From contig NC_014507.1 in NCBI RefSeq assembly GCF_000147875.1, positions 496,001 through 560,000 on the forward strand: a stretch of 64,000 nt of DNA, in the 5' to 3' direction. The position numbers and the translations under genes are program-made. Positions 1 through 64,000 of this stretch are shown here, one piece after another. Positions within the stretch are counted from its first letter, which is position 1. Each line of letters opens with the position of its first letter. The notes beneath the pieces were generated by a model. It was not told where the DNA came from. It searched no databases and saw only the letters and a list, made by a program, of their open reading frames with translations. The DNA is from Methanolacinia petrolearia DSM 11571 (GTDB lineage Archaea > Halobacteriota > Methanomicrobia > Methanomicrobiales > Methanomicrobiaceae).

Positions 1-518
1 ACTTTTATAATTATGTAATAAGGCGGAGCGCTGCTGCCGTCCCTGAAGTATTTGATCCCGGTGTAACCTGTGACGATGTTACTGTCGAGCTCCTCCCTGA
101 TCTCGGGTATTGTATCCGCACCTTCCGCCAGTGCCTCCTCCAGGACCATAGCGGTATCGCGCCCGTAATATTCATACATGGTATCTTCGCTGAGACCGCC
201 GGGATATTCAATCCCGTAGACGCCTTCGGCATATGAGCCTGCGTTCTCCGTAAAGAGATCGTTTGCGGAAGATTCTGAGAGAATTATCTTTGTATCCCGG
301 CTGTATTCCCTTATGGTTTTTACAGCCTCCGAACCGTTTACGGGTGAACCGGTCCAGACTGCGATCTCCGGTGCGCCTTGCGGATCTCCTCCCGTATCCC
401 TGACGAGATATTCGATCCCGCTTCCGCTCTCATTCGTTTCGGCCATGATACCGGAGAGGATATTATTTCCTTCCTTTTCATATTCTCCTGAAAGCGGCAG
501 CAATATGCCTGCGTTCAT
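1..518 (-). CDS. Compact periplasmic-binding-protein-like (LivK/Peripla_BP_6) protein, 3' end beyond window
   Basis: Partial gene; it is open through the left edge, giving about 172 codons. The ATG at 518 overlaps the stop of the phosphate transporter gene as ATGA, so translation is probably coupled. The N terminus (MNAGILLPLSGEYEKEG) matches the first strand of branched-chain amino acid type binding proteins. Later stretches (SYAEGVYGIEYPG, NIVTGYTGIKYF) match the second lobe and the C-terminal region of that fold. No signal peptide precedes the domain and the chain seems shortened between the lobes. The fold assignment is by motif resemblance; the ligand is unknown. A cytoplasmic sensor or a decayed transporter component are both possible. 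Confidence 0.6.
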   Translation of the reverse strand, partial: MNAGILLPLSGEYEKEGNNILSGIMAETNESGSGIEYLVRDTGGDPQGAPEIAVWTGSPVNGSEAVKTIREYSRDTKIILSESSANDLFTENAGSYAEGVYGIEYPGGLSEDTMYEYYGRDTAMVLEEALAEGADTIPEIREELDSNIVTGYTGIKYFRDGSSAPPYYIIIK

Positions 519-1696
519 CCGAACACCGCCATTATGAGCAGCATGACAACATAAGACAATGCCATTGAAGCAGGAATGGTCACGAACCAGGCGGTGACGA
601 TCTCGCGGGATGCGGACCAGTTTACGGCAGCCCGGCCCCTTGTGGCGCCTGCGCCCATTATCGAGCCGCTTATCGCGTGGGTCGTCGAGACGGGAACACC
701 GAATGCAGTCATCAGCGAGAGAATCATCGCTCCCCCGGTTGATGCCGCGAAGCCCTGGTACTGGCTGATATGCGTTATCTTGTTTGCCATTTTGTCGATC
801 ACATTGCATCCGCCGATCATGGTCCCCATTGCGATTGCAAGACATGACGATACGATAACCCAGAGCGGCACTTCGAAGGTGCTCAAAACACCTGCTGCAA
901 GAAGGACCGACGTTATGATACCCATTGCGTTCTGGGCGTCGTTTGCCCCGTGGCTGATTGCGAGGGCAGCGGCGGAGAGCACATGGAGCGGTTTCATCGT
1001 GGAATTTATCCGGCCCCTGTTCACTTTTCTGTTCAGGATCAGGGCCATTACGACAATCAGGGTATAGGCGGTTATGAATCCGATTGCAGGTGAGACGACT
1101 ATGAATATCAGCACTGCAAGTATCCCCGAGATCGGCAGGGTCCCCGTTACCATAAGAACGGGCACCACCAGGCATGCACCTGCGGCAAAGAATACGAGCG
1201 GCATTATTCCGGGCTCTTTCTTCTTAATTTTTGCAAATATGAGCAGTATTACGGCCCCGCAGATCCCGCCGGCCGCCATATATATTGCCAGCGAGACGAT
1301 TGTCGCAGGGGAAGGCCAGAGGACGCTTCCCAGACCTGCATATGCAACCGCCGCACCCATCATTCCCCCGATCAGGGCGTGGCTGCTCGATATCGGGATT
1401 CCGTATCTTGTCGACAGCAGGACCCACAGGACCGCCGTAAAGGCGGCGGAGAAGAGGACGTAACAGTTGAGAACGCTGCCTTCGAGAATTCCGACACCTA
1501 TTGTCTCCGCGATTGCCGTTCCGAAGATGAAAGGGCCGATGAAGTTCATAGAGCCGGCGAGCAGAACGGCGTGAAGCGGAGATATGGTGCGGGTTCCGAT
1601 TACGGTTGCGATCGAATTTGCGGCATCATTCATTCCGTTGACGAAGTTGAAAAAAAGAGCGAAAACTATCGTCACGAAAAATAATATGGCTTCCAT
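515..1696 (-). CDS. pit: Inorganic phosphate transporter, Pit family
   Basis: A 393-residue polytopic membrane protein. It carries the two diagnostic half-repeats of the Pit/PHO-4 family: NGMNDAANSIATVIGTRT near residue 20 and SHGANDAQNAMGIITS near residue 250. This family moves phosphate (often as metal-phosphate) with H+ or Na+ across the cytoplasmic membrane. The DUF47 gene lies 11 bp upstream on the same strand, the classic partner of Pit. Length is typical for archaeal Pit. The downstream gene overlaps by 4 bp, so all three genes form one transcription unit. Confidence 0.95.
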   Translation of the reverse strand: MEAILFFVTIVFALFFNFVNGMNDAANSIATVIGTRTISPLHAVLLAGSMNFIGPFIFGTAIAETIGVGILEGSVLNCYVLFSAAFTAVLWVLLSTRYGIPISSSHALIGGMMGAAVAYAGLGSVLWPSPATIVSLAIYMAAGGICGAVILLIFAKIKKKEPGIMPLVFFAAGACLVVPVLMVTGTLPISGILAVLIFIVVSPAIGFITAYTLIVVMALILNRKVNRGRINSTMKPLHVLSAAALAISHGANDAQNAMGIITSVLLAAGVLSTFEVPLWVIVSSCLAIAMGTMIGGCNVIDKMANKITHISQYQGFAASTGGAMILSLMTAFGVPVSTTHAISGSIMGAGATRGRAAVNWSASREIVTAWFVTIPASMALSYVVMLLIMAVFG

Positions 1697-1707
1697 GTGA
1701 CCCGGTG

Positions 1708-2337
1708 TTATACCTGCCTGACCGCTATATCGTATATCGCTCCCGTCCTGTCCTCGCAGAGGCTTGCAAGGTCGCAGACCCTGCCGTAGATCTTCCCGTA
1801 TTTTATGATATTCAGGGGTTCATTGGTATAGATCCTGTGTGTTGCCCGGGCGTTCAGCAGGTAGACCTCTTTTTCGATCTCTTTTACGGTCATGTAATGG
1901 GGCAGTATGTCCTTCGGTTTGCCCTTTTCCTTAAGATGAGCGAATGCCGATTCCATCTCCGCCATTGATCTTTTGAGGAGTGAAACCGCTTCTTCCATGT
2001 CCGGGGTGGTTTCGCAGTCCTTTCCGAATATGTAGATGTGGGTCGAGGCGTCTACGAGCAGGTGAATCATCGATTTGATGTCGTTTACCATCTCGTTGAT
2101 CTCCACAGGATCGATTGGGGTGATAAAGGCAGTCTCGAGCAGCTCTTTTATCTCCTGCAGCCTCTTCTCGGTCCTGTGCTCGACTTCGCGCATCTCTTTG
2201 TGCATCGTTTCGAGGTCACTCATCTCGTGCACGCCGGAGGAAAGAAGGTTTATGCCGCTGTTTACATCTTCCATCATAAGGGATATGGAGTCATAGAATT
2301 TGTCGTCCTTTGGGACCAGCCAGTCAAAGAAAGTCAT
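1708..2337 (-). CDS. DUF47/PhoU-like Pit accessory protein
   Basis: Helical protein of about 209 residues starting MTFFDWLVPKDDKFYDS, the typical start of TIGR00153/DUF47 proteins. A longer frame from a TTG at 2358 exists, but the ATG at 2337 gives the standard N terminus. The family folds like PhoU and is thought to regulate or assist the Pit phosphate transporter encoded directly downstream. Several acidic/histidine helix motifs (EMREVEHRTEKR, LLVDASTHI) fit the metal-binding helices of PhoU-like proteins. Confidence 0.9.
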   Translation of the reverse strand: MTFFDWLVPKDDKFYDSISLMMEDVNSGINLLSSGVHEMSDLETMHKEMREVEHRTEKRLQEIKELLETAFITPIDPVEINEMVNDIKSMIHLLVDASTHIYIFGKDCETTPDMEEAVSLLKRSMAEMESAFAHLKEKGKPKDILPHYMTVKEIEKEVYLLNARATHRIYTNEPLNIIKYGKIYGRVCDLASLCEDRTGAIYDIAVRQV

Positions 2338-2489
2338 ATTATCAGCTATTTTATACAAAAACCGGCGGGAATATAAAAATGATTAATATGATATATGGAT
2401 CGTATTTTTTTACATGTGCCGACCCGTTTTCTATATATTTTATCGGAAGCACTCTTTATCCGGGCAGGGAGTATAAACTAAGTCAGAAA

Positions 2490-3209
2490 ATGCTTATGGA
2501 AGAAATAATCGGCAGGATACGAGAGGAGCTGAGATCATTTCCCGAAGAGGACAGGAACCCCGGCGTTCAGAGATTCTTCAAGGAGAATATAAAATGCTAC
2601 GGGCTAAAGAGCGCCCCTGTAAAAAAAGTCATCGGCAGCTACTGGAAAGAGGTAAAAGGGCTTGAAAAGGAGGAGATCTTTTCACTCTGCGAAGAGCTTT
2701 TTTCTTCGGGATACACCGAGGAGGCGTCCATCGCATCGGTCTGGGCCGAGAAGTGCTCAGGCAGGTTCGAAGAAGGCGACATAGAGACTTTCCACCGGTG
2801 GATAGATTCGTACATCGATAACTGGGCGAAATGCGACGTCTTATGCAACCATGCGGTCGGGGATTATATCATGATGTTCCCGCACAGGATCGCGGATCTC
2901 AAGGAGTGGGCAAAGTCGGAAAACCGCTGGCTGAGAAGAGCTTCGGCGGTCACGCTTATAATCCCGGCGAAGAAGGGATTTTTCCTTGACGACATCTTTG
3001 AGATCTCCGATATACTGCTCGAAGACGGGGAAGATATGGTGCAGAAGGGATACGGGTGGATGCTCAAGGATGCGAGCATTACGCACATGGACGAGGTCTT
3101 CGCTTACGTAATGAAGAACAAGCGGAGGATGCCCCGGACGGCTCTCAGGTACGCAATCGAACGGATGCCGAAGGAGATGAAGGCTGAAGCGATGAAGAAG
3201 GACTGGTAA
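2490..3209 (+). CDS. AlkD-like DNA alkylation repair (HEAT-repeat) protein
   Basis: About 239 residues, all helical, matching the COG4912 DNA alkylation repair family. Landmarks are an N-terminal RNPGVQRFFK/KCYGLKSAPVKKV region and the central IDNWAKCDVLCN stretch that corresponds to the W..D active-site region. The frame is open back to 2310, but the ATG at 2490 fits better: a TATA-like element (tatatatttt) lies near 2430 and the upstream residues resemble no family member. Family members excise positively charged alkylated bases. It stands alone, followed by a T-run terminator. Confidence 0.75.
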   Translation: MLMEEIIGRIREELRSFPEEDRNPGVQRFFKENIKCYGLKSAPVKKVIGSYWKEVKGLEKEEIFSLCEELFSSGYTEEASIASVWAEKCSGRFEEGDIETFHRWIDSYIDNWAKCDVLCNHAVGDYIMMFPHRIADLKEWAKSENRWLRRASAVTLIIPAKKGFFLDDIFEISDILLEDGEDMVQKGYGWMLKDASITHMDEVFAYVMKNKRRMPRTALRYAIERMPKEMKAEAMKKDW

Positions 3210-3216
3210 ACCGGAA

Positions 3217-3224
3217 TTTTTTTT
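3217..3224 (+). terminator. Poly-T terminator after the AlkD-like gene
   Basis: Eight consecutive T on the coding strand, 7 nt after the TAA stop. Runs of T without a strong hairpin are the usual archaeal intrinsic terminator. Confidence 0.6.
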
Positions 3225-3290
3225 GCTCTTGGCTGTTTCTCATCCTCGCATGTTTTCAGAGCCTGAAAATGCTTAGCATTTTCTCGTCTT

Positions 3291-3480
3291 CACATACGTT
3301 CGGATATTGCTTATGCACCTCACTTAGGCGACCCCGGCACCGGCGGCCAGCCGCCGGACGGCCCCTGCCCAGGGGCCTTGCCCTAAGAGACTTCTCTCAC
3401 GGCACGCTCAGGGGACGGGCAAGCGTCCCCTGTGCTGTTGAATTTGTTTTTTTGAAATATTCCGTTCAGTACACGCCTTC
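3291..3480 (+). repeat. Structured intergenic repeat, module A copy 1 (with 5' extension)
   Basis: GC-rich element in an AT-rich gap. The core (about 3327-3442) has three hairpins: CCGGCGG/CCGCCGG with a 4-nt loop, GGCCCCTG/CAGGGGCC, and CAGGGGAC/GTCCCCTG. It ends in GCTGTTGAATTTG followed by a T-run, then a tail containing ATTCCGTTCAGTACAC. Other copies are at 9981-10304 and 42054-42168 (plus) and 26038-26444 (minus). The 5' part CACATACGTTCGGATATT is shared with the 26 kb copy. This copy lacks module B. Short frames through it are not genes. Confidence 0.85.
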
Positions 3481-3552
3481 CATTTATTCTTTCTACTGTG
3501 TGGGAACTTGATGTAATATTTAGGGAAACAGTAGTAATTTTATGAGAAATTA

Positions 3553-3580
3553 TTTAATCAAAAAGAGAAGTACTTGTTAC
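3553..3580 (+). promoter_or_regulatory. Shared promoter/operator motif, copy 1
   Basis: A 28-nt stretch that matches 7136-7163 at 25 positions. It comprises a TATA-like start (TTTAATCA), the invariant CAAAAAGAGAA and the tail TTGTTAC, with the palindrome AAGTACTT inside. It lies 22 bp before the ATG of the ABC ATPase gene. The second copy precedes an operon encoding an XRE regulator, which suggests common control by that regulator (inference). Confidence 0.6.
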
Positions 3581-3601
3581 TTATAGGTTTGAGTGAAGAA
3601 A

Positions 3602-4513
3602 ATGATTGAACTGAAGAATCTTGTCAAAACCTATGGCGATACAAACGCCGTAGACAACCTCTCGCTCAGGATCGAAAAAGGAGAGGTGTTCGGACTCCTG
3701 GGCCCGAACGGTGCGGGAAAGAGTACGACCATCCTGATGCTCTGCGGGCTCATCCAGCCGACCTCGGGCGAATGCCTCATAGACGGAATAGAAGTCTCGA
3801 AGAACCCGATAGAGGTAAAGAGAAGACTCGGCTATATGCCCGAGGATGTAGGATTTTACCCGAATCTTTCGGCCGGTCGGAATCTCGATTTTTTTGCAAA
3901 GCTCAATGACATTCCCGATACTGAAAGAAAGGAGAGGATAGAGGTTCTCCTGCGTCTTGTCGGACTGTCGGGAGTCGAAAAGAAGGTCGGCGGTTATTCG
4001 AAGGGAATGCGCCAGCGGCTCGGGATTGCAAAGGCACTGGTAAACGATCCCGACGTCGTGATTCTCGACGAGCCTACGGCGAACCTCGATCCGCAGGGTG
4101 TCTCCGATTACAGGAGGATCATAAGGAATATCGCCGGGTCGGGCAAGACGATCCTCGTCTCCTCGCATATTCTCTCCGAAGTGAGCAAGGTCTGTTCGAG
4201 AGTCGGGATCATGCAGAAGGGCAAGCTCGTCCGGGACGGCAGCTGGGACGAGATCACCCGCAACCTCGATCTCCTCGGTCTCCCCGAGATAATCATCAAC
4301 GTCGAGACCGAATCCGGAATGCCCGAATTGATCCATGAAGATATCATCCGTGTCGATTATTTCGCTGAAAGGACAAAGGCACGAATCAGCGCTTCAAAGG
4401 ACATCCGTGCGGATATCGGGCGAACTCTTTATAAATCTGGCACATTCCCGAAGGAGATCTGCCTTGATGCCGTAACGACCGAAGATGCGGTGCTGTCATA
4501 TTACAACGGGTGA
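3602..4513 (+). CDS. ABC transporter ATP-binding protein (ABC-2 export type)
   Basis: 303 residues with Walker A GPNGAGKST, the signature region YSKGMRQRLGIAKAL, Walker B VVILDEPTANLDP and the switch histidine in SSHILSE. This is a NatA/CcmA-type exporter ATPase, with a C-terminal extension of about 90 residues. A GTG at 3593 is also in frame, but the ATG at 3602 gives the usual MIELKNLVKTYGD start. The permease and a NEW3-domain protein follow directly, so the three products probably form one membrane complex. The substrate is unknown. Confidence 0.92.
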   Translation: MIELKNLVKTYGDTNAVDNLSLRIEKGEVFGLLGPNGAGKSTTILMLCGLIQPTSGECLIDGIEVSKNPIEVKRRLGYMPEDVGFYPNLSAGRNLDFFAKLNDIPDTERKERIEVLLRLVGLSGVEKKVGGYSKGMRQRLGIAKALVNDPDVVILDEPTANLDPQGVSDYRRIIRNIAGSGKTILVSSHILSEVSKVCSRVGIMQKGKLVRDGSWDEITRNLDLLGLPEIIINVETESGMPELIHEDIIRVDYFAERTKARISASKDIRADIGRTLYKSGTFPKEICLDAVTTEDAVLSYYNG

Positions 4514-5610
4514 TGATGATGAGATCAAAAGGCTTCATTACAATAGCAGGCAAGGAGTTCAGCGATCATCTGTACGGCAGGACGTTTCTCCTCTTCCTTT
4601 CGATAATCATCGTCGTAACGATCATCGGAATGGCCGCGGGCTCGGTCGACTACAACAACCAGATAGACAGCTATAATGAAAAACTGGTGGTGGCGGGCGA
4701 CGATCCGGTCTCCGGTTCATATATCTTCAAGCCGTCGGTCATGACAATCTTCGACGGGGTCGGCGGACTCCTGGTAAGCCTCGGTGCAATCCTCGGGATA
4801 GCGATGGGATTCAATCTCGTAACGAAGGAAAAAGAGAGCAAGTCGCTGAAGATCCTGCTCTCCAACCCGATATACCGCGATGAAGTGATCAACGGTAAAG
4901 CGGCCGGCGGGATTCTGGCGCTGGTAGTCGCTCTTTTCATAACACTGGTAATCTCTCTCGGAGTTATGCTCTTGTTCGGGATCGTTCCTTCGGCGGATGA
5001 TATCGGCTTTATACTACTGTTCGGGGTTGCTGCATTCCTGATGATATTTTCATACTTCGCCATCTCGATGTTCATGTCGACGGTTGCAGAGGACAGCGGG
5101 ACCTCGCTGGTGTATACGCTGATTATCTTCGTCTTCCTCTCCAGTCTCGTGCCGGTATTCGTCTGGGGTTCGACGATCGACATGATCGTCGGTCCGGCCC
5201 CGGAATACCCCGAAGGTCTTTACATGGATATGCAGTATGACCCCGTCACCGGCGGAGTGACAGGTACTGTCGTGACATCAGCCTCATCTGAAGATTCTGA
5301 AGAGGAAATGGCTGCACAGGATGAGGCGATGGATCAATATTTTGAGGAGATGGATGAATACTGGAGCAAAAAGGATGTAATCTCCGGTTTCGTCAACCTC
5401 TTCTCGCCGACCAGCAACTTTAAGGATATCACGGATACGCTGACATATTCGGTAGGGGCTTCATCCTCTTTCGGATCGGAGGACGGAGAAAGTCCCGGCA
5501 TTACGGATGTTCTCGGGAAGCTTCTCTGGAATTTTATTGCCCTTATTGCAATTCCTGTCGTATTCTTCGGCGGGGCGTATGTCCGTTTCATGAGGCTCGA
5601 CGTGAGGTAG
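4513..5610 (+). CDS. ABC-2 type permease
   Basis: About 365 residues. One TM helix near residue 28 is followed by a long outer loop and then a block of helices (residues about 80-230); a second outer acidic loop (EDSEEEMAAQDEAMDQ) precedes a final helix near the C terminus. NLVTKEKESKSLKILLSNP is the typical cytoplasmic coupling region of ABC-2 permeases. Its start region has ATG codons at 4513, 4516 and 4519 overlapping the ATPase stop, so the exact start is open. It pairs with the ATPase upstream. Substrate unknown. Confidence 0.88.
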   Translation: MMMRSKGFITIAGKEFSDHLYGRTFLLFLSIIIVVTIIGMAAGSVDYNNQIDSYNEKLVVAGDDPVSGSYIFKPSVMTIFDGVGGLLVSLGAILGIAMGFNLVTKEKESKSLKILLSNPIYRDEVINGKAAGGILALVVALFITLVISLGVMLLFGIVPSADDIGFILLFGVAAFLMIFSYFAISMFMSTVAEDSGTSLVYTLIIFVFLSSLVPVFVWGSTIDMIVGPAPEYPEGLYMDMQYDPVTGGVTGTVVTSASSEDSEEEMAAQDEAMDQYFEEMDEYWSKKDVISGFVNLFSPTSNFKDITDTLTYSVGASSSFGSEDGESPGITDVLGKLLWNFIALIAIPVVFFGGAYVRFMRLDVR

Positions 5611-5613
5611 GAG

Positions 5614-7056
5614 ATGGGAGGAGAATACGGCCTTGGACCTGCCTTCCTGCTGATAACGGCATGCCTGCTCATGTTTTTCATACCGCAGGCCGTCTCCGCC
5701 GGTACTGATTCAACCGCAAATACGGAGATCTCGTGTACTTTCCCCGGCCGGATCGTCGAGGCCGGCGAGACCGTGACATTCGACCTGAAGGTAAAATGCA
5801 ATCTCGGCACCAATCCCCGGATGCTTGAATTCGATACCTTCAAGGGTGAAGATGACTGGAAATATCATTTTTACTCCGGAGAAAAGGAGATCGACAGGAT
5901 CCTGATGACCGAGGGAGAGGTGATTCCTATAACCTTCGAGATCGATACCGCCGGCGATACGGCTGTCGGGATCTATCCAGTGAGAGTCAGGATCGATGAC
6001 GCCCGCCTGTGGATATACATTACCATAGACAAGTCTCATGCAGGTGAATCGGGTGTCCTTAAACTGGCTGTAGTCGACGAGCAGGGCGAAAACATAGACG
6101 GGGCTTTAGTGAAGATCGTGGATGAAAGGAGGCACACCGTGATTAAGGAGGTGCTGACATCCAGAGACGGCCTCAGGACCGAGGTGGACCAGGGCGATTA
6201 TATCCTGTATGTCGGGAGTGAAGGCTATAATGATGCGCATAAGGACGACGTTTCGATAAAGTGCGGCTATACTACGGATGCAGGGACGATAATGCTTGAA
6301 AAGGAGAACTACGGCCTGACGATCGATGTCAAATCCCCGCTTGTGACCGCGTCGATAGGGAACAAACCAGTCTACGAGGCAGCCTTAACCAATGTCGGAA
6401 AGAGCGACGATGTGTTCGGGCTGGATGTAAACGGCCTTCCGGGCGGCTGGTACGGGAGATACAAACTCACGGCGGATTCCACCGAGAGCATATCCAAATT
6501 ATATATCGATTCAGGTTCGGAGAAGACGGTCTTCCTGGAGATAATACCGCCGTATTCTGTTGAAAAAGGGGATTATTTCTTCAACATGTCGGTGGAGTCG
6601 TCTGAAAAAGATTACTCCGAACCGCTTGAGGCGAGGATCACAGGCAGCAGCAACATGGTGATATTCTCGGAAAAATACCGTTACGATATGACGAAGGGAG
6701 ACTCCGTTGAGATTCCGGTGACGATATCGAACAAGGGCAAGGGCGATGCCCTGACCAATGTAAGAACTGAGGTGTCGGCTCCCGAAGGGTGGAACGTAAG
6801 GGTAACGCCGTCTTCCGTTCCTTCCATTCAGCCGGGGGAGAAAGCGACCGTGATCCTGACGGTCAGTCCGCCGGCGAACATCGCAGCATCGGATTACAAG
6901 ATCTCGGTCAAGGTCGTCTCGGACCAGCAGGAAGAGACGGACGAGATCAGGATTGTGATCAATGAAAGCTCGCTTGTCGGAATTCTCGGGCTGCTGCTGC
7001 TTCTGGGCGCCTGCGGGGGTGTGTATTACTTCTTCAGGAAACACGAGAGGAGGTAG
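5614..7056 (+). CDS. Secreted, membrane-anchored NEW3/CARDB-type protein of the ABC exporter operon
   Basis: 480 residues with an N-terminal signal peptide (hydrophobic stretch ending PQAVSAG), beta-sandwich repeats, a carboxypeptidase-regulatory-like segment around residues 145-230, a NEW3-like domain near the end (SAPEGWNVRVTPSSVPSIQPGEKATVILTV), and one C-terminal TM helix with a basic tail (FFRKHERR). The bulk should face outside. COG1470-like proteins of this kind often sit with ABC-2 exporters in methanogens. It begins 3 bp after the permease stop, so it is cotranscribed. Function is unknown; a scaffold or substrate acceptor at the cell surface is plausible. Confidence 0.8.
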   Translation: MGGEYGLGPAFLLITACLLMFFIPQAVSAGTDSTANTEISCTFPGRIVEAGETVTFDLKVKCNLGTNPRMLEFDTFKGEDDWKYHFYSGEKEIDRILMTEGEVIPITFEIDTAGDTAVGIYPVRVRIDDARLWIYITIDKSHAGESGVLKLAVVDEQGENIDGALVKIVDERRHTVIKEVLTSRDGLRTEVDQGDYILYVGSEGYNDAHKDDVSIKCGYTTDAGTIMLEKENYGLTIDVKSPLVTASIGNKPVYEAALTNVGKSDDVFGLDVNGLPGGWYGRYKLTADSTESISKLYIDSGSEKTVFLEIIPPYSVEKGDYFFNMSVESSEKDYSEPLEARITGSSNMVIFSEKYRYDMTKGDSVEIPVTISNKGKGDALTNVRTEVSAPEGWNVRVTPSSVPSIQPGEKATVILTVSPPANIAASDYKISVKVVSDQQEETDEIRIVINESSLVGILGLLLLLGACGGVYYFFRKHERR

Positions 7057-7135
7057 ATGAAAAACCATCTCTCTCTTTTGACCGCAGTTCCTAGTCGTCA
7101 TGTTTGTGTAACTGATGTAGTATTGTGAGAATATG

Positions 7136-7163
7136 TTTATTCAAAAAGAGAAATAATTGTTAC
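7136..7163 (+). promoter_or_regulatory. Shared promoter/operator motif, copy 2
   Basis: Second copy of the motif at 3553-3580, with 25 of 28 positions identical: TTTATTCA, then AAAAGAGAA and ATTGTTAC. It lies 12 bp before the ATG of the DUF2178 gene, in the position expected for a TATA box with overlapping operator. The operon it precedes encodes an XRE regulator, so autoregulation is likely (inference). Confidence 0.6.
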
Positions 7164-7175
7164 GTGGTGCACTAA

Positions 7176-7760
7176 ATGAAGATCCAGACATACTTCCTCT
7201 GCCTGATATGTATTGCAATAGCGGTTGCGGTCCTGGTTATATTGGGGTTTAGATCGGCCAATCCGCTTGTTCCTGCCATAGTAATACTTGCGGGTATCGC
7301 CGCCGTGTACTTTTGCCGCAGGAGGGTGACCGATGTCGTCACGGACGATCTCTCCGAGATGATAAACGGGAAAGCGGCAGTTAAAACGCTTGAAGTCGTG
7401 ATTATCGCCCTGGTAATTATCTTTCTCGGGACGACGACATATTTCTCGTACGGAGGTCACGGTTCCGGTACGCACGTTGGGGATGATGGTTCTACGGTGG
7501 TATCGTTCATGCAGTTTTACCCGCCCGGAAATGTGATCTACATCGACAATTATTCCCTTGAGGACCCTCCGGGGCTCACCGGCAACGATCTCCTGGGTCT
7601 TGAGAGATTATTCGTTGAAGGTCATAAGGTCAGGGATTTCCCCTATGTCGCAGGGGCGGCCCTCGGCTTTGCCGCTGTGGTGCTGGCTGCGGTCTTTGCG
7701 GCATTTTCATTATATTACAGCCGAAAGTATGGGTGTAACGAAGATGAAGAACAGGATTAA
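7176..7760 (+). CDS. DUF2178-like membrane protein
   Basis: 194 residues. Two N-terminal helices (residues about 6-26 and 31-48) lead to the RRRVTDVVTDDLSEMINGKA segment characteristic of DUF2178 proteins, followed by a third helix (70-88), an extracellular loop of about 60 residues and a last helix (about 160-185). The archaeal family typically sits next to a small XRE regulator, as here, where the next gene overlaps by 17 bp. Molecular function is unknown; sensing of envelope state is a guess from context. Confidence 0.7.
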   Translation: MKIQTYFLCLICIAIAVAVLVILGFRSANPLVPAIVILAGIAAVYFCRRRVTDVVTDDLSEMINGKAAVKTLEVVIIALVIIFLGTTTYFSYGGHGSGTHVGDDGSTVVSFMQFYPPGNVIYIDNYSLEDPPGLTGNDLLGLERLFVEGHKVRDFPYVAGAALGFAAVVLAAVFAAFSLYYSRKYGCNEDEEQD

Positions 7761-7980
7761 GGTCTACCGTGCGATGCACGATATGACCCAGGAAGAACTT
7801 GCCGAAAAGATCCGTGTTACAAGGAAAACCATCAATTCAATCGAAAGGGGGAAGTATAACCCCTCAATTGAGGTTGCCTTTAAAATTGCAAAGATATTCA
7901 GGGTCCCGGTCGAGAAGATATTCTTTTTTGAAGACGAAACCCCGGAAGACGTGATTGAAGATCCTTCATCGCCCGATTGA
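7744..7980 (+). CDS. Small XRE/Cro-type HTH transcriptional regulator
   Basis: 78 residues, nearly all a Cro/CI-type HTH: MTQEELAEKIRVTRKTINSI with ERGKYNPSIEVAFKIAKIF after it. This subfamily (YozG-like) usually pairs with a membrane protein of the DUF2178 kind. The ATG at 7744 lies inside the upstream gene, so the two are translationally linked. The shared 28-nt motif at 7136 and 3553 is the best candidate binding site. The C-terminal tail is acidic (EDETPEDVIEDPSS). Confidence 0.9.
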   Translation: MKNRIKVYRAMHDMTQEELAEKIRVTRKTINSIERGKYNPSIEVAFKIAKIFRVPVEKIFFFEDETPEDVIEDPSSPD

Positions 7981-8047
7981 TTTTTCATTGATGTCCTTAG
8001 ATTTATTATCAGGAGAAAGTGTCTCCTGAATATACTCGTTGAAGACA

Positions 8048-8659
8048 ATGCAGGTACAGCCGCCGGACACAAAGAGAAATCCGCCAGAGGAGAGAATTGA
8101 GGATGCAGTCGCAAAACTGCGGGCCGCAGGCACGAAAGGCGAACTTGCGGAAGCCATAGCCTCGGAGATAATAAAATATTCACTTTATGAACTCCAGGTT
8201 ATCGGGGGAAAAGTCCGGCAGGAGATCGACAAACTTCCCTCTCCCTACCGCGAGAAGGTCCGCCCGTTCTTCCAGCAGCAGTTATTCGATGTATACAACC
8301 GGCTTATGTCGATGCAGAGGTCAGGTGGTTTTTCCAGGATGAAAGGGAAGATCGATGACCCTGCCCTTTTCGCGGAATTTCTCGATGCGGTCCCTGCCGG
8401 GTGCCTTAAGGACCCCGAACACAGCGGTACGGATTTTAACTTCGGCGACCCGATCAAATCGCTCTTTTATTACCTCCTCTGCTGCTTTACGATGTTCGTA
8501 ATGGACGAGCCCGGCCATCCTGTGGGTACACCCTTCCCCGGAGGATTCATAGTTGAAAAAAGAGCCGACGGGTATTACTGCCCGATCCGCGACAAGGAGG
8601 AGGAAGTCCCGTTTTCGATCTGCAACTTCTGCCCTGCAAAACAGATGGAAGGGGTTTGA
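8048..8659 (+). CDS. DUF2115 family protein
   Basis: About 203 residues. It contains a helical N-terminal half (ELAEAIASEIIKYSLYELQVIG, YREKVRPFFQQQLFDVYNRL) and a C-terminal Cys-bearing end (YYCPIRDKEEEV, FSICNFCPAKQ). These are features of DUF2115, a family restricted to methanogens and close relatives. A TTG at 8039 is in frame, but the ATG at 8048 is preferred. The CPI/CNFCP cysteines could bind a metal. Function unknown. Confidence 0.75.
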   Translation: MQVQPPDTKRNPPEERIEDAVAKLRAAGTKGELAEAIASEIIKYSLYELQVIGGKVRQEIDKLPSPYREKVRPFFQQQLFDVYNRLMSMQRSGGFSRMKGKIDDPALFAEFLDAVPAGCLKDPEHSGTDFNFGDPIKSLFYYLLCCFTMFVMDEPGHPVGTPFPGGFIVEKRADGYYCPIRDKEEEVPFSICNFCPAKQMEGV

Positions 8660-8671
8660 GGTTTCAGATCG

Positions 8672-9901
8672 TCAAAGGCTTGTAAAATCTCCCCAGGTTA
8701 CGTTCTGAACATAGAATTCAAAGGAATTTACCCCGTCCGGGTTCTGCATGGAATAATCGAGGTCCATATCCAGCCTGAACGTCCCGTCCGGCCTGTTGTC
8801 AGGAGCTCCCCAGCTGTTCAATACCGTCCAGTATCTCTCATCGGGATCCGTGTCGTTGTATCCGAGGATAAGCATGGCATGCCCGCCGTCGTTTCCTGTT
8901 GCACCCTGAGTGGATTCAGGCGTGAAAACAGCGGATTCCGTTTCATTCTCCCAGAAGTCCATAAAAGGATCCCAGTCGTCAGGGGTATAGATTATAACGA
9001 CCGCACTGCCGGAGATGAGTGCAGATTTAATCGAGTCGATCGCGGTTTCATTTGAGATATCCCGTTCTTCGTAGAGCGCATTTGTTGCTATCATTTCGGC
9101 ATGCATCTCTTCGATTGGATAATACGGGTCAACCTGAATGTCAGACGCCGGAACCGAAGTGGATTCGCCGTTCTCGGACCTGACTGCGGAATCCGCAAAA
9201 GTTGCGTTCATGTTGCCCAGGGGGACAGCCCTGCCTGTTATGTTATAGAAATCTGCAAACCAGACCGGACTCCCGCCGTAGCAGGCCCAGATCCCTGTTC
9301 CGTTGTGGTATGCCGATGTGAAATACTGGACTGAGAGGGGATCGCTGATACCTTTCTGCCTGTACAGCTCCATCTGGAGGGCGCCGGTATCTGCCCATAC
9401 CCAGCAGTTCCCACAGTGTTCGGGCGATCCTCCGGTCTGGTCCCATTCCTCAGGGACGTATGCAAATTTCTCGAGGAGAGAATAACTGTCGGGAGTGCTG
9501 CCGGAGTACTCCCGTGCAGAATATCGCGGCGTGTTCCTGTTTGCCTCCTGCAGTGCAAGTACGATCTTCGTCTGGAAATCCGTCGAAACTTCATCGGTTT
9601 TATCAGATGACTGATCCGTAGTTACTACATCATCATTCAGGTCGGCCAGCCGGATACTGTCGGCCATCTCGTATATGCTGATGTCCACAGCCTTTTCGAT
9701 ATCCAGCGGGTCGACAGACCTGAATACATCCGGATCTCCGGAGAGCATAGTGGTGAGGCTGACCCCGTCTATATACATTCCGTAAGGATCTGAGCATGAC
9801 GAGCATGTATCGGAATCTTCCTGCGGGGATGTTATTACAAAATATGAGAGTATTAGGGATAAGATGCATAAGACCAGAATAATATGCCCGATATATTTCA
9901 T
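8672..9901 (-). CDS. Secreted papain-like (C1A) cysteine peptidase
   Basis: 409 residues. An N-terminal hydrophobic segment (residues 5-24) should export or anchor it. The catalytic region has HCGNCWVWADTGALQ with the nucleophile at about C166, the catalytic His in GGHAMLILGYND, and the Asn in VLNSWGAP, all in the C1A order. The oxyanion Gln is likely in the EWDQTGG segment. The first 140 residues may be a pro-region. It stands alone on the minus strand; an AT-rich promoter lies upstream around 9925-9945. Substrates unknown; extracellular protein turnover or surface-protein processing is plausible. Confidence 0.85.
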   Translation of the reverse strand: MKYIGHIILVLCILSLILSYFVITSPQEDSDTCSSCSDPYGMYIDGVSLTTMLSGDPDVFRSVDPLDIEKAVDISIYEMADSIRLADLNDDVVTTDQSSDKTDEVSTDFQTKIVLALQEANRNTPRYSAREYSGSTPDSYSLLEKFAYVPEEWDQTGGSPEHCGNCWVWADTGALQMELYRQKGISDPLSVQYFTSAYHNGTGIWACYGGSPVWFADFYNITGRAVPLGNMNATFADSAVRSENGESTSVPASDIQVDPYYPIEEMHAEMIATNALYEERDISNETAIDSIKSALISGSAVVIIYTPDDWDPFMDFWENETESAVFTPESTQGATGNDGGHAMLILGYNDTDPDERYWTVLNSWGAPDNRPDGTFRLDMDLDYSMQNPDGVNSFEFYVQNVTWGDFTSL

Positions 9902-9980
9902 TAATTCCAGTTTGGGCCGTTGAATTATTATATTTTTATTTTTGATGTCGTATTTCCCGAAATGTTCAGAGAGGGCCTGG

Positions 9981-10304
9981 CGTATTGCTTACAGATCTTA
10001 TTTTGGCAACCCCGGCACCGGCGGCCAGGTCCGCCGGACGGCCCCTGCCCAGGGGCCTTGCCTTAAGATAGCCCTCTTACGGCACGCTTAGGGGACCGGC
10101 AAGGGTCCCCTAAGCTGTTGAATTTAGTTTGCTATGGCATGTTCCATTCCGTACACGCCATGGATTTACCGCGTTTCGCCGCTCAGGGGATATTCATCTA
10201 TCCCCTGAGTGGCCTATCACAATAGAGAGGCCCCGAGGCCGGGGCCGATCCGCGAGCCTGCTGTGCGGCTCGCGGCGAGGGGCTGCCAAAAGTAGTGAAA
10301 CTTG
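9981..10304 (+). repeat. Structured intergenic repeat, modules A+B (copy 2)
   Basis: Module A (about 10005-10122) shows CCGGCGG/CCGCCGG, GGCCCCTG/CAGGGGCC and a stem at 10087-10114 with arms CTTAGGGGACC and GGTCCCCTAAG. A linker with ATTCCGTACACGCC follows. Module B (about 10175-10304) has CTCAGGGGATA/TATCCCCTGAG, GGCCCCG/CGGGGCC, and CCGCGAGCC/GGCTCGCGG (10250-10275), ending in AAAAGTAGTGAAAC. The same A+B order occurs on the minus strand at 26038-26444. The 5' piece CGTATTGCTTACAGATCTTA is also shared with that copy. Confidence 0.85.
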
Positions 10305-10389
10305 CTTTTCATTAACCTAATTCTATATTTTTGTCCACCATCCTGAAAAAACCCCGAAGATGTTTCTCTCAAAAAAACGATCTCAAGAA

Positions 10390-10401
10390 TTATCTTTTTA
10401 A
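10390..10401 (+). promoter_or_regulatory. TATA-like element of the trkHA operon
   Basis: The AT-rich stretch ttatctttttaa lies about 25-30 bp upstream of the trkH ATG at 10424, implying a near-leaderless transcript. It also argues against the longer TTG-started frame from 10331. Confidence 0.4.
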
Positions 10402-10423
10402 GGGTCGTATATTCGGCCAATAT

Positions 10424-11860
10424 ATGTACGAACTGGTCTCCCCGGTCGATCTCTCCGTTGTCCTGAAATATACCGGCAGGCTCATGATGGCCATAGCTGT
10501 CGTTCTTGCGGTCCCGATGGCGATGGCCATAGTTTTCATGGAGTCTTACACCGCCGCTGTCTACGGTCTCACTGCCGTTCTTGTGGCCTGCGGCGGCTTT
10601 ATTCTCGTAAAAGTCCTTCCTGACGGGGAGCTCCGGTGGAAGGAGTCGCTCGTGATTGCGGCGATAATATTCCCTTTCATCGCTCTCCTGAACGCCTTCC
10701 CGTTCGCCCTTTCGACCGGCATGAGCCTCTCCGATTCATTCTTCGAGGCGGTATCGGGAATAACGACGACCGGACTCTCCGTCGCTCCTGCCGATGTCGG
10801 CCCTGTCTTTCTGTTTGCAAGATCGTGGCTGCAGTGGGTCGGCGGAATCGGGATTGTCATCCTTGTTCTCAGTGTCCTCGTCCAGCCGGGGACGAGTGCA
10901 TTCCGCCTTTTCTCCGCGAATGTCGGTGAGAACAGGATCGGGCCCAATGTGATGGCCACGGCCCGCATACTTGTAAAGATCTACCTGATTATTACGGCGA
11001 TCGCCTTTATCCTTCTCCTTCTTTCCGGGATGCCCGTATTCGATTCGATATGCCATGCGTTGTCGGCCGTATCCACTGGAGGATTTTCAACCGGTTCCGA
11101 TTCAATCGCATCCTTTCCCGGTTTCTTCATCCCGCTTGTGATAGCCGCCGGCTTCCTGATGGGTGCGATCGACTTTGGACTCTATACCAGAATTTCAGGG
11201 GGATTAAGCGGGCTGAAGGAAATAATCTCCGATATCCAGTTCAGGTATTTCGTCGTAGTACTCGTCGCAGGATTTCTCTTTCTCCTCTTCACAATGTCGG
11301 AGGGCATGTCTTTTACTGAAGCGCTATCTGCTTCCGCATTTCAGGCAGCATCTGCACTATCTACAGCCGGATTTTCGACAGTCGACATAGGAGCTCTTTC
11401 GGACAGCTCGAAAGCCGTTCTTACCGTGCTCATGTGGATCGGCGGGTGTACAGGCTCGACGGCAGGCGGAATCAAAATAATGAGGCTCGTAATCCTCTTT
11501 GCCATAGTGTATCTCGTCTTCATCAGATTCTTCCTGCCGAAGGAGGCCCTGACGCCACTGAAGGTGGGCGGGGATGTCGTAGAACCCGATCAGATCTATC
11601 ATATCCTCACATATGTAATCCTCTACGTTCTCGTCATTCTTGTTTCCGGGTTCATTTTCATGCTTCACGGAATCGGCACCGGCGACGCGTTCTTCGAGGT
11701 TTCGAGTGCCCTCGGAACGGTCGGACTTTCGACCGGAATTACAGGGTCGGGGATGCCCGATTTAATGAAATGGACACTGATCGTCGACATGGTTCTCGGG
11801 AGGATCGAAATTATACCAGTATGTATATTGCTCTTCCCGCGAACATGGATCAGGAGGTAA
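10424..11860 (+). CDS. trkH: Trk-type potassium uptake membrane subunit TrkH
   Basis: About 478 residues starting MYELVSPVDLSVVLKYTG. The four pore-loop repeats of the TrkH/KtrB family are visible: SGITTTGLSV, SAVSTGGFSTGS, SALSTAGFSTVD and SALGTVGLSTGI, each with the selectivity-filter glycine. It forms the K+ channel/transporter in the membrane, gated by the cytoplasmic TrkA ring encoded next. The stop overlaps the ribosome binding site of trkA. An in-frame TTG at 10331 would add 31 residues that do not resemble the family. Confidence 0.95.
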   Translation: MYELVSPVDLSVVLKYTGRLMMAIAVVLAVPMAMAIVFMESYTAAVYGLTAVLVACGGFILVKVLPDGELRWKESLVIAAIIFPFIALLNAFPFALSTGMSLSDSFFEAVSGITTTGLSVAPADVGPVFLFARSWLQWVGGIGIVILVLSVLVQPGTSAFRLFSANVGENRIGPNVMATARILVKIYLIITAIAFILLLLSGMPVFDSICHALSAVSTGGFSTGSDSIASFPGFFIPLVIAAGFLMGAIDFGLYTRISGGLSGLKEIISDIQFRYFVVVLVAGFLFLLFTMSEGMSFTEALSASAFQAASALSTAGFSTVDIGALSDSSKAVLTVLMWIGGCTGSTAGGIKIMRLVILFAIVYLVFIRFFLPKEALTPLKVGGDVVEPDQIYHILTYVILYVLVILVSGFIFMLHGIGTGDAFFEVSSALGTVGLSTGITGSGMPDLMKWTLIVDMVLGRIEIIPVCILLFPRTWIRR

Positions 11861-11865
11861 ACGGG

Positions 11866-12549
11866 TTGAGAGTAATCATTGTAGGCGCAACCGCCCTCGG
11901 TATGGACCTTGCGGAGGTGCTGATAAAGAATAACTGCGAGGTGATTTTCATTGTCAGGGAGGAGAAGCTTGCCAAAGACCTGTCAGAGAGCCTTGATTGC
12001 ACCGTGATAAATGCCGAAGGAACAAGGCCCGATATCCTGGAAAAGGCCGAGATCGACAAGGCCGATGCGATCGTCGCCTGCACCTCTCACGACCAGGACA
12101 ATATACTTGTCGGTGTCATTGCAAAGGGCTACAAGGTCCCGGAGATCATCATAATGACAGAGGACGTCCAGTTCATGACCGTCGCGAAAAAACTGGGATT
12201 CCATCATGTCGTAAACCCTCCGCAGGCTACAGCCGCGATCGTCTATCATACACTCCGGGGAATCGACACCATAGAACTCTCTACAATGATGAGGGGCGAC
12301 GTCAGGTTCATCAGCGTCTTCGCACCCCTAAAATTCGCGGGGATGAAATTGTCCGGGATCGCCCTGCCGAAGAGGAGTGCATTCATCGGCGTATACAGGG
12401 ACGATCTTTTCATGGCTTATACGGAGGACCCTGAAATAAAAGAGGGCGACGAAGTTCTGATCGTATCAAGACTCGACGAGGTCAACGGGATCTACGAGAT
12501 GTTCCGGCCCGTTGAAGAAGAGGAAAAAAAGGAGCAGCCTTCCCAATAA
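11866..12549 (+). CDS. trkA: TrkA potassium uptake regulatory subunit
   Basis: About 228 residues. It starts at TTG 11866, 8 nt after an AGGAGGT ribosome binding site that overlaps the trkH stop; the protein then begins LRVIIVGATALGMDLAEVL, a Rossmann (TrkA-N/RCK) nucleotide-binding fold. The frame is open far upstream, but that part lies over trkH and is not coding. The acidic pair expected at the end of strand two is replaced here by IVREEKLAKDL. A TrkA-C domain follows (MRGDVRFISVFAPLKFAGMK). It binds NAD(H)/ATP and gates TrkH. Confidence 0.93.
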   Translation: MRVIIVGATALGMDLAEVLIKNNCEVIFIVREEKLAKDLSESLDCTVINAEGTRPDILEKAEIDKADAIVACTSHDQDNILVGVIAKGYKVPEIIIMTEDVQFMTVAKKLGFHHVVNPPQATAAIVYHTLRGIDTIELSTMMRGDVRFISVFAPLKFAGMKLSGIALPKRSAFIGVYRDDLFMAYTEDPEIKEGDEVLIVSRLDEVNGIYEMFRPVEEEEKKEQPSQ

Positions 12550-12651
12550 GCGGCACGGAAAAGCCGGCAGGATGTTTCATGAGCTCTACAATGCAAATGA
12601 CTATATCCTCTCATCCCGTACAATCGAATAGCTCCTGAATATGTGATTTTT

Positions 12652-14190
12652 ATGGTAAAATTAACTGCAAAAATACTGGATATTGACTACCGCGGCGTGC
12701 TGATCAACAGGATTGACGCGAGAAAGATCGGTGTTCTCGACGGCGACCGGGTACAGGTGATAAACGAGAATACGGGTATCTTCGTTCAGGCCTTCGTCTC
12801 GACCACGGAAAAGCTCATAGAGGAAGGCTCGGTCGGAATACTTTATCTAACCAACAAGAAGCTGAACGCCAGTGACGGAGATCCGTTCGAGGTCCGGTTT
12901 GCGGACAGACCGGCATCCATCGAATATATACGGAAGAAGATGGATGGCGGAAAGCTCACTGCGGACGAGACGAAGGCAATCGTTATGGATATCGTGGACG
13001 ATATCCTGTCGCCGGGTGAGATCAGCGCATATATCACCGGTTCATATATACAGGGCCTCGATATGGACGAGGTGGAGCACCTCACAAGAGCAATGGTTGC
13101 GACCGGCGAGAGGCTGAACTTCACCTCGCACCCGATCGTCGACAAGCACTCTATCGGCGGAGTCCCGGGAAATAAGATCTCGCTCCTTGTCGTCCCCATA
13201 ATAGCTGCCGCCGGGCTGAAGATCCCCAAGACCAGCTCCCGGGCGATCACCGGGGCGGGAGGGACCGCTGATCTCATGGAAGTTCTCGCACCTGTGACTT
13301 TCTCCGCAGAGGAGGTTCAGAAGATGACAGAAAAAGCCGGCGGCGTAATCGTATGGGGTGGGGCGACGAATATCGCGCCGGCTGACGATAAGATCATAAT
13401 CTACGAGTATCCGTTCAAAATAGACGCACGCGGCCAGATGCTTGCAAGTGTGATGGCGAAAAAATACGCCGCAGGCGCTGATCTTGTGGTGATCGATATA
13501 CCGGTAGGGCGGAACGCGAAGGTGGCGACCGTCGAGGAGGGGAGAAAGCTTGCACGCGAATTCATCGATCTCGGTGACCGTCTCGGGATGAAGGTAGAGT
13601 GCGCGATAACTTATGGCGAGTCGCCGATCGGCCATGCTATCGGCGTCAATCTCGAGGTCCGCGAGGCGCTCTCGATACTTGAAGGCTCCGAGATCCCGGG
13701 CTCGCTTCTCCAGAAGAGTGTCTCCATCGCGGGAATCGCCCTGGAGATGTCCGGTAAGGCCCAGAACGGCGAGGGGCCGATGGTCGCACGCGAACTCCTG
13801 AAGAATGGGAAGGCTCTGGACAAGATGAGGCAGATAATCGAGATCCAGGGCGGCGATCCTAATGTTAAGGCTGCGGATATATCACCTGGCGAGAACTCGT
13901 TCAACGTGATGGCACCGGAGAACGGCTATGTCGTTGAGATGAATAACAAGGCGCTTATAACGATCGCAAGATCTGCCGGAGCCCCTAATGACAGGGGCGC
14001 GGGTATCTATCTCCATAAAAAGAAGGGCCAGCGTGTGGAGAAAGGCGAGCCGATCTTCACCATATATGCCGACCGCGGGTGGCGGCTGGACAAAGCGGTA
14101 GAGACCGCCAGGCAGCTGATGCCTATTATCGTCGAAGGGATGCTTATAGACCGTGTCCCTTCGGGTTACTGGAGACCGGAGACAGAGTGA
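12652..14190 (+). CDS. deoA: AMP phosphorylase (archaeal DeoA family)
   Basis: 512 residues starting [19 protein letters not shown]; an in-frame GTG lies at 12643. The N-terminal about 85-residue domain is specific to archaeal AMP phosphorylase, followed by the thymidine-phosphorylase-type core ([39 protein letters not shown]) and the C-terminal PYNP domain ([17 protein letters not shown]-like). It converts AMP and phosphate to ribose-1,5-bisphosphate and adenine in the archaeal AMP pathway. The next enzyme of that pathway is encoded convergently 16 bp downstream. Confidence 0.95.
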
Positions 14191-14206
14191 ATGGGAGTAA
14201 TGTGTT

Positions 14207-15136
14207 TTACCTGAAATCCCCTATTTCCCATCCCAGATAGTCCCTGATGATGATGTATGCCATCTCGGGGGGTATCGCACCTTTTTCAGTTATTATCAGG
14301 TCGACGAAATCTGCCGGAGTAACGTCGAATGCGGGATTTTTTATCGTGACGTTATCCAGATCACCGGCGATCTTTTTTGCGAGCACCTCGGATGAGTCAC
14401 GCTCCTCGATCTTTATCAGGTCGCCGGCGATGGTCTTAGGGGCGAATTTGAAGGTCTCTGCGGCGACCATCATCGGCACTCTCGCCTCGCGTGCTGCGAG
14501 TGCTATCTGGGATGTCCCGATCTTGTTTACCACGGCTCCGTTTACGGTCACGGCGTCGGTTCCTGTTATGAAGAGATCGACCTTCTTCATGTAGAAGCGT
14601 GCGGCCGAGTCCACGATGAAATTCGTTTTTATTCCTGCATCGTTTAACGCCCTGATAGTAAGAAGGCCCTGGTTTCTCGGTCTGACTTCGGTCGCATAGA
14701 CCTCCCTGATCTTCCCCTGCCTGTGAGCCTCGATTATGCACCCGATTGCGGCCTGGGAGTTGCAATGCGTCATAAGCACGGCGTTTTCAGGTATGTGTCT
14801 TGCACCGATCTCTGCGATCTTCGAGAGCGCTTCCTTCGAGTCGCGGATGAATTCGATACTACTCAGCCTCAGGGCTTCTCTCGCCTCGGCGATCGTGTCC
14901 GCGTTCCTGACATCCTTCATTACGATGTTGACGGCGTTTGGGAGCGAGACTGCAGTCGGTCTTGTTGCAAGGAGGACACCGGCAGCCCTCTCCAGTTCTT
15001 CTTTAAACTCCGGTAATGCCAGTTCCCCGAGCCCTTCGCCATATTTGCAGAGTGCCTCCACCGCGGCTCTTGCGATGAGCGCCGCCCCCCTGATCTCCAT
15101 CGTCCGGATCTTTTCTGCTGTATCTTCAAGCGACAT
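14207..15136 (-). CDS. e2b2: Ribose-1,5-bisphosphate isomerase (aIF-2B-like)
   Basis: 309 residues of the eIF-2B alpha/MtnA superfamily. Family stretches include RGAALIARAAVEAL, ATRPTAVSLPNAVN, LMTHCNSQAAIGCI and FITGTDAVTVNGAVVNKIGT, the last holding the catalytic Asp region. It isomerises ribose-1,5-bisphosphate to ribulose-1,5-bisphosphate for type III RuBisCO. Convergent placement beside AMP phosphorylase supports this over a translation factor or MtnA role. RuBisCO itself is not in the window. Confidence 0.92.
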   Translation of the reverse strand: MSLEDTAEKIRTMEIRGAALIARAAVEALCKYGEGLGELALPEFKEELERAAGVLLATRPTAVSLPNAVNIVMKDVRNADTIAEAREALRLSSIEFIRDSKEALSKIAEIGARHIPENAVLMTHCNSQAAIGCIIEAHRQGKIREVYATEVRPRNQGLLTIRALNDAGIKTNFIVDSAARFYMKKVDLFITGTDAVTVNGAVVNKIGTSQIALAAREARVPMMVAAETFKFAPKTIAGDLIKIEERDSSEVLAKKIAGDLDNVTIKNPAFDVTPADFVDLIITEKGAIPPEMAYIIIRDYLGWEIGDFR

Positions 15137-15203
15137 ATCTCTAATGATTTAATGACGTGAATATAGATAGAATTTGTGAGAAATGTAAAAAGTAAAGTTT
15201 CTG

Positions 15204-15233
15204 AAAAAAGAGGGCTGGTTCCTGAATATCAGG
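15204..15233 (-). terminator. Terminator of the large uptake operon
   Basis: On the minus strand, the last gene of the operon ends at a small CCTGA/TCAGG hairpin followed about 12 nt later by a run of six T. This would separate the operon from the ribose-1,5-bisphosphate isomerase gene downstream on the same strand. Confidence 0.45.
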
Positions 15234-16434
15234 TGATCTCAAGATACTCAAGCATAAATGCGTTCATTATATCATTGGTTGTTTCTTCATCGGTGCCGTA
15301 TAGTTCTACTATATATTCGCGTATCCAGGTCTCAAGATCAATATCCTCGAATCTTTCAGGATATATGGCCTTTGCGGCTATCATAACGTTGACAGGAAAT
15401 TCGAGTCTTTCCGATTTGCAGGGTGTTGCTGCAAGCGAGTAGACCTCACCTGATTTTATAGCTCTCATCTCCTGTATGTTCCCGTATAGTTCTTCATCAT
15501 ACAACTGTCTTGGAGGATGGTATCCGCTCCATGTAGACAGGATGATCTTGTCGGGGTCAAGCGAGATCAGCTGTTCGGATGAGATCAGGTTTCTGCCGTT
15601 GTCTTTGTAAACATTGTTTGCATTCACTATCTTTTCCATTAAAGCAAGCTCTATTGTACCGTTTCCGAATGCATATCCTACTCCTCCCTTATCAAAGGCA
15701 TTTGTCGGAGCACCGAAGTAAAGGACGTTTACCTTCTCTTTTTCTGAGATATTGCCTGTTCTTTCGGTGATGAAGTCGATTCTTGAACGCATCGTTTCTA
15801 CGATCCTTTCGGCCTCTTCTTCTTCTCCGAAGACCTCGCCGAGAAGCATTACTTCATCATAAATGGTTTCTGCATCGGGATTTTCATAGCACGACGGATA
15901 CTTAAGGACGACGACCGGTATTCCCATGGAGTCCAGTTGTTCGATGAATTTTTCTGTATTCTCATCCTGCTCTCCCATGTCTCTCAGGATAAAGAGGTCC
16001 GGGTCCAGTTTGGCAATTGTTTCGGCATTAGGCTCTCCGTAAGGACCCGCGAATCCGCCCACATTTGTAGTGTTAAGCAGCTCGGGATTAAGGATCTGGC
16101 CGATCCAGGTGTTGACCGTGTAATCGGTTCCGTTATATACATAGGTTCCCTGATCTGTTGCCGTCTTTTCTACGCTGCATCCTACGATTCTGTCTTCCTT
16201 TCCGAATATGTACATGGCGGTGTCGATTAGAGAACGGCTCATTGCCACCACTCTTTGCGGATCTTCGGGTACTGTAACTTCGACTCCCCTCATGTCGGTG
16301 ACGGTTTTGTATCCTGAAGTGTTATCCAAATCAGATTCGTATGAGTTGCTTGCATCTTCGGTACAGCCTGATGCAGCTATAATGACTGCCAACAGGATTA
16401 ATAGTAGAATTAGTGAGTGCTTTCTCTTTGACAT
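15229..16434 (-). CDS. FecB/BtuF-like substrate-binding lipoprotein, paralog 1
   Basis: 401 residues with a lipoprotein signal (KRKHSLILLLILLAVIIAASGC, lipobox AASGC). The mature part is a class III periplasmic binding protein (VTDMRGVEVTVPEDPQRVVAMS, AKLDPDLFILRD, TWSGYHPPRQLYDEELY). The start at 16434 sits 12 nt after a GGGTGATT site; a longer ATG at 16458 overlaps the upstream gene. It is the most divergent of four paralogs and keeps only a single Cys in the late PCKSERLEFPV motif, where the others have CNC. It probably delivers a ligand to the FecCD permease at 23615-24694. Confidence 0.85.
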   Translation of the reverse strand: MSKRKHSLILLLILLAVIIAASGCTEDASNSYESDLDNTSGYKTVTDMRGVEVTVPEDPQRVVAMSRSLIDTAMYIFGKEDRIVGCSVEKTATDQGTYVYNGTDYTVNTWIGQILNPELLNTTNVGGFAGPYGEPNAETIAKLDPDLFILRDMGEQDENTEKFIEQLDSMGIPVVVLKYPSCYENPDAETIYDEVMLLGEVFGEEEEAERIVETMRSRIDFITERTGNISEKEKVNVLYFGAPTNAFDKGGVGYAFGNGTIELALMEKIVNANNVYKDNGRNLISSEQLISLDPDKIILSTWSGYHPPRQLYDEELYGNIQEMRAIKSGEVYSLAATPCKSERLEFPVNVMIAAKAIYPERFEDIDLETWIREYIVELYGTDEETTNDIMNAFMLEYLEIT

Positions 16435-16439
16435 TTTAA

Positions 16440-17672
16440 TCACCCGCAGGCAATGCATTTATCAACACACCATTCCATCCATTGTGCGGAGAGCAGTTCT
16501 TTCGCCGTAGCCTGATCCACGACGTAGACATTCATGTAGAAATCAATTAACCAGTCTTCAAGATCTATATCCTCGAATAGTCCGGGATATGCCGCTTTTG
16601 CAATAACCATGATATCGATGGGGTATTCAAGTCTCTTTGCGCAGTTACAGGGCTCCCACGGGAAAGAGGATACTTTCCTGTTCTTAACGGCCGAAATTTC
16701 CTGCAGGTCCTGGTAATATGGTGCTGAGTAAAGTTCTTCGGGAGGGTGGTAGCCGGACGATGTTCCGAGGACGATGACATCAGGGTTGATGGCGAGCACC
16801 TGTTCGGCCGAGACGATTACGGAATTACCCTCTTCCTGGTAGGCGTTCTTCGCATGAACGATCTCTTCAATGAAATAGGATTCAATCGTGTCTGTTCCTT
16901 TGACATTTCCGGCGCCCCCGCTCTGCCTTGATTTTGGTGACGCCCCGAATATGAGGACTGTCGGTTTTTCGGATTCTGGAATATCCTTTGTCCTCTCATA
17001 GACCATGTCCACCAGGGATTCGAGGTAATCGGCCAGCTCGGAGGCTTCCTCTTCCTTTCCAAATACCGATCCTATGATCTCTATCTCGTCCGATATTGTT
17101 GTAAGGTCAGGTTCGTCAAAGCATGGATGTGCTTTGAGCACCACTACGGGAATTCTAAGGGACTCTATCGTCCGGATCGATTTCTGAACTCCTTCGTCAT
17201 CCATTGATCGCATGGTACATGAACCGACACGAATAATTACAACATCAGGATTCAGCCCGGCCAGGGTTTCATAGTTTATTGCCGAGCCTGATTCCCCTAC
17301 TCTTGTAATATTCATGATCCAGTCTTTGTTGAGATAGGTCACGGGGTTCATGCCGTCTTTATATTCATAACTCTCGTCGGTTGTCGTGGGGTAAGTATAA
17401 TTGAAGTTTCTCTGTATGCAGGATGACCCGACACCGACAATCTTGTCCTCTTCTCCAAGTACTGTCATGACTCCTTCTACAAGGCCGTCCGATATGGTGA
17501 CAACCCGTTCAATGTCCGCCGGAACCCTGACTTCTTCTCCCCTCGAATCTGTGACTGTCCTGAATTTTTCGTCTTCACCGGAAACATTTGTCTGATCTGA
17601 CTGGCCTGTGCACCCTGTACACATTATAGCCGCGGCAGCCAGAATCATGGCTATAATAAGTAAATTCTTCAT
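16440..17672 (-). CDS. FecB/BtuF-like substrate-binding lipoprotein, paralog 2
   Basis: About 410 residues. The ATG at 17672 gives MKNLLIIAMILAAAAIMCTGC, a clear lipoprotein signal; an ATG at 17687 is also in frame. The family features are VTDSRGEEVRVPADIERVV, LAGLNPDVVIIRVGSC, SSGYHPPEELYS and EPCNCAKRLEYPID. Cysteines shared with paralogs 3 and 4 are in GSSCIQ, VGSCTM, HPCFD and PCNC. The stop is 5 bp before paralog 1. Binding of a metal or metal complex through these cysteines is inference. Confidence 0.85.
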   Translation of the reverse strand: MKNLLIIAMILAAAAIMCTGCTGQSDQTNVSGEDEKFRTVTDSRGEEVRVPADIERVVTISDGLVEGVMTVLGEEDKIVGVGSSCIQRNFNYTYPTTTDESYEYKDGMNPVTYLNKDWIMNITRVGESGSAINYETLAGLNPDVVIIRVGSCTMRSMDDEGVQKSIRTIESLRIPVVVLKAHPCFDEPDLTTISDEIEIIGSVFGKEEEASELADYLESLVDMVYERTKDIPESEKPTVLIFGASPKSRQSGGAGNVKGTDTIESYFIEEIVHAKNAYQEEGNSVIVSAEQVLAINPDVIVLGTSSGYHPPEELYSAPYYQDLQEISAVKNRKVSSFPWEPCNCAKRLEYPIDIMVIAKAAYPGLFEDIDLEDWLIDFYMNVYVVDQATAKELLSAQWMEWCVDKCIACG

Positions 17673-17727
17673 CGTATCAGCCTTCATCGTTTATCAGGTT
17701 TTCTTACTCTCCTGCCTTTGAGTTTTC

Positions 17728-18489
17728 TTATATGCCGGAACTCAGGGATTCCGTTATTTTTTCAATATACGGATTTCTGATGTCCATTTCCACACCCCTT
17801 AGACCTCTTTTCAGGATCTCGTCATCTCCGGGGATTTCTCCGATTAAGAGTGAAGGATCTACGATCTGTTCTTTTATTATAGAGGAGATCTCCGGATCTG
17901 TTTTATTGAGTATGAAGTACAGCGGAATCTCCAGATCCTTTGTCATCCCTGATATCTTTTCGGCTAATCTGATCGACTCGTTGGACGGATCAAGAACAAG
18001 CAGGATGAAGTCGGCGTGCCGGTCGATTCCTCTTCCGAAATGTTCAATTCCTGCTTCAGTGTCGGTGATGACGATGTCATCTTCTCCAAGGGAAAGGTTT
18101 TCAAGAAACTGGTTTGCCAGAATACCCATTGGGCATGCACACCCCTCTCCGAAATCATGAATCTTGCCAATTGCAATGAGCCGGATCCCGTTTTTATAAC
18201 TGACATATTCTTTGGGAAGATCCTCAAACGTCCATGTATTCTCAAAAATTTTTACTTTTGAGGGATCTGGCATCGCTGCCATTATTTTTTCAGTAATTGC
18301 CGGTTTCCCGCCAAAATATTTCATCAGATCCGCCGGGGAGTCGTTTCCGAGTATGGAATGGAGTCCCATATTGGATTCGTCCGTATCAACGACGAGTACG
18401 TTCTTGTTCTGCCTTGCGTATTCGTGGGCCATTAGTGCGACGATTGTGCTCTTTCCGCTGCCCCCTTTTCCGCAGATTACAATCTTCAT
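17728..18489 (-). CDS. CooC-like P-loop ATPase (nickel insertion type)
   Basis: 253 residues, MinD/ParA superfamily. The deviant Walker A is GKGGSGKST (residues 7-15), followed by VVDTDESNMGLHSILG. A CxC pair lies in GEGCACPMG (about C117 and C119), matching the metal-binding CxC of CooC near residues 112-114. The ATG at 18489 has an AAGGAG site upstream. CooC proteins bind Ni(II) at the dimer interface and load carbon monoxide dehydrogenase. Here it lies in an uptake operon, not beside CODH genes, so it may handle imported metal. Related annotations as cobyrinate diamide synthase are less likely. Confidence 0.82.
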   Translation of the reverse strand: MKIVICGKGGSGKSTIVALMAHEYARQNKNVLVVDTDESNMGLHSILGNDSPADLMKYFGGKPAITEKIMAAMPDPSKVKIFENTWTFEDLPKEYVSYKNGIRLIAIGKIHDFGEGCACPMGILANQFLENLSLGEDDIVITDTEAGIEHFGRGIDRHADFILLVLDPSNESIRLAEKISGMTKDLEIPLYFILNKTDPEISSIIKEQIVDPSLLIGEIPGDDEILKRGLRGVEMDIRNPYIEKITESLSSGI

Positions 18490-18509
18490 CTTATCAAAAC
18501 TCCTTATTT

Positions 18510-19358
18510 TTATACTGTTTTTCCGGTCTCCCACCAGATGACCGTGCTCGTGTTTGTTTCCCTGAGTGCGAAACCATCCTTGTCTTTGACAAGTTTTTCA
18601 CTGAGATAATCCTTGAGAATTCCCTCCTGTTCGTTGTTTTCAATGTTGTAGACCTGACTCATCTGTGATACTGCAGAAATGAGATCCGGGAACCGGTTGC
18701 AGCTTTCAATCTCTTTTACCCTGATATTCGGGTATATCCCCATCGAATAGAGTACGTTATAGATTATGTCGGCCTGTGGGGTGCAGCAGAATTCCTTTCC
18801 GTGAAGCACTGGCCAGAGTTTTATTAGACCCTTTTCCCATGAAGGAGTGCCTGAGATCCAGAATATGTAAACCCATTTTGAGGATATATCACACATCATC
18901 CGGATGGATTTGTTTAAGTCCTGCATCCCGAGAGAATATGATGCAAAGACGAGATCGTAAGGCCCTTTGAGATCAGTGGAAAGGTCGATCTCTTCCCAGC
19001 GTTTTCTAATTATATCAAGGTTATCTACGCCTTTTTCTGCTGCATATTCCTCCATGACGTCTGCCATTCCCGGCGAGGGCTCTACACCAGTTACATGGTC
19101 AACCTGGCCGGCAACCGGCACTGCGATCGTTCCGGGGCCCGACCCGATGTCAAGAACCCTTAAGCCGGGTGAAAGAGGAAGTTTTTCAAGGATGAATTGA
19201 ACACGCTCTGGATTTTTTATTGCATTATTCAGAAAGCCTCTTGCTTCTTCCCTGCTTTGCCAGATTGTGGCGCATTCCCCGAATGCTTCGCACCTTATAT
19301 TCGCGCCGTTTACTTCATTCCAGATCTCATTCCAGTCGATACCGTAGTAGGTTTTCAT
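18510..19358 (-). CDS. Class I SAM-dependent methyltransferase 1 of the uptake operon
   Basis: 282 residues. SAM motif I is VLDIGSGPGTIAVPVAG, followed by VTGVEPSPGMADVMEEY and DLVFASYSLGMQD. The N terminus (YYGIDWNEIWNE) and the ECATIWQSREEARGFL segment are specific to this pair of paralogs. The ATG overlaps the stop of binding protein 3 as ATGA, so translation is coupled. The C-terminal half has cysteines (EFCCTPQADI) that could hold a ligand. The methylated substrate is unknown; the operon suggests a metal-bound small molecule. Confidence 0.82.
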   Translation of the reverse strand: MKTYYGIDWNEIWNEVNGANIRCEAFGECATIWQSREEARGFLNNAIKNPERVQFILEKLPLSPGLRVLDIGSGPGTIAVPVAGQVDHVTGVEPSPGMADVMEEYAAEKGVDNLDIIRKRWEEIDLSTDLKGPYDLVFASYSLGMQDLNKSIRMMCDISSKWVYIFWISGTPSWEKGLIKLWPVLHGKEFCCTPQADIIYNVLYSMGIYPNIRVKEIESCNRFPDLISAVSQMSQVYNIENNEQEGILKDYLSEKLVKDKDGFALRETNTSTVIWWETGKTV

Positions 19359-20590
19359 TCTTCGATACACCATTCCATCCATTGTGCATAGAGAAGTTCT
19401 TCTGCCGTAGCCTGATCGACGCCGTAGACGTTCATGTAGAATTCAATGAGCCATTCTTCAAGCTCGATGTCCTCGAATAGTTCGGGATATGCCGCTTTTG
19501 CAATAACCATTACTTCAATCGGGTATTCCAGCCTCTTATCACAGTTGCAGGGCATAAATGGAAGAGACATTACCCGTTCGTTTTTAACAGCCGTAAGCTC
19601 ACTTAGTGCTGAATAATATGTTGCGTTGTACAGTTCATCCATGGGATGGTATCCCCATGCAGTACAGAGTACAATAACGTCGGGATCGAGGGCCAGTACC
19701 TGTTCGGTGTTGACGATCTGCCATGTGCCTTCACTCCGGTATGCGTTTTTGGCATTGACCACATCCTCTATCATGTAGGATTCCGTAGTCCCGAGGCCCT
19801 GCACGACTCCTGCACCTCCCTGCGCACGGTGTGTTGCGGAAAGGCCGAACATAAGGACAGATGGTTTTTCATTTTCGGCAATATCCGAGGTGCGCTCTTC
19901 AACAAGTCCTACCTGCGATTCGAGGTATTCTGCGATCTCTGCGGCTTGTTCTTTCTTGCCGAATACATCGCCTATTATCTCTATCTCGTCAGAGATATGT
20001 GAGAGGGACTGATCGCTGTAGCAGTTAGGGCTGTAAAGCACTACGAGCGGTATTCCGAGCGATTCGATGGTTTCTATTGTCTTCTGTGCCGTTTCACTGT
20101 CTTTTTCCTGAATAGAACAGCTCCCGAGCCTGATGATTACTACATCGGGGTCCAGTGACGACAATGTTTCGTAATTCATTGCCACACCATACTCCATTAC
20201 GAGTGGGACTTCATTTATATCCGGGTCCAGCACTAGCTGAATACTACTTCCCCCGGAGCCGTTTACACAGGTCCCGTCGTCTACAGGATATGAATATGTT
20301 TTCTCTATCGCGATACAGGTCGATCCTAATCCGACAATAGTATCCTCAACGCCCAGGGAATACATTACCCCTTCAACAAGTCCGTCTGATACTGTAACGA
20401 CTCTTTCGATATCTTCAGGTATTTCAACCTTAACGCCTCTTGAATCGACAACCGTTCTGTAACCGGAATCGGATACATCTGATTCATTTCCATCCGCTGA
20501 CTGATCTTCAGAGACGCAGCCTGCGGAGAAGATAATGATAAATGAAATAACGAGAATAAGTGCCAGGTTCCGAAAAGTCATTTTCTTCAT
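19355..20590 (-). CDS. FecB/BtuF-like substrate-binding lipoprotein, paralog 3
   Basis: 411 residues from the ATG at 20590, with lipobox FSAGC. Near-identical to paralog 4 over the signal peptide and much of the body (VVDSRGV.VEIPEDIERVV, GVVQGLGTTESYMIEDVVNA), which indicates recent tandem duplication. They differ most around residues 85-125, the region following GVEDTIVGLGS. The family motifs RLGSCSIQ, SPNCYSD, WGYHP and MPCNCDKRLEYP are kept. An in-frame extension to 20650 overlaps the methyltransferase relic and is not the start. Its start and stop both overlap neighbours as ATGA. Confidence 0.86.
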   Translation of the reverse strand: MKKMTFRNLALILVISFIIIFSAGCVSEDQSADGNESDVSDSGYRTVVDSRGVKVEIPEDIERVVTVSDGLVEGVMYSLGVEDTIVGLGSTCIAIEKTYSYPVDDGTCVNGSGGSSIQLVLDPDINEVPLVMEYGVAMNYETLSSLDPDVVIIRLGSCSIQEKDSETAQKTIETIESLGIPLVVLYSPNCYSDQSLSHISDEIEIIGDVFGKKEQAAEIAEYLESQVGLVEERTSDIAENEKPSVLMFGLSATHRAQGGAGVVQGLGTTESYMIEDVVNAKNAYRSEGTWQIVNTEQVLALDPDVIVLCTAWGYHPMDELYNATYYSALSELTAVKNERVMSLPFMPCNCDKRLEYPIEVMVIAKAAYPELFEDIELEEWLIEFYMNVYGVDQATAEELLYAQWMEWCIEE

Positions 20591-20673
20591 CTTCCTATCT
20601 CTTTCCGGATTCGGTTTTTTTCGTATTTCTGCTTCCAGATCTCGTTCCACTCAAGACTATGATCTGTTTTCAT
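20587..20673 (-). pseudogene. 28-codon relic of a methyltransferase gene between binding proteins 4 and 3
   Basis: A 28-codon frame (ATG 20673, TGA 20589-20587) reads MKTDHSLEWNEIWKQKYEKN and then eight more residues. Its residues 8-20 match the start of methyltransferase 2 (IDWNEVWKQKYEKN), with about 35 of 36 bases identical, and its first three codons match methyltransferase 1. The rest of the enzyme is absent. Both ends keep ATGA overlaps: with the stop of binding protein 4 and with the start of binding protein 3. The relic therefore preserves translational coupling and marks an internal in-frame deletion of a former binding protein/methyltransferase repeat. Confidence 0.8.
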
Positions 20674-21908
20674 TCTTCGATACACCATTCCATCCATTGT
20701 GCATAGAGAAGTTCTTCTGCCGTAGCCTGATCGACGCCGTAGACGTTCATGTAGAAATCAATGAGCCATTCTTCAAGCTCGATGTCCTCGAATAGTTCGG
20801 GATATGCCGCTTTTGCAATAACCATCACATCGATCGGGTATTCCAGCCTTTTTGCACAGTTGCATGGTGTCCATGGTAGAGACATTACCCGTCCGTTTTT
20901 AACAGCCGTAAGTTCCCTTAGTGCTGAATAATATGTTGCGTTGTACAGTTCACCAGGCGGATGGTACCCCCATGCAGTACAGAGTACAATTACATCGGGA
21001 TCGAGGGCAAGTACCTGTTCGGTGTTGACGAGCTGAAACGAGCCGGCGTCAACCTGATATGCGTTTTTGGCATTGACCACATCCTCTATCATGTAGGATT
21101 CCGTAGTCCCGAGGCCCTGCACGACTCCTGCACCTCCCTGCGCACGGTGTGTTGCGGAAAGGCCGAACATAAGGACAGATGGTTTATCATCTTCGGCAAT
21201 ATCCGAGGTGCGCTCTTCAATAAGTTTCACCTGCGATTCGAGATATTCTGCGATCTCTGCAGCTTGTTCTTTCTTGCCGAATATATCGCCTATTATCTCT
21301 ATCTCGTCAGAGATCTGCGAGAGGGAGGGATCGCTGTAGCAGTCCGGGCTGTAAAGCACTACGAGGGGTATTCCAAGCGATTCGATTGTCTCTATTGTTT
21401 TCTGTGCCGTTTCACTGTCTTTTTCCTGAATAGAACAGCTCCCGAGCCTGATGATTACTACATCGGGGTCCAGTGACGACAATGTTTCATAATTCATTGC
21501 CGCGCCCGACTGCATTGCGAGCGGAAGTTCTTTTATCTCCGGGTACAGCACCTGCATAACATTGCATCCCCCGGAGCCGTTGACATAGGTTCCGTCGTCT
21601 GTCGGGTAGGAGTATGTCCAGTCTTTACCGATACATGCCGATCCCAACCCTACAAGAGTATCCTCAACCCCCAGGGAATACATTACCCCTTCAACAAGTC
21701 CGTCTGATACTGTAACGACTCTTTCGATATCTTCAGGTATTTCAACCTCAACGCCCCTTGAATCGACAACCGTTCTGTAACCGGAATCGGATACATCTGA
21801 TTCATTTCCATCCGCTGACTGATCTTCAGAGACGCAGCCTGCGGAGAAGATAATGATAAATGAAATAACGAGAATAAGTGCCAGGTTCCGAAAAGTCTGC
21901 GTCTTCAT
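20670..21908 (-). CDS. FecB/BtuF-like substrate-binding lipoprotein, paralog 4
   Basis: 412 residues. The ATG at 21908 overlaps the methyltransferase 2 stop as ATGA and has GGGAGGTAG upstream, so the longer frame to 21923 is rejected. The signal peptide ends in FSAGC. The motifs are the same as in paralog 3: GSACIGKDW, RLGSCSIQ, SPDCYSD, WGYHPPGELY and TPCNCAKRLEYPID. It probably arose with paralog 3 by duplication of a methyltransferase/binding-protein unit. Confidence 0.87.
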   Translation of the reverse strand: MKTQTFRNLALILVISFIIIFSAGCVSEDQSADGNESDVSDSGYRTVVDSRGVEVEIPEDIERVVTVSDGLVEGVMYSLGVEDTLVGLGSACIGKDWTYSYPTDDGTYVNGSGGCNVMQVLYPEIKELPLAMQSGAAMNYETLSSLDPDVVIIRLGSCSIQEKDSETAQKTIETIESLGIPLVVLYSPDCYSDPSLSQISDEIEIIGDIFGKKEQAAEIAEYLESQVKLIEERTSDIAEDDKPSVLMFGLSATHRAQGGAGVVQGLGTTESYMIEDVVNAKNAYQVDAGSFQLVNTEQVLALDPDVIVLCTAWGYHPPGELYNATYYSALRELTAVKNGRVMSLPWTPCNCAKRLEYPIDVMVIAKAAYPELFEDIELEEWLIDFYMNVYGVDQATAEELLYAQWMEWCIEE

Positions 21909-22744
21909 CTTTCTACCTCCCACCAGAGCCTGATCCCGGTAGTAACACCCGGGAATAAAAAGTGACAGTTCTCCTTTACAAGCGATTTTTTCAGGTAATT
22001 GTTTAATATCGATTCCTGTTCAGGCGTAGATAATTTGAATTGTTCCTTAAAATCATGAAATGCGGTGTCGTAGTCCGGATATACCGAGTCACTGGTAAAA
22101 AGTCCCGGCTCGACATTAGGGTAGATATTCATTGAATATAATAAATTGAACAAAACATCTGCCTTGGGCCCGCATGAGTACTCTTTTTTGTAGAGGTCAG
22201 GCCAGAGGTCTGTCATTCTCTGTTCCCATGCTGTGATTCCTGCGAACCAGAAGAGACAGATCTTCCCTGACGCTACCGAGATCATCTTCTCGATTGATTC
22301 CCTTATATCAGGCATCCCAAGTGAATGCGAGGCGAATACTATATCGTAGGATTCTTTTAGATCCATGCCGGGATCTACGTCTTCCCATTTTTTCCTGACA
22401 ATGTCAAGGTTGGAGACTCCTCTCTCAGCTGCATAATCGGCCATTACATCCGCCATACCTTTTGAAGGTTCGACTGCAGTCACATGTCCGGACAGTTCGG
22501 CTAACGGGACTGCAAGTGTTCCCGGTCCGGCGCCGACATCAAGGATACTGCATTCCTTATCCGGCCCCAGAAGATCGACAAATTCCCTGATACGATCGGG
22601 ATTATTTTTTGAACGGGCAAGAAATCCTTTTGCTTTCTCTTTAGAGTCCCAGATCGATGCACAATCACCTATCCCTCTTGATTTGATGTTTTTTTCGTAT
22701 TTCTGCTTCCAGACCTCGTTCCAGTCGATATAATTGCAATCCAT
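21905..22744 (-). CDS. Class I SAM-dependent methyltransferase 2 of the uptake operon
   Basis: 279 residues, paralog of the enzyme at 18510-19358. Motif I is ILDVGAGPGTLAVPLAE, then VTAVEPSKGMADVMADYAAE and DIVFASHSLGMPDI. The N-terminal IDWNEVWKQKYEKN is also found in the relic at 20587-20673. A strong GGAGAGGATT site precedes the ATG. It lies between the ABC ATPase and binding protein 4 in the same operon. Substrate unknown. Confidence 0.82.
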   Translation of the reverse strand: MDCNYIDWNEVWKQKYEKNIKSRGIGDCASIWDSKEKAKGFLARSKNNPDRIREFVDLLGPDKECSILDVGAGPGTLAVPLAELSGHVTAVEPSKGMADVMADYAAERGVSNLDIVRKKWEDVDPGMDLKESYDIVFASHSLGMPDIRESIEKMISVASGKICLFWFAGITAWEQRMTDLWPDLYKKEYSCGPKADVLFNLLYSMNIYPNVEPGLFTSDSVYPDYDTAFHDFKEQFKLSTPEQESILNNYLKKSLVKENCHFLFPGVTTGIRLWWEVER

Positions 22745-22762
22745 TGATTAATCCTCTCCTTT

Positions 22763-23608
22763 TCATGCTTTTGTTTCAATAATCTCACATTGGCTGTACT
22801 CTTCATCGTCATTTGAAAGCTGAACGGATGCGTCTGACTTTTTCACAATGCTCCGGGGCATCACGATTTGGACGTCTCCGTTCTTTCTGACAGCGCAGGT
22901 GTCTGAATAGATGAGATCCAGTACCTCTTCACTGATCGTAGCCTCCGGTGAACCGTCAGCGACAATGCCCCGGGAGGACACTACTATTACCCTGTCACAG
23001 AACCATGACACATGGTTTGGATCGTGGCTGCAGGCAAGGATTGTCTTTCCTTCTGCTGCTATGTCCTTCATGGTCTCCCAGATCTTCATCTGGTTCTGGA
23101 AATCAAGAGCAGATGTGGGTTCATCAAGAAACATCATGGGCGTATCCTGTGCAATTGCCCTGGCCATAAGCACCATCTGGCGCTGTCCCCCGGACAACTG
23201 GTTGTACGGTCTCTCGGCGAGATCACTAATTTCGAGTTTTTTCAGGGCGTCCAGTGCAATCTCCTTGTCCTTACGCCTGACCCCGAAAAAACCGCCGAGG
23301 TGTGGTGTTCTCCCCATCAGGACAACCTCCCTGACAAGATAAGGGAAGGGAGGCTTGTGCTCCTGGGGTACATATGATACGATCTTTGCAAGTTCTTCTA
23401 TGGATTGTTGGGCTGTGTCTCTCCCTGCCATATGGACGGAACCTTTGTGATATTTCAGGAACTTTAGACAGCATTTGAACAAAGTGGTCTTTCCGCACCC
23501 GTTAGGCCCGAAAAGTCCGCAGAGTTCACCCTCGTTCACGGAAAAAGAGATGCCTGAAAGGACAGGGAGATCATCGTAGCTGAAATGGAGGTCTTCTACA
23601 CGAAGCAT
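22763..23608 (-). CDS. FecE/BtuD-like ABC transporter ATPase
   Basis: 281 residues. Walker A is GLFGPNGCGKTTLF, the signature LSGGQRQMVLMARAIA, and Walker B MMFLDEPTSALDF. VSYVPQEHKPPFPYLVREVV is typical for the iron-chelate/cobalamin importer group. A C-terminal extension of about 30 residues ends in an acidic, Cys-containing tail (NDDEEYSQCEIIETKA), which is unusual. It lies 6 bp after the permease gene and powers import together with it. Confidence 0.92.
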   Translation of the reverse strand: MLRVEDLHFSYDDLPVLSGISFSVNEGELCGLFGPNGCGKTTLFKCCLKFLKYHKGSVHMAGRDTAQQSIEELAKIVSYVPQEHKPPFPYLVREVVLMGRTPHLGGFFGVRRKDKEIALDALKKLEISDLAERPYNQLSGGQRQMVLMARAIAQDTPMMFLDEPTSALDFQNQMKIWETMKDIAAEGKTILACSHDPNHVSWFCDRVIVVSSRGIVADGSPEATISEEVLDLIYSDTCAVRKNGDVQIVMPRSIVKKSDASVQLSNDDEEYSQCEIIETKA

Positions 23609-23614
23609 CGTAAA

Positions 23615-24694
23615 TCACCCGAATATTACTCTCCCTTTGTTTCTCAGCAGATAGCAGAGGTATGGGGCGCCGAGAATCGATGCAATAATTCCGACCGGGA
23701 TCTCCGCACTGGTCACTGTTCTTGCAAGCGTATCACATATTATGAGGTATATTCCGCCCATCATGAATGAGGCGGGGATTATGAAGCGGTTGTCCGGGCC
23801 GAGGATCATCCTCGATGCATGCGGCATCATAAGACCTACCCATGCAATAATTCCTACGAGCGATACTGCAAAGGCGGTGATTGCGGTCGCGATTGCCACT
23901 ACTATGAACTTGTATTTTTCAGGATTCACTCCGAGTGTTCTTGCTTCATCATCCCCCATGGAGAGAATATTGAGTTTCCACCCCAGTGCCCATAATATCA
24001 GAAATCCAATTATAACAACAGGAGCTATCATCCAGATGTCGCTCCATGTCGCATAATAGAACCCTCCCATAAGCCAGAATACAATTTCTCTTAAGGCGGT
24101 ATCGTCTGAGATATATTTTAAAAGTGAAACGAGTGCGGAGAATATCGAGCCTATGATGACTCCGGCAAGTATCAGTGTCACAATTGGTGTCTCTCCCCTG
24201 ACACGGGCAAGCATGTAGGCAAGTACGACCGCAAGTGATCCAAAAGCGAATGCGGAGAGCTGGGTCGAGAAGAAAATTGCGGGAAAGACTATCCCGAGCG
24301 CAGCACCGAAAGCGGCACCGGACGATACGCCGAGGATGTACGGCTCAACGAGAGGATTCCTGAAGACTCCCTGAAAGACCGCACCTGCAATCGCAAGTGC
24401 CCCGCCGACAAATATTGTCAGCAGGATTCTGGGCACTCTGATGTCCCATACTATCGTATTATGCAGTTTTTCGAGATTCGAGACGTCTCCGAATGTAATA
24501 TGAGTTAGTATGGTCCTGTAGACCTGCGGAATTGTGATGTCGTATGCTCCCAGAACCACAGCCGTTATGGCGGTTATAAAAAGGATTCCTGCAATTACAA
24601 GAAGCATTATTATTTTTCTGTAATCTGAAAATTCAGGAACGTCGATATAATCAAAATGTTCGAGTAATCTCTTCAGCCTGGTTGTTTCGGTCAT
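23615..24694 (-). CDS. FecCD/BtuC-family permease
   Basis: 359 residues with about ten TM helices. FRNPLVEPYILGVSSGAAFG and GLMMPHASRMILGPDNRF are hallmark segments of the FecCD (iron-chelate, cobalamin, haem) importer permeases. A soluble N-terminal stretch of about 28 residues precedes the first helix. It is the first gene of the operon that encodes the ATPase, two methyltransferases, four binding lipoproteins and the CooC-like ATPase. Motifs alone cannot give the substrate. Confidence 0.92.
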   Translation of the reverse strand: MTETTRLKRLLEHFDYIDVPEFSDYRKIIMLLVIAGILFITAITAVVLGAYDITIPQVYRTILTHITFGDVSNLEKLHNTIVWDIRVPRILLTIFVGGALAIAGAVFQGVFRNPLVEPYILGVSSGAAFGAALGIVFPAIFFSTQLSAFAFGSLAVVLAYMLARVRGETPIVTLILAGVIIGSIFSALVSLLKYISDDTALREIVFWLMGGFYYATWSDIWMIAPVVIIGFLILWALGWKLNILSMGDDEARTLGVNPEKYKFIVVAIATAITAFAVSLVGIIAWVGLMMPHASRMILGPDNRFIIPASFMMGGIYLIICDTLARTVTSAEIPVGIIASILGAPYLCYLLRNKGRVIFG

Positions 24695-24945
24695 GTACTT
24701 TCACTTGTTGAAATATTTCAGGTATTTGCTATGTAGCCATTAATTATGAAAAAATATGATCTTATATTATTTATTATTTTAAATCCTCTAAAAAATTTTT
24801 ATTTTAATTGTTGTGTGTATGAATAATTTCTTGCACAATTCTTTTTAATCATAAAACATTGGTTCAGAGCTTGTGTTGCGACTGGTAGTTGTTACAGAAT
24901 CTCTTACTGCTGATGGTTATGGGTAAAGACAGGAACAGATCCGAT
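24695..24945. other. AT-rich leader/promoter region of the uptake operon
   Basis: About 250 bp, strongly AT-rich around 24740-24850, with several TATA-like stretches readable on the minus strand (for example ATAATAAATAATATAAG). It should hold the promoter of the minus-strand operon starting at 24694 and leaves a long leader. No convincing riboswitch or gene was seen. Confidence 0.4.
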
Positions 24946-25218
24946 TCAAGATCGTCCGATTTTATTCCATTCATCTACTAGTTTTAAAATATTGAGAGAC
25001 CTTTCGTTTGTAATCTCAATCTTTCCGGTGTATACGTGTTTCGTGTTCTTCTCAAGAGAGATAACATCCCCTTCAAGGAACTCTTTCCTGCCGATTATGC
25101 ATCTTTTCTTTGAGAACCCGACTTCAAATGTCTTAGCTGTTTGATTGTGAAATTGAAAAATAAACAGATCAAAATGTCCAAAAAAGAAAGATCCAATATT
25201 TAAGCGGGAAGAAATATT
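24946..25218 (-). pseudogene. Open frame without start codon, in phase after the YkgJ-type gene
   Basis: Following the TAA at 25221-25219, the same frame stays open for 90 codons to a TGA at 24948-24946. It contains a protein-like part (KTFEVGFSKKRCIIGRKEF, then LEGDVISLEKNTKHVYTGKI) but no ATG, GTG or TTG start. It may be the 3' remnant of a lost gene, a gene with a rare start, or chance. No family recognised. Confidence 0.3.
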
Positions 25219-25947
25219 TTACAGTCGGATGGTGTAATCATCCTTAATGATCGAGTGCATCTCGAATTTTCCCCTGAAATGAACGAAGACCGTTACAGGC
25301 TCTCCGGACTGAAACGCCCTGATCTTTTGATCGTATACCTTTCTTACAGGCTTAAGCCCTGATTCTGTGAAATGCCTGAGTGCACAGCTGTAGAACTCGA
25401 TCTCCTTTTCCAGGAAGGCCTTTTCGTATGTGATTGTCTCCTTCGCGGCCTTCAGGCAGTCTTCATCCGGGATGTCGGCATTGTATTCGCCGTGCTCGTT
25501 CAGTCCTGAGATCTGTCTCCATGCAAGTTTCCCGTCTTCGCCGTATTCGCGGTGGAGCATGTAGGGGTAGATCCTGCATATGGAGAACCGGTCGTTGTAA
25601 ATGGTACACCTGTTCTCTTTTAGGAAGATGCAGTCCCCGTTCTCTTTCGTCTTAAGGGCGTAGCCGGAGACGTAGAAGTTCCCGTTTTGATCGCAGAGCT
25701 CGAAGAAGGGTGCCGGGACTATCGCATCCTGCCGGATTCTTCTGACCCTCTCCGTGTCTTCATCAAGTAAAAAAACGTGTCCGTTGAACTCTTTCGTACA
25801 GCACTTGCCGCAAAGGGTGCAGGAGAACCCGACCTCCTTTATGACCGAGCAAAGCTTTTCGATGTCGTATTCTTCAAGGAGCCTTAGCTCTTCTTCGAGT
25901 TCTCCTGTCTTCTTTTCAATTCCGTTTATCGAGTTTACCGAGGCCAA
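25219..25947 (-). CDS. YkgJ-family cysteine cluster protein
   Basis: 242 residues. The N-terminal coiled segment (KKTGELEEELRLLEEYDIEKL) leads into the zinc/iron-chelating cluster: CTLCGKCC, then FLKENRCTIYNDRFSICRIYP. The latter are the paired Cys motifs of the YkgJ (UPF0153) family. Members are common in methanogens; a redox or metal-linked role is assumed but not established. It is a single gene on the minus strand. The frame after its stop stays open, described separately. Confidence 0.85.
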   Translation of the reverse strand: MASVNSINGIEKKTGELEEELRLLEEYDIEKLCSVIKEVGFSCTLCGKCCTKEFNGHVFLLDEDTERVRRIRQDAIVPAPFFELCDQNGNFYVSGYALKTKENGDCIFLKENRCTIYNDRFSICRIYPYMLHREYGEDGKLAWRQISGLNEHGEYNADIPDEDCLKAAKETITYEKAFLEKEIEFYSCALRHFTESGLKPVRKVYDQKIRAFQSGEPVTVFVHFRGKFEMHSIIKDDYTIRL

Positions 25948-26037
25948 GTTGCATCCTCTTAAGTATCTGCAGAAATATTGTAACGCCGTTCAGAAAAAAG
26001 GTGGCTCTAAGTTGTTTCATGCGGGTATAATAATTAG

Positions 26038-26444
26038 GTTTCACTACTTTTGACAACCCCTCGCCGCGGGCCGCTCATCAGGCCCGCGGATCGGCCCCGA
26101 ACCCGGGGCCTCTCCGTTGGGATAAAACACTCAGAGGATAGGCGAGTACCCCCTGAGCGGAGAGATGCGGTTGGCTCATGATGTGTACTGGATGGAATAT
26201 ACCAAAAACGTTCATAAAACAAATTTTTTATGTAAGTCACAATGTGATTTGCGTGAAAAAAACCAAATTCAACAGCTCAGGGGACCCTTGCCAGTCTCCT
26301 GAGCGTGCCGTGGGAGAACTATCTTAGGGCAAGGCCTCTGGGCAGGGGCCGTACGGCGGCCCGGAAGCCGGTGCCGGGGTTGCCCGAGTAAGATCTGTAA
26401 GCAATACGGCAGTGCCATGAATGTAATATCCGAACGTATGTGAG
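26038..26444 (-). repeat. Structured intergenic repeat, modules A+B (copy 3)
   Basis: The longest copy, oriented on the minus strand just downstream of the KamA-like gene. Read on minus, it has 5' CTCACATACGTTCGGATATT, CGTATTGCTTACAGATCTTA, module A, a linker with ATATTCCATCCAGTACAC, then module B to GTAGTGAAAC. Module B has CCGCGGGCC/GGCCCGCGG (26064-26089), where copy 2 has CCGCGAGCC/GGCTCGCGG. Module A here carries some mismatches (GGCCCCTG/CAGAGGCC), so it is partly decayed. Short frames inside are not genes. Confidence 0.85.
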
Positions 26445-26468
26445 GATAATGCAAAAGGGAGCATCCGT

Positions 26469-27575
26469 TCATACGACTTTCTTCTCAGAGAGCGGAGATT
26501 TGTAGTCGTCGAACCACAAAGCATCGGGATCTCTCCTGAAGCTCATGAACTTCCCTATGTCCTCCCATTCGGCCGACTGGTGGTATTTGAGATATGTTCT
26601 TTCTTCATCGATACCCACAACCGCGATCTTTCCGCAAACATGCGACATCGCGAACGTGAACCTCTTGGCAAGCCCCGAGCAATTCATCTTCGCCTGTTCG
26701 AGAATAAAATAGCCATCTTCCACGGGAACGACAAAATCCCTGTTGCCGAGTGTCGGGCGGCACTGGAAGACATAGTACGGCGTGATCCCGATGAATGAGA
26801 GTTTTCTGGAGAGTTCAGCCATCGTCTCCGGGTTGTCGTTTATTCCGTGCAGGAGTGGAGTCTGGTTGGCAAAAACCGCACCCGACTCCTGCAGGATGTT
26901 CACGGCTTTTATTGCCTGTTCCGTAAGCTCTCTCGGGTGGTTGAACTGCGTAACTATGTAGATCTTCTTTTCTTCCGTAGAATATCTCCTGATAATCTCC
27001 GGGAGTTTTGTATCGTTTAATATCCTGTAGGGGTTATATGCCGGGACCTTCGTTCCAATCCTGACAATCTGTACATGGTCTATCTCCCTGATCCATGCAA
27101 TAATCTTTTCAAGCCTGTTTGTCGACAGAAACAGGGGGTCGCCTCCGCTCAAAAGTACATTCGTTATCTCAGGGTGGGAAGAGATGTATTCGAGATCCAC
27201 ATCGATGTCTCTTGCAACCTCACGTGCGCCCCCGTTCATAAAAATCCGTTTCCTGAAGCAGTACCTGCAGAATCCCGCACACATGTCGCTTACAAGAACG
27301 AGTGCCGTCTGGTCGTATTTATGCTCCATTCCGGGCGCTACAATGTACCTTGCCTCACCTGATGCGTCAAGCCTGCCCCATTCCTCGAGTTCGGCCGGAT
27401 CCGGGATCACGAGCTTCCTGATCGGGTCCGCAGGATCGTTCCAGTCAATGAGAGAAAGGTAATACTCGTTCGACCGGAAAGCGAACATCTCCTGCACCTC
27501 CGCGAGCTTTTTTTTCTCCTCTTCCGAAAGCCCGGGGACTTTTGTAATGTCCGTGATATACTTCGGACTATACAT
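26469..27575 (-). CDS. KamA-family radical SAM protein (lysine 2,3-aminomutase-like)
   Basis: 368 residues. The [4Fe-4S] motif CAGFCRYC is at C99, C103 and C106, followed by TNVLLSGGDPLFLS and RIGTKVPAYNPYRI, typical for the KamA family. The PLP-lysine motif PGGGGK of true lysine 2,3-aminomutase is missing; the equivalent end reads FAMSHVCGKIAVVG. It is also shorter than AblA (about 430 residues), and no beta-lysine acetyltransferase gene is adjacent. Aminomutase activity is therefore uncertain. Confidence 0.8.
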   Translation of the reverse strand: MYSPKYITDITKVPGLSEEEKKKLAEVQEMFAFRSNEYYLSLIDWNDPADPIRKLVIPDPAELEEWGRLDASGEARYIVAPGMEHKYDQTALVLVSDMCAGFCRYCFRKRIFMNGGAREVARDIDVDLEYISSHPEITNVLLSGGDPLFLSTNRLEKIIAWIREIDHVQIVRIGTKVPAYNPYRILNDTKLPEIIRRYSTEEKKIYIVTQFNHPRELTEQAIKAVNILQESGAVFANQTPLLHGINDNPETMAELSRKLSFIGITPYYVFQCRPTLGNRDFVVPVEDGYFILEQAKMNCSGLAKRFTFAMSHVCGKIAVVGIDEERTYLKYHQSAEWEDIGKFMSFRRDPDALWFDDYKSPLSEKKVV

Positions 27576-27665
27576 GTTGATCAGGTGTTAATCGTATATT
27601 TCATATTATACCTTTCCCCCGGTGAACGGATATGATCCCGGGTTCGGGGAAATAATTTTTTTGTA

Positions 27666-28622
27666 TTATTTTCGATGTATCTCGTATTCGTATCCGCCTT
27701 TTAATTCTGTCCCGCTCCTTTCATATGCCTCAAGATACTGCCCGCAGTTGCTCCCGATCAGGTTCTCTTCAGGTTCGCCTATGCTCATGATGACGTCATA
27801 ACCGGCATCTCTGAGGTTTTTTACAGGACACCGCTCCTGATCCGGACAGTTTGTTTCATTCTCTCCGGGGCGGATGAATGAATTTATTCCGTTTTCCAGC
27901 GCCCTGAAAGTAGGGTTGACAGGAGTGATTTTTACGAGGAATACATCCGGCGGAAAGTACTTCCGAAGAACTCCAGTATCTATCTTCATATTGTCCCCGA
28001 GAGCAAAATTGAGTGTAATCTTCCTCCCTCCTTTGTCAAAAAATAACTCGCCGTATTCTTTCATTTCCTCAAATGACCATGTCTTTACAGGAATCAGCCA
28101 TTCCCTCGTCACCATGTCCGTCGTATGGATCGAGAACTGGAGCTGGAATCTCTCCCTGTAATGTTCGTTTTTGATCTCAAGAAGCCGTTTGAAGAATTCA
28201 TCGCAGCCCTCGGGAGCGATTGTCGAGAGTGACGGAATGAGGCCGGGAGCCTTGTACCTTGTTTTAAGTGACTCTAGGACATCGAGAACTGCCGGGTTGA
28301 AAGCCGGTTCTCCCATACGTGCAAACTGGATCTTGAATTTATCAGCATCAACGTATCCCCCCGGGAACCGCTTTCTGACAAGATAGTCGATCTGTGCATA
28401 GATGTCTTCGGCTGAAAGTTTCCCCCTGTATCCTCCTCCGGCATCACACATCCGGCACCCGACCGGGCACCCGAAGAGGCTGGATACGATCAGCACCCAT
28501 TTCTGGCTGCGGGTGAAAGGGGGCTGGACTGATTCAACAAATTCGATCCTCCTTCCGTCATCAATTTCTGCAATGTATACGCGGGCGATATCCTCATTTC
28601 CCGTTTCGGCAATTATTTTCAA
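27666..28622 (-). CDS. RlmN/Cfr-like radical SAM protein lacking one catalytic cysteine
   Basis: 318 residues. The cluster motif CPVGCRMC is at C52, C56 and C59, and the C-terminal SNCGQY (C293) matches the methylated Cys of RlmN. RlmN has TLCVSSQVGC before the cluster; here it is VLIVSSLFGC, so the resolving Cys (E. coli C118) is Ile45. The start is TTG 28622, overlapping the upstream stop (TTGA), with GGGAGGGGAT upstream. It is the last gene of a three-gene operon. It may modify RNA by another route or do different chemistry. Confidence 0.78.
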   Translation of the reverse strand: MKIIAETGNEDIARVYIAEIDDGRRIEFVESVQPPFTRSQKWVLIVSSLFGCPVGCRMCDAGGGYRGKLSAEDIYAQIDYLVRKRFPGGYVDADKFKIQFARMGEPAFNPAVLDVLESLKTRYKAPGLIPSLSTIAPEGCDEFFKRLLEIKNEHYRERFQLQFSIHTTDMVTREWLIPVKTWSFEEMKEYGELFFDKGGRKITLNFALGDNMKIDTGVLRKYFPPDVFLVKITPVNPTFRALENGINSFIRPGENETNCPDQERCPVKNLRDAGYDVIMSIGEPEENLIGSNCGQYLEAYERSGTELKGGYEYEIHRK

Positions 28623-29503
28623 TCTGCATCCCCTCCCGGTCCTTTGCAGATCCTCATTGCAGCTGCAACCCCGTCACCCACTGATATTGCAGTCTGCCTG
28701 AGTATTCCGTTCCTGACATCCCCTGTGAAGAAAAGAAGACCTGATCCGGTGAGCTCACTGGTTCGGCCGGAAATTTCGCTTGAAATGAACTCTGTACAAG
28801 GATCTCTTCCTGTTGCAAAGATCATAATATCCGCATCGATTTCGATATTCGATCCGCCGGATACGCATTGCAGCTTTATGCCATTCTGCGTCTTTACAAT
28901 TCCTGAGATATTTGTATTCTCAATATATGTGATATTCGGGCTGCCTGCAACCTCTTTGAACAAAATATCCAGGCATTTTGTCTTCTCTCCCCTGTTGAGG
29001 ATTAGGATTCTGTTCTTCGTGCAGAGGCTCAGTGCATAATCAAATGCGGCATCACCAGAGCCGGCTATGGCTACTGTTTTTCCTGAGAGATCCCGTATTC
29101 GTGATATATCGTGGTAAGTACAAGCCAGGGCATCGGTATCGATATTGCACCCCGGCCTTTTCGGAACTGTTCCCGAGGCGATGATAACTCTATCGAAACG
29201 GTAGGTTTCCGTCTCTGTCCTGATCAGGAACTCTTTTCCATCAAGATCAAGTTGCAGCACCGTCTCCGTTTTCAGTTCAGGACTACCCTTTTCAAATTGT
29301 TTCCTGAAAAGGGCTGAGAGTTCTGTTCCTCTGATTCCGTCCGGAAAACCCGGATAGTTCTCCACAAGGCGGGCGTTGGGCAGGAGACCTCCGGTTTTGT
29401 CCTTCTCAAATACCACGGGTCTGATGCCGTACCGGCTGAGCTGAATTGCTGCCGCCATTCCTGCCGGACCCGCACCGATAACCGCAATCTTTTCAGGGCC
29501 CAT
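28619..29503 (-). CDS. Thioredoxin-reductase-like FAD oxidoreductase
   Basis: 294 residues. The FAD motif GAGPAGMAAAIQLSRYG is at the N terminus, NARLVENYPGFPDGI is typical TrxB, VAIAGSGDAAFDYALSL is the NAD(P)-binding motif, and FFTGDVRNGILRQTAISVGDG is the second FAD motif. The redox CxxC of TrxB (CATCD) is replaced by CTYHD, leaving one Cys. It may therefore be a ferredoxin/flavin-type reductase and not a disulfide reductase. It overlaps both neighbours in the operon. Confidence 0.82.
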   Translation of the reverse strand: MGPEKIAVIGAGPAGMAAAIQLSRYGIRPVVFEKDKTGGLLPNARLVENYPGFPDGIRGTELSALFRKQFEKGSPELKTETVLQLDLDGKEFLIRTETETYRFDRVIIASGTVPKRPGCNIDTDALACTYHDISRIRDLSGKTVAIAGSGDAAFDYALSLCTKNRILILNRGEKTKCLDILFKEVAGSPNITYIENTNISGIVKTQNGIKLQCVSGGSNIEIDADIMIFATGRDPCTEFISSEISGRTSELTGSGLLFFTGDVRNGILRQTAISVGDGVAAAMRICKGPGGDAD

Positions 29504-30155
29504 AATTCTCCATAATTTCCGAGATGTTCCCTGTTCCTGTTATTGATGCGAAACCGTGCGAGAGGTTCATCAGTGACGCCATATGCAGATCCGTGTTGTA
29601 TGTCGCTGTTCCGTCTGCCGGAAAGAAAACCCTGTATCCGTGGACAAAAGCTGTTCTAGCCGTAGTTTCGCAGCAAAGATGGGTCATTACGCCGGTTATC
29701 ACGAGATCGGTGACATTGTTCTGCCGCAGGATTAAATCGAGTTCTGTTGCGTAAAAAGCGTCATACTGGCTCTTCCTGATGCGAACAGAGAAAGGGAGAT
29801 CGAGATCATTGTTGAGCTCCGATCTTGTGCTTGTTTCAGTCAGAAGTTCACCCCACCACTCTTCCATCATTCCGGCATCTATGAGTGTGTTAATATGACG
29901 TGTGCTGATTACAGGGCGTTTTTTTGCAGCAAATGCCTCTGCAAGTTTTTTAATCCGTGGGATGACTGCTGCGGAGGATGGTACGTATGCATGCGAATCA
30001 GGATCTGTAAAATAATTCTGCATGTCGATAATCAGGAGAGCGGAGGCTTCCGGATGAAAAACCTGTTCCCTTTTCCTGTTCATGCCGGCGATCTTCTCCA
30101 TCATGAGCATGGATTCTTTATCGATATTTTCAGGTCTGAAATAGCATTCCTTCAT
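29493..30155 (-). CDS. Isochorismatase-family cysteine hydrolase
   Basis: 220 residues. The catalytic triad is visible: Asp in ALLIIDMQNYF, Lys in IRKSQYDAF, and Cys in VMTHLCCETTARTAFVHGY. An N-terminal extension of about 35 residues precedes the core. Family members hydrolyse amides (nicotinamide, N-carbamoyl compounds) or isochorismate; the substrate here is unknown. The last 11 bp overlap the TrxB-like gene, and the RlmN-like gene follows, so the three products probably act in one process. Confidence 0.85.
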   Translation of the reverse strand: MKECYFRPENIDKESMLMMEKIAGMNRKREQVFHPEASALLIIDMQNYFTDPDSHAYVPSSAAVIPRIKKLAEAFAAKKRPVISTRHINTLIDAGMMEEWWGELLTETSTRSELNNDLDLPFSVRIRKSQYDAFYATELDLILRQNNVTDLVITGVMTHLCCETTARTAFVHGYRVFFPADGTATYNTDLHMASLMNLSHGFASITGTGNISEIMENYGP

Positions 30156-30339
30156 GAATCGATCAATATTCTATCACAGGATTTAAGAAAATGGCGGAGG
30201 TGCGCAGCCTTGTATATTTTTGTGGAATTCTCCTGATATATCGGGGATTATCCGTCATTGTTGCGCGTTGCAGAAGATTTCCGGGAAAAGTTCTTTTTTC
30301 CTGACCGTAACCGGCGTATATGTATATCGTCGGGTAAGA

Positions 30340-30348
30340 TTTATATCC
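30340..30348 (+). promoter_or_regulatory. TATA box of the methyltransferase/ATP-grasp gene
   Basis: TTTATATCC, an almost ideal archaeal TATA box, placed about 36-44 bp before the ATG at 30384, predicting a short leader. Confidence 0.55.
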
Positions 30349-30383
30349 TGAAGATTGAAATTAAAGGTTTTGATAATTATTAA

Positions 30384-32291
30384 ATGAACAAAGGGAATGG
30401 CAAGCAACATATAACCACCGTACTCGGTCCTGTGGAGAGCCTGGAGAGCTATGTAAAGGCCGACTGGTGGAGGGAGATCTTCAACGCGAACTATCTCCGT
30501 ACAGACGGGGATGTCGTCGATGACGAGAGCATTACGAAAGCCGAAGTCGATTTTTTTCTTTCTCTTTTGAATCCCGGATTTCATGACAGTATTCTTGATC
30601 TCTGCTGCGGGCAGGGGCGTCACTCGCTCGAACTTGCAGGCAGGGGATACTCGAAGATCTGCGGTCTCGACAGGTCGCATTACCTGATAACCCGCGCAAG
30701 GAAGCAGGCGAGAAACGACGGCCTGTCAGTAGGATTCAGGGAGGGGGATGCAAGAAAACTCTCTTACTCTGCGGATTCGTTTGACTTTATTCTCCTGCCG
30801 GGGAACAGCTTCGGTTATTTCGAGACGAACGAGGACGATAAAAGGGTTCTTAAGGAGGCATTCCGTGTCCTGAGGCCCGGCGGCCGCATACTTCTCGATA
30901 TCACGGACGGGGATTATCTCCGGGAGAATTTCGTCCCGAGAAGCTGGGAATGGATCGACCAGAACCACTTCGTCTGCAGGGAGAGGAGCCTGTCTTCGGA
31001 CGACGAGCGGCTGATTACCCGCGAAGTCATAACCCACGTGAAGAACGGGGTTATGGCCGACCAGTTCTACGCCGAGCGCCTGTATAACTCGGGCGACATC
31101 AGGGCAATGCTTAACGAATGCGGATACACGTCCATAGAGTTTCACGACCCGATAATCACCGACTCAAGGAGGAACCAGGACCTCGGGATGATGGCCCGCC
31201 GCCTGATTATAACCGCATCGGTCGAGAAGGAATGGACACCGAAGAAAAAGGTAAGCAGAAAGAAAAAGAAGGTCGCAGTCGTACTGGGTGACCCCAGGCT
31301 TAAGGATGTGATTAAGCCATCATGTGTCTTTGACGAGGACGATTACAGGACAATCGGGAGGCTGAAGGAGGCACTGTCCGAACTCGGCGACTACGAATTC
31401 ACCTATTTCGACAATCATTCCTCTATGCTCTCGTGGCTTCGTCAGTCCGGAAGCAAAGCGGATTTCATATTCAACCTATGCGACGAGGGATTCTTAAACG
31501 ACCCGAGAAAGGAGCTCCATGTTCCTGCGGCACTTGAGATCCTTTCGATACCGTATACGGGCGGAAACCCCCAGTGTCTTGCATATTGCTATGACAAGTC
31601 GCTTGTCAGGGGAATTGCGAAGGAGCTTGATATTCCCGTTCCACGTGCATTCGTGATAAACCCGGAGGACAGTTCGTTCATAGAATTCCCGATACACTTC
31701 CCGGTGATCGTGAAGCCGAACTTCGGGGATTCGAGCTTCGGGATTACACAGAACAGCGTATGCAGGGATATCTCCGAACTCCAGGATGCGATACTTCGCC
31801 TGAAGAGCTTTTCCGGAGACTGCGGAACTGTCCTCGTGGAGGAGTTCCTTACCGGGGGGGATATCAGCGTGGGGATTATCGGCAACCTCCCCGACAAATA
31901 CGAAGTGCTCCCGGTGATCGAGGAGGACTACTCGTCCCTTCCCAGGGGTTATCCGAAGATCTGCGGTTATGAAGCGAAATGGGACCCCGAGTCTCCTTAT
32001 GCCGGGATCACATCTATTCCTGCGGATCTGTCTGAAGAGGCCCGGCGCTTCCTCGTCGCGAGCTGTCTTAAGCTCTTTGGGAGGCTCGGGTGCAGGGATT
32101 ATGCACGTTTCGACTGGCGCATAGACTCGAACGGGACACCCCGGCTCCTTGAAGTAAATCCGAATCCCGGCTGGTGCTGGGACGGGCATCTTGCCAAGAT
32201 GGCGGGTATTGCCGAGATAACGTATGCAGAAATGCTCGGGATGATCCTGAAGGCAGCCGAAGATCGTATCTTCGGGGACAACGGGAAATAA
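30384..32291 (+). CDS. Fusion of SAM methyltransferase and D-Ala-D-Ala-ligase-like ATP-grasp protein
   Basis: 635 residues. Residues 1-280 are a class I methyltransferase (SILDLCCGQGRHSLELAG at about 70-87, LRPGGRILLDI at 163-173). A Lys/Arg-rich linker (283-297) leads to an ATP-grasp ligase: FNLCDEGF, IPYTGGNPQC, FPVIVKPNFGDSSFGI, VEEFLTGGDISVGIIG and RLLEVNPNPGW, as in Ddl enzymes. No signal peptide or TM segment. Methanogens of this group lack murein, so a D-Ala ligase role is unlikely; formation of another amide or peptide, with methylation of the product, fits better (inference). Confidence 0.85.
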   Translation: MNKGNGKQHITTVLGPVESLESYVKADWWREIFNANYLRTDGDVVDDESITKAEVDFFLSLLNPGFHDSILDLCCGQGRHSLELAGRGYSKICGLDRSHYLITRARKQARNDGLSVGFREGDARKLSYSADSFDFILLPGNSFGYFETNEDDKRVLKEAFRVLRPGGRILLDITDGDYLRENFVPRSWEWIDQNHFVCRERSLSSDDERLITREVITHVKNGVMADQFYAERLYNSGDIRAMLNECGYTSIEFHDPIITDSRRNQDLGMMARRLIITASVEKEWTPKKKVSRKKKKVAVVLGDPRLKDVIKPSCVFDEDDYRTIGRLKEALSELGDYEFTYFDNHSSMLSWLRQSGSKADFIFNLCDEGFLNDPRKELHVPAALEILSIPYTGGNPQCLAYCYDKSLVRGIAKELDIPVPRAFVINPEDSSFIEFPIHFPVIVKPNFGDSSFGITQNSVCRDISELQDAILRLKSFSGDCGTVLVEEFLTGGDISVGIIGNLPDKYEVLPVIEEDYSSLPRGYPKICGYEAKWDPESPYAGITSIPADLSEEARRFLVASCLKLFGRLGCRDYARFDWRIDSNGTPRLLEVNPNPGWCWDGHLAKMAGIAEITYAEMLGMILKAAEDRIFGDNGK

Positions 32292-32296
32292 TTTCC

Positions 32297-32304
32297 TTTT
32301 TTTT
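32297..32304 (+). terminator. Poly-T terminator after the fusion gene
   Basis: A run of eight T begins 6 nt after the TAA stop. Confidence 0.6.
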
Positions 32305-32408
32305 GCCGTCGTGATTATAAAATGGCGGATTATTTTTCTCTCTTAGTTAATGTTCCTGATTCGTAAGTTGTTTCATTGTATTTTCTTATCGGGAGATAGT
32401 TAGACAAA

Positions 32409-32460
32409 GATATATTAAGAACTTCAAACAACATCAGATCAGGAAAGTTTGAAATTCAAA
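32409..32460 (+). promoter_or_regulatory. Promoter and candidate operator of the marR/P-type ATPase operon
   Basis: A TATA box (GATATATTA, 32409-32417) is followed about 30 bp later by the inverted repeat TTTGAA-A-TTCAAA at 32448-32460. Another TTCAAA half-site is at 32423-32428. The repeat would lie near the transcription start, where a MarR dimer could block elongation or polymerase binding. Confidence 0.45.
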
Positions 32461-32476
32461 TTATTGGACGATCAAA

Positions 32477-32893
32477 ATGGGTTTGACTGAAGAGCTGAAT
32501 GATAACCTTGTCGAGTTTTTTGACAGGTTTGCTTCCTGGGAGAATTCCGTAATCCAGCAGAGTTCCCTCACTGTTGCCGGAGCCCATGCGATAGAGAAGC
32601 TGGGCCACAACGGGAGCATGAGCATGAAGGACCTGTCCAAATCGCTGGGCGTTACGACCGGAACGATTACCGTGACGGTTGACCGGCTTGAAAAAGGAGG
32701 CTATGCAGTACGCGATCGTTCTGAAAACGACAGGAGATCGTACATCATCCGCCTTACAGAAAAAGGGAAGGAGGCTTTTTCGGATCATCACAGTCATCAC
32801 ATGAGCCTGTCCGACGAGATCGCATCCATCCTCTCCGAAGACGAGGTGAAGAACTTCGTCGGGATACTTGAGAAGATAAACAAAACGATTTGA
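32477..32893 (+). CDS. MarR-family transcriptional regulator
   Basis: 138 residues with a winged helix: MSMKDLSKSLGVTTGTITVT, VDRLEKGGYAVRD, and the wing SENDRRSYIIRLTEKG. After the wing comes DHHSHHMSLSDE, a His-rich stretch unusual for MarR that could sense a metal such as zinc (inference). The gene precedes, by 12 bp, a metal-transporting P-type ATPase, which is its likely target together with its own promoter. Confidence 0.9.
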   Translation: MGLTEELNDNLVEFFDRFASWENSVIQQSSLTVAGAHAIEKLGHNGSMSMKDLSKSLGVTTGTITVTVDRLEKGGYAVRDRSENDRRSYIIRLTEKGKEAFSDHHSHHMSLSDEIASILSEDEVKNFVGILEKINKTI

Positions 32894-32904
32894 AAGGGAA
32901 ATTT

Positions 32905-34920
32905 ATGGGCGTAAAAGAGGAGAATCACAGCGATAGCGTGAGCTGTGGGGAAATTTGCCACTGCGGTCACGACCACGGGCACAATCACGAACATGATCAC
33001 AGGCATGAAGAGCATGAATGCGGGAGTGCATGTGCATGCGGTCATGACCATGGTCACGATGGTGGCAATACAAAGGAATATGCTATACTCGCCGTAGGGG
33101 GAATTTTACTGGCTGCAGCTATAGCGGGAGAATATTTAGGATTATCAAATATTGCTGTCAGTTCTTTTGCCGTCCTTTCGGCGCTTTGCACCGGTATCCC
33201 TATTATCCTAAGTTCTGTAAGAGGGCTGCTGGGCGGGAGGCAGAATGTCTGTGAACTTGCCGGAATTGCGATAATTGCGGCAATCCTGATCGGTGAATAT
33301 GTCACTGCGGCAGAGGTCGGGTTCATCCTCTCCTTAGGCGAGATTGCCGAAGAATATGCATACGGCAAATCCAGGAGGGATATCGAGAAGATTGCGGCAC
33401 TGCATCCCGAACACGGTCTTGTGGAGAGGGGTGGGGATTTTGTCGAAGTGCCCGTCGATGAGATAGAGGTGGGTGACACCGTTTTGATCAGGCCGGGAGA
33501 TGTCGTTCCCTCTGACGGTATCGTTACAAGCGGTGCGACCTCGGTCGATGAATCCTGCCTTACCGGGGAGAGTGTTCCGGTGGAAAAAGCGACGGGCGAT
33601 CCCGTCTACTCGGGATCGATTAATATCGACGGTGCGGTGAGGATTGAGGTTACGAAGAGGAGCAGGGATTCGACTTACTCGAAGATAGTGGATTTCGTCC
33701 GCGAGGCGGAGAAGAGAAGGCCACCTACATATCCTTTCATAGAGAAGTTCGCCTCGATCTATACTCCTCTGACATTGGTCGTGACCGCCCTTACATGGAT
33801 CTTTACGGGGAGCATTGAGAGGGCGATCACGATACTGATCGTGGCATGTCCGTGCGCCCTGCTTCTTTCCACCCCGTCGGCGGTCATATCTGCGATCGGT
33901 GCCGGGGCCAGGAGGGGAATTCTGGTAAAGAGCGGTTTGTATCTTGAAGAGGCCGGAAAGATCGATTCGGTGATCTTCGACAAGACCGGGACGCTGACCT
34001 CCGGAAGGATGAGGGTGAAGACCACCAGGGCATTCGGGGGTTTTGACGAAGAGCTGATGATAAATCTTGCCGCGGCGGCCGAGTGCGGGTCCGGGCACCC
34101 TGTTGCCGCAGCTATATTGGATTTTGCCGCGGAAAAGGGGCTGAACGGCAACGGATGCCTGCAGGTCAAGAGCCTCCCCGGCCTCGGGGTAAAGGGTGAG
34201 TCGGATTCCGGTAACATCCTTGTGGGAAATATCAGGTTCATGGATGAGTCGGGAGTTTCGGTTCCTGCACCCGTTTCTGCCGAAATAGAGGAGCTTTCCG
34301 CTTCAGGAATTAGTCCTGTCCTGCTCTCGCTTGATAATGAGATCATAGGGCTGCTCGGGGTTGAAGACTCTGTCAGGGACGAGTCTCCTTCGGTTGTCCG
34401 CGACCTGAAAGAAAACGGCATAACGAATGTTTCGATCGTTTCGGGAGACCGGAAGGAGATTGCCGAGAGCGTGGCTGATAAGTGTGGCATCGAAAGAGAG
34501 AATGTATATTCCGGGATTGCCCCCGGTGAAAAGAGATCGATCGTGGATCGATTCCAGAAGGATGGAAAGAAGGTCTGCTTTGTCGGAGACGGGGTAAACG
34601 ACGCTCCTGCCCTTGCACAGGCAAATGCAGGCGTCGCGATCGGTTCGCGAAAGAACACCGTTGCGATTGAGACTTCTCATGTGGTTTTACTCGGGGAGGG
34701 TCTGGGACAGATCTTAAGCTTCATCCGTCTTGGCAGAAAGACGGTCCGGACTATAAAGATAAACGTCGCATTCGCCCTTTCGTTTACTTTCATACTGATG
34801 GCGATGGCATTTTTGGGTATAGTGCACCCTGCCGCGGGAGCGCTGGGCCACCAGGCGGCTGTTCTCCTGGTCCTCGCAAATTCGGCGCTGATACCTTTGG
34901 GAATGGACAGATGGAACTGA
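32905..34920 (+). CDS. Heavy-metal P1B-type ATPase with His/Cys-rich N terminus
   Basis: About 671 residues. The N terminus carries two CxCGHDHGH motifs and a run of His pairs (residues about 15-55) in place of an HMA domain. The core is typical: TM CPC in VACPCALLLSTPSAV, phosphorylation site DKTGTLT, the HP motif in SGHPVAAAI, and GDGVNDAPAL. CPC with STP suggests Zn/Cd/Pb export. The last helices read LGHQAAVLLVLANSAL, with His where ZntA has Asp, so specificity is uncertain. ATG at 32905 is preferred over TTG 32890. Confidence 0.9.
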   Translation: MGVKEENHSDSVSCGEICHCGHDHGHNHEHDHRHEEHECGSACACGHDHGHDGGNTKEYAILAVGGILLAAAIAGEYLGLSNIAVSSFAVLSALCTGIPIILSSVRGLLGGRQNVCELAGIAIIAAILIGEYVTAAEVGFILSLGEIAEEYAYGKSRRDIEKIAALHPEHGLVERGGDFVEVPVDEIEVGDTVLIRPGDVVPSDGIVTSGATSVDESCLTGESVPVEKATGDPVYSGSINIDGAVRIEVTKRSRDSTYSKIVDFVREAEKRRPPTYPFIEKFASIYTPLTLVVTALTWIFTGSIERAITILIVACPCALLLSTPSAVISAIGAGARRGILVKSGLYLEEAGKIDSVIFDKTGTLTSGRMRVKTTRAFGGFDEELMINLAAAAECGSGHPVAAAILDFAAEKGLNGNGCLQVKSLPGLGVKGESDSGNILVGNIRFMDESGVSVPAPVSAEIEELSASGISPVLLSLDNEIIGLLGVEDSVRDESPSVVRDLKENGITNVSIVSGDRKEIAESVADKCGIERENVYSGIAPGEKRSIVDRFQKDGKKVCFVGDGVNDAPALAQANAGVAIGSRKNTVAIETSHVVLLGEGLGQILSFIRLGRKTVRTIKINVAFALSFTFILMAMAFLGIVHPAAGALGHQAAVLLVLANSALIPLGMDRWN

Positions 34921-35010
34921 GATCAGGACTAGTGTGACATTACGACAGGGATATTCCGCCAACCCTGTACAATATTTATCGGATATTAACACCTGATAAT
35001 TCCTGAAGAT

Positions 35011-35337
35011 ATGACCAGGTATTTCCCCGGCGACGTCGTCCTTGCATCGATGAACCTGAGTGGTCCGGGAGGGAGAAAGATTCGTCCTGCTGTGGTTTTG
35101 GGGGAGTGCGAAAGAAATTCATTCCTTCTTTGTCCTGTCACCAGCCGGCAGCCCGACAGCGGTGACTTCCTCCCCCTTGGCCTCGATGATTTTGAGAAAG
35201 GCGGCCTTGATCTCTTTGACGAGAGTTATGTCCTCGTCTCCGAGGCGGGACCGGTTGACGGCAGGTACATCCTCGGGAAGAAAGGGAAGCTCGTCTCATC
35301 ACGATTTAAGGAGATCTCCGGGAGGGTGAGATTTTGA
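35011..35337 (+). CDS. PemK/MazF-like protein
   Basis: 108 residues with the toxin-fold landmarks PGDVVLASM, RPAVVLGE and LCPVTSRQ. No antitoxin gene is next to it; upstream is the P-type ATPase and downstream, overlapping as TTGA, a GNAT acetyltransferase. Archaeal solitary PemK-like proteins may not act as toxins. A TATA-like ATATTTATCGG is near 34970. Confidence 0.8.
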   Translation: MTRYFPGDVVLASMNLSGPGGRKIRPAVVLGECERNSFLLCPVTSRQPDSGDFLPLGLDDFEKGGLDLFDESYVLVSEAGPVDGRYILGKKGKLVSSRFKEISGRVRF

Positions 35338-35831
35338 CCCGTGACATAAACTTCCGGGAGGTCACCGAAGACGACCTCGAGGTTATGAACTCCCTCGTGA
35401 ACGATGAAGATATCGCGAGATTTCTCGACCTGATCCCTCCGGTGCCAATGTCGAAGACAATCGATTTCTGGGAGTTCGCCGTGAGCAGAGGGGCAATGTG
35501 GTGGGCGATTTTAATTGGAAATGATGTTATCGGGAGTGTCGGCGTTGTCCCGGAGGACCCGGACGGAAAGATGTCGCACGTCGGCGTCATGTTCGTATAT
35601 CTCCTGAAAGATCACCGGGGACTTGGTTACGGTGGCATTGCGATCGATCATGCACTTTTTATGGCCGATGTGTCGGGGCTGAAGAGGATCGAATGTCTCG
35701 CCGCGGAAGGGAACAGCCGTGCGATTGCACTGTACCTGGAAAAAGGGTTTCTTATTGAGGGAGTAAAGAAGGGTGCATTCTATGACGGCGAAAAATATTC
35801 TGATGTCATAATGATGGCGAAGATTTTGTGA
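35334..35831 (+). CDS. GNAT N-acetyltransferase
   Basis: 165 residues starting at TTG 35334, which overlaps the PemK-like stop; a GGGAGGGTGAG site lies upstream. The acetyl-CoA loop is KDHRGLGYGGIAIDHAL, with AAEGNSRAIALYLEKGFLIEG at the end. The substrate is unknown. Coupled translation with a MazF-like protein suggests linked roles, possibly modification of the same target. Confidence 0.88.
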   Translation: MTRDINFREVTEDDLEVMNSLVNDEDIARFLDLIPPVPMSKTIDFWEFAVSRGAMWWAILIGNDVIGSVGVVPEDPDGKMSHVGVMFVYLLKDHRGLGYGGIAIDHALFMADVSGLKRIECLAAEGNSRAIALYLEKGFLIEGVKKGAFYDGEKYSDVIMMAKIL

Positions 35832-35849
35832 TCATTAAGGTAGGGGGAT

Positions 35850-36205
35850 GATTTCCACCTCTCTTTAACCCTCCCCTCATGGCGATAGGTCGCAAAGGGG
35901 ATGGACAAGCATCCCTTTTCGCTCCTGAAACCTTTTCCCACCTAAATTATTGAAAAAGTTTTGTTCATTGATTAAAACTATCTTAATTTACTCTCTCCCG
36001 GCCGAGGCCACCCGAAAGGGTAGCGTCCAGGCCGGGTTATCGCGAGAGCGCAAAGCCCTGAGGTCAGGGCGTGTTCGCGAAGCGAACTTGCGCAAGGGTT
36101 GCCATTGGAAAAATCCTCCACTATGATATAGAAAGGGAGGGGGAGGGGTTTCCCCCTCCCTTCAACCCTCCCCCTGCCGTGGCGATAGGTCGCAAGGAGA
36201 TACAT
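35850..36205 (+). repeat. Structured intergenic repeat, family C copy 1
   Basis: Fills most of the 420-bp gap between two genes. The core hairpin (35997-36036) has CCCGGCC/GGCCGGG enclosing CCACCC-GAAA-GGGTAG, a GNRA-type tetraloop. Also present are GGGATG/CATCCC (about 35898-35917), GCCCTGAGGTCAGGGC, and TTCGC/GCGAA. A piece with GGCGATAGGTCGCAA occurs twice (about 35881 and 36180). The same element lies at 58089-58320 on the minus strand. No gene is seen here. Confidence 0.8.
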
Positions 36206-36251
36206 TCTTGAAGTTCCGGTTTGATAATTTTTTTAAATTGGTTTTCAATTT

Positions 36252-37874
36252 TCAAATCGCTTCGATCTTCCTGAACCTGAATATAATCCTCCAGTCCTGC
36301 TGTTCGCGAAGCGTGATCTCGTTCATCTCGTCGAGAAGCGAACACAATTCATTCATGGTCGATACATGCTTCATTTCATTTCTTATGGCAGTAAGGTGGC
36401 GGACGATATGTACGTAGCGTTCCGAGTTCCTGAGATATTCTCTCTGGACCCTGACTGCTGCTATCGCGGAACCTACAGCCGGAAGCGTTATCGTCAGGTA
36501 AGCTAGAAGATGTGAAACCGTGATGTCCGTATGGATCTCCCAGTGCCCGATTCCTGTAGCATGAATTATTGCAAGAATCAGAACAATGACAAAGATCAGT
36601 TCTCCGGTCACTGCCAGGAGGCTGTATCTTTGTTTCGACCTTTTGCTCTCCCTTTCATAATAAGCGAGACTGTTATTGATCCATGCCGCTTTGAGAAATT
36701 TCTTCATCGGTTCAAAAGGGATGTTCAGGCGGCAGTAGGCAGTTGGCCTGAGAGATACTATCGACATAAACGCCATGACCATCCAGTCGTTGGGCCTGTT
36801 TGCAAGGCTCATATGCGGAGGAGTGTCGGGGCTTTTACAGGTGACACATACTATTGAAATGAAAAATGCAGCTCTGATTCTTTCGGCAAGGAAGTTGTAG
36901 TCGATCCATTTCCTGTGATAATCGCCGTATCTTGAGGCGGTCATAAGCCCGATGATGAGAGCGATCTCGGCAACCTCGAGCCAGACGAGTTCAGGAAAGT
37001 CAGTGAAGAAAAGTGTCTGCATTGTTATCGTGAGAACGGCAAGAGCGGCAAGAACAGATACAAGGGTTCCTGTGGAGGTGTAGTTCCGCCTGTATTTCCG
37101 TGCAAGAATCTTTGCCCTTGTATAATTAGGGATAAGTGATGCATAGATATCCTTCAGGATGTCACTGGGGAGCCCGGCCTGATCCGACTCGTTTTCAAGC
37201 AGGTTGATATACTGCCTTTGTTTTGCCAGAAATGTTCTGTCATTGATTTTTTCCATATTATATGTATTCAGGTTTGTATAGGATTCGAATATCCTGTCGT
37301 CGTGATAAAGCCTGTAGCTGTGTCCCGAGTACTGGTTTATTGCCACAATAGTTCTGCCGTACCTTTTTGCAAGGCTGAAAATGCTGCCCTTTCTGTATTT
37401 TTCCGCTCCCGGTTCCCATTCCCCTACGAGCAGAACAAGGGACGAATTATCTATGACAGAATCATAGACCGGATCATATCCGGGAGTGGATTCATCCCTG
37501 TTTACTACACTTAGTTTATATTTCACAGGTCCCTCGAAGAGCCTGTATGGGAGCGAGAGTTCTCCTGGAAGGTTCAGGAGTTCGACCTCAGGATTTCTCA
37601 GCCTGTTCCATACAGGGTCCGCAAGCAGTGATTCGAGGAGGACGTGTTCTCCCCCGGGATGATAAGGAAGAACGAATTTATATATATGCGGAGTGCTGGA
37701 AAGGATCTTTTCAAGGGATAATATGGTCTCTTTAATCCCCCTGTTGACATTTTGAGCTTCGAACTCATCCTCTGTCACGATAAGGCCTATGCTGACAGTT
37801 ATGGAAAGCGGCCCCGGAATGACAGGTGGGTTTTCCTCATCTTTGTAATGTTCTTTAGGCTGACGCAGTTTCAT
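36252..37874 (-). CDS. SLOG-like sensor fused to four-TM SLATT-like domain
   Basis: 540 residues. The N-terminal domain (about 25-215) looks like a Rossmannoid nucleotide-binding fold of the SLOG/LOG/TIR-like kind: ITVSIGLIVTEDEF, then SSLVLLVGEWEPG and GRTIVAINQYSG. The C-terminal half has TM helices at about 269-291, 297-315, 418-440 and 455-475, with SRYGDYHRKWIDYNFLAERI after the first pair, as in SLATT (DUF4231) proteins. SLATT proteins are proposed membrane effectors of nucleotide-signal defence systems. No nucleotidyltransferase gene is adjacent. Domain names rest on pattern recognition only. Confidence 0.6.
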   Translation of the reverse strand: MKLRQPKEHYKDEENPPVIPGPLSITVSIGLIVTEDEFEAQNVNRGIKETILSLEKILSSTPHIYKFVLPYHPGGEHVLLESLLADPVWNRLRNPEVELLNLPGELSLPYRLFEGPVKYKLSVVNRDESTPGYDPVYDSVIDNSSLVLLVGEWEPGAEKYRKGSIFSLAKRYGRTIVAINQYSGHSYRLYHDDRIFESYTNLNTYNMEKINDRTFLAKQRQYINLLENESDQAGLPSDILKDIYASLIPNYTRAKILARKYRRNYTSTGTLVSVLAALAVLTITMQTLFFTDFPELVWLEVAEIALIIGLMTASRYGDYHRKWIDYNFLAERIRAAFFISIVCVTCKSPDTPPHMSLANRPNDWMVMAFMSIVSLRPTAYCRLNIPFEPMKKFLKAAWINNSLAYYERESKRSKQRYSLLAVTGELIFVIVLILAIIHATGIGHWEIHTDITVSHLLAYLTITLPAVGSAIAAVRVQREYLRNSERYVHIVRHLTAIRNEMKHVSTMNELCSLLDEMNEITLREQQDWRIIFRFRKIEAI

Positions 37875-38034
37875 TATCCCGATCCTTTTACACCGTGGGG
37901 TCCGGAGATTGCCCGGTATGTTGAATTATAACCGGTGTTTTCTTAAATAGTTATAGTTCCGTAAAAAGTGAGGGCGGGAAATTTCTCCGTGAAACGGTCA
38001 TGAATTCCAGTTTCATGTTATCTTCTTGAAAAAC

Positions 38035-38718
38035 TCAGATAATTATATCGACAGAACCTTCCGCAGAAATCTGATTTGACAGCGGGTCGTCATATTTGGA
38101 TAGGAACCATATGACTTTTGCTGATTTGCCTTTTTCAAGCACGGAATCGTATTTGTCTCCCGTATCCAGTTTTCTTGAGAATTCGAGAGTCTGGAATGCA
38201 GCTTTCTCGGTTCCTGCAGATTCTTCGATATTGAATTCTCCTCCGAGTACGGTGTCGGACCTCATTGGCCCGGATGCAGTGGGGGAGTACATATCGTATA
38301 TGTATAAAGATCCCCCTGTTCCAATGTTCCCTCCTAAAATTATATCGGCATTCTTCATCATGGCAACAGGGTTAAATCCGACCGAAACATAACCGGATGT
38401 CTTTCCTTTAATGCCCATGTAGAGAGTTTCGTTATCCGATGTCCAGTATATATAGAAGAGATCCCTGAATCCGGTAACATTATTTTCGTATTCACCCTCT
38501 TCGATTATGCCGTCGGCCTTCCAGCGTGTAACATTATCTTCCGGGGATTCCGTAACTTCAGGTGTAAGCGATGTGGTTTCGGTGGGGGAAAAAGTCTGTG
38601 TCGTGGTTGTTTCCTCCGGCATTATACAGATCACTTCCAGGGAATCGTCTTCCGTTGTACATCCTGATGCCAGTATTAAGATTGCAAATACCGCAATCAT
38701 GAGTATCTTTCTCTTCAT
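38035..38718 (-). CDS. DOMON-domain lipoprotein
   Basis: 227 residues with lipobox LASGC at about residue 20, a Thr/Ser/Pro-rich linker (residues 37-60), then a beta-sandwich of DOMON type: WKADGIIEEGEY, FYIYWTSDNETLYMGIKGKT, GYVSVGFNPVAMMKNADIIL and TLEFSRKLDTGDKYD. DOMON domains bind haem or sugars on the outer face of the membrane. A Met-Met pair in the MMKNAD segment could be a haem ligand. Single gene. Confidence 0.8.
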   Translation of the reverse strand: MKRKILMIAVFAILILASGCTTEDDSLEVICIMPEETTTTQTFSPTETTSLTPEVTESPEDNVTRWKADGIIEEGEYENNVTGFRDLFYIYWTSDNETLYMGIKGKTSGYVSVGFNPVAMMKNADIILGGNIGTGGSLYIYDMYSPTASGPMRSDTVLGGEFNIEESAGTEKAAFQTLEFSRKLDTGDKYDSVLEKGKSAKVIWFLSKYDDPLSNQISAEGSVDIII

Positions 38719-39189
38719 AATTTTGTATTCTCACGTACCGGATCTTTAATTATTATTTTGTACTTTAATTATGGCATATTTCATACTTCCTATTACCCGG
38801 ACAGAACAGTAAAATATCTTTTATAATTAGTTTTTTGGACCCGTCGGCCGTAGTGAGAAAGATGATATAACGGGATCAGGCAAAGAAATGATTTTGTTGT
38901 GAAGATGCCGGGACTAATTATTATGAGTTGAGTGCATGTGCCCCGGTCATCGGTGTATTTATAAACCGAAGAAATGGATGAAAAGTTAGTCACGGGAACC
39001 TCTGCCTGAAGTTAATTTTCAGTCGGACATAATAAAAAAAAGGGTAAATATTTGGATAACTATTTCTACTTTTTTTGAAATCGGTTCTAAAAAAACTGCA
39101 ACATTCCCAAGTTATATATTGATAATAACTTCACACGCCTCTTGAGAGTTGATCCGAATATAACGGATCACTCAATTGAGGGATTTAAT
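38719..39189. promoter_or_regulatory. Intergenic region with promoter of the chemoreceptor gene
   Basis: 470 bp without a convincing gene. The plus-strand TATA box GTTATATATT is at 39111-39120, and a GAGGGAT ribosome binding site at 39178-39184, 5 nt before the ATG at 39190. Nothing else recognised. Confidence 0.5.
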
Positions 39190-41436
39190 ATGGCAATGGA
39201 TTATTTAGAGAAGAAAATAACTGAATATATCAATGGAAACAGGGGGGTTTCAATTGATGAAAGTTCTGCCGGAGAAGAATATTCAGAAATATGTTCGCTC
39301 GTGAACAGGCTGATGAAGGGGATGAAAGATGCCGAGGATAGAGCCGAATATTATTACGAATCCATCCTTCGCACACCAACTTCTTCTTTTATCATGGATG
39401 GCAGTCTCAATATTGTCATCGTAAATGATGACTTCGTCGAACTAACGGGGTACAGCAGGGAAAAGCTGACATCATTCTGTCTGGATGATTTTTACAGGGA
39501 ATTCAGTCTTCAAAAGATCAGCGGAGAAGGATCGAAGTATGCCCTGGAAAAGAAAAGAAGAGCTAGCGGCTTATTCCATATGACCTTTAAGGGCGACAGG
39601 AGAATCATACAGATCGCAATTGATCCGGAGTTTGACAAAAACGGCAAACCGCTTGAGGTCATTGTTACGTTGAACGATGTTACGGATATCGAAAACCAGA
39701 GGGCATGGTATGAATCCATACTTGATGCGGTTCCGTATCCGATTCATGTTACTGACAATGACATGAAATGGACTTTCCTGAACAAGGCCTTCGAAGCACT
39801 CCTGATCGAGAACAATGAGATAAAGGACAGGGAGTCTTCATATGGAATGCCCTGCAGTACTGCGAATGCAAATATCTGCAATACTGAAAACTGCGGTATC
39901 CGTCAACTGAGAACCACGGGACAGAATGAGACTTTTTTCGACTGGCACGGGACGGAATGCAAGCAGACAACTGCACCGGTTCTTGACGCAGATGGAAATA
40001 CCATGGGTTATGTCGAGACGGTCCAGGATCTTACAGACATAATCAGGCCTCAAAGGTACCTTGAGCAGGAACTTGCAAATGTTGCTGCCGATCTTGAATG
40101 TATTGCTTCAGGAAGACCGGAGGATCTAAAATTGAAAGTCGGTGAAGCCGATGAGAAGACAATGGAGATCAGGGAAAAATTCCTTGAAGTTACAGCTTCC
40201 GTAAGTTCTGTCAATGATACCGTTCGGAGACTTACAGATGACATAATGAATCTTGTTGGTGCCGGAGAAGAGGGGAAGCTTGAATTCAGGGCCGATGTGT
40301 CGAAATATGAAGGTGCATATCGTGAAATCGTCGAAAACATGAACAACCTGCTTGAAGCGGTTGCATTGCCGTTGAAAGAGGGAATGAGAGTATGCAGCCT
40401 ATATTCGAATGCGGATTTCACTGCAAGATTTTCAGACAACGTATATGTATCGGGAGATTTCCTTGAATTCAGGACAGCAGTAGATAATATCGGCGTTTCG
40501 GTTTCCGAACTGGTCTCCGCAAGCGTAGAAGTAACGAAGATGATCGTCTCGAATTCAAATGAGGTCAGCAAGGGTGCCGATGAAGTTGCAAAGGCTGCGG
40601 AAGGTGTTGCGGGAACCAGCCAGAAAACCGCAGAACAGACGAAAGAACTCCTCAGGAACATTGAGAATGTAAATCGCCAGATTGCCGATCTGTCGGCATC
40701 AAATGAAGAGATTGCAAGTACGTCCCAGGAAGTTTTCAATGCTACAAACGATGTTGTGGTTATTGGCAAAGAGGCGAATAGTCTTGGAATAGATGCAAAC
40801 AACAAGATGAACAACGTAAAGGCAATTGCCGAGGCAAGTGTCGGTGAGATTCAGGATCTGACGGAAAAAGTCAAAGAAGTCAGCAAGGTTGTAAAACTCA
40901 TAAACGATATTGCAGGGCAGATCAATCTTCTTGCACTCAATGCCGCAATAGAGGCGGCACGTGCAGGCGAACACGGCCGGGGTTTTGCAGTAGTGGCAGG
41001 TGAAGTTAAAAACCTTGCAGGTGAGGCAAGGGCTGCAACAGATTCCATAGAAAATGTCGTTTCGATGGTCCAGTCCAGCAGTGAAAAGACTGCAAATGCA
41101 ATTACTGCGGCGAACGATGAGATAGTCGAGGGTGTTGAAAGCGTCAACAAGGCAATTGAGGCCCTAAATACGATTATCAAAAATGCCGAGCAGGTCTCGA
41201 ACGATATCGGTGAGATTACGAAGGCTATTGAAGATCAGGCAAACATCTCCAACAACATCGTAAGGGAGATGGATTCAGGCACGGAGCAGACAAAGGATGT
41301 CCAGAGAGATGCGGAAGAGCTTGCAGCACTTGCAGAAGAAGCGAGTGCATCAATCGAGGAGATCGGGAGTGCCATGCATGAGGTGAACTCCTATGTGCAG
41401 AAGCTTGAATCGGCTAATTCAAGGTTCAAATACTAG
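39190..41436 (+). CDS. Cytoplasmic methyl-accepting chemotaxis protein with two PAS domains
   Basis: 748 residues, no TM helix. Two PAS domains are visible ([20 protein letters not shown] and [20 protein letters not shown]); the second is rich in Cys ([17 protein letters not shown]), which might bind haem or a cluster. A HAMP-like helical region follows, then the MCP signalling tip [20 protein letters not shown] with [18 protein letters not shown]. The longer TTG start at 39142 lacks a ribosome binding site; the ATG at 39190 has one. CheW is encoded next. It is probably a soluble redox or ligand sensor. Confidence 0.93.
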
Positions 41437-41448
41437 GGGGAGATAATC

Positions 41449-41916
41449 ATGTCTGCATTTAAGGATGTAGTCCAGTTTGAGATATCCGGCGTCCAGTATG
41501 CCCTTGATATCCAGATTGCACGTGAAATAGTTGAGATGATTCCGATAACTCCCGTCCCGAGGGCTCCTGATCATATTGCAGGAATCATAAACCTGAGGGG
41601 AGAGATTACAAACATTCTCAACCTCAACCAGCTCATGGGTCTTTCCGCATCAGGCACGGCTGAAAACGGAAAGATCATAGTTCTCGTTCCCGAGGCCGCA
41701 AACGGTTCGAATTTAGGACTCATCGTCGACGACGTCCGGAGCGTTCTTCAGGTCTCCGAAGAAGACATCGACATGATGGACGGGTCCGTTTCAAAGGAAG
41801 CATATGTAAAAGGGATAATTAAATCAGGCCGGGATAATTCGGGAAACAAGGCGCTGATTATCTGGATAGATATCTCAAAGATACTGTCTGATATTCTGAC
41901 TGATAAAAATAATTGA
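41449..41916 (+). CDS. cheW: Chemotaxis adaptor protein CheW
   Basis: 155 residues: FEISGVQYALDIQIAREIVE, TPVPRAPDHIAGIINLRGEI and LGLIVDDVRSVLQV are standard CheW. AGGGGGAGAT precedes the ATG, 12 bp after the receptor gene. It links the receptor to CheA, which is not in the window. Confidence 0.95.
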   Translation: MSAFKDVVQFEISGVQYALDIQIAREIVEMIPITPVPRAPDHIAGIINLRGEITNILNLNQLMGLSASGTAENGKIIVLVPEAANGSNLGLIVDDVRSVLQVSEEDIDMMDGSVSKEAYVKGIIKSGRDNSGNKALIIWIDISKILSDILTDKNN

Positions 41917-41997
41917 AGAGTCGGAGATAAAAATTCCGGCTACTTTTAGTCAGAATCATTTTCTTTCTTACATGAAAATCTGGATCAGAATTTAATT

Positions 41998-42224
41998 CCC
42001 TTGTCCTGATTCCAACAAACTTTTTGGCCCTTTGTTGTTTCATGTCTTTCTCCGGCAACCCCGGCACCAGCGGCCAGACCGCCGGACGGCCCCTGCCCAG
42101 GGGCCTTGCCTTAAGATAATCTTCCAACGGCACGCTCAGGGGACCGACAGGGGTCCCCTGAGCTGTTTATTTGCTTTTGTTTAGAAATCCGGATTGAGAA
42201 CCTTTAGATCCCTTGTCCTGATTC
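41998..42224. repeat. 15-bp direct repeat flanking module A copy 4
   Basis: CCCTTGTCCTGATTC occurs at 41998-42012 and 42210-42224, on either side of the structured repeat. Similarity extends a few bases on both sides (ATTCCC/GATCCC, CCAACAAACTTTT/AAACAGGTTTT). This could be a target duplication made when the element moved in, or part of the element. Confidence 0.6.
42054..42168 (+). repeat. Structured intergenic repeat, module A (copy 4)
   Basis: Same order as copies 1 and 2: GGCAACCCCGGCACC, stem 1, GGCCCCTG/CAGGGGCC, CTTGCC, then the terminal stem at 42135-42162 with arms CTCAGGGGACC and GGTCCCCTGAG. Copy 2 has T and A where this copy has C and G in that stem, a compensatory change. No module B. 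Confidence 0.85.
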
Positions 42225-42383
42225 AAACAGGTTTTGTAGATTTTATTGGTTTTTGTGTAATGGAATCGCCCATCATGGGGGTTTTACATGAAACAGTCCG
42301 TGAAACCTCTGTTTCATAAACATTTTTGACCGGATTAGTCTGAAGACAACTAAGACTTCAGCTTGAATTTACCTTAGACCTGT

Positions 42384-43550
42384 CTATAGAATTTCCGAGA
42401 GTCTGTTCATTCCTTCTTTTATGTTTTCCTCGCTGGTATTCGAGAAGTTGAGCCTGATCATATCATCTCCGCCGTCGCCTGCATAAAACGGAATGCCGGG
42501 AAGAACTGCTACACCGTTTTTTATTCCGTCCTCAAAAAGTTTCATGGAGGATAAGCCCTTCGGAAGTCCGGCTGTCATGAACATCCCGCCTTCAGGGCTG
42601 GTATGTGTGATTCCTGCAACAGTCATATCGTCAAGAAGATCCTGCATCAGCATGCAGTTATCATGGTATACCGACACTACCCGCTTCAGGTGGGCGTCAT
42701 AGTCGTTGTTCCTGAGATATTGGTCCAGGATCTTCTGGCAGAGGAAGTTCGAGTGCAAGTCGGCGGCCTGTTTGGCCGTATCGAATACGGAGATTATCTC
42801 AGGCGGGGCCATGATCCAGCCGATCCTCATTCCCGGTGCAACGGTTTTGGAGAATGATCCGCTGGTGATCACGTTTTCGGGTGCAAATTTGTTCACCGGC
42901 ATCCTGGGTTTTAGATCGAAGGCAAGTTCTCCGAATGCATCGTCTTCGTAGAAAAGTGATCCCGACCCGCCGACGATCCCGCCGATTTGTTTTCTTGCAT
43001 CGTAGGAGTATGACCTGCCTGTCGGGTTCTGGAAATTGGGAATCCCGTAGAAGAATTTGATCTTATCATCCGTTACGAGCTTTTCGAATCCCTCCATATC
43101 CGGCCCGGACTCGTTCATGTCGACGCTTTTTATAACCGGTTCATATAGTGAAAAAGCCTCTATTGCACCGAGATAACCCGGCCTCTCGATTCCGATCCTG
43201 TCATTTTTTTCTATGAATATCTTGCCGATGATGTCTAAGCACTGCTGAGATCCGTTGACGATCCTGATATTTTCAGCCGATGCAGCGATCCCCAGGCGGT
43301 TCCTGTACCTTTCTGCGATGAATTCTCTTAAGGGGAGATAGCCTTCTGTCGTCGTATACTGGAGCGCTTCTCTTCCCTCCTCTTCCAGTACGCAGGCCGC
43401 CGAATCCCTGATCCCTGCGACATCTATAAGGTTTGAATCGGGGAGTCCGCCTGCAAAAGATATTATCGAGGGATCTGATGATACTGCGAATAATTTCTTC
43501 AGGAACGATTCCGGTGCATTTCTCATCCTCGCAGCAAAACGATATTCCAT
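42384..43550 (-). CDS. PLP-dependent aminotransferase, class I/II (LysN/aromatic type)
   Basis: About 388 residues from ATG 43550; a TTG at 43622 is also in frame. Fold-type I landmarks: IISFAGGLPDSNL, QYTTTEGYLPLREFIAERY, YGIPNFQNPTGRSY, the PLP lysine in SGSFSKTVAPGMRIGW, and the Arg in IRLNFSNTSEE. This group includes 2-aminoadipate and aromatic/branched-chain aminotransferases. It is divergent from a second aminotransferase and shares its promoter region. The exact substrate cannot be read from motifs. Confidence 0.9.
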   Translation of the reverse strand: MEYRFAARMRNAPESFLKKLFAVSSDPSIISFAGGLPDSNLIDVAGIRDSAACVLEEEGREALQYTTTEGYLPLREFIAERYRNRLGIAASAENIRIVNGSQQCLDIIGKIFIEKNDRIGIERPGYLGAIEAFSLYEPVIKSVDMNESGPDMEGFEKLVTDDKIKFFYGIPNFQNPTGRSYSYDARKQIGGIVGGSGSLFYEDDAFGELAFDLKPRMPVNKFAPENVITSGSFSKTVAPGMRIGWIMAPPEIISVFDTAKQAADLHSNFLCQKILDQYLRNNDYDAHLKRVVSVYHDNCMLMQDLLDDMTVAGITHTSPEGGMFMTAGLPKGLSSMKLFEDGIKNGVAVLPGIPFYAGDGGDDMIRLNFSNTSEENIKEGMNRLSEIL

Positions 43551-43633
43551 TGATAGATATTTGATCCAAGTCTCCTTAACTTTTTCAGCAACCGGGTCAG
43601 TTATTTCAGAAAAGGAATACAAATAATTCTTTC

Positions 43634-44749
43634 ATGAGACCTGAAAATTTCCTGCTTGAAAAATACATGGGCATCTATGAATTTTCAGCCCCGTATCTGC
43701 TTTGTACATCAGACTGCGAAACAATAACCGTAAGCGAACTGCTTTCATTTGAAGAAGGAGCGGAAGCGGGCCTGATGGATCTTCGCCTGGGGTATACTGA
43801 AGCCCGTGGAGGAAAGGAACTCAGGGAAGAGATCTCAAAGCTTTATGGTAATATATCCCCGGATGATGTAATCACCTTTGCAGGTGCGGAGGAAGGGATA
43901 TTCATCTTCATGAATGCGGTTCTTTCGAAGGGTGATCATGTGATCGTCCAGTTCCCTGCCTACCAGTCGCTGTATGAGATCGCGGAGGCAATCGGCTGTG
44001 AGGTCACTCTCTGGGAGATGAAAGAGGAAGACGGGTGGAAGCCTGATCCGGATTTTCTCGTGAAAAATATCCGTAAAAACACAAAAGCAATAATTATCAA
44101 CAGCCCGCATAATCCGACCGGCTTCAATTTCCCGAAAGAAGATTTTGGAACGATTGTCAATGCAGCGAGAGAAAACGACCTGTATTTATTCTCAGACGAG
44201 GTCTACAGGCAGCTTGAATTCGATCCTGGAACACGTCTTCCTGCGGCGGCAGATCTATACGAGAAAGGATTTTCGCTTGGTGTGATGTCTAAGGCGTTCG
44301 GTCTTGCAGGACTCAGGTCGGGCTGGATAGCGGCAAGGAACAGGGAGACTCTTGAAAAGATCTCTTCGCTTAAGGATTATACGACTATCTGCAGCAGTGC
44401 GCCTTCCGAGTACCTTGCGGCTGTGGCATTGAGGCATTCGGACCGTCTTGTTGACAGGAGTCTTGGAATTATAAAAAAGAATCTTGAGATACTGGATCCA
44501 TTCATGGAACGGCACTCAGATCTCTTTGAATGGGTCCGGCCCGTGGCGGCATCGATCGGTTTTGTGAAACTGAAGAATGGAGTGTCGGCTACTGATTTCT
44601 GCAAAAAGGTCGTCGATGAAACCGGAGTTCTTCTTATGCCTTCGACTGTCTATGGATTCGGAGATTCGCATTTCAGGGTAGGATTCGGAAGAGAAGATAT
44701 GGAGCAATGCCTTGAAAAATTTGAGATATTTTTGAAAAATAATTACTAA
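43634..44749 (+). CDS. PLP-dependent aminotransferase, class I/II
   Basis: 371 residues. Motifs: YTEARGGKELREEISKLYG, INSPHNPTGFNF, FSDEVYRQLEF, the PLP lysine in VMSKAFGLAGLRSGW, and FRVGFGREDM near the end. Similar to aspartate/arginine:pyruvate-like aminotransferases that lack a long N terminus. The start lies 83 bp from the start of the divergent aminotransferase. Amino donor and acceptor unknown. Confidence 0.9.
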   Translation: MRPENFLLEKYMGIYEFSAPYLLCTSDCETITVSELLSFEEGAEAGLMDLRLGYTEARGGKELREEISKLYGNISPDDVITFAGAEEGIFIFMNAVLSKGDHVIVQFPAYQSLYEIAEAIGCEVTLWEMKEEDGWKPDPDFLVKNIRKNTKAIIINSPHNPTGFNFPKEDFGTIVNAARENDLYLFSDEVYRQLEFDPGTRLPAAADLYEKGFSLGVMSKAFGLAGLRSGWIAARNRETLEKISSLKDYTTICSSAPSEYLAAVALRHSDRLVDRSLGIIKKNLEILDPFMERHSDLFEWVRPVAASIGFVKLKNGVSATDFCKKVVDETGVLLMPSTVYGFGDSHFRVGFGREDMEQCLEKFEIFLKNNY

Positions 44750-44771
44750 TATTTTCAGTTTGTCTCTTTTA

Positions 44772-45413
44772 CTATGAATCGTCTTTTCCCGGAAAAAGGA
44801 GCCAGTGGGGATACCTGAGATCCCATTTTATCGCAGCAAACCTGATCAAGAATACGATCAGTATTGCCAAAAGACTTCCAAAGGGAACGTCGGGGAGATA
44901 TGTCAGCCAGATGATATAGAACACCCCGCCGATAAGTATCGGGGTTGCATAGAGCTCCTGTTTAAGTATAAGGTTTGGATTTCCCGCGAGGAGATCACGT
45001 ATTATACCCCCGGTGATTCCTGTGATTATGCCCATAATTACTGCGACAACCGGGCTGAAGCCGTATGCCAGCGTCTTATCTATCGCCTGCACGTTGAAGA
45101 GGGCGACACCGAGTCCGTCGAGTATCAGCAATGCCCTGTACGAGCACCATAACGGTTTTGCAAGGAAGAATGCGACTATTGCCGCAGAGAGGGCGATTGC
45201 AATGTACAGGTTGTTGTTGATCCAGAAGACGGGAACGTCAAGGATAAGATCCCTTAGTGTACCGCCGCCAAGTGCGGTAATAACGCCGATGATAACAATG
45301 CCGAAGAGATCCATCCCTCTCTTTGCCCCTGCCAGAACTCCGGTGATGGAAAATACAGCTATGCCTATTATGCCCATGATATAATACCATGTACTAAACG
45401 GCAGGACATCCAT
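44772..45413 (-). CDS. TRIC-like (UPF0126) membrane channel protein
   Basis: 213 residues with seven TM helices in two homologous halves. Each half has a glycine-rich motif: ALGGGTLRDLILD and ITGGIIRDLLAG. This is the signature of prokaryotic TRIC cation channels (formerly UPF0126/YicG). Start at ATG 45413. Single gene. Confidence 0.88.
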   Translation of the reverse strand: MDVLPFSTWYYIMGIIGIAVFSITGVLAGAKRGMDLFGIVIIGVITALGGGTLRDLILDVPVFWINNNLYIAIALSAAIVAFFLAKPLWCSYRALLILDGLGVALFNVQAIDKTLAYGFSPVVAVIMGIITGITGGIIRDLLAGNPNLILKQELYATPILIGGVFYIIWLTYLPDVPFGSLLAILIVFLIRFAAIKWDLRYPHWLLFPGKDDS

Positions 45414-45549
45414 ATATTAAAAAAGCTACTCAAAGGCAATTAATTTTCTCTATATGGATAATTTACCCGTTAACAAAAAAATGAAGGAATTGTTTCGGCT
45501 ATTATCCTAATTAATATAATAGATAAAAACAAAAGTATATTATCTGGAG

Positions 45550-45867
45550 TTGAAATTTCTGGCAAGTTACAATAATAATCAAAACAATGAAGAAGCCATA
45601 ATCAGGGTAAAACTTCCGAATTCCAAGAAAAGGGAGATGTTTGCAACGGCAGACCTTATGCTCGGGGCAAATCATATCCGCGTAAGATGTTATGACGGCG
45701 TAACAAGAACAGGGCGAATTAAGGGAAAGATCAAGAAGCGCGTCTGGATTCGCGAAGGGGATGTCCTCATTGTTGTCCCGTGGGATTTTCAGGACGAGAA
45801 GTGTGATATAATATACAGATATACCAAGCCGCAGGTCGAGTGGCTGAGAAGAAATAATTACCTCTGA
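45550..45867 (+). CDS. eif1A: Translation initiation factor aIF-1A
   Basis: About 103-105 residues with an OB fold: EEAIIRVKLP, MFATADLMLGANHIRVRCYD and KKRVWIREGDVLIVVPWDF. It positions initiator tRNA and mRNA on the small ribosomal subunit. No ATG is present at the N terminus. Either TTG 45550 is used, or CTG 45559, which follows GGAGTTGA at normal spacing and fits the homologous start better. A TATA-like AATTAATATAATA lies near 45510. Confidence 0.93.
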   Translation: MKFLASYNNNQNNEEAIIRVKLPNSKKREMFATADLMLGANHIRVRCYDGVTRTGRIKGKIKKRVWIREGDVLIVVPWDFQDEKCDIIYRYTKPQVEWLRRNNYL

Positions 45868-45879
45868 ATTAGGGTAAAA

Positions 45880-46659
45880 TTACATATTCTCAATTTTTAT
45901 ATCGTATTCCTTTACTACAAGCCTTTCCACTCCGCTGAGTGAATACTTTCCGGAACCGGTTTCTGCAAAACCTCCTTCCACTATCGAGTCTCCAGTCAGG
46001 TAATTTCTCCATGCGACCGAGTAATCGTCATCAGGATCGTATGCATAGGTGACTGTGACGGTTGCAGGTGTCCCGTATGGAGTGTCAATTATTACAGGTT
46101 GTGTCTTCATGCTCATTTTGATGGTTCCAATTCCACGTTCATAGTATTCTCTGTCCGCGTTCAGGACAGTCATGTAAATTACGAGAGTTTTTTCGTCGCT
46201 ATCGTAGAACCACCGGGGTTCGGCTATCATCACCGATCCGCTCTGGAACTTCTCCCTCCTGACCACTGCGCCGTTCATGAGAGTAAGGACTGCGGTCCCG
46301 TCATCCGATTCATATTGGATAGCCCCCGGCTTGTATTCAACGCTGAATCCAGTGCCCGTATCATCCGAGATCGTGAAACTCTGCCCGAAAGATGTGTTGT
46401 CTATCGCGGTAAGCCCTCCACCGGATACCTTAATTGTTGAATCGCGGAACGGGACATTGCTGAAGGTCATTATTTTCATATCGTTCTGGACCGAGATCAT
46501 TGCCTGCTCCATGTTTCTCTCGTCAGAACTGATCTGCGTCTGGATAAGCATCGGATACCCTACAAGGGAGACCATTGCAATTCCGGTAAGAACTATTGTA
46601 AACATTATCAGGAATCCGATGGCTTCGGATACTCCTTCGCTGCCGTATTCTTTTATCAT
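45880..46659 (-). CDS. Type IV pilin-like protein (last gene of pilin-like cluster)
   Basis: 259 residues. It starts IKEYGSEGVSEAIGFLIMFT, the class III (prepilin) signal of archaeal pilins, followed by a hydrophobic helix and a beta-rich outer domain. It resembles the DUF7289-type proteins seen in archaeal pilin-like clusters (tentative). It starts 3 bp after the upstream stop with GGAGTC in front. Last of six minus-strand genes; likely a minor pilin or part of a surface structure. Confidence 0.75.
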   Translation of the reverse strand: MIKEYGSEGVSEAIGFLIMFTIVLTGIAMVSLVGYPMLIQTQISSDERNMEQAMISVQNDMKIMTFSNVPFRDSTIKVSGGGLTAIDNTSFGQSFTISDDTGTGFSVEYKPGAIQYESDDGTAVLTLMNGAVVRREKFQSGSVMIAEPRWFYDSDEKTLVIYMTVLNADREYYERGIGTIKMSMKTQPVIIDTPYGTPATVTVTYAYDPDDDYSVAWRNYLTGDSIVEGGFAETGSGKYSLSGVERLVVKEYDIKIENM

Positions 46660-46661
46660 CT

Positions 46662-47096
46662 TCAGACTCCTCCTGAATCGTATATTATCCTGTTTAGGCC
46701 TTTTCCTGTAGTATTTCCTATGACTGCCTTGGTTGCACCAATACCTGCAATCGATATCATGCTCTTTACGTTTCCGTCGGTTACGATTATCTGCTGGGCC
46801 GCACCAGTCGCCGACGGGTCCATCTTCACCGTATAATCCCCGTTCGCAACATCGTCGGGAAGGTCGAGGGATGTCACGACCCGCCCGTTTGACGGAGCGA
46901 TTACATATAGATCGACTATCCTTGTACTGACCCCGTTTCCTATATCGACGAATGCATGATATTTCAGTTTCTCCGAGGAGTCTTCGATAATTACCGAGTT
47001 GATGAGCAGGGTGAGCAGGATCATCATTACGATGAGAACCGCTGTTATATTCATGTATTCCAGGACCGTACTTACAGCCTCATCTTTTTCCCTCAC
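46662..47096 (-). CDS. Pilin-like protein with class III signal
   Basis: About 144 residues from GTG 47096 (GGGGATTTATT upstream). The N terminus REKDEAVSTVLEYMNITAVL is pilin-like, with a TM helix to about residue 35; the rest is beta-rich. The frame open to 47144 overlaps the upstream gene and adds a non-pilin stretch, so GTG is chosen. Member of the six-gene cluster; no enzyme motif. Confidence 0.7.
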   Translation of the reverse strand: MREKDEAVSTVLEYMNITAVLIVMMILLTLLINSVIIEDSSEKLKYHAFVDIGNGVSTRIVDLYVIAPSNGRVVTSLDLPDDVANGDYTVKMDPSATGAAQQIIVTDGNVKSMISIAGIGATKAVIGNTTGKGLNRIIYDSGGV

Positions 47097-47112
47097 GCAA
47101 TAAATCCCCTGT

Positions 47113-47487
47113 TCATTTTTTTTCCGGCAGCCAGTAGGTCTCATTGTATTTGGTCACCCCGTTGTTGAAACGGATCAGGATTTCGTCGTATTTGTAGTAG
47201 ATGTCCTGATATTTTTCATTCGTTATATCGTAGTATACGACGGCATTCATCCTGTCCATCGAAAGTGCATAGAGGTCCTGCCTTAGAGTGTAGGACGACG
47301 GATCTTTTTTTGCGATATCGATAACTGCTTCACGGACCTCTGTGATCTCATTCTTTGGAAATTCCAGAACAGCCTCCGATGTGGTCTGTCCTACCGTCAC
47401 CGACTGGTTGATGATAATTGCAAGGACAAAGAGTGAGACGCTGACGATGAATCCCATCAGGACTATCCACTGTCCGTCTTCGTTCAT
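47113..47487 (-). CDS. Small pilin-like membrane protein
   Basis: 124 residues starting MNEDGQWIVLMGFIVSVSLF, a short polar lead, then one TM helix, then a mixed domain (DLYALSMDRMNAVVYYDI). The ATG at 47487 overlaps the upstream stop as ATGA. Its N terminus resembles pilin-like proteins but the class III site is weak (DGQW). Function unknown; part of the cluster. Confidence 0.7.
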   Translation of the reverse strand: MNEDGQWIVLMGFIVSVSLFVLAIIINQSVTVGQTTSEAVLEFPKNEITEVREAVIDIAKKDPSSYTLRQDLYALSMDRMNAVVYYDITNEKYQDIYYKYDEILIRFNNGVTKYNETYWLPEKK

Positions 47488-48032
47488 TCTCTCCATAGTC
47501 TCACCTCTACCCGATATATCCTGTCCAGGCCGGAACTATCTTCAACCATTATAAGCCGCCCTGTACTGATCTCGGGCTGGCGTGAGACTTCGCTTCCTAT
47601 TGGCTGGCTTTCGCCGGTTCCGCTGTCTCCTAATGCATAACTCATGACACTGTTCGATCCGATATCCCTGTAATAGACAGTTGCATTGTATCTTATTGAA
47701 TCCACGATCTCCGACGTTCCTGATCCTCTCGCGAGCTCATTTTCAAATGCATCTTTAAACAATATACCGGCATCGTAGGCATCTGTTCCTCCGTTATCAA
47801 CCATCTCTGCAACGGTTCTCAGGGTGCTTTTTTCGCTATAGTTGTTAGCGGTGTCAAGCATCAGGAGTGCGTCGCTGCCAAGCTGTTCCAGTTGCATATC
47901 CGGGATATGTGCATCACCCGGTGTGTATATCGTGATAGAATCTGCGACGATGAAAGCCGCTGACAGCATTATCAGTCCTGCAACAAGTCCTTCGATTGTA
48001 AAGAGCTGACCGCAATCATCTGTGATTACCAT
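47484..48032 (-). CDS. Pilin-like protein with N-terminal helix
   Basis: 182 residues starting VITDDCGQLFTIEGLVAGLI. A possible prepilin peptidase site lies before QLFTIE, followed by one hydrophobic helix, then an alpha/beta domain (QLEQLGSDALLMLDTANNYS). This resembles DUF7288-like proteins of archaeal pilin clusters (tentative). Overlaps the upstream gene by 7 bp and the next by 4 bp. Confidence 0.7.
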   Translation of the reverse strand: MVITDDCGQLFTIEGLVAGLIMLSAAFIVADSITIYTPGDAHIPDMQLEQLGSDALLMLDTANNYSEKSTLRTVAEMVDNGGTDAYDAGILFKDAFENELARGSGTSEIVDSIRYNATVYYRDIGSNSVMSYALGDSGTGESQPIGSEVSRQPEISTGRLIMVEDSSGLDRIYRVEVRLWRE

Positions 48033-49096
48033 ATCATAACCTCCATTACTCCGTCTTTCAGGTATGGTTCGGTCATATAGTCCTTGTTGTAGATGTAGGG
48101 GATGTCACCAGAGATGTAATAGTGCTTCATTGACTCGTCTGGGACAAATTCGTATGTCATGTTGAATACAACTGACAGGGATGTTCCAATCTCGTCGGAA
48201 AACATGAGAGGGGGATAAATCTCGAATTTCAGCTCGTCCGCATCACTGATTTCGAACGGACCCTGCATCGTGTGCTGGATGCCGTCGATGAAAAACCGGT
48301 ACGTGTCATTGTGATAAGTACTGTAAACTATAGGAACTTCCTTGTCGTCATTTATGAACCTAATCTTAGTGAGGGTAACATTGGATATATCGGAACGGTT
48401 GAGCGAGCTGCTGAAATTGTATATTGTGATAGATGCGGGTTCGCTCTGCAGCATGAGCCTGTATGCTTCATCTATGGATTTGTTCTGGATTTCGGCATAG
48501 TCGAAGATGACAGAAAATCCGGTATACACATATGGGTTAAGGGTTGTGATGGTTGTATTCGTTTTATTGAATTCGCCGGAATCTATCTTAGCATATCCGG
48601 GCTCTTTCAGTTTGACGAGGCGTCTCATATAGCCATAGCCTGAATCCGGTGCAATATTTCCCGTGGTATTGACCGGATCGTTTTCGATCTTTAATGAGAT
48701 ATTGTAATAATAGGGGATTTCACCGAAGAGAACCTTTGAGTGATAATCGTCGTTGTCGAGGACCAGATTCTCATTTTCATTGAAGAAAGCTTTCGTTTTT
48801 TCTTTCGAGAGTATATTGGGCGAAGTGGATGATACGGCAAGGCCGAGGCGGTCGATATCGTCTTTATGGTATGTATCCATGAACTCCCATGAGTCATCAT
48901 CTGCAGGCCAGCCAGGATCTTCACAGAGAATGACGGAAGTCCTGTATGCAACTGCATCGTAATCTATCTGGGCGCTGTCTAGTCCTGCAAAGATTCCGGG
49001 GATCATTGTAAGAATCATTATCAGGGCGAGCAGGAATATTGAAAAACCTATCAGGAAATCAACTGATAAAATTCCATTCTCCCTAAATGTTCTCAT
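48026..49096 (-). CDS. Large pilin-like surface protein
   Basis: 356 residues with a class III signal (RENG, then ILSVDFLIGFSIFLLALIMI with acidic residue at +5) and a long beta-rich outer part with many N-glycosylation sequons (for example NKTNTT, NFSSSLNRS, NMTYE). It is the largest protein of the cluster and could be the tip or adhesin unit. No ATPase or membrane platform gene lies beside the cluster. Confidence 0.75.
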   Translation of the reverse strand: MRTFRENGILSVDFLIGFSIFLLALIMILTMIPGIFAGLDSAQIDYDAVAYRTSVILCEDPGWPADDDSWEFMDTYHKDDIDRLGLAVSSTSPNILSKEKTKAFFNENENLVLDNDDYHSKVLFGEIPYYYNISLKIENDPVNTTGNIAPDSGYGYMRRLVKLKEPGYAKIDSGEFNKTNTTITTLNPYVYTGFSVIFDYAEIQNKSIDEAYRLMLQSEPASITIYNFSSSLNRSDISNVTLTKIRFINDDKEVPIVYSTYHNDTYRFFIDGIQHTMQGPFEISDADELKFEIYPPLMFSDEIGTSLSVVFNMTYEFVPDESMKHYYISGDIPYIYNKDYMTEPYLKDGVMEVMIW

Positions 49097-49103
49097 TTTC
49101 AGG

Positions 49104-49742
49104 TCAGATCATCTCCCCGCTGTCCGCTTTGAATTTCAATTCCGCAATATTATTCGTGTTTTGAATGGAGATGGTATAAATCCCGTCTTTAAGGGAGAGA
49201 TCGGAGTACGAAGCGTTTGCAGGTTCCAGAGTTTTCCTGATGATTTCGCTGTTTTGCTTATAAAGGTCTTCAGGTAAGGTAATGTTTTCAAGATCGATTG
49301 TTTCTTCGGAAAGGGTCCCTGGCCATTCCTGCTGATTCCATTCGCCTGAATTGTATACTAAAAGGATGCTTTTTCCGTCTTTTCCTGCACCGATCATCCA
49401 GGAATCTGCAAGACCGTTTACGTCGACAAATCTCCCGAGGATCTGATGGTATGTAACGTTATTTAAATCAAGAATGCCTTCCGAATCGAGAAGATAGAGC
49501 TTATTGACGGCAGTTTCAAATGATCTCTGGTTTAAGCCGGGCACGCTTTCTGTGTTCTGCCCGGCAGTCGTTATATCTGTTGATGAATCAGTTTGTTCCT
49601 GTTCGGGCGACTGCGAAAAAAAACCGGACTCCTTCAGGTAATTCCCGGGATCTATGCCATTAATGAATACATATCCGCAGATGGCTGCCAGAATAAGAAT
49701 AATTGCAATTATTAGAATCAGCCTGTTTTTTTTAACCACCAT
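49104..49742 (-). CDS. Membrane-anchored protein, first gene of pilin-like cluster
   Basis: About 212 residues from ATG 49742. One N-terminal TM helix (KKNRLILIIAIILILAAICG), a Gln/Ser/Thr-rich linker, then a domain facing outside (LNQRSFETAVNKLYLLDSEG). It lies 7 bp before the large pilin-like gene, so it is in the same transcript. Not recognised; no signal for prepilin peptidase. Confidence 0.65.
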   Translation of the reverse strand: MVVKKNRLILIIAIILILAAICGYVFINGIDPGNYLKESGFFSQSPEQEQTDSSTDITTAGQNTESVPGLNQRSFETAVNKLYLLDSEGILDLNNVTYHQILGRFVDVNGLADSWMIGAGKDGKSILLVYNSGEWNQQEWPGTLSEETIDLENITLPEDLYKQNSEIIRKTLEPANASYSDLSLKDGIYTISIQNTNNIAELKFKADSGEMI

Positions 49743-49873
49743 CAACCACCCCAAAAAGATCTATAAAAAGAGTATCTGGAAGGGTTAATAAAACCGTTAC
49801 TAACTGATTTTATATGTGGAAGATATTGTAGTATTTATGCTGAAAAGGAAATTATTTTGAAAAAAATGATGAT

Positions 49874-51133
49874 TTAATCAAGAGTGTGCAACGTAAGGCC
49901 TGAGAGAAGCTTTGGTTCGAACCATGTGGATTTGGGTGGCATGATGTTTCCTTCGTCGGCGATTTTAAGGACAGTTTCCACCTTTACCGGCTGCATCGAG
50001 AGAGCGACTGCGAATTCCCCGCTGTTTACACGCATTTCAAGATCGGAAAGTGGCCTTGCGCCGCCGAGATACTGCAGCCTCGGATCTCCCCTGGGATCGT
50101 TTATCCCAAGCATATCCTCCATGACCTTCTTCTGGAGAACGGAAACATCGAGTGATCCTATGGTGTCTCCAGGATTTTCTAAAGGACAGGTTATCTCATA
50201 CCATTCGCCTTTGAGGTACATGTGAAAGACATGGCGCGGTATGCCGGATTCTTTTAACGGAGGTATCCTGAATACTGTATCGTCGATCTCACCGTATTTT
50301 TTAATCTCGAATTTTTCCCCGAGCGCCTTCATAAAGGACTCGGGAGTATATTTCCCGAGATCCGTAACCAGCCTTGAGTAGCCGTGGATCTTTACCCTGT
50401 TTTCGGAAAAGATTACTGCCATGAATCTTTCAGACTCATCAGTGGATGTCCTGTTCTCCCGGCGCTTTAATGCGACATTTACAGACGATTTTGCCCTGTG
50501 GTGCCCGTCGGCGATATATAATGAGTCAATACCTTCGAACATCCGGATGATCTTTTTGATCTTTGCGTCGTCAGAGATCCTGAATACCTCGTGGACTATT
50601 CCCGAATCCATTTTTACTATGGAGTCGGGCTGTTCTTCAGGAATAAGCGATTCAATGTAATGAAAAACATCGCCAGGGTCCCTGTACAGGAGAACGACAA
50701 GTCCCGTGTTTGTATTTGTCACATCTATATGCGTGGTCCTGTCGATCTCCTTGTCGTAGCGTGTCAGTTCGTGCTTTTTTATCTTGTTTTCTATATAATC
50801 ATCGACCGATACATTAGCAACGAATCCCGTGTATATGTTCCCGCCCTGTTTAACCCTGTACAGGTATATTCCGGGTTTGTCGTCCCTTACCAAAAGGCGG
50901 TTCTTAATCATATGTTCGAGGTTTTTCTTAGCCTCTGCATAAACTTCCTCCGATTCGGCGGGAAGATCGGGGAGAACGGCATCCGAACGGATTACCTTCA
51001 TGAAGGAGTCGGGATGTTTGTCTATCCATTCCATTGCCTCTTCCCTGCTGATGACGTCGTAGGGGACACAGGCAATTTCTCCGGCATCCTTTGCAGCTGG
51101 CCTGATTGCGGGGAAACTGAATATTTTGACCAT
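49874..51133 (-). CDS. DUF1015 (COG4198) family protein
   Basis: 419 residues starting MVKIFSFPAIRPAAKDAG with GAGGATT upstream; the frame extends to 51256 but the extra part is not conserved-looking. Family segments: ACVPYDVISREEA, ELTRYDKEIDRTTHID, DSLYIADGHHRAKSSVNVAL and NDPRGDPRLQYLGG. The ADGHHR motif recalls ParB-like/serine-kinase-like folds. Role not established. Divergent from rimI with a shared promoter region at 51134-51257. Confidence 0.82.
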   Translation of the reverse strand: MVKIFSFPAIRPAAKDAGEIACVPYDVISREEAMEWIDKHPDSFMKVIRSDAVLPDLPAESEEVYAEAKKNLEHMIKNRLLVRDDKPGIYLYRVKQGGNIYTGFVANVSVDDYIENKIKKHELTRYDKEIDRTTHIDVTNTNTGLVVLLYRDPGDVFHYIESLIPEEQPDSIVKMDSGIVHEVFRISDDAKIKKIIRMFEGIDSLYIADGHHRAKSSVNVALKRRENRTSTDESERFMAVIFSENRVKIHGYSRLVTDLGKYTPESFMKALGEKFEIKKYGEIDDTVFRIPPLKESGIPRHVFHMYLKGEWYEITCPLENPGDTIGSLDVSVLQKKVMEDMLGINDPRGDPRLQYLGGARPLSDLEMRVNSGEFAVALSMQPVKVETVLKIADEGNIMPPKSTWFEPKLLSGLTLHTLD

Positions 51134-51257
51134 ATTTTTTAATCCTCTTTTAGGAGTATTCCTAATTATTATATTGTTAAATCTAATATGACTATCCGAC
51201 CAATAATATGTATTAATATGGTATGCCGGATTTGGCATTTGCTGTAAACGATGCAAT

Positions 51258-51710
51258 ATGAATAATGTTGAAATAACCCGTGCCGGACTTCCGGATATCT
51301 CTCGGATAGTCGAGATCGAGAATAACCTGTTTCCCGATCCCTGGAACGAACAGGCGTTCAGAGATGTGCTGTTTTACTACTCCAACACTTTTTTTACACT
51401 GAAGAGCGATGGAGATATTGTCGGGTTCATTACCGCCGGGATCGAGGATACATCTGAGGTGCTATACGGCCACATCATGAACCTCGCCGTCGTCCCGGAA
51501 TACAGGAAGATGGGTCTGGGGGGCCGTCTCATGCAGAGGATGGAGTATGAGTTTATCGTGAGCGGTGCAGAGGGCTCGCAGCTTGAGGTTCGAGTCTCTA
51601 ACGGGGACGCAATCAGCTTCTACAAAAAGCTTGGGTACTCTCAGGTGATGGTTATCGGGGGATATTATAACAACGGCGAGGACGCCGTTCTTATGATGAA
51701 GTGGTTTTAA
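51258..51710 (+). CDS. rimI: RimI-type N-terminal acetyltransferase
   Basis: 150 residues with the GNAT fold: EIENNLFPDPWNEQAFRD, HIMNLAVVPEYRKMGLGGRL with the acetyl-CoA loop, and EVRVSNGDAISFYKKLGY. RimI-type enzymes (archaeal Ard1) acetylate protein N termini, among them ribosomal proteins. Start ATG at 51258. Confidence 0.88.
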   Translation: MNNVEITRAGLPDISRIVEIENNLFPDPWNEQAFRDVLFYYSNTFFTLKSDGDIVGFITAGIEDTSEVLYGHIMNLAVVPEYRKMGLGGRLMQRMEYEFIVSGAEGSQLEVRVSNGDAISFYKKLGYSQVMVIGGYYNNGEDAVLMMKWF

Positions 51711-51743
51711 GTTATGGATTATGGGGTGATGCCAGTTTTTTGG

Positions 51744-52334
51744 TTATCCCCATTTTAATCTAAGATACTCCTGAAAGGACTCGTCCAGGGCCTCCTTCAA
51801 AAGACCGTAAAGTAGCTGGTCATAATAATCCCCGTGTGCATGCCAGTACTTCTTCCTCCTGCCTTCGAATTCGAAACCGCATCTCTCCATGATCTTCCGT
51901 GAGGCTGTGTTTCCTTCAGCCGTATCCCCGTTCAGGCGGTAGGCGTCAGTGAATGTGAATGCATAGTATACAAGGAACTCACAAGCCTCTGTTCCAAATC
52001 CCTTCCCATGATATTTATCGTCGATCTGGTAACCGATGAGATATGAACCCGGGGAAAATTCAACCGGAAGGATAGCGCACTGGCCGGCGAATTCCCTGTT
52101 TTTCTTTGAACTTATTGTAAAAACCGGGGATTCGGGTATTCTTCCTTCATAAAGGGCGGCTGAAACCGATTCGATTAGCGGAGTAAAATATGCAGTCGTT
52201 GCTTCAGGGGTGTTAGGTCCGAAGAAGAGCCATCTGCAGACTGTTTCCTTTGCAAGCATTTTGCATATGTCCTCGAGATCTTCAGGGCGGACATAGGAAA
52301 CAGCGATTTTTTCTCCTGACCAGTTTGTTTTCAT
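51744..52334 (-). CDS. RimJ/RimL-type GNAT acetyltransferase
   Basis: 196 residues. Features: YVRPEDLEDICKML at the N terminus, YQIDDKYHGKGFGTEACEFL as acetyl-CoA site, and NTASRKIMERCGFEFEGRRK near the end. Belongs to the RimJ/RimL group, acting on protein N termini or small amines; the substrate is not known. Single gene. Confidence 0.85.
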   Translation of the reverse strand: MKTNWSGEKIAVSYVRPEDLEDICKMLAKETVCRWLFFGPNTPEATTAYFTPLIESVSAALYEGRIPESPVFTISSKKNREFAGQCAILPVEFSPGSYLIGYQIDDKYHGKGFGTEACEFLVYYAFTFTDAYRLNGDTAEGNTASRKIMERCGFEFEGRRKKYWHAHGDYYDQLLYGLLKEALDESFQEYLRLKWG

Positions 52335-52382
52335 GTTATCAACAACGGGGAAATAGGAATCAGGTGCTTAAGTTTAAAAAAA

Positions 52383-54668
52383 TTATTTTTTATTCTTCTT
52401 TTTCTCAGGAACTGCTACGAAGTTTTCAAACTTTTTCCTGAATACTATCAGAAGTATTATCGATATTACTCCAATAATCGACAAGATTAAGCCTGTTGTG
52501 AATGATGCCGGCTGGAATTTGAAAGTAACTTTTCCTGTGTCGGATTTTATCTCCGCTCCTACCATATTTCCGACAGATGCCGCCGCCTCTCCGTTGACCT
52601 TCCATCCGTCGTAATATGCAGTTTTCAAAACAGCGATATCTCCTGTTTCAAAGTCGCCTGTGGCAATGACTTCATCTGGAGTGAATTCTTCGATCTCAAC
52701 AGGGATTAATTCCTCAGATCTCAAAATAAACACGTTTGGGAGAATATTTTCCGGAACGGTTATCGGTACCCCTTTGACCATTGTGGTATAATTTGTTATT
52801 GATAGTTCTCCTGAACTGGCGTACTGCGTGTCGACGATATAGTCTGCAGTGGAATATTGCTTATCGCCGATTGTATAGAATACTGGTAGCATCGTATCAA
52901 GATAATAAGCCCAATAGGCGCTCATTGAATGAATGCCGTTATTCATGAAGTGATATGTGTAGTCCATATTCTGATAGGCCCATCCGCTTGTATATGCCCA
53001 TTTCTGGATATTATCTGTTGGCAGATTTTGGAACTCATCAATCACGTCTATTGCAGCACTTGTATCTAATTCAGGGTTGGACGGCACTATAAATGTAAGG
53101 CCTGCCATGCAACAGATAATTATGTTGACTCCTACGAGAACAGGGACGATTCTGCTCTTTTTGTCAGTCAATTTATCTTTAATCCCATAGATTATGAGAG
53201 CAAGCACTACTATAGCAACAACCGCAGTTTTGGCAATTACAAGGGGAGTAATCGTGAAATCTATTATTATGAAAATTATATTGATCAAAAGTGCAGCTGA
53301 AAAAATATAAATCAATGTGTCTTTTGTGATCTTTTCAGAATACAGGAGAGCAATGAAACCGAAAACCATAACTATTGCGACAACTGCCTCTAATGTGGGA
53401 ATCTCCTCATATGGAAGCTCGATGACCTTCAGGACAATCAGTATCAGGGTGCCATATAACAGTGATTTCTTCTGTTCTGTGTCCAGTTTAAATGAATTAT
53501 TTTCTTTTAGTTTTTGACAGACGATGATCAGACCGTATAAACTCAGGAATATCAATAACGGCATCAGTGAGCAGAAAACTCTTCCCGGACACCTGAAGGA
53601 AGATAATATTGGAAGCAGATGTATAAATGACAGGATCACCTTCCCGCCGTCTGCGTAGATTAATGCAAATAATATTGCACAGAAAGATGGAATTGTAATA
53701 ATTCTTTTCCCATATACAAGGGCGATTATTATCAGGAATACAGAAACAGCCCCGATTAATACCGTACTTTCCTGAATGCCGTATTGAAGGCCGGTGTATG
53801 CATATCCTTTGTTAATCGGAGTACCAAAGATAAATGATGCAAGATTGCTTTCAAGGGACCCGCCTCCTCCTAAAGGATCTACCGTTCCATCAACCCGTAG
53901 AAGTTTATCAGATATCGATATCATCGGGATGCTTTTTATTGCCGTCAGCAGGAGAAAAATAACGGTCGATATCGCAAGGATTATTATGGCTTTTATATCG
54001 GTTTTTTTGGTAATGATAAAATACAATGCGAATATTCCCATTAAAATGAAAGATAGAGCAAATAAATAGACTACCCCTGTAAAAAAGAAAAGTGCTGATG
54101 TCAGGGAAAAAATAAGAACATTTGTCACTGTATATTCAGATTTATAGATTATTTTTGCAAATGAGTAGTAGAGAAGCGGTATCCATGCAAGAGAAAAAAC
54201 GATTATTTCATGGCCTACATACACTCTTGAAAGCATAAGAGCTGAAAAGATGTATAATAATGAAAAGGCCATTTTTAGGTTCTTCTTCTCAGTTATCAGA
54301 CCTAAAAGGAGGTATGTAGTTATAAATGCAACAATCAGGTGCAGGATGGTTGAATAATTAATCTGGGCATATATATCCTGAGTTATGTTTAAGAGAGGTA
54401 TTATCAGAGGATAATAAAAGTCCGAACCCGGGCTTGCAAATTCAGGAAATCCTGTAATCCAAAGATTATCCCAGAGAGTAAACCCGGATTTTGTGTATAT
54501 CATCCATTCCAGAGTACTATGCAGGGTGTCGTGATAATCTCCGCAAAACGCTCCATTAGTAGTCAAAACATCAATAAATGCAACAAATACCAGGAAAACA
54601 GGCAACAGGATTACAGCCCAACCTCCAGATCGCATTTTTTGAATAAATCCGTTTAACTGATCACTCAT
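52383..54668 (-). CDS. Large polytopic membrane protein, GT-C/YfhO-like
   Basis: 761 residues with about 13 or more TM helices, a first outer loop holding acidic residues (NGAFCGDYHDTLHSTLEW) as in GT-C glycosyltransferases, and a C-terminal extracytoplasmic domain (DIAVLKTAYYDGWKVNGEAA) as in YfhO-like proteins, closed by a last TM helix and a Lys-rich tail. Probably transfers sugars from a lipid carrier to surface glycans or proteins; donor and acceptor unknown. Confidence 0.7.
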   Translation of the reverse strand: MSDQLNGFIQKMRSGGWAVILLPVFLVFVAFIDVLTTNGAFCGDYHDTLHSTLEWMIYTKSGFTLWDNLWITGFPEFASPGSDFYYPLIIPLLNITQDIYAQINYSTILHLIVAFITTYLLLGLITEKKNLKMAFSLLYIFSALMLSRVYVGHEIIVFSLAWIPLLYYSFAKIIYKSEYTVTNVLIFSLTSALFFFTGVVYLFALSFILMGIFALYFIITKKTDIKAIIILAISTVIFLLLTAIKSIPMISISDKLLRVDGTVDPLGGGGSLESNLASFIFGTPINKGYAYTGLQYGIQESTVLIGAVSVFLIIIALVYGKRIITIPSFCAILFALIYADGGKVILSFIHLLPILSSFRCPGRVFCSLMPLLIFLSLYGLIIVCQKLKENNSFKLDTEQKKSLLYGTLILIVLKVIELPYEEIPTLEAVVAIVMVFGFIALLYSEKITKDTLIYIFSAALLINIIFIIIDFTITPLVIAKTAVVAIVVLALIIYGIKDKLTDKKSRIVPVLVGVNIIICCMAGLTFIVPSNPELDTSAAIDVIDEFQNLPTDNIQKWAYTSGWAYQNMDYTYHFMNNGIHSMSAYWAYYLDTMLPVFYTIGDKQYSTADYIVDTQYASSGELSITNYTTMVKGVPITVPENILPNVFILRSEELIPVEIEEFTPDEVIATGDFETGDIAVLKTAYYDGWKVNGEAAASVGNMVGAEIKSDTGKVTFKFQPASFTTGLILSIIGVISIILLIVFRKKFENFVAVPEKKKNKK

Positions 54669-54912
54669 TTTAAAAACCTACTCATATTGAGATCTAATGT
54701 TCGATTTTTGATTGTTTCGTTTTATCTTTAATCAGACATTATTATTTTTATTTCATGTACTGACTTGCTGGTGGAAGGAATCCATATCAATCCTTTCTGA
54801 AATCTTAGATGTCGGAAAAAAGTGTATTGCTGGATCCAGAATTTATTTACAATTAAATTCGGGCAGTCCTAAGACCTGTTGTAAAAGGAGATAAGATATT
54901 CTTTTATTTTAA

Positions 54913-56118
54913 TTACCTTCCCAGCTGCTTGTGAGCCCTTGCAAGGTGTCCTGCACCGAGAGCACCTATGAGTGAAAGTTCCCCTGCGAGAACAGCAGCA
55001 GCGATTATCTCCGCAAACTTCCTCGAATTTGCGCCTGAAGTCTCCCCCCCGCCTGCACACCCGAGAAGATTGAGAGCTTCTCTCTGGGTATCTAATCCGG
55101 TCCCGCCGCCGACAGTTCCAACCTGGAGTGAAGGAAGTGTCACTGAAACATACACTCCGCCTTCCGCCTGTTCTACGGTCGTTATTGTGTTCGAACCCTC
55201 GACGACATGGGCGGGATCCTGCCCGCATGCAAGAAAGACTGCCGCGATGACATTTGCCGCATGGGAGTTGAAGCCGAGCGAGACGGCCCTTGCAGATCCG
55301 ACAAGGTTCTTCTTCATGTTGACCTCTGCCATTGTCTTCGAGTCGGTCTTGAACGTGGACTTGATCAGGTCATCGGGAAGGAAGACTCCTGCAACAACGG
55401 TTTTTCCCCTTCCTAGTATGACATTTATTGCCGAAGGCTTCTTGTCAGTACACATATTTCCTGAAAGAGCAACGAGCACAACCCCTGTCTCCTCCTGTAT
55501 CTTCGCCGCCACCTTCTCGCTTGCGATTGTGACCATGTTCATGCCCATCGCATCTCCTGTAAAGAACTCGATCCTGGCGTGTAAGTTTGTCCCTGTCACA
55601 AAGCAGCGGATATCCAGGAGTTTTCCATGCGAGGTGGTTGTTTCGGCAATCTCTTTTAAGAGAGTGATATTCTCTTCGATCCACCGTGCTGCTTCTGTGG
55701 CCTGAACAACGTTCTTTGCGGCGAAAACCGGTGCTCTTGTCATACCGTCACGCTGTATCCTGACATCCGCTCCTCCGGCAAGCGTTATCGCCTTGCAACC
55801 CCTGTTTATCGATGCGACAAGCGCTCCTTCGGTCGTTGCAAGCGGAATATAAAATTCATCGTCCGCGTACTCCCCGTTGACCTTCAGTTTTCCTGCAATG
55901 CCGACCGGAACCTGCACTGCGCCTATCATATTCTCGCAGTTCTTTTCGGCGGCCCTGTCAATATTTATCGTGAAATCACCGATTTTATCGAGTTTCTTCC
56001 CGGTCTCCATCTCTATAAAGGCCCTCCTCACCGCTACTGCGTCTTTCGGGGGCATCTCTTTCTCGAGCGAATGGAGCTTCAGCCTTCCTTCTTTCAGTCC
56101 AGAGAGATAATCATTCAT
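54913..56118 (-). CDS. hmgA: HMG-CoA reductase (class I)
   Basis: 401 residues. ENMIGAVQVPVGIAG, TTEGALVASINRG (catalytic Glu), the SGNMCTDKKPSAIN region (catalytic Lys), FTGDAMGMNMVTIASEK, and GHLARAHKQLGR (catalytic His) are all present. Makes mevalonate from HMG-CoA using NADPH, the committed step to archaeal isoprenoid lipids. The HMG-CoA synthase operon is about 4 kb away in this window. Confidence 0.96.
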   Translation of the reverse strand: MNDYLSGLKEGRLKLHSLEKEMPPKDAVAVRRAFIEMETGKKLDKIGDFTINIDRAAEKNCENMIGAVQVPVGIAGKLKVNGEYADDEFYIPLATTEGALVASINRGCKAITLAGGADVRIQRDGMTRAPVFAAKNVVQATEAARWIEENITLLKEIAETTTSHGKLLDIRCFVTGTNLHARIEFFTGDAMGMNMVTIASEKVAAKIQEETGVVLVALSGNMCTDKKPSAINVILGRGKTVVAGVFLPDDLIKSTFKTDSKTMAEVNMKKNLVGSARAVSLGFNSHAANVIAAVFLACGQDPAHVVEGSNTITTVEQAEGGVYVSVTLPSLQVGTVGGGTGLDTQREALNLLGCAGGGETSGANSRKFAEIIAAAVLAGELSLIGALGAGHLARAHKQLGR

Positions 56119-56162
56119 ATTGATTACTTATTGGTGAGGAGTATACATATTATAATGGTCTT

Positions 56163-57077
56163 ATGGCAAGGGAAAGCCGCTGTATAAAAGTTTTAAAAAA
56201 GGAAGGAGAGAGGACGAGGAGAAAGCTCGCTGAAGATGGGTTTCTCGACAATTCCCTGAAACCGTTCTCGGACGAGGGCTTCCTCTATATTCCTGTCACC
56301 GGGGAGATCCCGGGGGCAGTGTCAGAAATATTCGAAGAAAGGGATGCCTCCGAGCCTCTCCCACGGCACGAGCTTATCGGCGGAATCGCAATCATGCAGG
56401 ACTGCGACAGGGGTGAGGCACGGCGTCTCCTTGATTCACGCCCGGTAATACATACGGTGCTGCATTCTGAAGGGCCTGTTACCGGGGAGTACCGGACGAA
56501 GGATTACATTTTTCTTGCCGGGAAAGAGACCACAAAAGCAGATTATACAGAATATGGGCAGAGGTTCCTGATAGATCTCTCGGCCGCATATTTTTCCGCC
56601 CGCCTTGCAAACGAAAGGCAGAGGATTGCCGCGATGATGAAAGATGGTGAAAGGCTTTTGGACATGTTTGCGGGTGTCGGGCCGTTTGCGATAACACTTT
56701 CAGGCAAATGTTCGGTGGTATATGCAAACGACATCAACCCTGCCGCGGTGAGTCTTCTTGCAGATAACATCAGGCTCAACAAAAAGAAGAACATTCTTCC
56801 TGTGCTTGCCGATGCACGTCGTTTGGGGAGCATTTTCCCACCGGAAAATTTTGACCGGATAATTATGAATCTCCCTATGAAATCTTCCGAATTCCTTGAT
56901 ACCGCTTTCAGGCTCTGTAAATCAGGAGGGATGATCCATTTCTATACACTTCAGTCGCAGCCGGGGGAGATGGAAGAGGAGCTGGAAAAATATGAATGCG
57001 AAAAGATTTCGGAGAAGGTTGTCCGCTCGTACTCCCCGTCCCAACATCACGCGGTTTATGACATTAGGGTAATCTAA
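56163..57077 (+). CDS. Trm5-like tRNA (guanine-37-N1) methyltransferase
   Basis: 304 residues. N-terminal recognition region (CIKVLKKEGERTRRKLAEDG), then HELIGGIAIM, the class I SAM motif LLDMFAGVGPFAITLSG, YANDINPAAVSLLADNIRLN and the catalytic NLPM motif in RIIMNLPMKSSEF. These match archaeal Trm5, which makes m1G37 in tRNA. Start ATG 56163. Adjacent, divergent, to HMG-CoA reductase. Confidence 0.9.
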   Translation: MARESRCIKVLKKEGERTRRKLAEDGFLDNSLKPFSDEGFLYIPVTGEIPGAVSEIFEERDASEPLPRHELIGGIAIMQDCDRGEARRLLDSRPVIHTVLHSEGPVTGEYRTKDYIFLAGKETTKADYTEYGQRFLIDLSAAYFSARLANERQRIAAMMKDGERLLDMFAGVGPFAITLSGKCSVVYANDINPAAVSLLADNIRLNKKKNILPVLADARRLGSIFPPENFDRIIMNLPMKSSEFLDTAFRLCKSGGMIHFYTLQSQPGEMEEELEKYECEKISEKVVRSYSPSQHHAVYDIRVI

Positions 57078-57142
57078 GCGTATTCTGAATTCGTAAATAC
57101 ATTATACCATAACCGAGAAAGTACCCCTAATGGTGATCCCAA

Positions 57143-57991
57143 ATGGCAGATTTTGATCTTTCAGCAACGGGTCTGGATGCTTCAACGCTTGAGAGCAATT
57201 TTGAAACATTGTCTACAATAACTATAGAGGAGATCATCTTTGCTTTGATCGTCCTGGTTGTAGGATATGTTGTAGTAAAGATAATAATAAACAGGATCGA
57301 GCACTATTTCTCAAAAAGTACAAAGATGCCCAAATTGATGGCCATCAATATTGTTAAGGCCATTAAGCTTTTCTTATATATCATTGTCATCCTTTGCGCA
57401 CTCCAGGCCTTGGGAATTGAAGTAAGTGTATTTATTATCAGTATTTTCGCTTTCATCTCCATAATAATGAGTTTCGGAATGAAGGACACGATAAACAACC
57501 TTGCATCTGGTGTCTGGATCGCTGCATCAAGGGCGTATGATATCGACGATGAAGTTGAGTTGTCGGGAAAGCACGGCACCGTTATGGACATGAACGTAAT
57601 GGCTACGGAGATCAAACAGCTCGACAATACAAGAATTATAATCCCCAACGGCACTGTGTGGAACAGTCCCATAATCAACGTGACCCGGATGGACAGAAGA
57701 ATGATCGCCGTGGAGTACGGTGTTGCTTATAATACTGTGATACAGGATGCTATCGATGTCGCCCTTAAGGTTGCGGACGAGCACCCGAAGCTCCACAAAG
57801 AACCGAAACCCATCGTCCGCTTCAGGGAGATGGCGGATTCAGCTGTTGTCCTTCAGCTCAGGGTGTGGGTTGATACCGATGACTACTACCAGGCCAAATC
57901 CGACGTTTTGACCGGCATATACAATGGACTTAACAAGGCAGGCATCGGAATTCCGTTCCCGCAGGTTGATGTCCATATGAAGGACGATTAA
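57143..57991 (+). CDS. mscS: MscS-family mechanosensitive ion channel
   Basis: 282 residues: three TM helices (about 28-50, 72-92, 94-120), the pore helix region SFGMKDTINNLASGVWIAAS, and the cytoplasmic beta domain with IIIPNGTVWNSPIINVTRMD. Releases solutes on hypo-osmotic shock. Ribosome binding site GGTGAT precedes the ATG. Confidence 0.93.
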   Translation: MADFDLSATGLDASTLESNFETLSTITIEEIIFALIVLVVGYVVVKIIINRIEHYFSKSTKMPKLMAINIVKAIKLFLYIIVILCALQALGIEVSVFIISIFAFISIIMSFGMKDTINNLASGVWIAASRAYDIDDEVELSGKHGTVMDMNVMATEIKQLDNTRIIIPNGTVWNSPIINVTRMDRRMIAVEYGVAYNTVIQDAIDVALKVADEHPKLHKEPKPIVRFREMADSAVVLQLRVWVDTDDYYQAKSDVLTGIYNGLNKAGIGIPFPQVDVHMKDD

Positions 57992-57993
57992 TC

Positions 57994-58001
57994 TTTTTTT
58001 T
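57994..58001 (+). terminator. Poly-T terminator after mscS
   Basis: Eight T begin 2 nt after the TAA stop. Confidence 0.6.
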
Positions 58002-58088
58002 GATCGTTTATTATTTAGAAATATTTTAGGAAATCAAGCCTTGGTAATTTCTCAGTATTGATGTTCTTTTTGTCTGGCTTTTGTGAAT

Positions 58089-58320
58089 GGGGCATAAGCC
58101 CCTTCGGAGCAGCTCTGTGCTCAGTCCGCTTCGCGAACTTTCGCAACGATGATAACCCGGCCTGGACGCTACCCTTCCGGGTAGCCTCGGCCGGGAGAAA
58201 ACTCGGTTTTAGGAGTATCATCTGTTTCTTGGAGCAATAGGGGATGCTCGCCCATCCCCTATTGCGATCTATCACAATCAGGGGGAGGGTTATAGGGAGG
58301 GGGATGTTCCCCCTCCCTGA
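58089..58320 (-). repeat. Structured intergenic repeat, family C copy 2
   Basis: Minus-strand copy of the element at 35850-36205. The core hairpin (58156-58195, 40 nt as in copy 1) has CCCGGCC/GGCCGGG around GCTACCC-GGAA-GGGTAGC. A second perfect stem at 58236-58263 has arms AATAGGGGATG and CATCCCCTATT, where copy 1 has AAAGGGGATG/CATCCCTTTT. It fills the gap between mscS and the tspO 3' end. No gene here. Confidence 0.8.
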
Positions 58321-58340
58321 ATCTAGTCTTGTTGAAATTC

Positions 58341-58859
58341 TCAGGAGTTTAAAACAAGAATCTGCCAGTTCAGGAAGGCGGCAAAAGTCACCCAGATGAG
58401 GTATGGCACCAAAAGGTATGATGCGTTTTTATCGATCCTGTAAGAGGTGACGATCGTCAGGAGAATGAAAATCCAGAGTGCTATTATGCATGAAAATCCT
58501 GCAAGAGGATTTTCAAGTCCGAAGAAGAGATACGACCAGCTGAAGTTCAATACAAGCTGAATAAAGAAGAAAAAGACCGCGATTCTTACTTCCTTTAATT
58601 TCAGGTCTTTGTTGAGAAGGAGATACAGCGATATGCCCATTAGGATATACAGGCATGTCCATACGATTCCGAAAACAAATCCCGGCGGTGTCAGGTCCGG
58701 TTTAATCAGTTCTTCCGCGTACCAGGTTCCAGGTCCGGTTTTGGTAAAAATAGATCCGAGCCCGCCTGCTATCAGGCAGACAAGGACGGACCCTGCAAGC
58801 AGGCTGCCCTTTTTTATTCTTTCATCGTTCGGATTTGGTATTGCTGAATGATCTTCCAT
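58341..58859 (-). CDS. tspO: TspO/MBR family protein
   Basis: 172 residues with five TM helices. Family motifs: LTPPGFVFGIVWTCLYILMG, LNFSWSYLFFGLENP, and LLVPYLIWVTFAAFLNW. TspO proteins bind porphyrins and other hydrophobic ligands. The N-terminal about 20 residues are polar and variable. Single gene. Confidence 0.93.
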   Translation of the reverse strand: MEDHSAIPNPNDERIKKGSLLAGSVLVCLIAGGLGSIFTKTGPGTWYAEELIKPDLTPPGFVFGIVWTCLYILMGISLYLLLNKDLKLKEVRIAVFFFFIQLVLNFSWSYLFFGLENPLAGFSCIIALWIFILLTIVTSYRIDKNASYLLVPYLIWVTFAAFLNWQILVLNS

Positions 58860-58902
58860 ATCGCCCTCTCTCCTAGGAGGGGATATGCTATGTTCGGATA
58901 TT

Positions 58903-59295
58903 TTATTTTACCGGGACGAATTTCGTCCCGTAGACTATCATGCCCGAGTCGCCGTCTGCAACAATCTTCCTGAACGTTGCCCGGACCGGCATCCCGATCT
59001 CCATATCCTCGATGTCGCACACGACCGGGGCTGTCATCCTGGTACCTTCCTCAAGCTCGATTATTGCGATTGGGTATGGTGTTTCGTAATCGTAGGGCGC
59101 ACTTGCAGTCCTGATGATCGAAAAGGTTACAACCTTCCCCGTGCCCTTGAACTTGTGCTCCACCATCTTTCCGTCTCTCCTGCACTGAGGACAGACAGTC
59201 CGGGGCGGGTAGTAGTAAGTGCCGCATGTCTCGCATTTCGATCCGATGAGATTATATCTCTGCGGCTGTTTTCTCCAGAAACGTGGGACCGACAT
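58903..59295 (-). CDS. DUF35 zinc-ribbon OB-fold protein of the HMG-CoA synthase complex
   Basis: 130 residues. The zinc ribbon CETCGTYYYPPRTVCPQC is followed by an OB fold (GTGKVVTFSIIRTASAPYDY). In archaea this protein bridges thiolase and HMG-CoA synthase in one complex that passes acetoacetyl-CoA directly. Its start overlaps the thiolase stop, in the order synthase, thiolase, DUF35. Confidence 0.92.
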   Translation of the reverse strand: MSVPRFWRKQPQRYNLIGSKCETCGTYYYPPRTVCPQCRRDGKMVEHKFKGTGKVVTFSIIRTASAPYDYETPYPIAIIELEEGTRMTAPVVCDIEDMEIGMPVRATFRKIVADGDSGMIVYGTKFVPVK

Positions 59296-60467
59296 TAGTT
59301 TACCCTCCTGAATATGTTTGTAACGACCGTAGCACCAGTTCCGCCTACGTTGTGTGTCATTCCGATCTCGGCTCCTTCAACCTGCCTTCCTGTGGCTTCC
59401 CCGCGAAGTTGTTCGACGACTTCGCAGACCTGCTTGATTCCTGTTGCACCCACCGGGTGTCCGCATGCCTTCAGGCCGCCGCTCGGGTTTATCGGAAGTC
59501 TTCCGCCGAGTGCCGTTTCGCCTTCTTCGGTCATGATTCCCGCCTTTCCTTTCTCGCAGAAGCCGAGGTCTTCGATTGCGCAGAGTTCCGCTATCGTAAA
59601 GCAGTCATGAACCTCTACGAGATCGATATCCTTTCTTTCGAGTTTTGCCATCTCAAAGGCACGGTTTCCTGCTGCGACCGTTGCGTCGAGTGTGCTTATG
59701 TCGCGGCGGTCGTGGAGTGCGATCGTGTCCGTAGCCTGTGTCGATGCAAGCACCTTGACGGGCGAATCGGTGAACTCCTTTGCTCTTTCAAGCGGACAGA
59801 GGATAACCGCTGCCGCACCGTCGGTGACCGGCGAGCAGTCCATAAGGCGGATAGGATCTGCTACAAGCGTCGAGTTCAGAACCGTATCGATAGTGATCTC
59901 TTTTCTGAACTGTGCGATGGGATTCCTTGCACCGTTGTAGTGGTTCTTTACGGCGACCTGTGCGAGCTGTTCGCGTGTCAGGCCGTAGCGGTGCATGTAG
60001 TCCCTCGCGATCATTGCGTAGAGCGACGGGAACGTAACCCCGTAGATGCCCTCCCACTCGCGGTCGGCCGCACCTGCAAGAGCATCTGTCGTAACTCCTC
60101 CGTCGACATCGGTCATCTTCTCGACTCCCGCTGCTATTACTATATCGGACATGCCGGATGCAACCGAGGTGTATGCCTGCCTGAATGCAAGTCCGCCGGA
60201 TGCACAGGCCGCTTCCGTCCTTGTTGCAGGAATATGCCTTGTGGATGCAAGGCCGACTGCATCGGCGATAAGGGCCGAGATATGCTCCTGGAGAATAAAC
60301 CTGCCTCCGCTCATGTTCCCGACGAACATCTCGTCGATCTGGTTTCCGTCGACGTTTGCATCTTCAAGCGATTTTATACCAGCCTCAACGCACATCTGTC
60401 TGAACGACGAATCCCATTTCTCACCGAAAGTAGTGAGGCCTACTCCGATTACTGCTACTTCTCTCAT
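59295..60467 (-). CDS. Acetyl-CoA C-acetyltransferase (thiolase) of the mevalonate operon
   Basis: 390 residues. Active-site Cys in [16 protein letters not shown], His in [11 protein letters not shown], and [17 protein letters not shown] near the end. Condenses two acetyl-CoA to acetoacetyl-CoA. Archaeal thiolase of the SCP2-like type. Overlaps HMG-CoA synthase by 4 bp and the DUF35 gene by 1 bp, so translation is tightly coupled. Confidence 0.94.
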
Positions 60468-61513
60468 GCTGCCCTCACAATTTTGCCTTTGTGTTTTGCA
60501 TAAACTGCATAGTCGACATACTTTTTGTGGTTGAGCAGATCCTCTACTGAAGGAGCCGCCTTCCTGTTGATGAGTGTCTCGATCTTATCTGTCACTGTTA
60601 TATCAAATGCATCGCTGCCTGAACCGGATCCGTATGATGTGACGAATATCCTGTCACCCGGTTTTGCGATATCGAGCGTTGCTGAGAGTCCTACAGGCAC
60701 TGCTCCCGAATAGGTGTTTCCGAGTCTCGGGACGGCGAGGCCGGGTTTGATCTGTTCGGATGTAAAGCCAAGCATTGCCGATACATTTCTCGGGAACTTT
60801 GCGTTGGGCTGGTGGAACACCGCATAATCATAATCCGACGGTTTTGTTCCCATGTATTCCAGCATCATCTTTGCAGCACCCTGGATGTGCTTGAAGTATG
60901 CCGGCTCTCCGGAGAACCTTCCTCCGTGGCGGGGGTAACCCTGTCCTTCACGTCTCCAGAAGTCCGGAGTATCGGTTGTAAAGGAGCATGTGTGGTTAAT
61001 CTCTGCAATCGGGTCCTTGTCACCGATTACAAATGCGGCTCCTCCTGCCGCAGCCGTATACTCCAGTGCATCTCCGGGGGCTCCCTGGGCTACATCGGCT
61101 CCTATTGCAATACCGTATTTTATCATGCCGCTCTTTACAAGGCCCATGCATGTCTGGATACCTGCCGTTCCTGCTTTGCACGCGAATTCGTAGTCCGCCG
61201 CTGTCATGACCGGCGTTGCACCGATCGCCTCACCGACTGTTGCTGCGGTCGGCTTTACCGCATATGGATGCGATTCGCTGCCGACATATATCGCTCCGAT
61301 CTCGTCAGGGTTTACGCTCCTTCTTTCAAGGGCGAATCTTGCCGCATTGACAGAAATCGTAAGAGTGTCCTCGTCAAGATCCGGGACAGCCTTTTCCTTA
61401 ACACCAAGACCTGCTGCGATCTCGGCGCCGTTTGCTCCCCATACCCTCGCGATCTCTTCGGTTTTAATCCTGAATCGCGGGATATAGGCACCGTATGTAA
61501 TAATTCCTACCAT
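60464..61513 (-). CDS. HMG-CoA synthase
   Basis: 349 residues, archaeal type. The active-site Cys is in [34 protein letters not shown] holds the catalytic His; [17 protein letters not shown] and [14 protein letters not shown] follow. It joins acetyl-CoA and acetoacetyl-CoA. Its first 7 bp overlap the HTH regulator gene upstream. Confidence 0.95.
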
Positions 61514-62217
61514 GGTTCATCTCTGAGTATTTTAATAATCTCGTCAATTCCGTTTTCAGTACACAAAAGCGTGATCCTGTCCTTTTTTGCAAGTTCAGGG
61601 ACAAGAGGATTGATCTTTTCCGGAGTAATTCCCTGAAGTATGACGCATCTCGGCTTAAAAGGCGTAACCCTGATTGCGATCATGGGCGACTTTCCGGTAG
61701 ATACGTTGGTGAATATCAGGGCTCGTTCTGTACTCCACCCGTAAATTTTGTTGAATTCACTCGAAGATAGCTGTATAATTGCATTAAGACTGTTAACAAT
61801 CGTGTAACCGTAGATCTGGTGATCCAGATCCCCGTTGATAAGTGTGCACCCGATGGATTCGCAGAATTTGTCGAGTTGTATCGGTGTGTCGTAATCGTGC
61901 ATGTCGTAGATTACATCGTCGTCAAAGTCGGAGTAGAGGATGTTGGCGTACTTTTTCATGAATTTTCCGCCCGAATCCTCATCGATCGAGAGAATTGTCT
62001 CGACAATCTTTCCGACGACTGCAGTACCGGGGCTTTTTCTCCTTCCTCCTTCGTAATCGGAGATTACGGAGGGCGATACTTCCAGCCTCTCGGCAAGAAG
62101 CCCGGGTGGGATATTGAAATTCATCCTCCATTTTTTGAGGGCCTCGCCGGGAGAATCCGAAAGGGTGATCTCACCCGCCATCTTTTCTGCAAGACGGTTC
62201 CGCAGCACGGATTTCAT
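61507..62217 (-). CDS. HTH (XRE-type) regulator heading the mevalonate operon
   Basis: 236 residues. An XRE HTH ([20 protein letters not shown], then [15 protein letters not shown]) is at about residues 35-75, followed by a domain of about 140 residues that may bind a ligand ([38 protein letters not shown]). Resembles COG1709 archaeal regulators. It overlaps HMG-CoA synthase and should be in the same transcript. Control of isoprenoid synthesis in response to a pathway metabolite is inferred. Confidence 0.82.
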
Positions 62218-62334
62218 AGGTATTATGGTGATCTTTTCATTAATATAATTAGCGAATAGAAGTTCGTCGATTCACGAAATCTTATGGATTTATGAAAACT
62301 CATATATGGTATGCATATCAATTTTGATATTGCA

Positions 62335-63003
62335 ATGATAAGTAACGACGACCTGATGACATTGAAAAAGATCGCTCTCATGGGCGGTCTGAAATCCCAG
62401 GTCTGCCTCTCTTCCCAGGCGATGGGGGAACGGCTTGAGATCAGCCCGCAGACGGCTTCAAGGCGCCTGATAAGTCTGGAAAAAGAGAAACTAATCTCAA
62501 GAACAATCCGTCCCGACGGCCAGTATATAAGGATCAATGAATCCGGCGAAAAGATCCTCAGTGGTGAGTATTTTGACTATTGCAGGGTCTTCGAGAAGAC
62601 AGACGTAAGCTATCTGCTCCGGGGCGAAGTCATTAGCGGGCTTGGCGAGGGGCGTTATTATGTCAGCATTCCTCATTATATGAAGCAGTTCAGGGACAAA
62701 CTCGGCTTTGAGCCTTTCCCCGGCACGCTTAATCTCCGGCTGGATCCTGTCAGTCTTGAGACGAGAAAGGAACTTGAGAAACTGGAATGGGTGGAAATTG
62801 AGGGATTTGTCGACAACGACCGGACATTCGGGAGCGCAAAATGCCTCCCGTGCCGCATAGAGGGGTCGGCATCGGCGATAATTGTCCCCGGGAGAACCCA
62901 TTACCCCGACGATATCATAGAACTGCTCTGCGAACACGGCCTGAGATCAAAACTCGGACTGAAAGATGGTGACAGAATAAAGGTTGAGATAACAAATGAT
63001 TGA
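62335..63003 (+). CDS. ribK: CTP-dependent riboflavin kinase with N-terminal HTH
   Basis: 222 residues from ATG 62335; an ATG at 62311 is also in frame. A TATA-like CATATATGG at about 62298 favours the later, leaderless start. Residues 1-85 are a winged HTH (MGERLEISPQTASRRLISLE). The C-terminal half is archaeal RibK: GEGRYYVSIPHYMKQFRDKL, FEPFPGTLNLRLDP, and GRTHYPDDIIELLC. Makes FMN from riboflavin with CTP. Overlaps ribB by 8 bp. Confidence 0.92.
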   Translation: MISNDDLMTLKKIALMGGLKSQVCLSSQAMGERLEISPQTASRRLISLEKEKLISRTIRPDGQYIRINESGEKILSGEYFDYCRVFEKTDVSYLLRGEVISGLGEGRYYVSIPHYMKQFRDKLGFEPFPGTLNLRLDPVSLETRKELEKLEWVEIEGFVDNDRTFGSAKCLPCRIEGSASAIIVPGRTHYPDDIIELLCEHGLRSKLGLKDGDRIKVEITND

Positions 63004-63664
63004 AAAGGCAATAGAAGCGATGAAAAACGGGGAGATAATCCTCATATACGATTTTGACAGCCGCGAAGGCGAAACCGACTTTGCAATAAGATCGGACGCC
63101 CTGACAAGAGAGGACATCTGCAGGATGAGAAAAGATGCCGGCGGTCTGATCTGTACGGCAATTCACCCGAAAGCTGCGGAGAAGATCGGGCTTCCTTTTG
63201 CAAGCGATGCCCTGAGGGAAACAGGCTTTGCCGAGAGGGACGGTGATATCCCTTACGATCCGAAAAACCATTCGTCATTTTCGATATGGGTCAATCATAA
63301 AGATACCTTCACCGGAATAACCGACAATGACAGGACTCTTACTGCAAACCGTCTCTCGGATCATGTAAAGAGTGCAATGAACGGAGGCAAACTTAATTTC
63401 TCCTCGGAGTTCAGGACTCCCGGCCACATGGCCCTTCTCCGGGCAAATGAGAAGCTGCTTGACCAGAGACGCGGACAGACCGAATTGTCAATTGCCATTG
63501 CTGAATTCGCAGGCGTCACACCATGCGTAACAATCTGCGAGATGCTTGATGATAATACCGGTAAGGCTCTCTCGAAAAAGGATGCTATGGAGTATGGCAA
63601 AAAACACAATCTGGTCTTTGTAAGCGGCGATGAAGTCCTGGAATACTGGAATAATAATCATTAA
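62996..63664 (+). CDS. ribB: 3,4-dihydroxy-2-butanone 4-phosphate synthase
   Basis: 222 residues. The acidic loop DSREGETDFAIRSDAL, DAGGLICTAI, FSIWVNHKDTFTGITDNDRT and FRTPGHMALLRANE are standard RibB. The usual RxGHTE metal-ligand motif reads RRGQTELSIAIAEFAG, with Gln for His. It makes the four-carbon precursor of riboflavin; the operon with ribK fits. Confidence 0.93.
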   Translation: MIEKAIEAMKNGEIILIYDFDSREGETDFAIRSDALTREDICRMRKDAGGLICTAIHPKAAEKIGLPFASDALRETGFAERDGDIPYDPKNHSSFSIWVNHKDTFTGITDNDRTLTANRLSDHVKSAMNGGKLNFSSEFRTPGHMALLRANEKLLDQRRGQTELSIAIAEFAGVTPCVTICEMLDDNTGKALSKKDAMEYGKKHNLVFVSGDEVLEYWNNNH

Positions 63665-63775
63665 ATATAATCAGTCCAAACAACTATCCTATAATTTTCG
63701 GAAAAGGGGGATTTTGTTGTCGGAAATGCAAAATAACAATCAATACAATCTTATTTTTAATTGTCAAGTGTTACT

Positions 63776-64000
63776 ATGACATTATCTTCTCCCGGGGACT
63801 TTATGGATTCTGAAGATCGGTTGGTGTCGATTTTTTCCGGCCTCAGGGAAGAGATTGTAATTGTTGTCGATCTTTCTTCCATGAAGATTGAAGGAGCGAA
63901 CGACAAAGCTCAAAATTTGCTTGGATACGATTTGCAGGAACTTTCCTGCCTGAAGCTGTCAGATATAATAGCATGCTTCGGCACTCCTGATGTCATAGGC
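63776..64000 (+). CDS. PAS-domain protein, 5' part (runs off window)
   Basis: 75 codons from ATG 63776, open to the right edge. The PAS start is visible: EEIVIVVDLSSMKIEGANDK followed by AQNLLGYDLQELSCLKLSDI. Likely a sensor histidine kinase or other PAS signalling protein; the output domain is outside the window. Confidence 0.75.
   Translation, partial: MTLSSPGDFMDSEDRLVSIFSGLREEIVIVVDLSSMKIEGANDKAQNLLGYDLQELSCLKLSDIIACFGTPDVIG

Follow-up and report, generated by a model that had tools for sequence, protein, structure and literature searches.

We identified an operon in Methanolacinia petrolearia DSM 11571 in which a FecCD-type ABC importer is encoded together with four binding lipoproteins, two SAM methyltransferases and a CooC-like ATPase (Table 1). 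Tentatively, and with a confidence somewhat short of even, we propose that this operon forms an importer for a soft transition-metal complex, most likely of nickel, with methylation in the cytosol and capture of the metal by the CooC-like protein (C). For this proposal we infer the metal, the ligand, the target of methylation and the hand-over of the metal. The importer class is ordinary; the processing part, consisting of the methyltransferases and the CooC-like ATPase, is undescribed, and no description of FecCD operons with a methyltransferase and CooC was found in the open-access full-text literature.

Organization of the operon

The window is the whole stretch of 64,000 nucleotides that was analyzed (positions 496,001 to 560,000 of contig NC_014507.1), taken from a methanogen genome that consists of a single contig of 2,843,290 bases. 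The nine genes all lie in one direction on the minus strand between positions 15229 and 24694 of the window, and are transcribed from 24694 to 15229 in the order F, A, M1, P4, P3, M2, C, P2, P1. Successive genes are separated by +6, +18, -19, +19, -28, -25, +40, and -19 bases (negative values are overlaps), and the overlap of 25 bases before C becomes a gap of about 20 bases if C starts at a conserved Met at 18489. The preliminary description had given the same coordinates and had reported nine minus-strand genes with overlaps or short gaps, which is confirmed here with gaps of at most 40 bases. Its gene content of a FecCD importer, four binding lipoproteins, two methyltransferases and a CooC-like ATPase was also borne out, as Pfam and PDB searches back every gene assignment in the operon. 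A relic gene, which it had placed inside the operon, was not recovered: apart from the nine open reading frames, tblastn searches of the window with the genes of relatives matched only a general ABC ATPase in another part of it. In the 525 bases upstream of the operon there is only a short broken open reading frame, which does not resemble the operon genes, and no RNA families were found in the window.

Table 1. Genes of the operon, in order of transcription (positions in the window).
Gene	Product	Position	Strand	Evidence
F	FecCD-type importer permease, first gene of the operon	23615..24694	-	PF01032, E 2.1e-95
A	Importer ATPase	22763..23608	-	PF00005 (ABC_tran), E 1.8e-32
M1	SAM methyltransferase	21905..22744	-	Methyltransf_25; AF2 model; Foldseek
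P4	Binding lipoprotein, Cys set C97, C163, C195, H321, C354, C356	20670..21923	-	PF01497; alignment; AF2; Foldseek
P3	Binding lipoprotein, Cys set as in P4	19355..20650	-	PF01497; 88% identity to P4
M2	SAM methyltransferase	18510..19382	-	Methyltransf_25; 44% identity to M1
C	CooC-like P-loop ATPase	17728..18534	-	Motifs GKGGSGKST and GEGCACP; start probably 18489
P2	Binding lipoprotein, complete Cys set	16440..17687	-	PF01497; alignment
P1	Binding lipoprotein, most divergent, partial Cys set (pattern K - C H C -)	15229..16458	-	PF01497

In the Pfam searches, M1 and M2 matched Methyltransf_25 (5e-11 and 1.9e-10), the four P proteins matched Peripla_BP_2 (8.7e-22 to 4.4e-18) and C was recognized as a CbiA/NifH-like P-loop protein. 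P1-P4 each start with a hydrophobic segment that closes with (S/T)(A/G)GC or a similar sequence. This lipobox-like site was recognized by eye and was not matched by a narrow regular expression. Judged by their sequences, P3 and P4 are recent tandem duplicates.

Both Methanomicrobiales and Methanosarcinales have the gene order F-A-M-P, in many cases together with C; it was seen in a genus mate (L050), Methanoplanus limicola (L051), Methanoculleus, Methanofollis, Methanogenium, Methanoregula, Methanosarcina, and Methanococcoides. Alternative orders are P F A M C in Methanospirillum and M C P F A in Methanolobus and Methanococcoides. Because the gene order recurs in many genera, the arrangement goes beyond chance. 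Inspection by eye of the regions upstream of orthologous operons revealed no common motif. Near the promoter upstream of F, direct repeats were observed in three other loci: GTAATACATAA in L136 and, on either side of a TATA-like box, TTGCTAC in both L138 and L140. They were not found in the window.

The importer and other metal transporters of the genome

Permease, ATPase and a PBP-II receptor are encoded in one operon, all above the Pfam cut-offs, which identifies a FecCD-type ABC importer. Assignment as a BtuCDF corrinoid importer was rejected since the curated cut-offs were missed by both the permease (BtuC, 284 against 461 bits) and the ATPase (214 against 537 bits). The best NCBIfam matches of A are corrinoid/FecE ATPases, all under the cut-off, and the receptors reach only 20-27 of the 234 bits of the BtuF model. 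The operon has neither an SBP_bac_5 receptor nor NikBC permeases, and was therefore rejected as a NikABCDE system.

Two CbiM-type and two SBP_bac_5 importers are present in the genome besides the operon, so that nickel cannot be assigned to it by elimination: other importers of the Ni/Co type are available. Both SBP_bac_5/NikABCDE-type operons have a UbiE-like methyltransferase gene between receptor and permease (L287; contig 893000-912000). The genome encodes NikR. A search for the E. coli-type NikR operator GTATGA-N16-TCATAC with three mismatches allowed gave 24 matches where 25 were expected, and none was located upstream of the operon. Elsewhere in the window (32890-34920, plus strand), a P1B-type ATPase with a His/Cys-rich N-terminus and a CPC motif is encoded. 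Two genes precede it, one MarR-like (32477-32893) and one for a protein of 635 aa that contains a methyltransferase domain (30384-32291).

The binding proteins have a predicted cysteine pocket

In an alignment of 59 operon-type receptors, positions 97, 163, 195, 354, and 356 (P4 numbering) are all Cys in 20-22 proteins, with His at 321 and Trp or Phe at 351, and in many others these five positions are mostly Cys. Ten receptors have aromatic residues instead (Y/F at 354, W at 356, W/C at 97, W/S at 163, and Y/F at 195), and in nine of them the gene is divergent from F. The five Cys and the His thus co-vary as a set, with aromatics at most of the same positions in sister receptors. Such a divergent aromatic receptor is present in the genus mate and absent from the window. 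In the AF2 model of P4 (pLDDT 91.4), the positions of the set follow strands E90-93, E155-160, E187-191, E311-314, and E346-348, placing them in loops at the C-terminal strand ends of the two lobes, which is where class III binding proteins hold their ligands. The Cys/His set of P4 is a candidate lining of the ligand pocket. The receptors are related to YiuA and TM0189, and the Cys set is absent from the aligned solved relatives 2etv, 4ovk, and YiuA. The closest protein in Foldseek searches is the molybdate-binding MolA, and the neighbors also include CeuE/Ni-His and haem-binding proteins.

A 582-aa radical-SAM protein with a C-terminal part resembling PBP-II receptors was encountered at L047:7709-9457 and in L066 (contig about 2.807-2.810 Mb). 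It scores 149 bits against the P profile, is recognized in Pfam as Radical_SAM only, and is flanked by two methyltransferase genes, one of them of the M family, near a class V aminotransferase gene.

Methyltransferases of the M family are coupled to metal transporters

M1 and M2 fall into separate supported subclades, each common to other genera. Every member of the M1/M2 clade of 11-12 sequences is encoded beside such importers, except one which adjoins C only. Across bacteria and archaea, scanned with a single genome for each species, the M family was found in methanogen-group archaea only, apart from one short Bacteroidales MAG contig that is probably mis-binned. In this collection scan, 59 M genes had enough flank, and 48 of them lie within five genes of C or of a gene for an importer, a binding protein or a P1B pump; the same holds for 24 of the 49 M genes in 30 relatives, where the others belong mostly to solitary subfamilies. 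For comparison, roughly 5% of this genome lies within 6 kb of such importers. Seven of the 38 Methyltransf_25 genes of the genome are located within 6 kb of its 12 FecCD/SBP_bac_5 (Nik) importers (1.8 expected, p = 0.005, from circular shifts), and 5 of 36 when M1 and M2 are left out (p = 0.045). The coupling of methyltransferases to importers, which the preliminary description would have given up if the genes were mainly found away from importers, is not refuted by these counts.

The M proteins are small-molecule class I SAM methyltransferases, with the Rossmann methyltransferase fold and an invariant LD-G-G-G motif in the SAM loop. The AF2 model of M1 (pLDDT 92.7) has small-molecule N- and S-methyltransferases as its Foldseek neighbors (YcgJ, histamine N-methyltransferase, TleD, GtmA, and TmtA), in matches that are generic at TM scores of about 0.5-0.6. 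An ArsM-type metalloid methyltransferase was considered and rejected, as no invariant or near-invariant Cys is present in alignments of 20 and 68 rows.

The CooC-like ATPase is linked to transporters of several types

The best solved relative of C is CooC (3kje), with a profile match of 1.4e-38 and an alignment over nearly the full length, in which C132 and C134 fall on the CxC of CooC. The CxC pair that the preliminary description had attributed to a CooC-type ATPase therefore holds, and the motif GEGCACP around it is near-invariant in the clade of C. This clade comprises 71 of the 77 sequences in the tree, is set off by a long branch (support 100/99), and is apart from the CooC gene located elsewhere in this genome next to a CooS-type CO dehydrogenase (Prismane family).

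Loci were also sampled by C alone, without regard to the neighboring genes (n = 47). A transporter is encoded within four genes of C in 37 of these loci (three kinds that are unrelated to one another: FecCD 18, Nik/Opp 16, P1B 7), a methyltransferase of some family in 31, and either of them in 42. As a background, genes at a distance of nine or more positions in these loci were counted as well: 31 of 137 had a transporter no more than four genes off, a value that is inflated because the loci overlap with clusters of transporters. Close relatives of C are found beside differing transporters (FecCD in L120 and P1B in L263; FecCD in L176 and Nik in L177); C is therefore tied to metal transport and not to a single carrier.

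Several further genes were observed near C. In L198, L199, L205, L206, L250-L252, L263, L264, and L268, C is followed by a flavin-reductase-like protein (PF01613), mostly together with a CPC-type P1B ATPase, which is 641 aa long in Methanoculleus and CopA-like, with HMA proteins, in Methanosarcina-like genomes. TrmO-like proteins (PF01980) are encoded beside C or its Nik-type importer (L170:12841-13314, L277:8725-9186, L279:7791-8306) and are perhaps a further type of methyltransferase in the same role. Secreted proteins of the FmdE family are repeatedly encoded next to these importers and next to C (L075, L089, L164, L171, L277, and L278).

Proposed function and alternative explanations

The most economical reading of this gene set would be that a metal complex is imported, its ligand modified in the cytosol and its metal taken by C. 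Outside the cell, the P lipoproteins would hold a metal complex with an organic, possibly thiol-containing, ligand in a cleft formed by Cys and one His, and the FecCD/ATPase pair would carry the complex into the cell. In the cytosol, M may methylate the organic part, by analogy at a sulfur or nitrogen donor atom, and would thereby weaken metal binding, and C could take the freed metal via its CxC pair and hand it on. The occurrence of M, O-methyltransferases, UbiE-like and TrmO-like proteins in the same place suggests that the ligands differ while the methylation step is constant. Nickel is favored because C and M also adjoin NikABCDE-type importers and because C is CooC-like. The preliminary description had likewise suggested import of a Ni (or Co/Fe) chelate, methylation of its organic part and transfer of the metal to the CooC-like protein. 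The conserved and specific coupling, the CxC pair and the Nik neighbors agree with this, the last of them favoring nickel; restriction to nickel alone is not supported in view of the P1B neighbors and the other importers, and neither is demethylation of the organic part, which it had also considered, since M has a SAM-methyltransferase fold only. Also against nickel alone, the operon is not preceded by an E. coli-type NikR operator, and members of the C clade are found beside P1B ATPases, of which the one in Methanosarcina-like genomes is a CopA-like pump accompanied by HMA proteins; this position of C beside CopA-like and CPC-type pumps points to copper or to soft metals in general. Furthermore, a third of the loci sampled by C are without a recognized methyltransferase within four genes, which speaks against the reading as a whole. 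The generic level of the methyltransferase fold matches and a molybdate-binding protein, MolA, as the nearest fold of the receptor count against it too. It is conceivable, though we consider it unlikely, that C and a SAM methyltransferase, whose family varies, form, in some cases with a flavin reductase, an undescribed intracellular "metal unloading" module shared among methanogens and plugged onto FecCD, NikABCDE-type or P1B transporters, in which methylation of the ligand would free a soft metal, mainly nickel.

If the receptors bound flat rings, as the divergent aromatic receptors might, the importer could serve the salvage of corrinoids or other tetrapyrroles (a cobamide, an F430-like nickel tetrapyrrole or haem), with M and C remodeling the ring or recovering its metal. 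BtuC and a corrinoid ATPase are indeed the best curated matches of F and A, haem-binding proteins are among the fold neighbors of the receptors, and the sister receptors have W, Y or F at most pocket positions. These matches are far under the equivalog cut-offs, however, and the receptors of the window have Cys and not aromatics; the pair of C and methyltransferase also accompanies NikABCDE-type and P1B transporters, which are not tetrapyrrole carriers, and no recurrent tetrapyrrole genes were noticed beside such pairs. We regard tetrapyrrole salvage as improbable. A similarly low probability is given to the synthesis of a metallophore, in which the methyltransferase would help to build a secreted chelator, as CntL does for staphylopine, and the importer would retrieve the loaded chelator. 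In favor of this possibility, CntL-type enzymes are SAM-dependent and their genes adjoin those of Nik/Opp-type importers, and methyltransferases of several families are present in these operons. An opine metallophore (Cnt) system was rejected since the operon genes gave no match to nicotianamine synthase or opine dehydrogenase in Pfam or NCBIfam; moreover, no recurrent opine dehydrogenase or exporter was noticed in the operons, and the methyltransferases stand alone, without other biosynthetic genes.

Iron is what FecCD importers usually carry, in the form of chelates, and the relationship of the receptors to YiuA and TM0189 is in line with binding of iron or iron-sulfide species via Cys, with C and M serving Fe-S handling and not nickel. 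Two adjacent "iron(III) dicitrate-binding" proteins of Methanosarcina barkeri, which may or may not be orthologous to the receptors of the window, have low levels with Fe(II)/cysteine and increased levels with sulfide or pyrite (PMC10846266). This pattern could be taken to favor iron, but it does not separate Fe from Ni because sulfide also precipitates Ni. CooC-type CxC ATPases are tied to Ni enzymes, and two kinds of neighbors would be unexpected for iron, namely the CPC-type pumps and a NikB adjoining an M gene, which passes the NCBI nickel-permease cut-off (381.9 against 350); uptake of iron is thus doubtful to our mind. Most C and M genes are encoded beside importers and not exporters, and four receptors would be senseless for export, which makes it very unlikely that C, M and the flavin reductase handle toxic Cu, Zn or Cd in defense or metal balance and are linked to the importer through shared regulation. 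Such a role would fit the Methanosarcina-like genomes and those of Methanoculleus, in which C and a flavin reductase are combined with a P1B ATPase that is CopA-like or of the CPC type, and one M gene that adjoins an SO_0444-family Cu/Zn efflux permease.

Methanogens have a high need for nickel, which is largely bound in sulfidic mud. If import and unloading of a nickel complex is correct, a FecCD importer that has ligand-processing enzymes of its own would be a further route for nickel beyond NikMNQO, NikABCDE, and NiCoT, and would explain the repeated gene families of FecCD and methyltransferase in these genomes. Both the predicted cysteine pocket and the pairing of C with M could serve as direct handles for tests. 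In archaea, the described Ni/Co families are Nik/CbiMNQO (NikMNQO), NikABCDE, and NiCoT only, besides a predicted cobalt transporter, CbtX (Zhang et al., 2009; PMC2667541).

Comparison with known systems

The operon shares a PF01032 permease, a PF00005 ATPase and PF01497 class III receptors with the type II importers FecCD and BtuCDF, and differs from them by two methyltransferases, a CooC-like ATPase, four receptors per permease and a predicted cysteine pocket in the receptors, as well as by scores under all siderophore and cobalamin equivalog cut-offs. MolA of the molybdate importer HI1470-71, the nearest solved fold, is 20% identical to the receptor. GtmA and TmtA, thiol methyltransferases that block metal chelation by gliotoxin, resemble M1 at the level of the fold only (TM about 0.46-0.57), with only 11-15% identity. 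Like CooC, C is a MinD/NifH-class P-loop NTPase with the GKGGxGK P-loop and a CxC of the metal-binding type, but it belongs to a separate clade that is linked to transporters and not to CO dehydrogenase (CooS/Cdh). With regard to NikABCDE and Cnt importers, members of the C clade, the M family or other methyltransferases are encoded alongside NikABCDE-type importers.

Follow-up and report, generated by a model that had tools for sequence, protein, structure and literature searches.

The repeat described here is a MITE-like transposon of ISL3 type that has lost its transposase and carries, as its cargo, two inverted copies of an older hairpin module. This assignment is well supported: the ISL3-type ends, the 8-bp duplications at the target and the lack of an ISL3 transposase in the genome together lead to a stranded, MITE-like element. 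The window, which is the whole stretch of 64,000 nucleotides that was analyzed, corresponds to positions 496001–560000 of the 2,843,290-bp genome of Methanolacinia petrolearia (G000). The same length, 2,843,290 bp, is given in PMC3035365 for Methanoplanus petrolearius SEBR 4847; the organism is now named Methanolacinia petrolearia (PMC4149034). A sister genome (G001) and a third congener (G002) were included in the comparison. No description of the repeat was found in the titles and abstract openings of the literature on MITEs, on ISL3 and on palindromic repeats of methanogens and other archaea.

Copies of the repeat and their ends

The original prediction placed two copies of one composite element at 26038–26444 and 9981–10304, and both are present there. 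Their orientation had to be corrected, because the two copies lie on opposite strands; in addition, the 26 kb copy starts at 26003 and ends around 26445. Judged by its sequence and by the orthologous site in G001, the 26 kb copy (26003–26445, minus strand) has an ISL3-like ‘R’ end at 26003 and is truncated on the other side. The second copy (9981–10315, plus strand) is truncated at both outer ends. We refer to these elements as family 1. The window holds two more partial copies, at 3305–3486 and 42054–42173; both are on the plus strand and consist of module A only, and a degenerate ISL3-like end is located ∼80 and 28 bases upstream of them, respectively.

With positions 9960–10310 as the query, BLAST identified at least 55 matches in G000 (40 of 62 candidates scored), far above chance, which merge into at least 53 dispersed pieces. 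The abundance is similar in G001, with at least 59 matches (40 of 70 candidates scored), and no match to this query was found in G002. Among the 60 genomes searched, including G000 itself, matches occur only in G000, G001 and one further genome, G009. Based on naive ORF calls, 34 of 51 pieces do not overlap any ORF of at least 100 aa, and 24 of the 51 are located in gaps between convergent genes, compared to 3 of 18 gaps in the window. In one region of G000 (G000:C1:1679500-1698500), three tandem runs with units of ∼330 bases are located at 1681.7, 1689.2 and 1694.5 kb; clustered copies were likewise observed on contig C39 of G001.

The longer copies have the left end GGCTCTTCGCTGTTTCATGTGGGTAA and the right end GGCTCTTCGCTAATCTGTGTGGGTAT or TTATACCCACACAGATTAGCGAAGAGCC. 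These terminal repeats are of the GGCTCTTCG type, like those of intact ISL3-family elements of related genomes. The best-matching ends belong to intact ISL3 elements of G012 and G007, which are without the hairpin module. In G012, the two ends are unlike each other (GGTTCTTCGCTATTTCATGTGGGTAAC and GGCTCTTCGTCAAATTGTGTGGGTAT) and match the two ends of the repeat; in G007, the right type is found at the 5′ end and the left type at the 3′ end, which directly follows the stop codon of the transposase. Both ends could be detected in 21 of the 80 pieces or loci examined (53 in G000 and 27 in G001). With a one-base shift allowed, the flanks of 11 of these 21 copies are alike at 7–8 of 8 bases; part of these matches involve A or T runs. 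In the permuted control, the mean was 1.9 and the maximum 7, and none of 2000 permutations reached 11; without the shift, the flanks match in 8 of 21 copies, compared to 0.85 after permutation.

No ISL3 transposase (PF01610) was found in G000, G001 or G002. The transposase is present in 16 of 199 genomes of the order, and partner-like elements are found only in other genera. No clean empty site was found, and the one orthologous site of the 26 kb copy carries a collapsed copy. A non-autonomous mobile element was one option of the original prediction, and the ISL3-type ends and 8-bp duplications bear it out. The same prediction also proposed a new ncRNA and named a match to a transposon end as evidence against it; since the ends do match transposon ends, that proposal loses weight for the entire element.

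Architecture and covariation of the hairpin modules

The core of family 1 contains, in order, the inner repeat GGCAACCCC, hairpin A, hairpin B, a short linker, hairpin C and the centre, followed by the same parts in reverse. The two halves of the consensus align to each other with a score of 70.5, compared to 8.1 ± 7.6 for shuffled sequences. In the 26 kb copy, module B (26052–26169, plus strand) is composed of the inner repeat GACAACCCC, hairpins A and B, the linker and hairpin C. It scores 116.8 bits with the covariance model R1, and module B of the 9981 copy (10170–10287, minus strand) scores 140 bits; both of these rows were used in building the model. R1 was built from module B, and it also detects module A in the window at 34.7–48.4 bits; modules A and B are therefore homologous. 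Module A is a diverged, inverted homologue of module B, which is located at 26264–26384 on the minus strand in the 26 kb copy (34.7 bits) and at 10005–10126 on the plus strand in the 9981 copy (48.4 bits).

The compensatory stem change originally noticed between the two copies was confirmed: CCGCGAGCC/GGCTCGCGG (10250–10258 with 10267–10275) becomes CCGCGGGCC/GGCCCGCGG (26064–26072 with 26081–26089), an A-T to G-C swap. In an alignment of 58 rows, one of which is junk, 95.1% of the cells are paired. Changes on both sides were observed in 27 of 66 pairs, compared to 8.9 after shuffling and at most 15 in slid versions; the covariation in the stems is real. For the 9981 copy, folding gave z = −8.9 (DNA) and −10.2 (RNA). 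The folding of the 26 kb copy is weaker (z = −3.8), and 1 of 100 shuffles was equally good.

From such paired substitutions, selection for a folded molecule had been proposed. Paired changes do keep the stems, but selection does not follow from the pairing alone, because template switching in imperfect palindromes yields the same pattern of paired substitutions. Both the 26 kb and the 9981 loci are occupied at the same place in G001. At the 26 kb locus of G001, the outer parts of the element are kept and the core is deleted, the deletion being bounded by hairpin arms. The structure is thus dispensable at that site in G001, and the collapsed copy speaks against an essential role in place. At the 9981 locus, comparison with G001 shows 7 differences in 132 paired columns of the core and 25 in 146 unpaired ones; in the intergenic flanks there are 10 in 163 positions. 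Among the aligned copies, this core is closest to that of another G001 locus, L037 (0.907); its positional orthologue, L031, reaches 0.886. Since the core is nearer to another locus and its unpaired sites have diverged beyond the flanks, the copies probably exchange sequence. Elsewhere in the window, a segment of ∼10 kb with a FecCD transporter gene (15184–25259) is missing at the syntenic place of G001, where 46 bases are found instead.

Read on one strand, the non-Watson–Crick cells of the alignment comprise 103 G-T, 75 A-C and 91 others. Read from the centre outward with the terminal helix omitted, G-T exceeds A-C by 98 to 28, or by 29 to 11 when counted by columns (p 0.006); in both cases the orientation was chosen after the data had been seen. 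A G-T bias is shared by the unpaired sites of module B and is absent from those of module A. These counts do not support a single RNA strand for the whole element; a G-T preference emerges with the two halves on opposite strands. In helices 2–7 of alignment A1, the excess of G-T over A-C is confined to the centre-outward reading of each module. In module A, CCTTGCC (10056–10062) can pair with GGCAAGG (10098–10104) in the loop of hairpin C. A pseudoknot of this kind was considered and rejected; the two segments are 97.2% paired, and their covariation is not above that of shuffles.

Hairpin C beyond family 1

Hairpin C has the form GGGGATR-GRCRAG-YATCCCC, with GRCRAG as the loop. Using the pattern GGGGATRGRCGAGYATCCCC with one mismatch allowed, we found it in 44 of 232 genomes of Methanomicrobiales, belonging to 13 of 40 genera; the reversed pattern, which served as the control, gave one match in one genome. 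The closing pair was compared in an alignment of 37 rows, most of which came from a pattern that allows all four combinations at this place: 26 rows have G-C, 10 have A-T and in 1 the pair is broken. An exact scan of a collection of 84,980 species identified 20 stretches, 11 of which have a Methanomicrobiales name in the title.

Family 2 is different in sequence and has the same inverted plan of two modules. It is present in G000 and G002, and the window contains it twice as composites. One of them (35840–36100, plus strand), recognized by its sequence and by R1 at 22.2 bits on the minus and 15 bits on the plus strand, has hairpin C at 35897. The other (58086–58320, minus strand; R1 22.4 bits) has a perfect hairpin C stem of 13 bp, GCAATAGGGGATG/CATCCCCTATTGC. 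A partial second unit at 36133–36196 on the plus strand, identified from its sequence, retains the GGGAGGGGG hairpin and the linker and has lost hairpin C.

Some ISL3 elements also have hairpin C in their untranslated segments. In the ISL3 element on contig C24 of G148, whose flanks repeat TATTTGAT, it sits between the end of the insertion sequence and the start of the transposase; in the element on contig C23 of the same genome its location is identical, and relative to C24 it differs by a double change from A-T to G-C. At two loci of G011 (L067 and L082), the module lies between the transposase and a GAAGAGCC or GAAGAGTC end. Relative to the nearer end, the orientation of the module in these insertion sequences is opposite to that in the MITE. 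All 64 other hairpin C loci are without an ISL3-like end in the adjoining 250 bases (3.4% in the control), which indicates that the module is independent of ISL3 and rules out a general tie to ISL3 ends. Three loci of G009 (L032, L034 and L036), the only ones of this kind, have a single module B between terminal repeats of the TGCTGTCCCAAAATCATTTGACA kind, which are not ISL3-like. The other terminal repeat of G009 was searched for in G009, G014, G000 and G001 and has just two sites there, both in G009.

Taken together, the order-wide presence of hairpin C and its occurrence inside ISL3 elements and in family 2 indicate that the module is older than the MITE. The transposon thus appears to be a carrier of an older structured element of Methanomicrobiales and, given the age and wider spread of the module, a structured functional element may reside within the MITE.

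The original prediction recognised no known RNA family, and Rfam gave none for the element. The Rfam scan of the window gave no match at the gathering score, and in scans of locus L001 and three G009 loci at E ≤ 1, only a tRNA outside the element was found. Scans of nine other hairpin C loci gave, besides one tRNA, sub-threshold matches only. Identity with a known RNA family was rejected on these results.

Origin and possible role of the module

The reading that we regard as likely joins these parts: an ISL3-ended MITE, moved by a transposase that acted in trans and is now gone, contains two inverted copies of an older hairpin module with a putative role as a barrier to transcripts. An ISL3-family transposase supplied in trans would have cut and joined the ends and so produced the 8-bp target duplications. 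With the transposase now missing from G000 and its congeners, the copies would have become stranded, recombining with each other and decaying. The module is an older structured element of Methanomicrobiales, single beside transposase genes inside ISL3 elements and double in family 2. Located in untranslated segments, it may fold into a barrier to transcripts that enter from the surroundings and so reduce read-through in either direction across the borders of the element. Among the possible roles, such a barrier to entering transcripts is our preferred guess, and a tentative one.

Template switching at imperfect palindromes, combined with conversion between copies, could maintain the pairing without any selection for folding. 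The closeness of the 9981 core to L037, the divergence of its unpaired sites beyond the flanks and the arm-bounded deletion in G001 all fit this possibility; however, it leaves unexplained why the GRCRAG loop and the order of modules are kept across genera, and we consider it possible but doubtful. Alternatively, the module might be a structured RNA, or a divergent pair of small RNAs, with a cellular role, copies of which the MITE merely carries. The excess of double changes in the family 1 stems, the spread of hairpin C with a closing pair that is broken only once, the lower variation of paired than of unpaired columns (0.096 versus 0.220) and the centre-outward excess of G-T argue for such an RNA. 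However, its G-T preference requires opposite strands for the two halves in an orientation picked post hoc, the unpaired sites of module B are biased likewise, G-T and A-C total 103 and 75 on one strand, Rfam gives no match and the 26 kb copy has collapsed in G001; such an RNA is unlikely. A further reading of low probability is a fast-evolving structured module of the whole order, defined by hairpin C, GRCRAG and the YTATCNCNATRR linker, that has its own function and was repeatedly captured, singly or as inverted pairs, by ISL3-type elements. Guide RNAs that adjoin transposon genes offer a parallel to such repeated capture.

REP/BIME-type palindromes mobilised by a Y1 (REP-associated) transposase are suggested by the short, interspersed, inverted hairpin pairs and by the GGAG that adjoins hairpin C in family 2. 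However, Y1_Tnp (PF01797) is absent from 12 of the 13 hairpin C genomes searched, including G000, G001 and G002, G011 being the exception, and ISL3 ends with 8-bp duplications characterize family 1. A REP/RAYT system is largely refuted by the missing transposase, and this origin is very improbable.

The analysis yields a concrete and searchable hairpin motif, present in 44 of 232 Methanomicrobiales genomes, without a match to an Rfam model in the loci scanned and now linked to a transposase family, ISL3. If the module is functional, a structured element has gone unstudied in a major group of methanogens; if not, the module illustrates well how mobile palindromes generate covariation, which matters for RNA claims that are based on covariation.

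Like ISL3 insertion sequences and MITEs, the repeat has GGCTCTTCG-type termini, unlike left and right ends, an 8-bp duplication and no transposase of its own. Different from ISL3 MITEs, its body consists of two inverted hairpin modules rather than a deleted transposase gene, and G000 is without an autonomous partner; such a partner is usual for MITEs but not strictly defining, and it is often lost. Bacterial BIME/REP elements are intergenic, occur in many copies and consist of inverted hairpin pairs. The repeat resembles them in all three respects, whereas its modules are much larger and 12 of 13 genomes are without the Y1 transposase. Pneumococcal BOX elements are modular and structured, and are probably moved in trans by an insertion sequence of the host. 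The repeat is likewise modular, structured and probably moved in trans by an insertion sequence; different from BOX, it is archaeal, and full ISL3 elements as well as a second composite family contain its module too.
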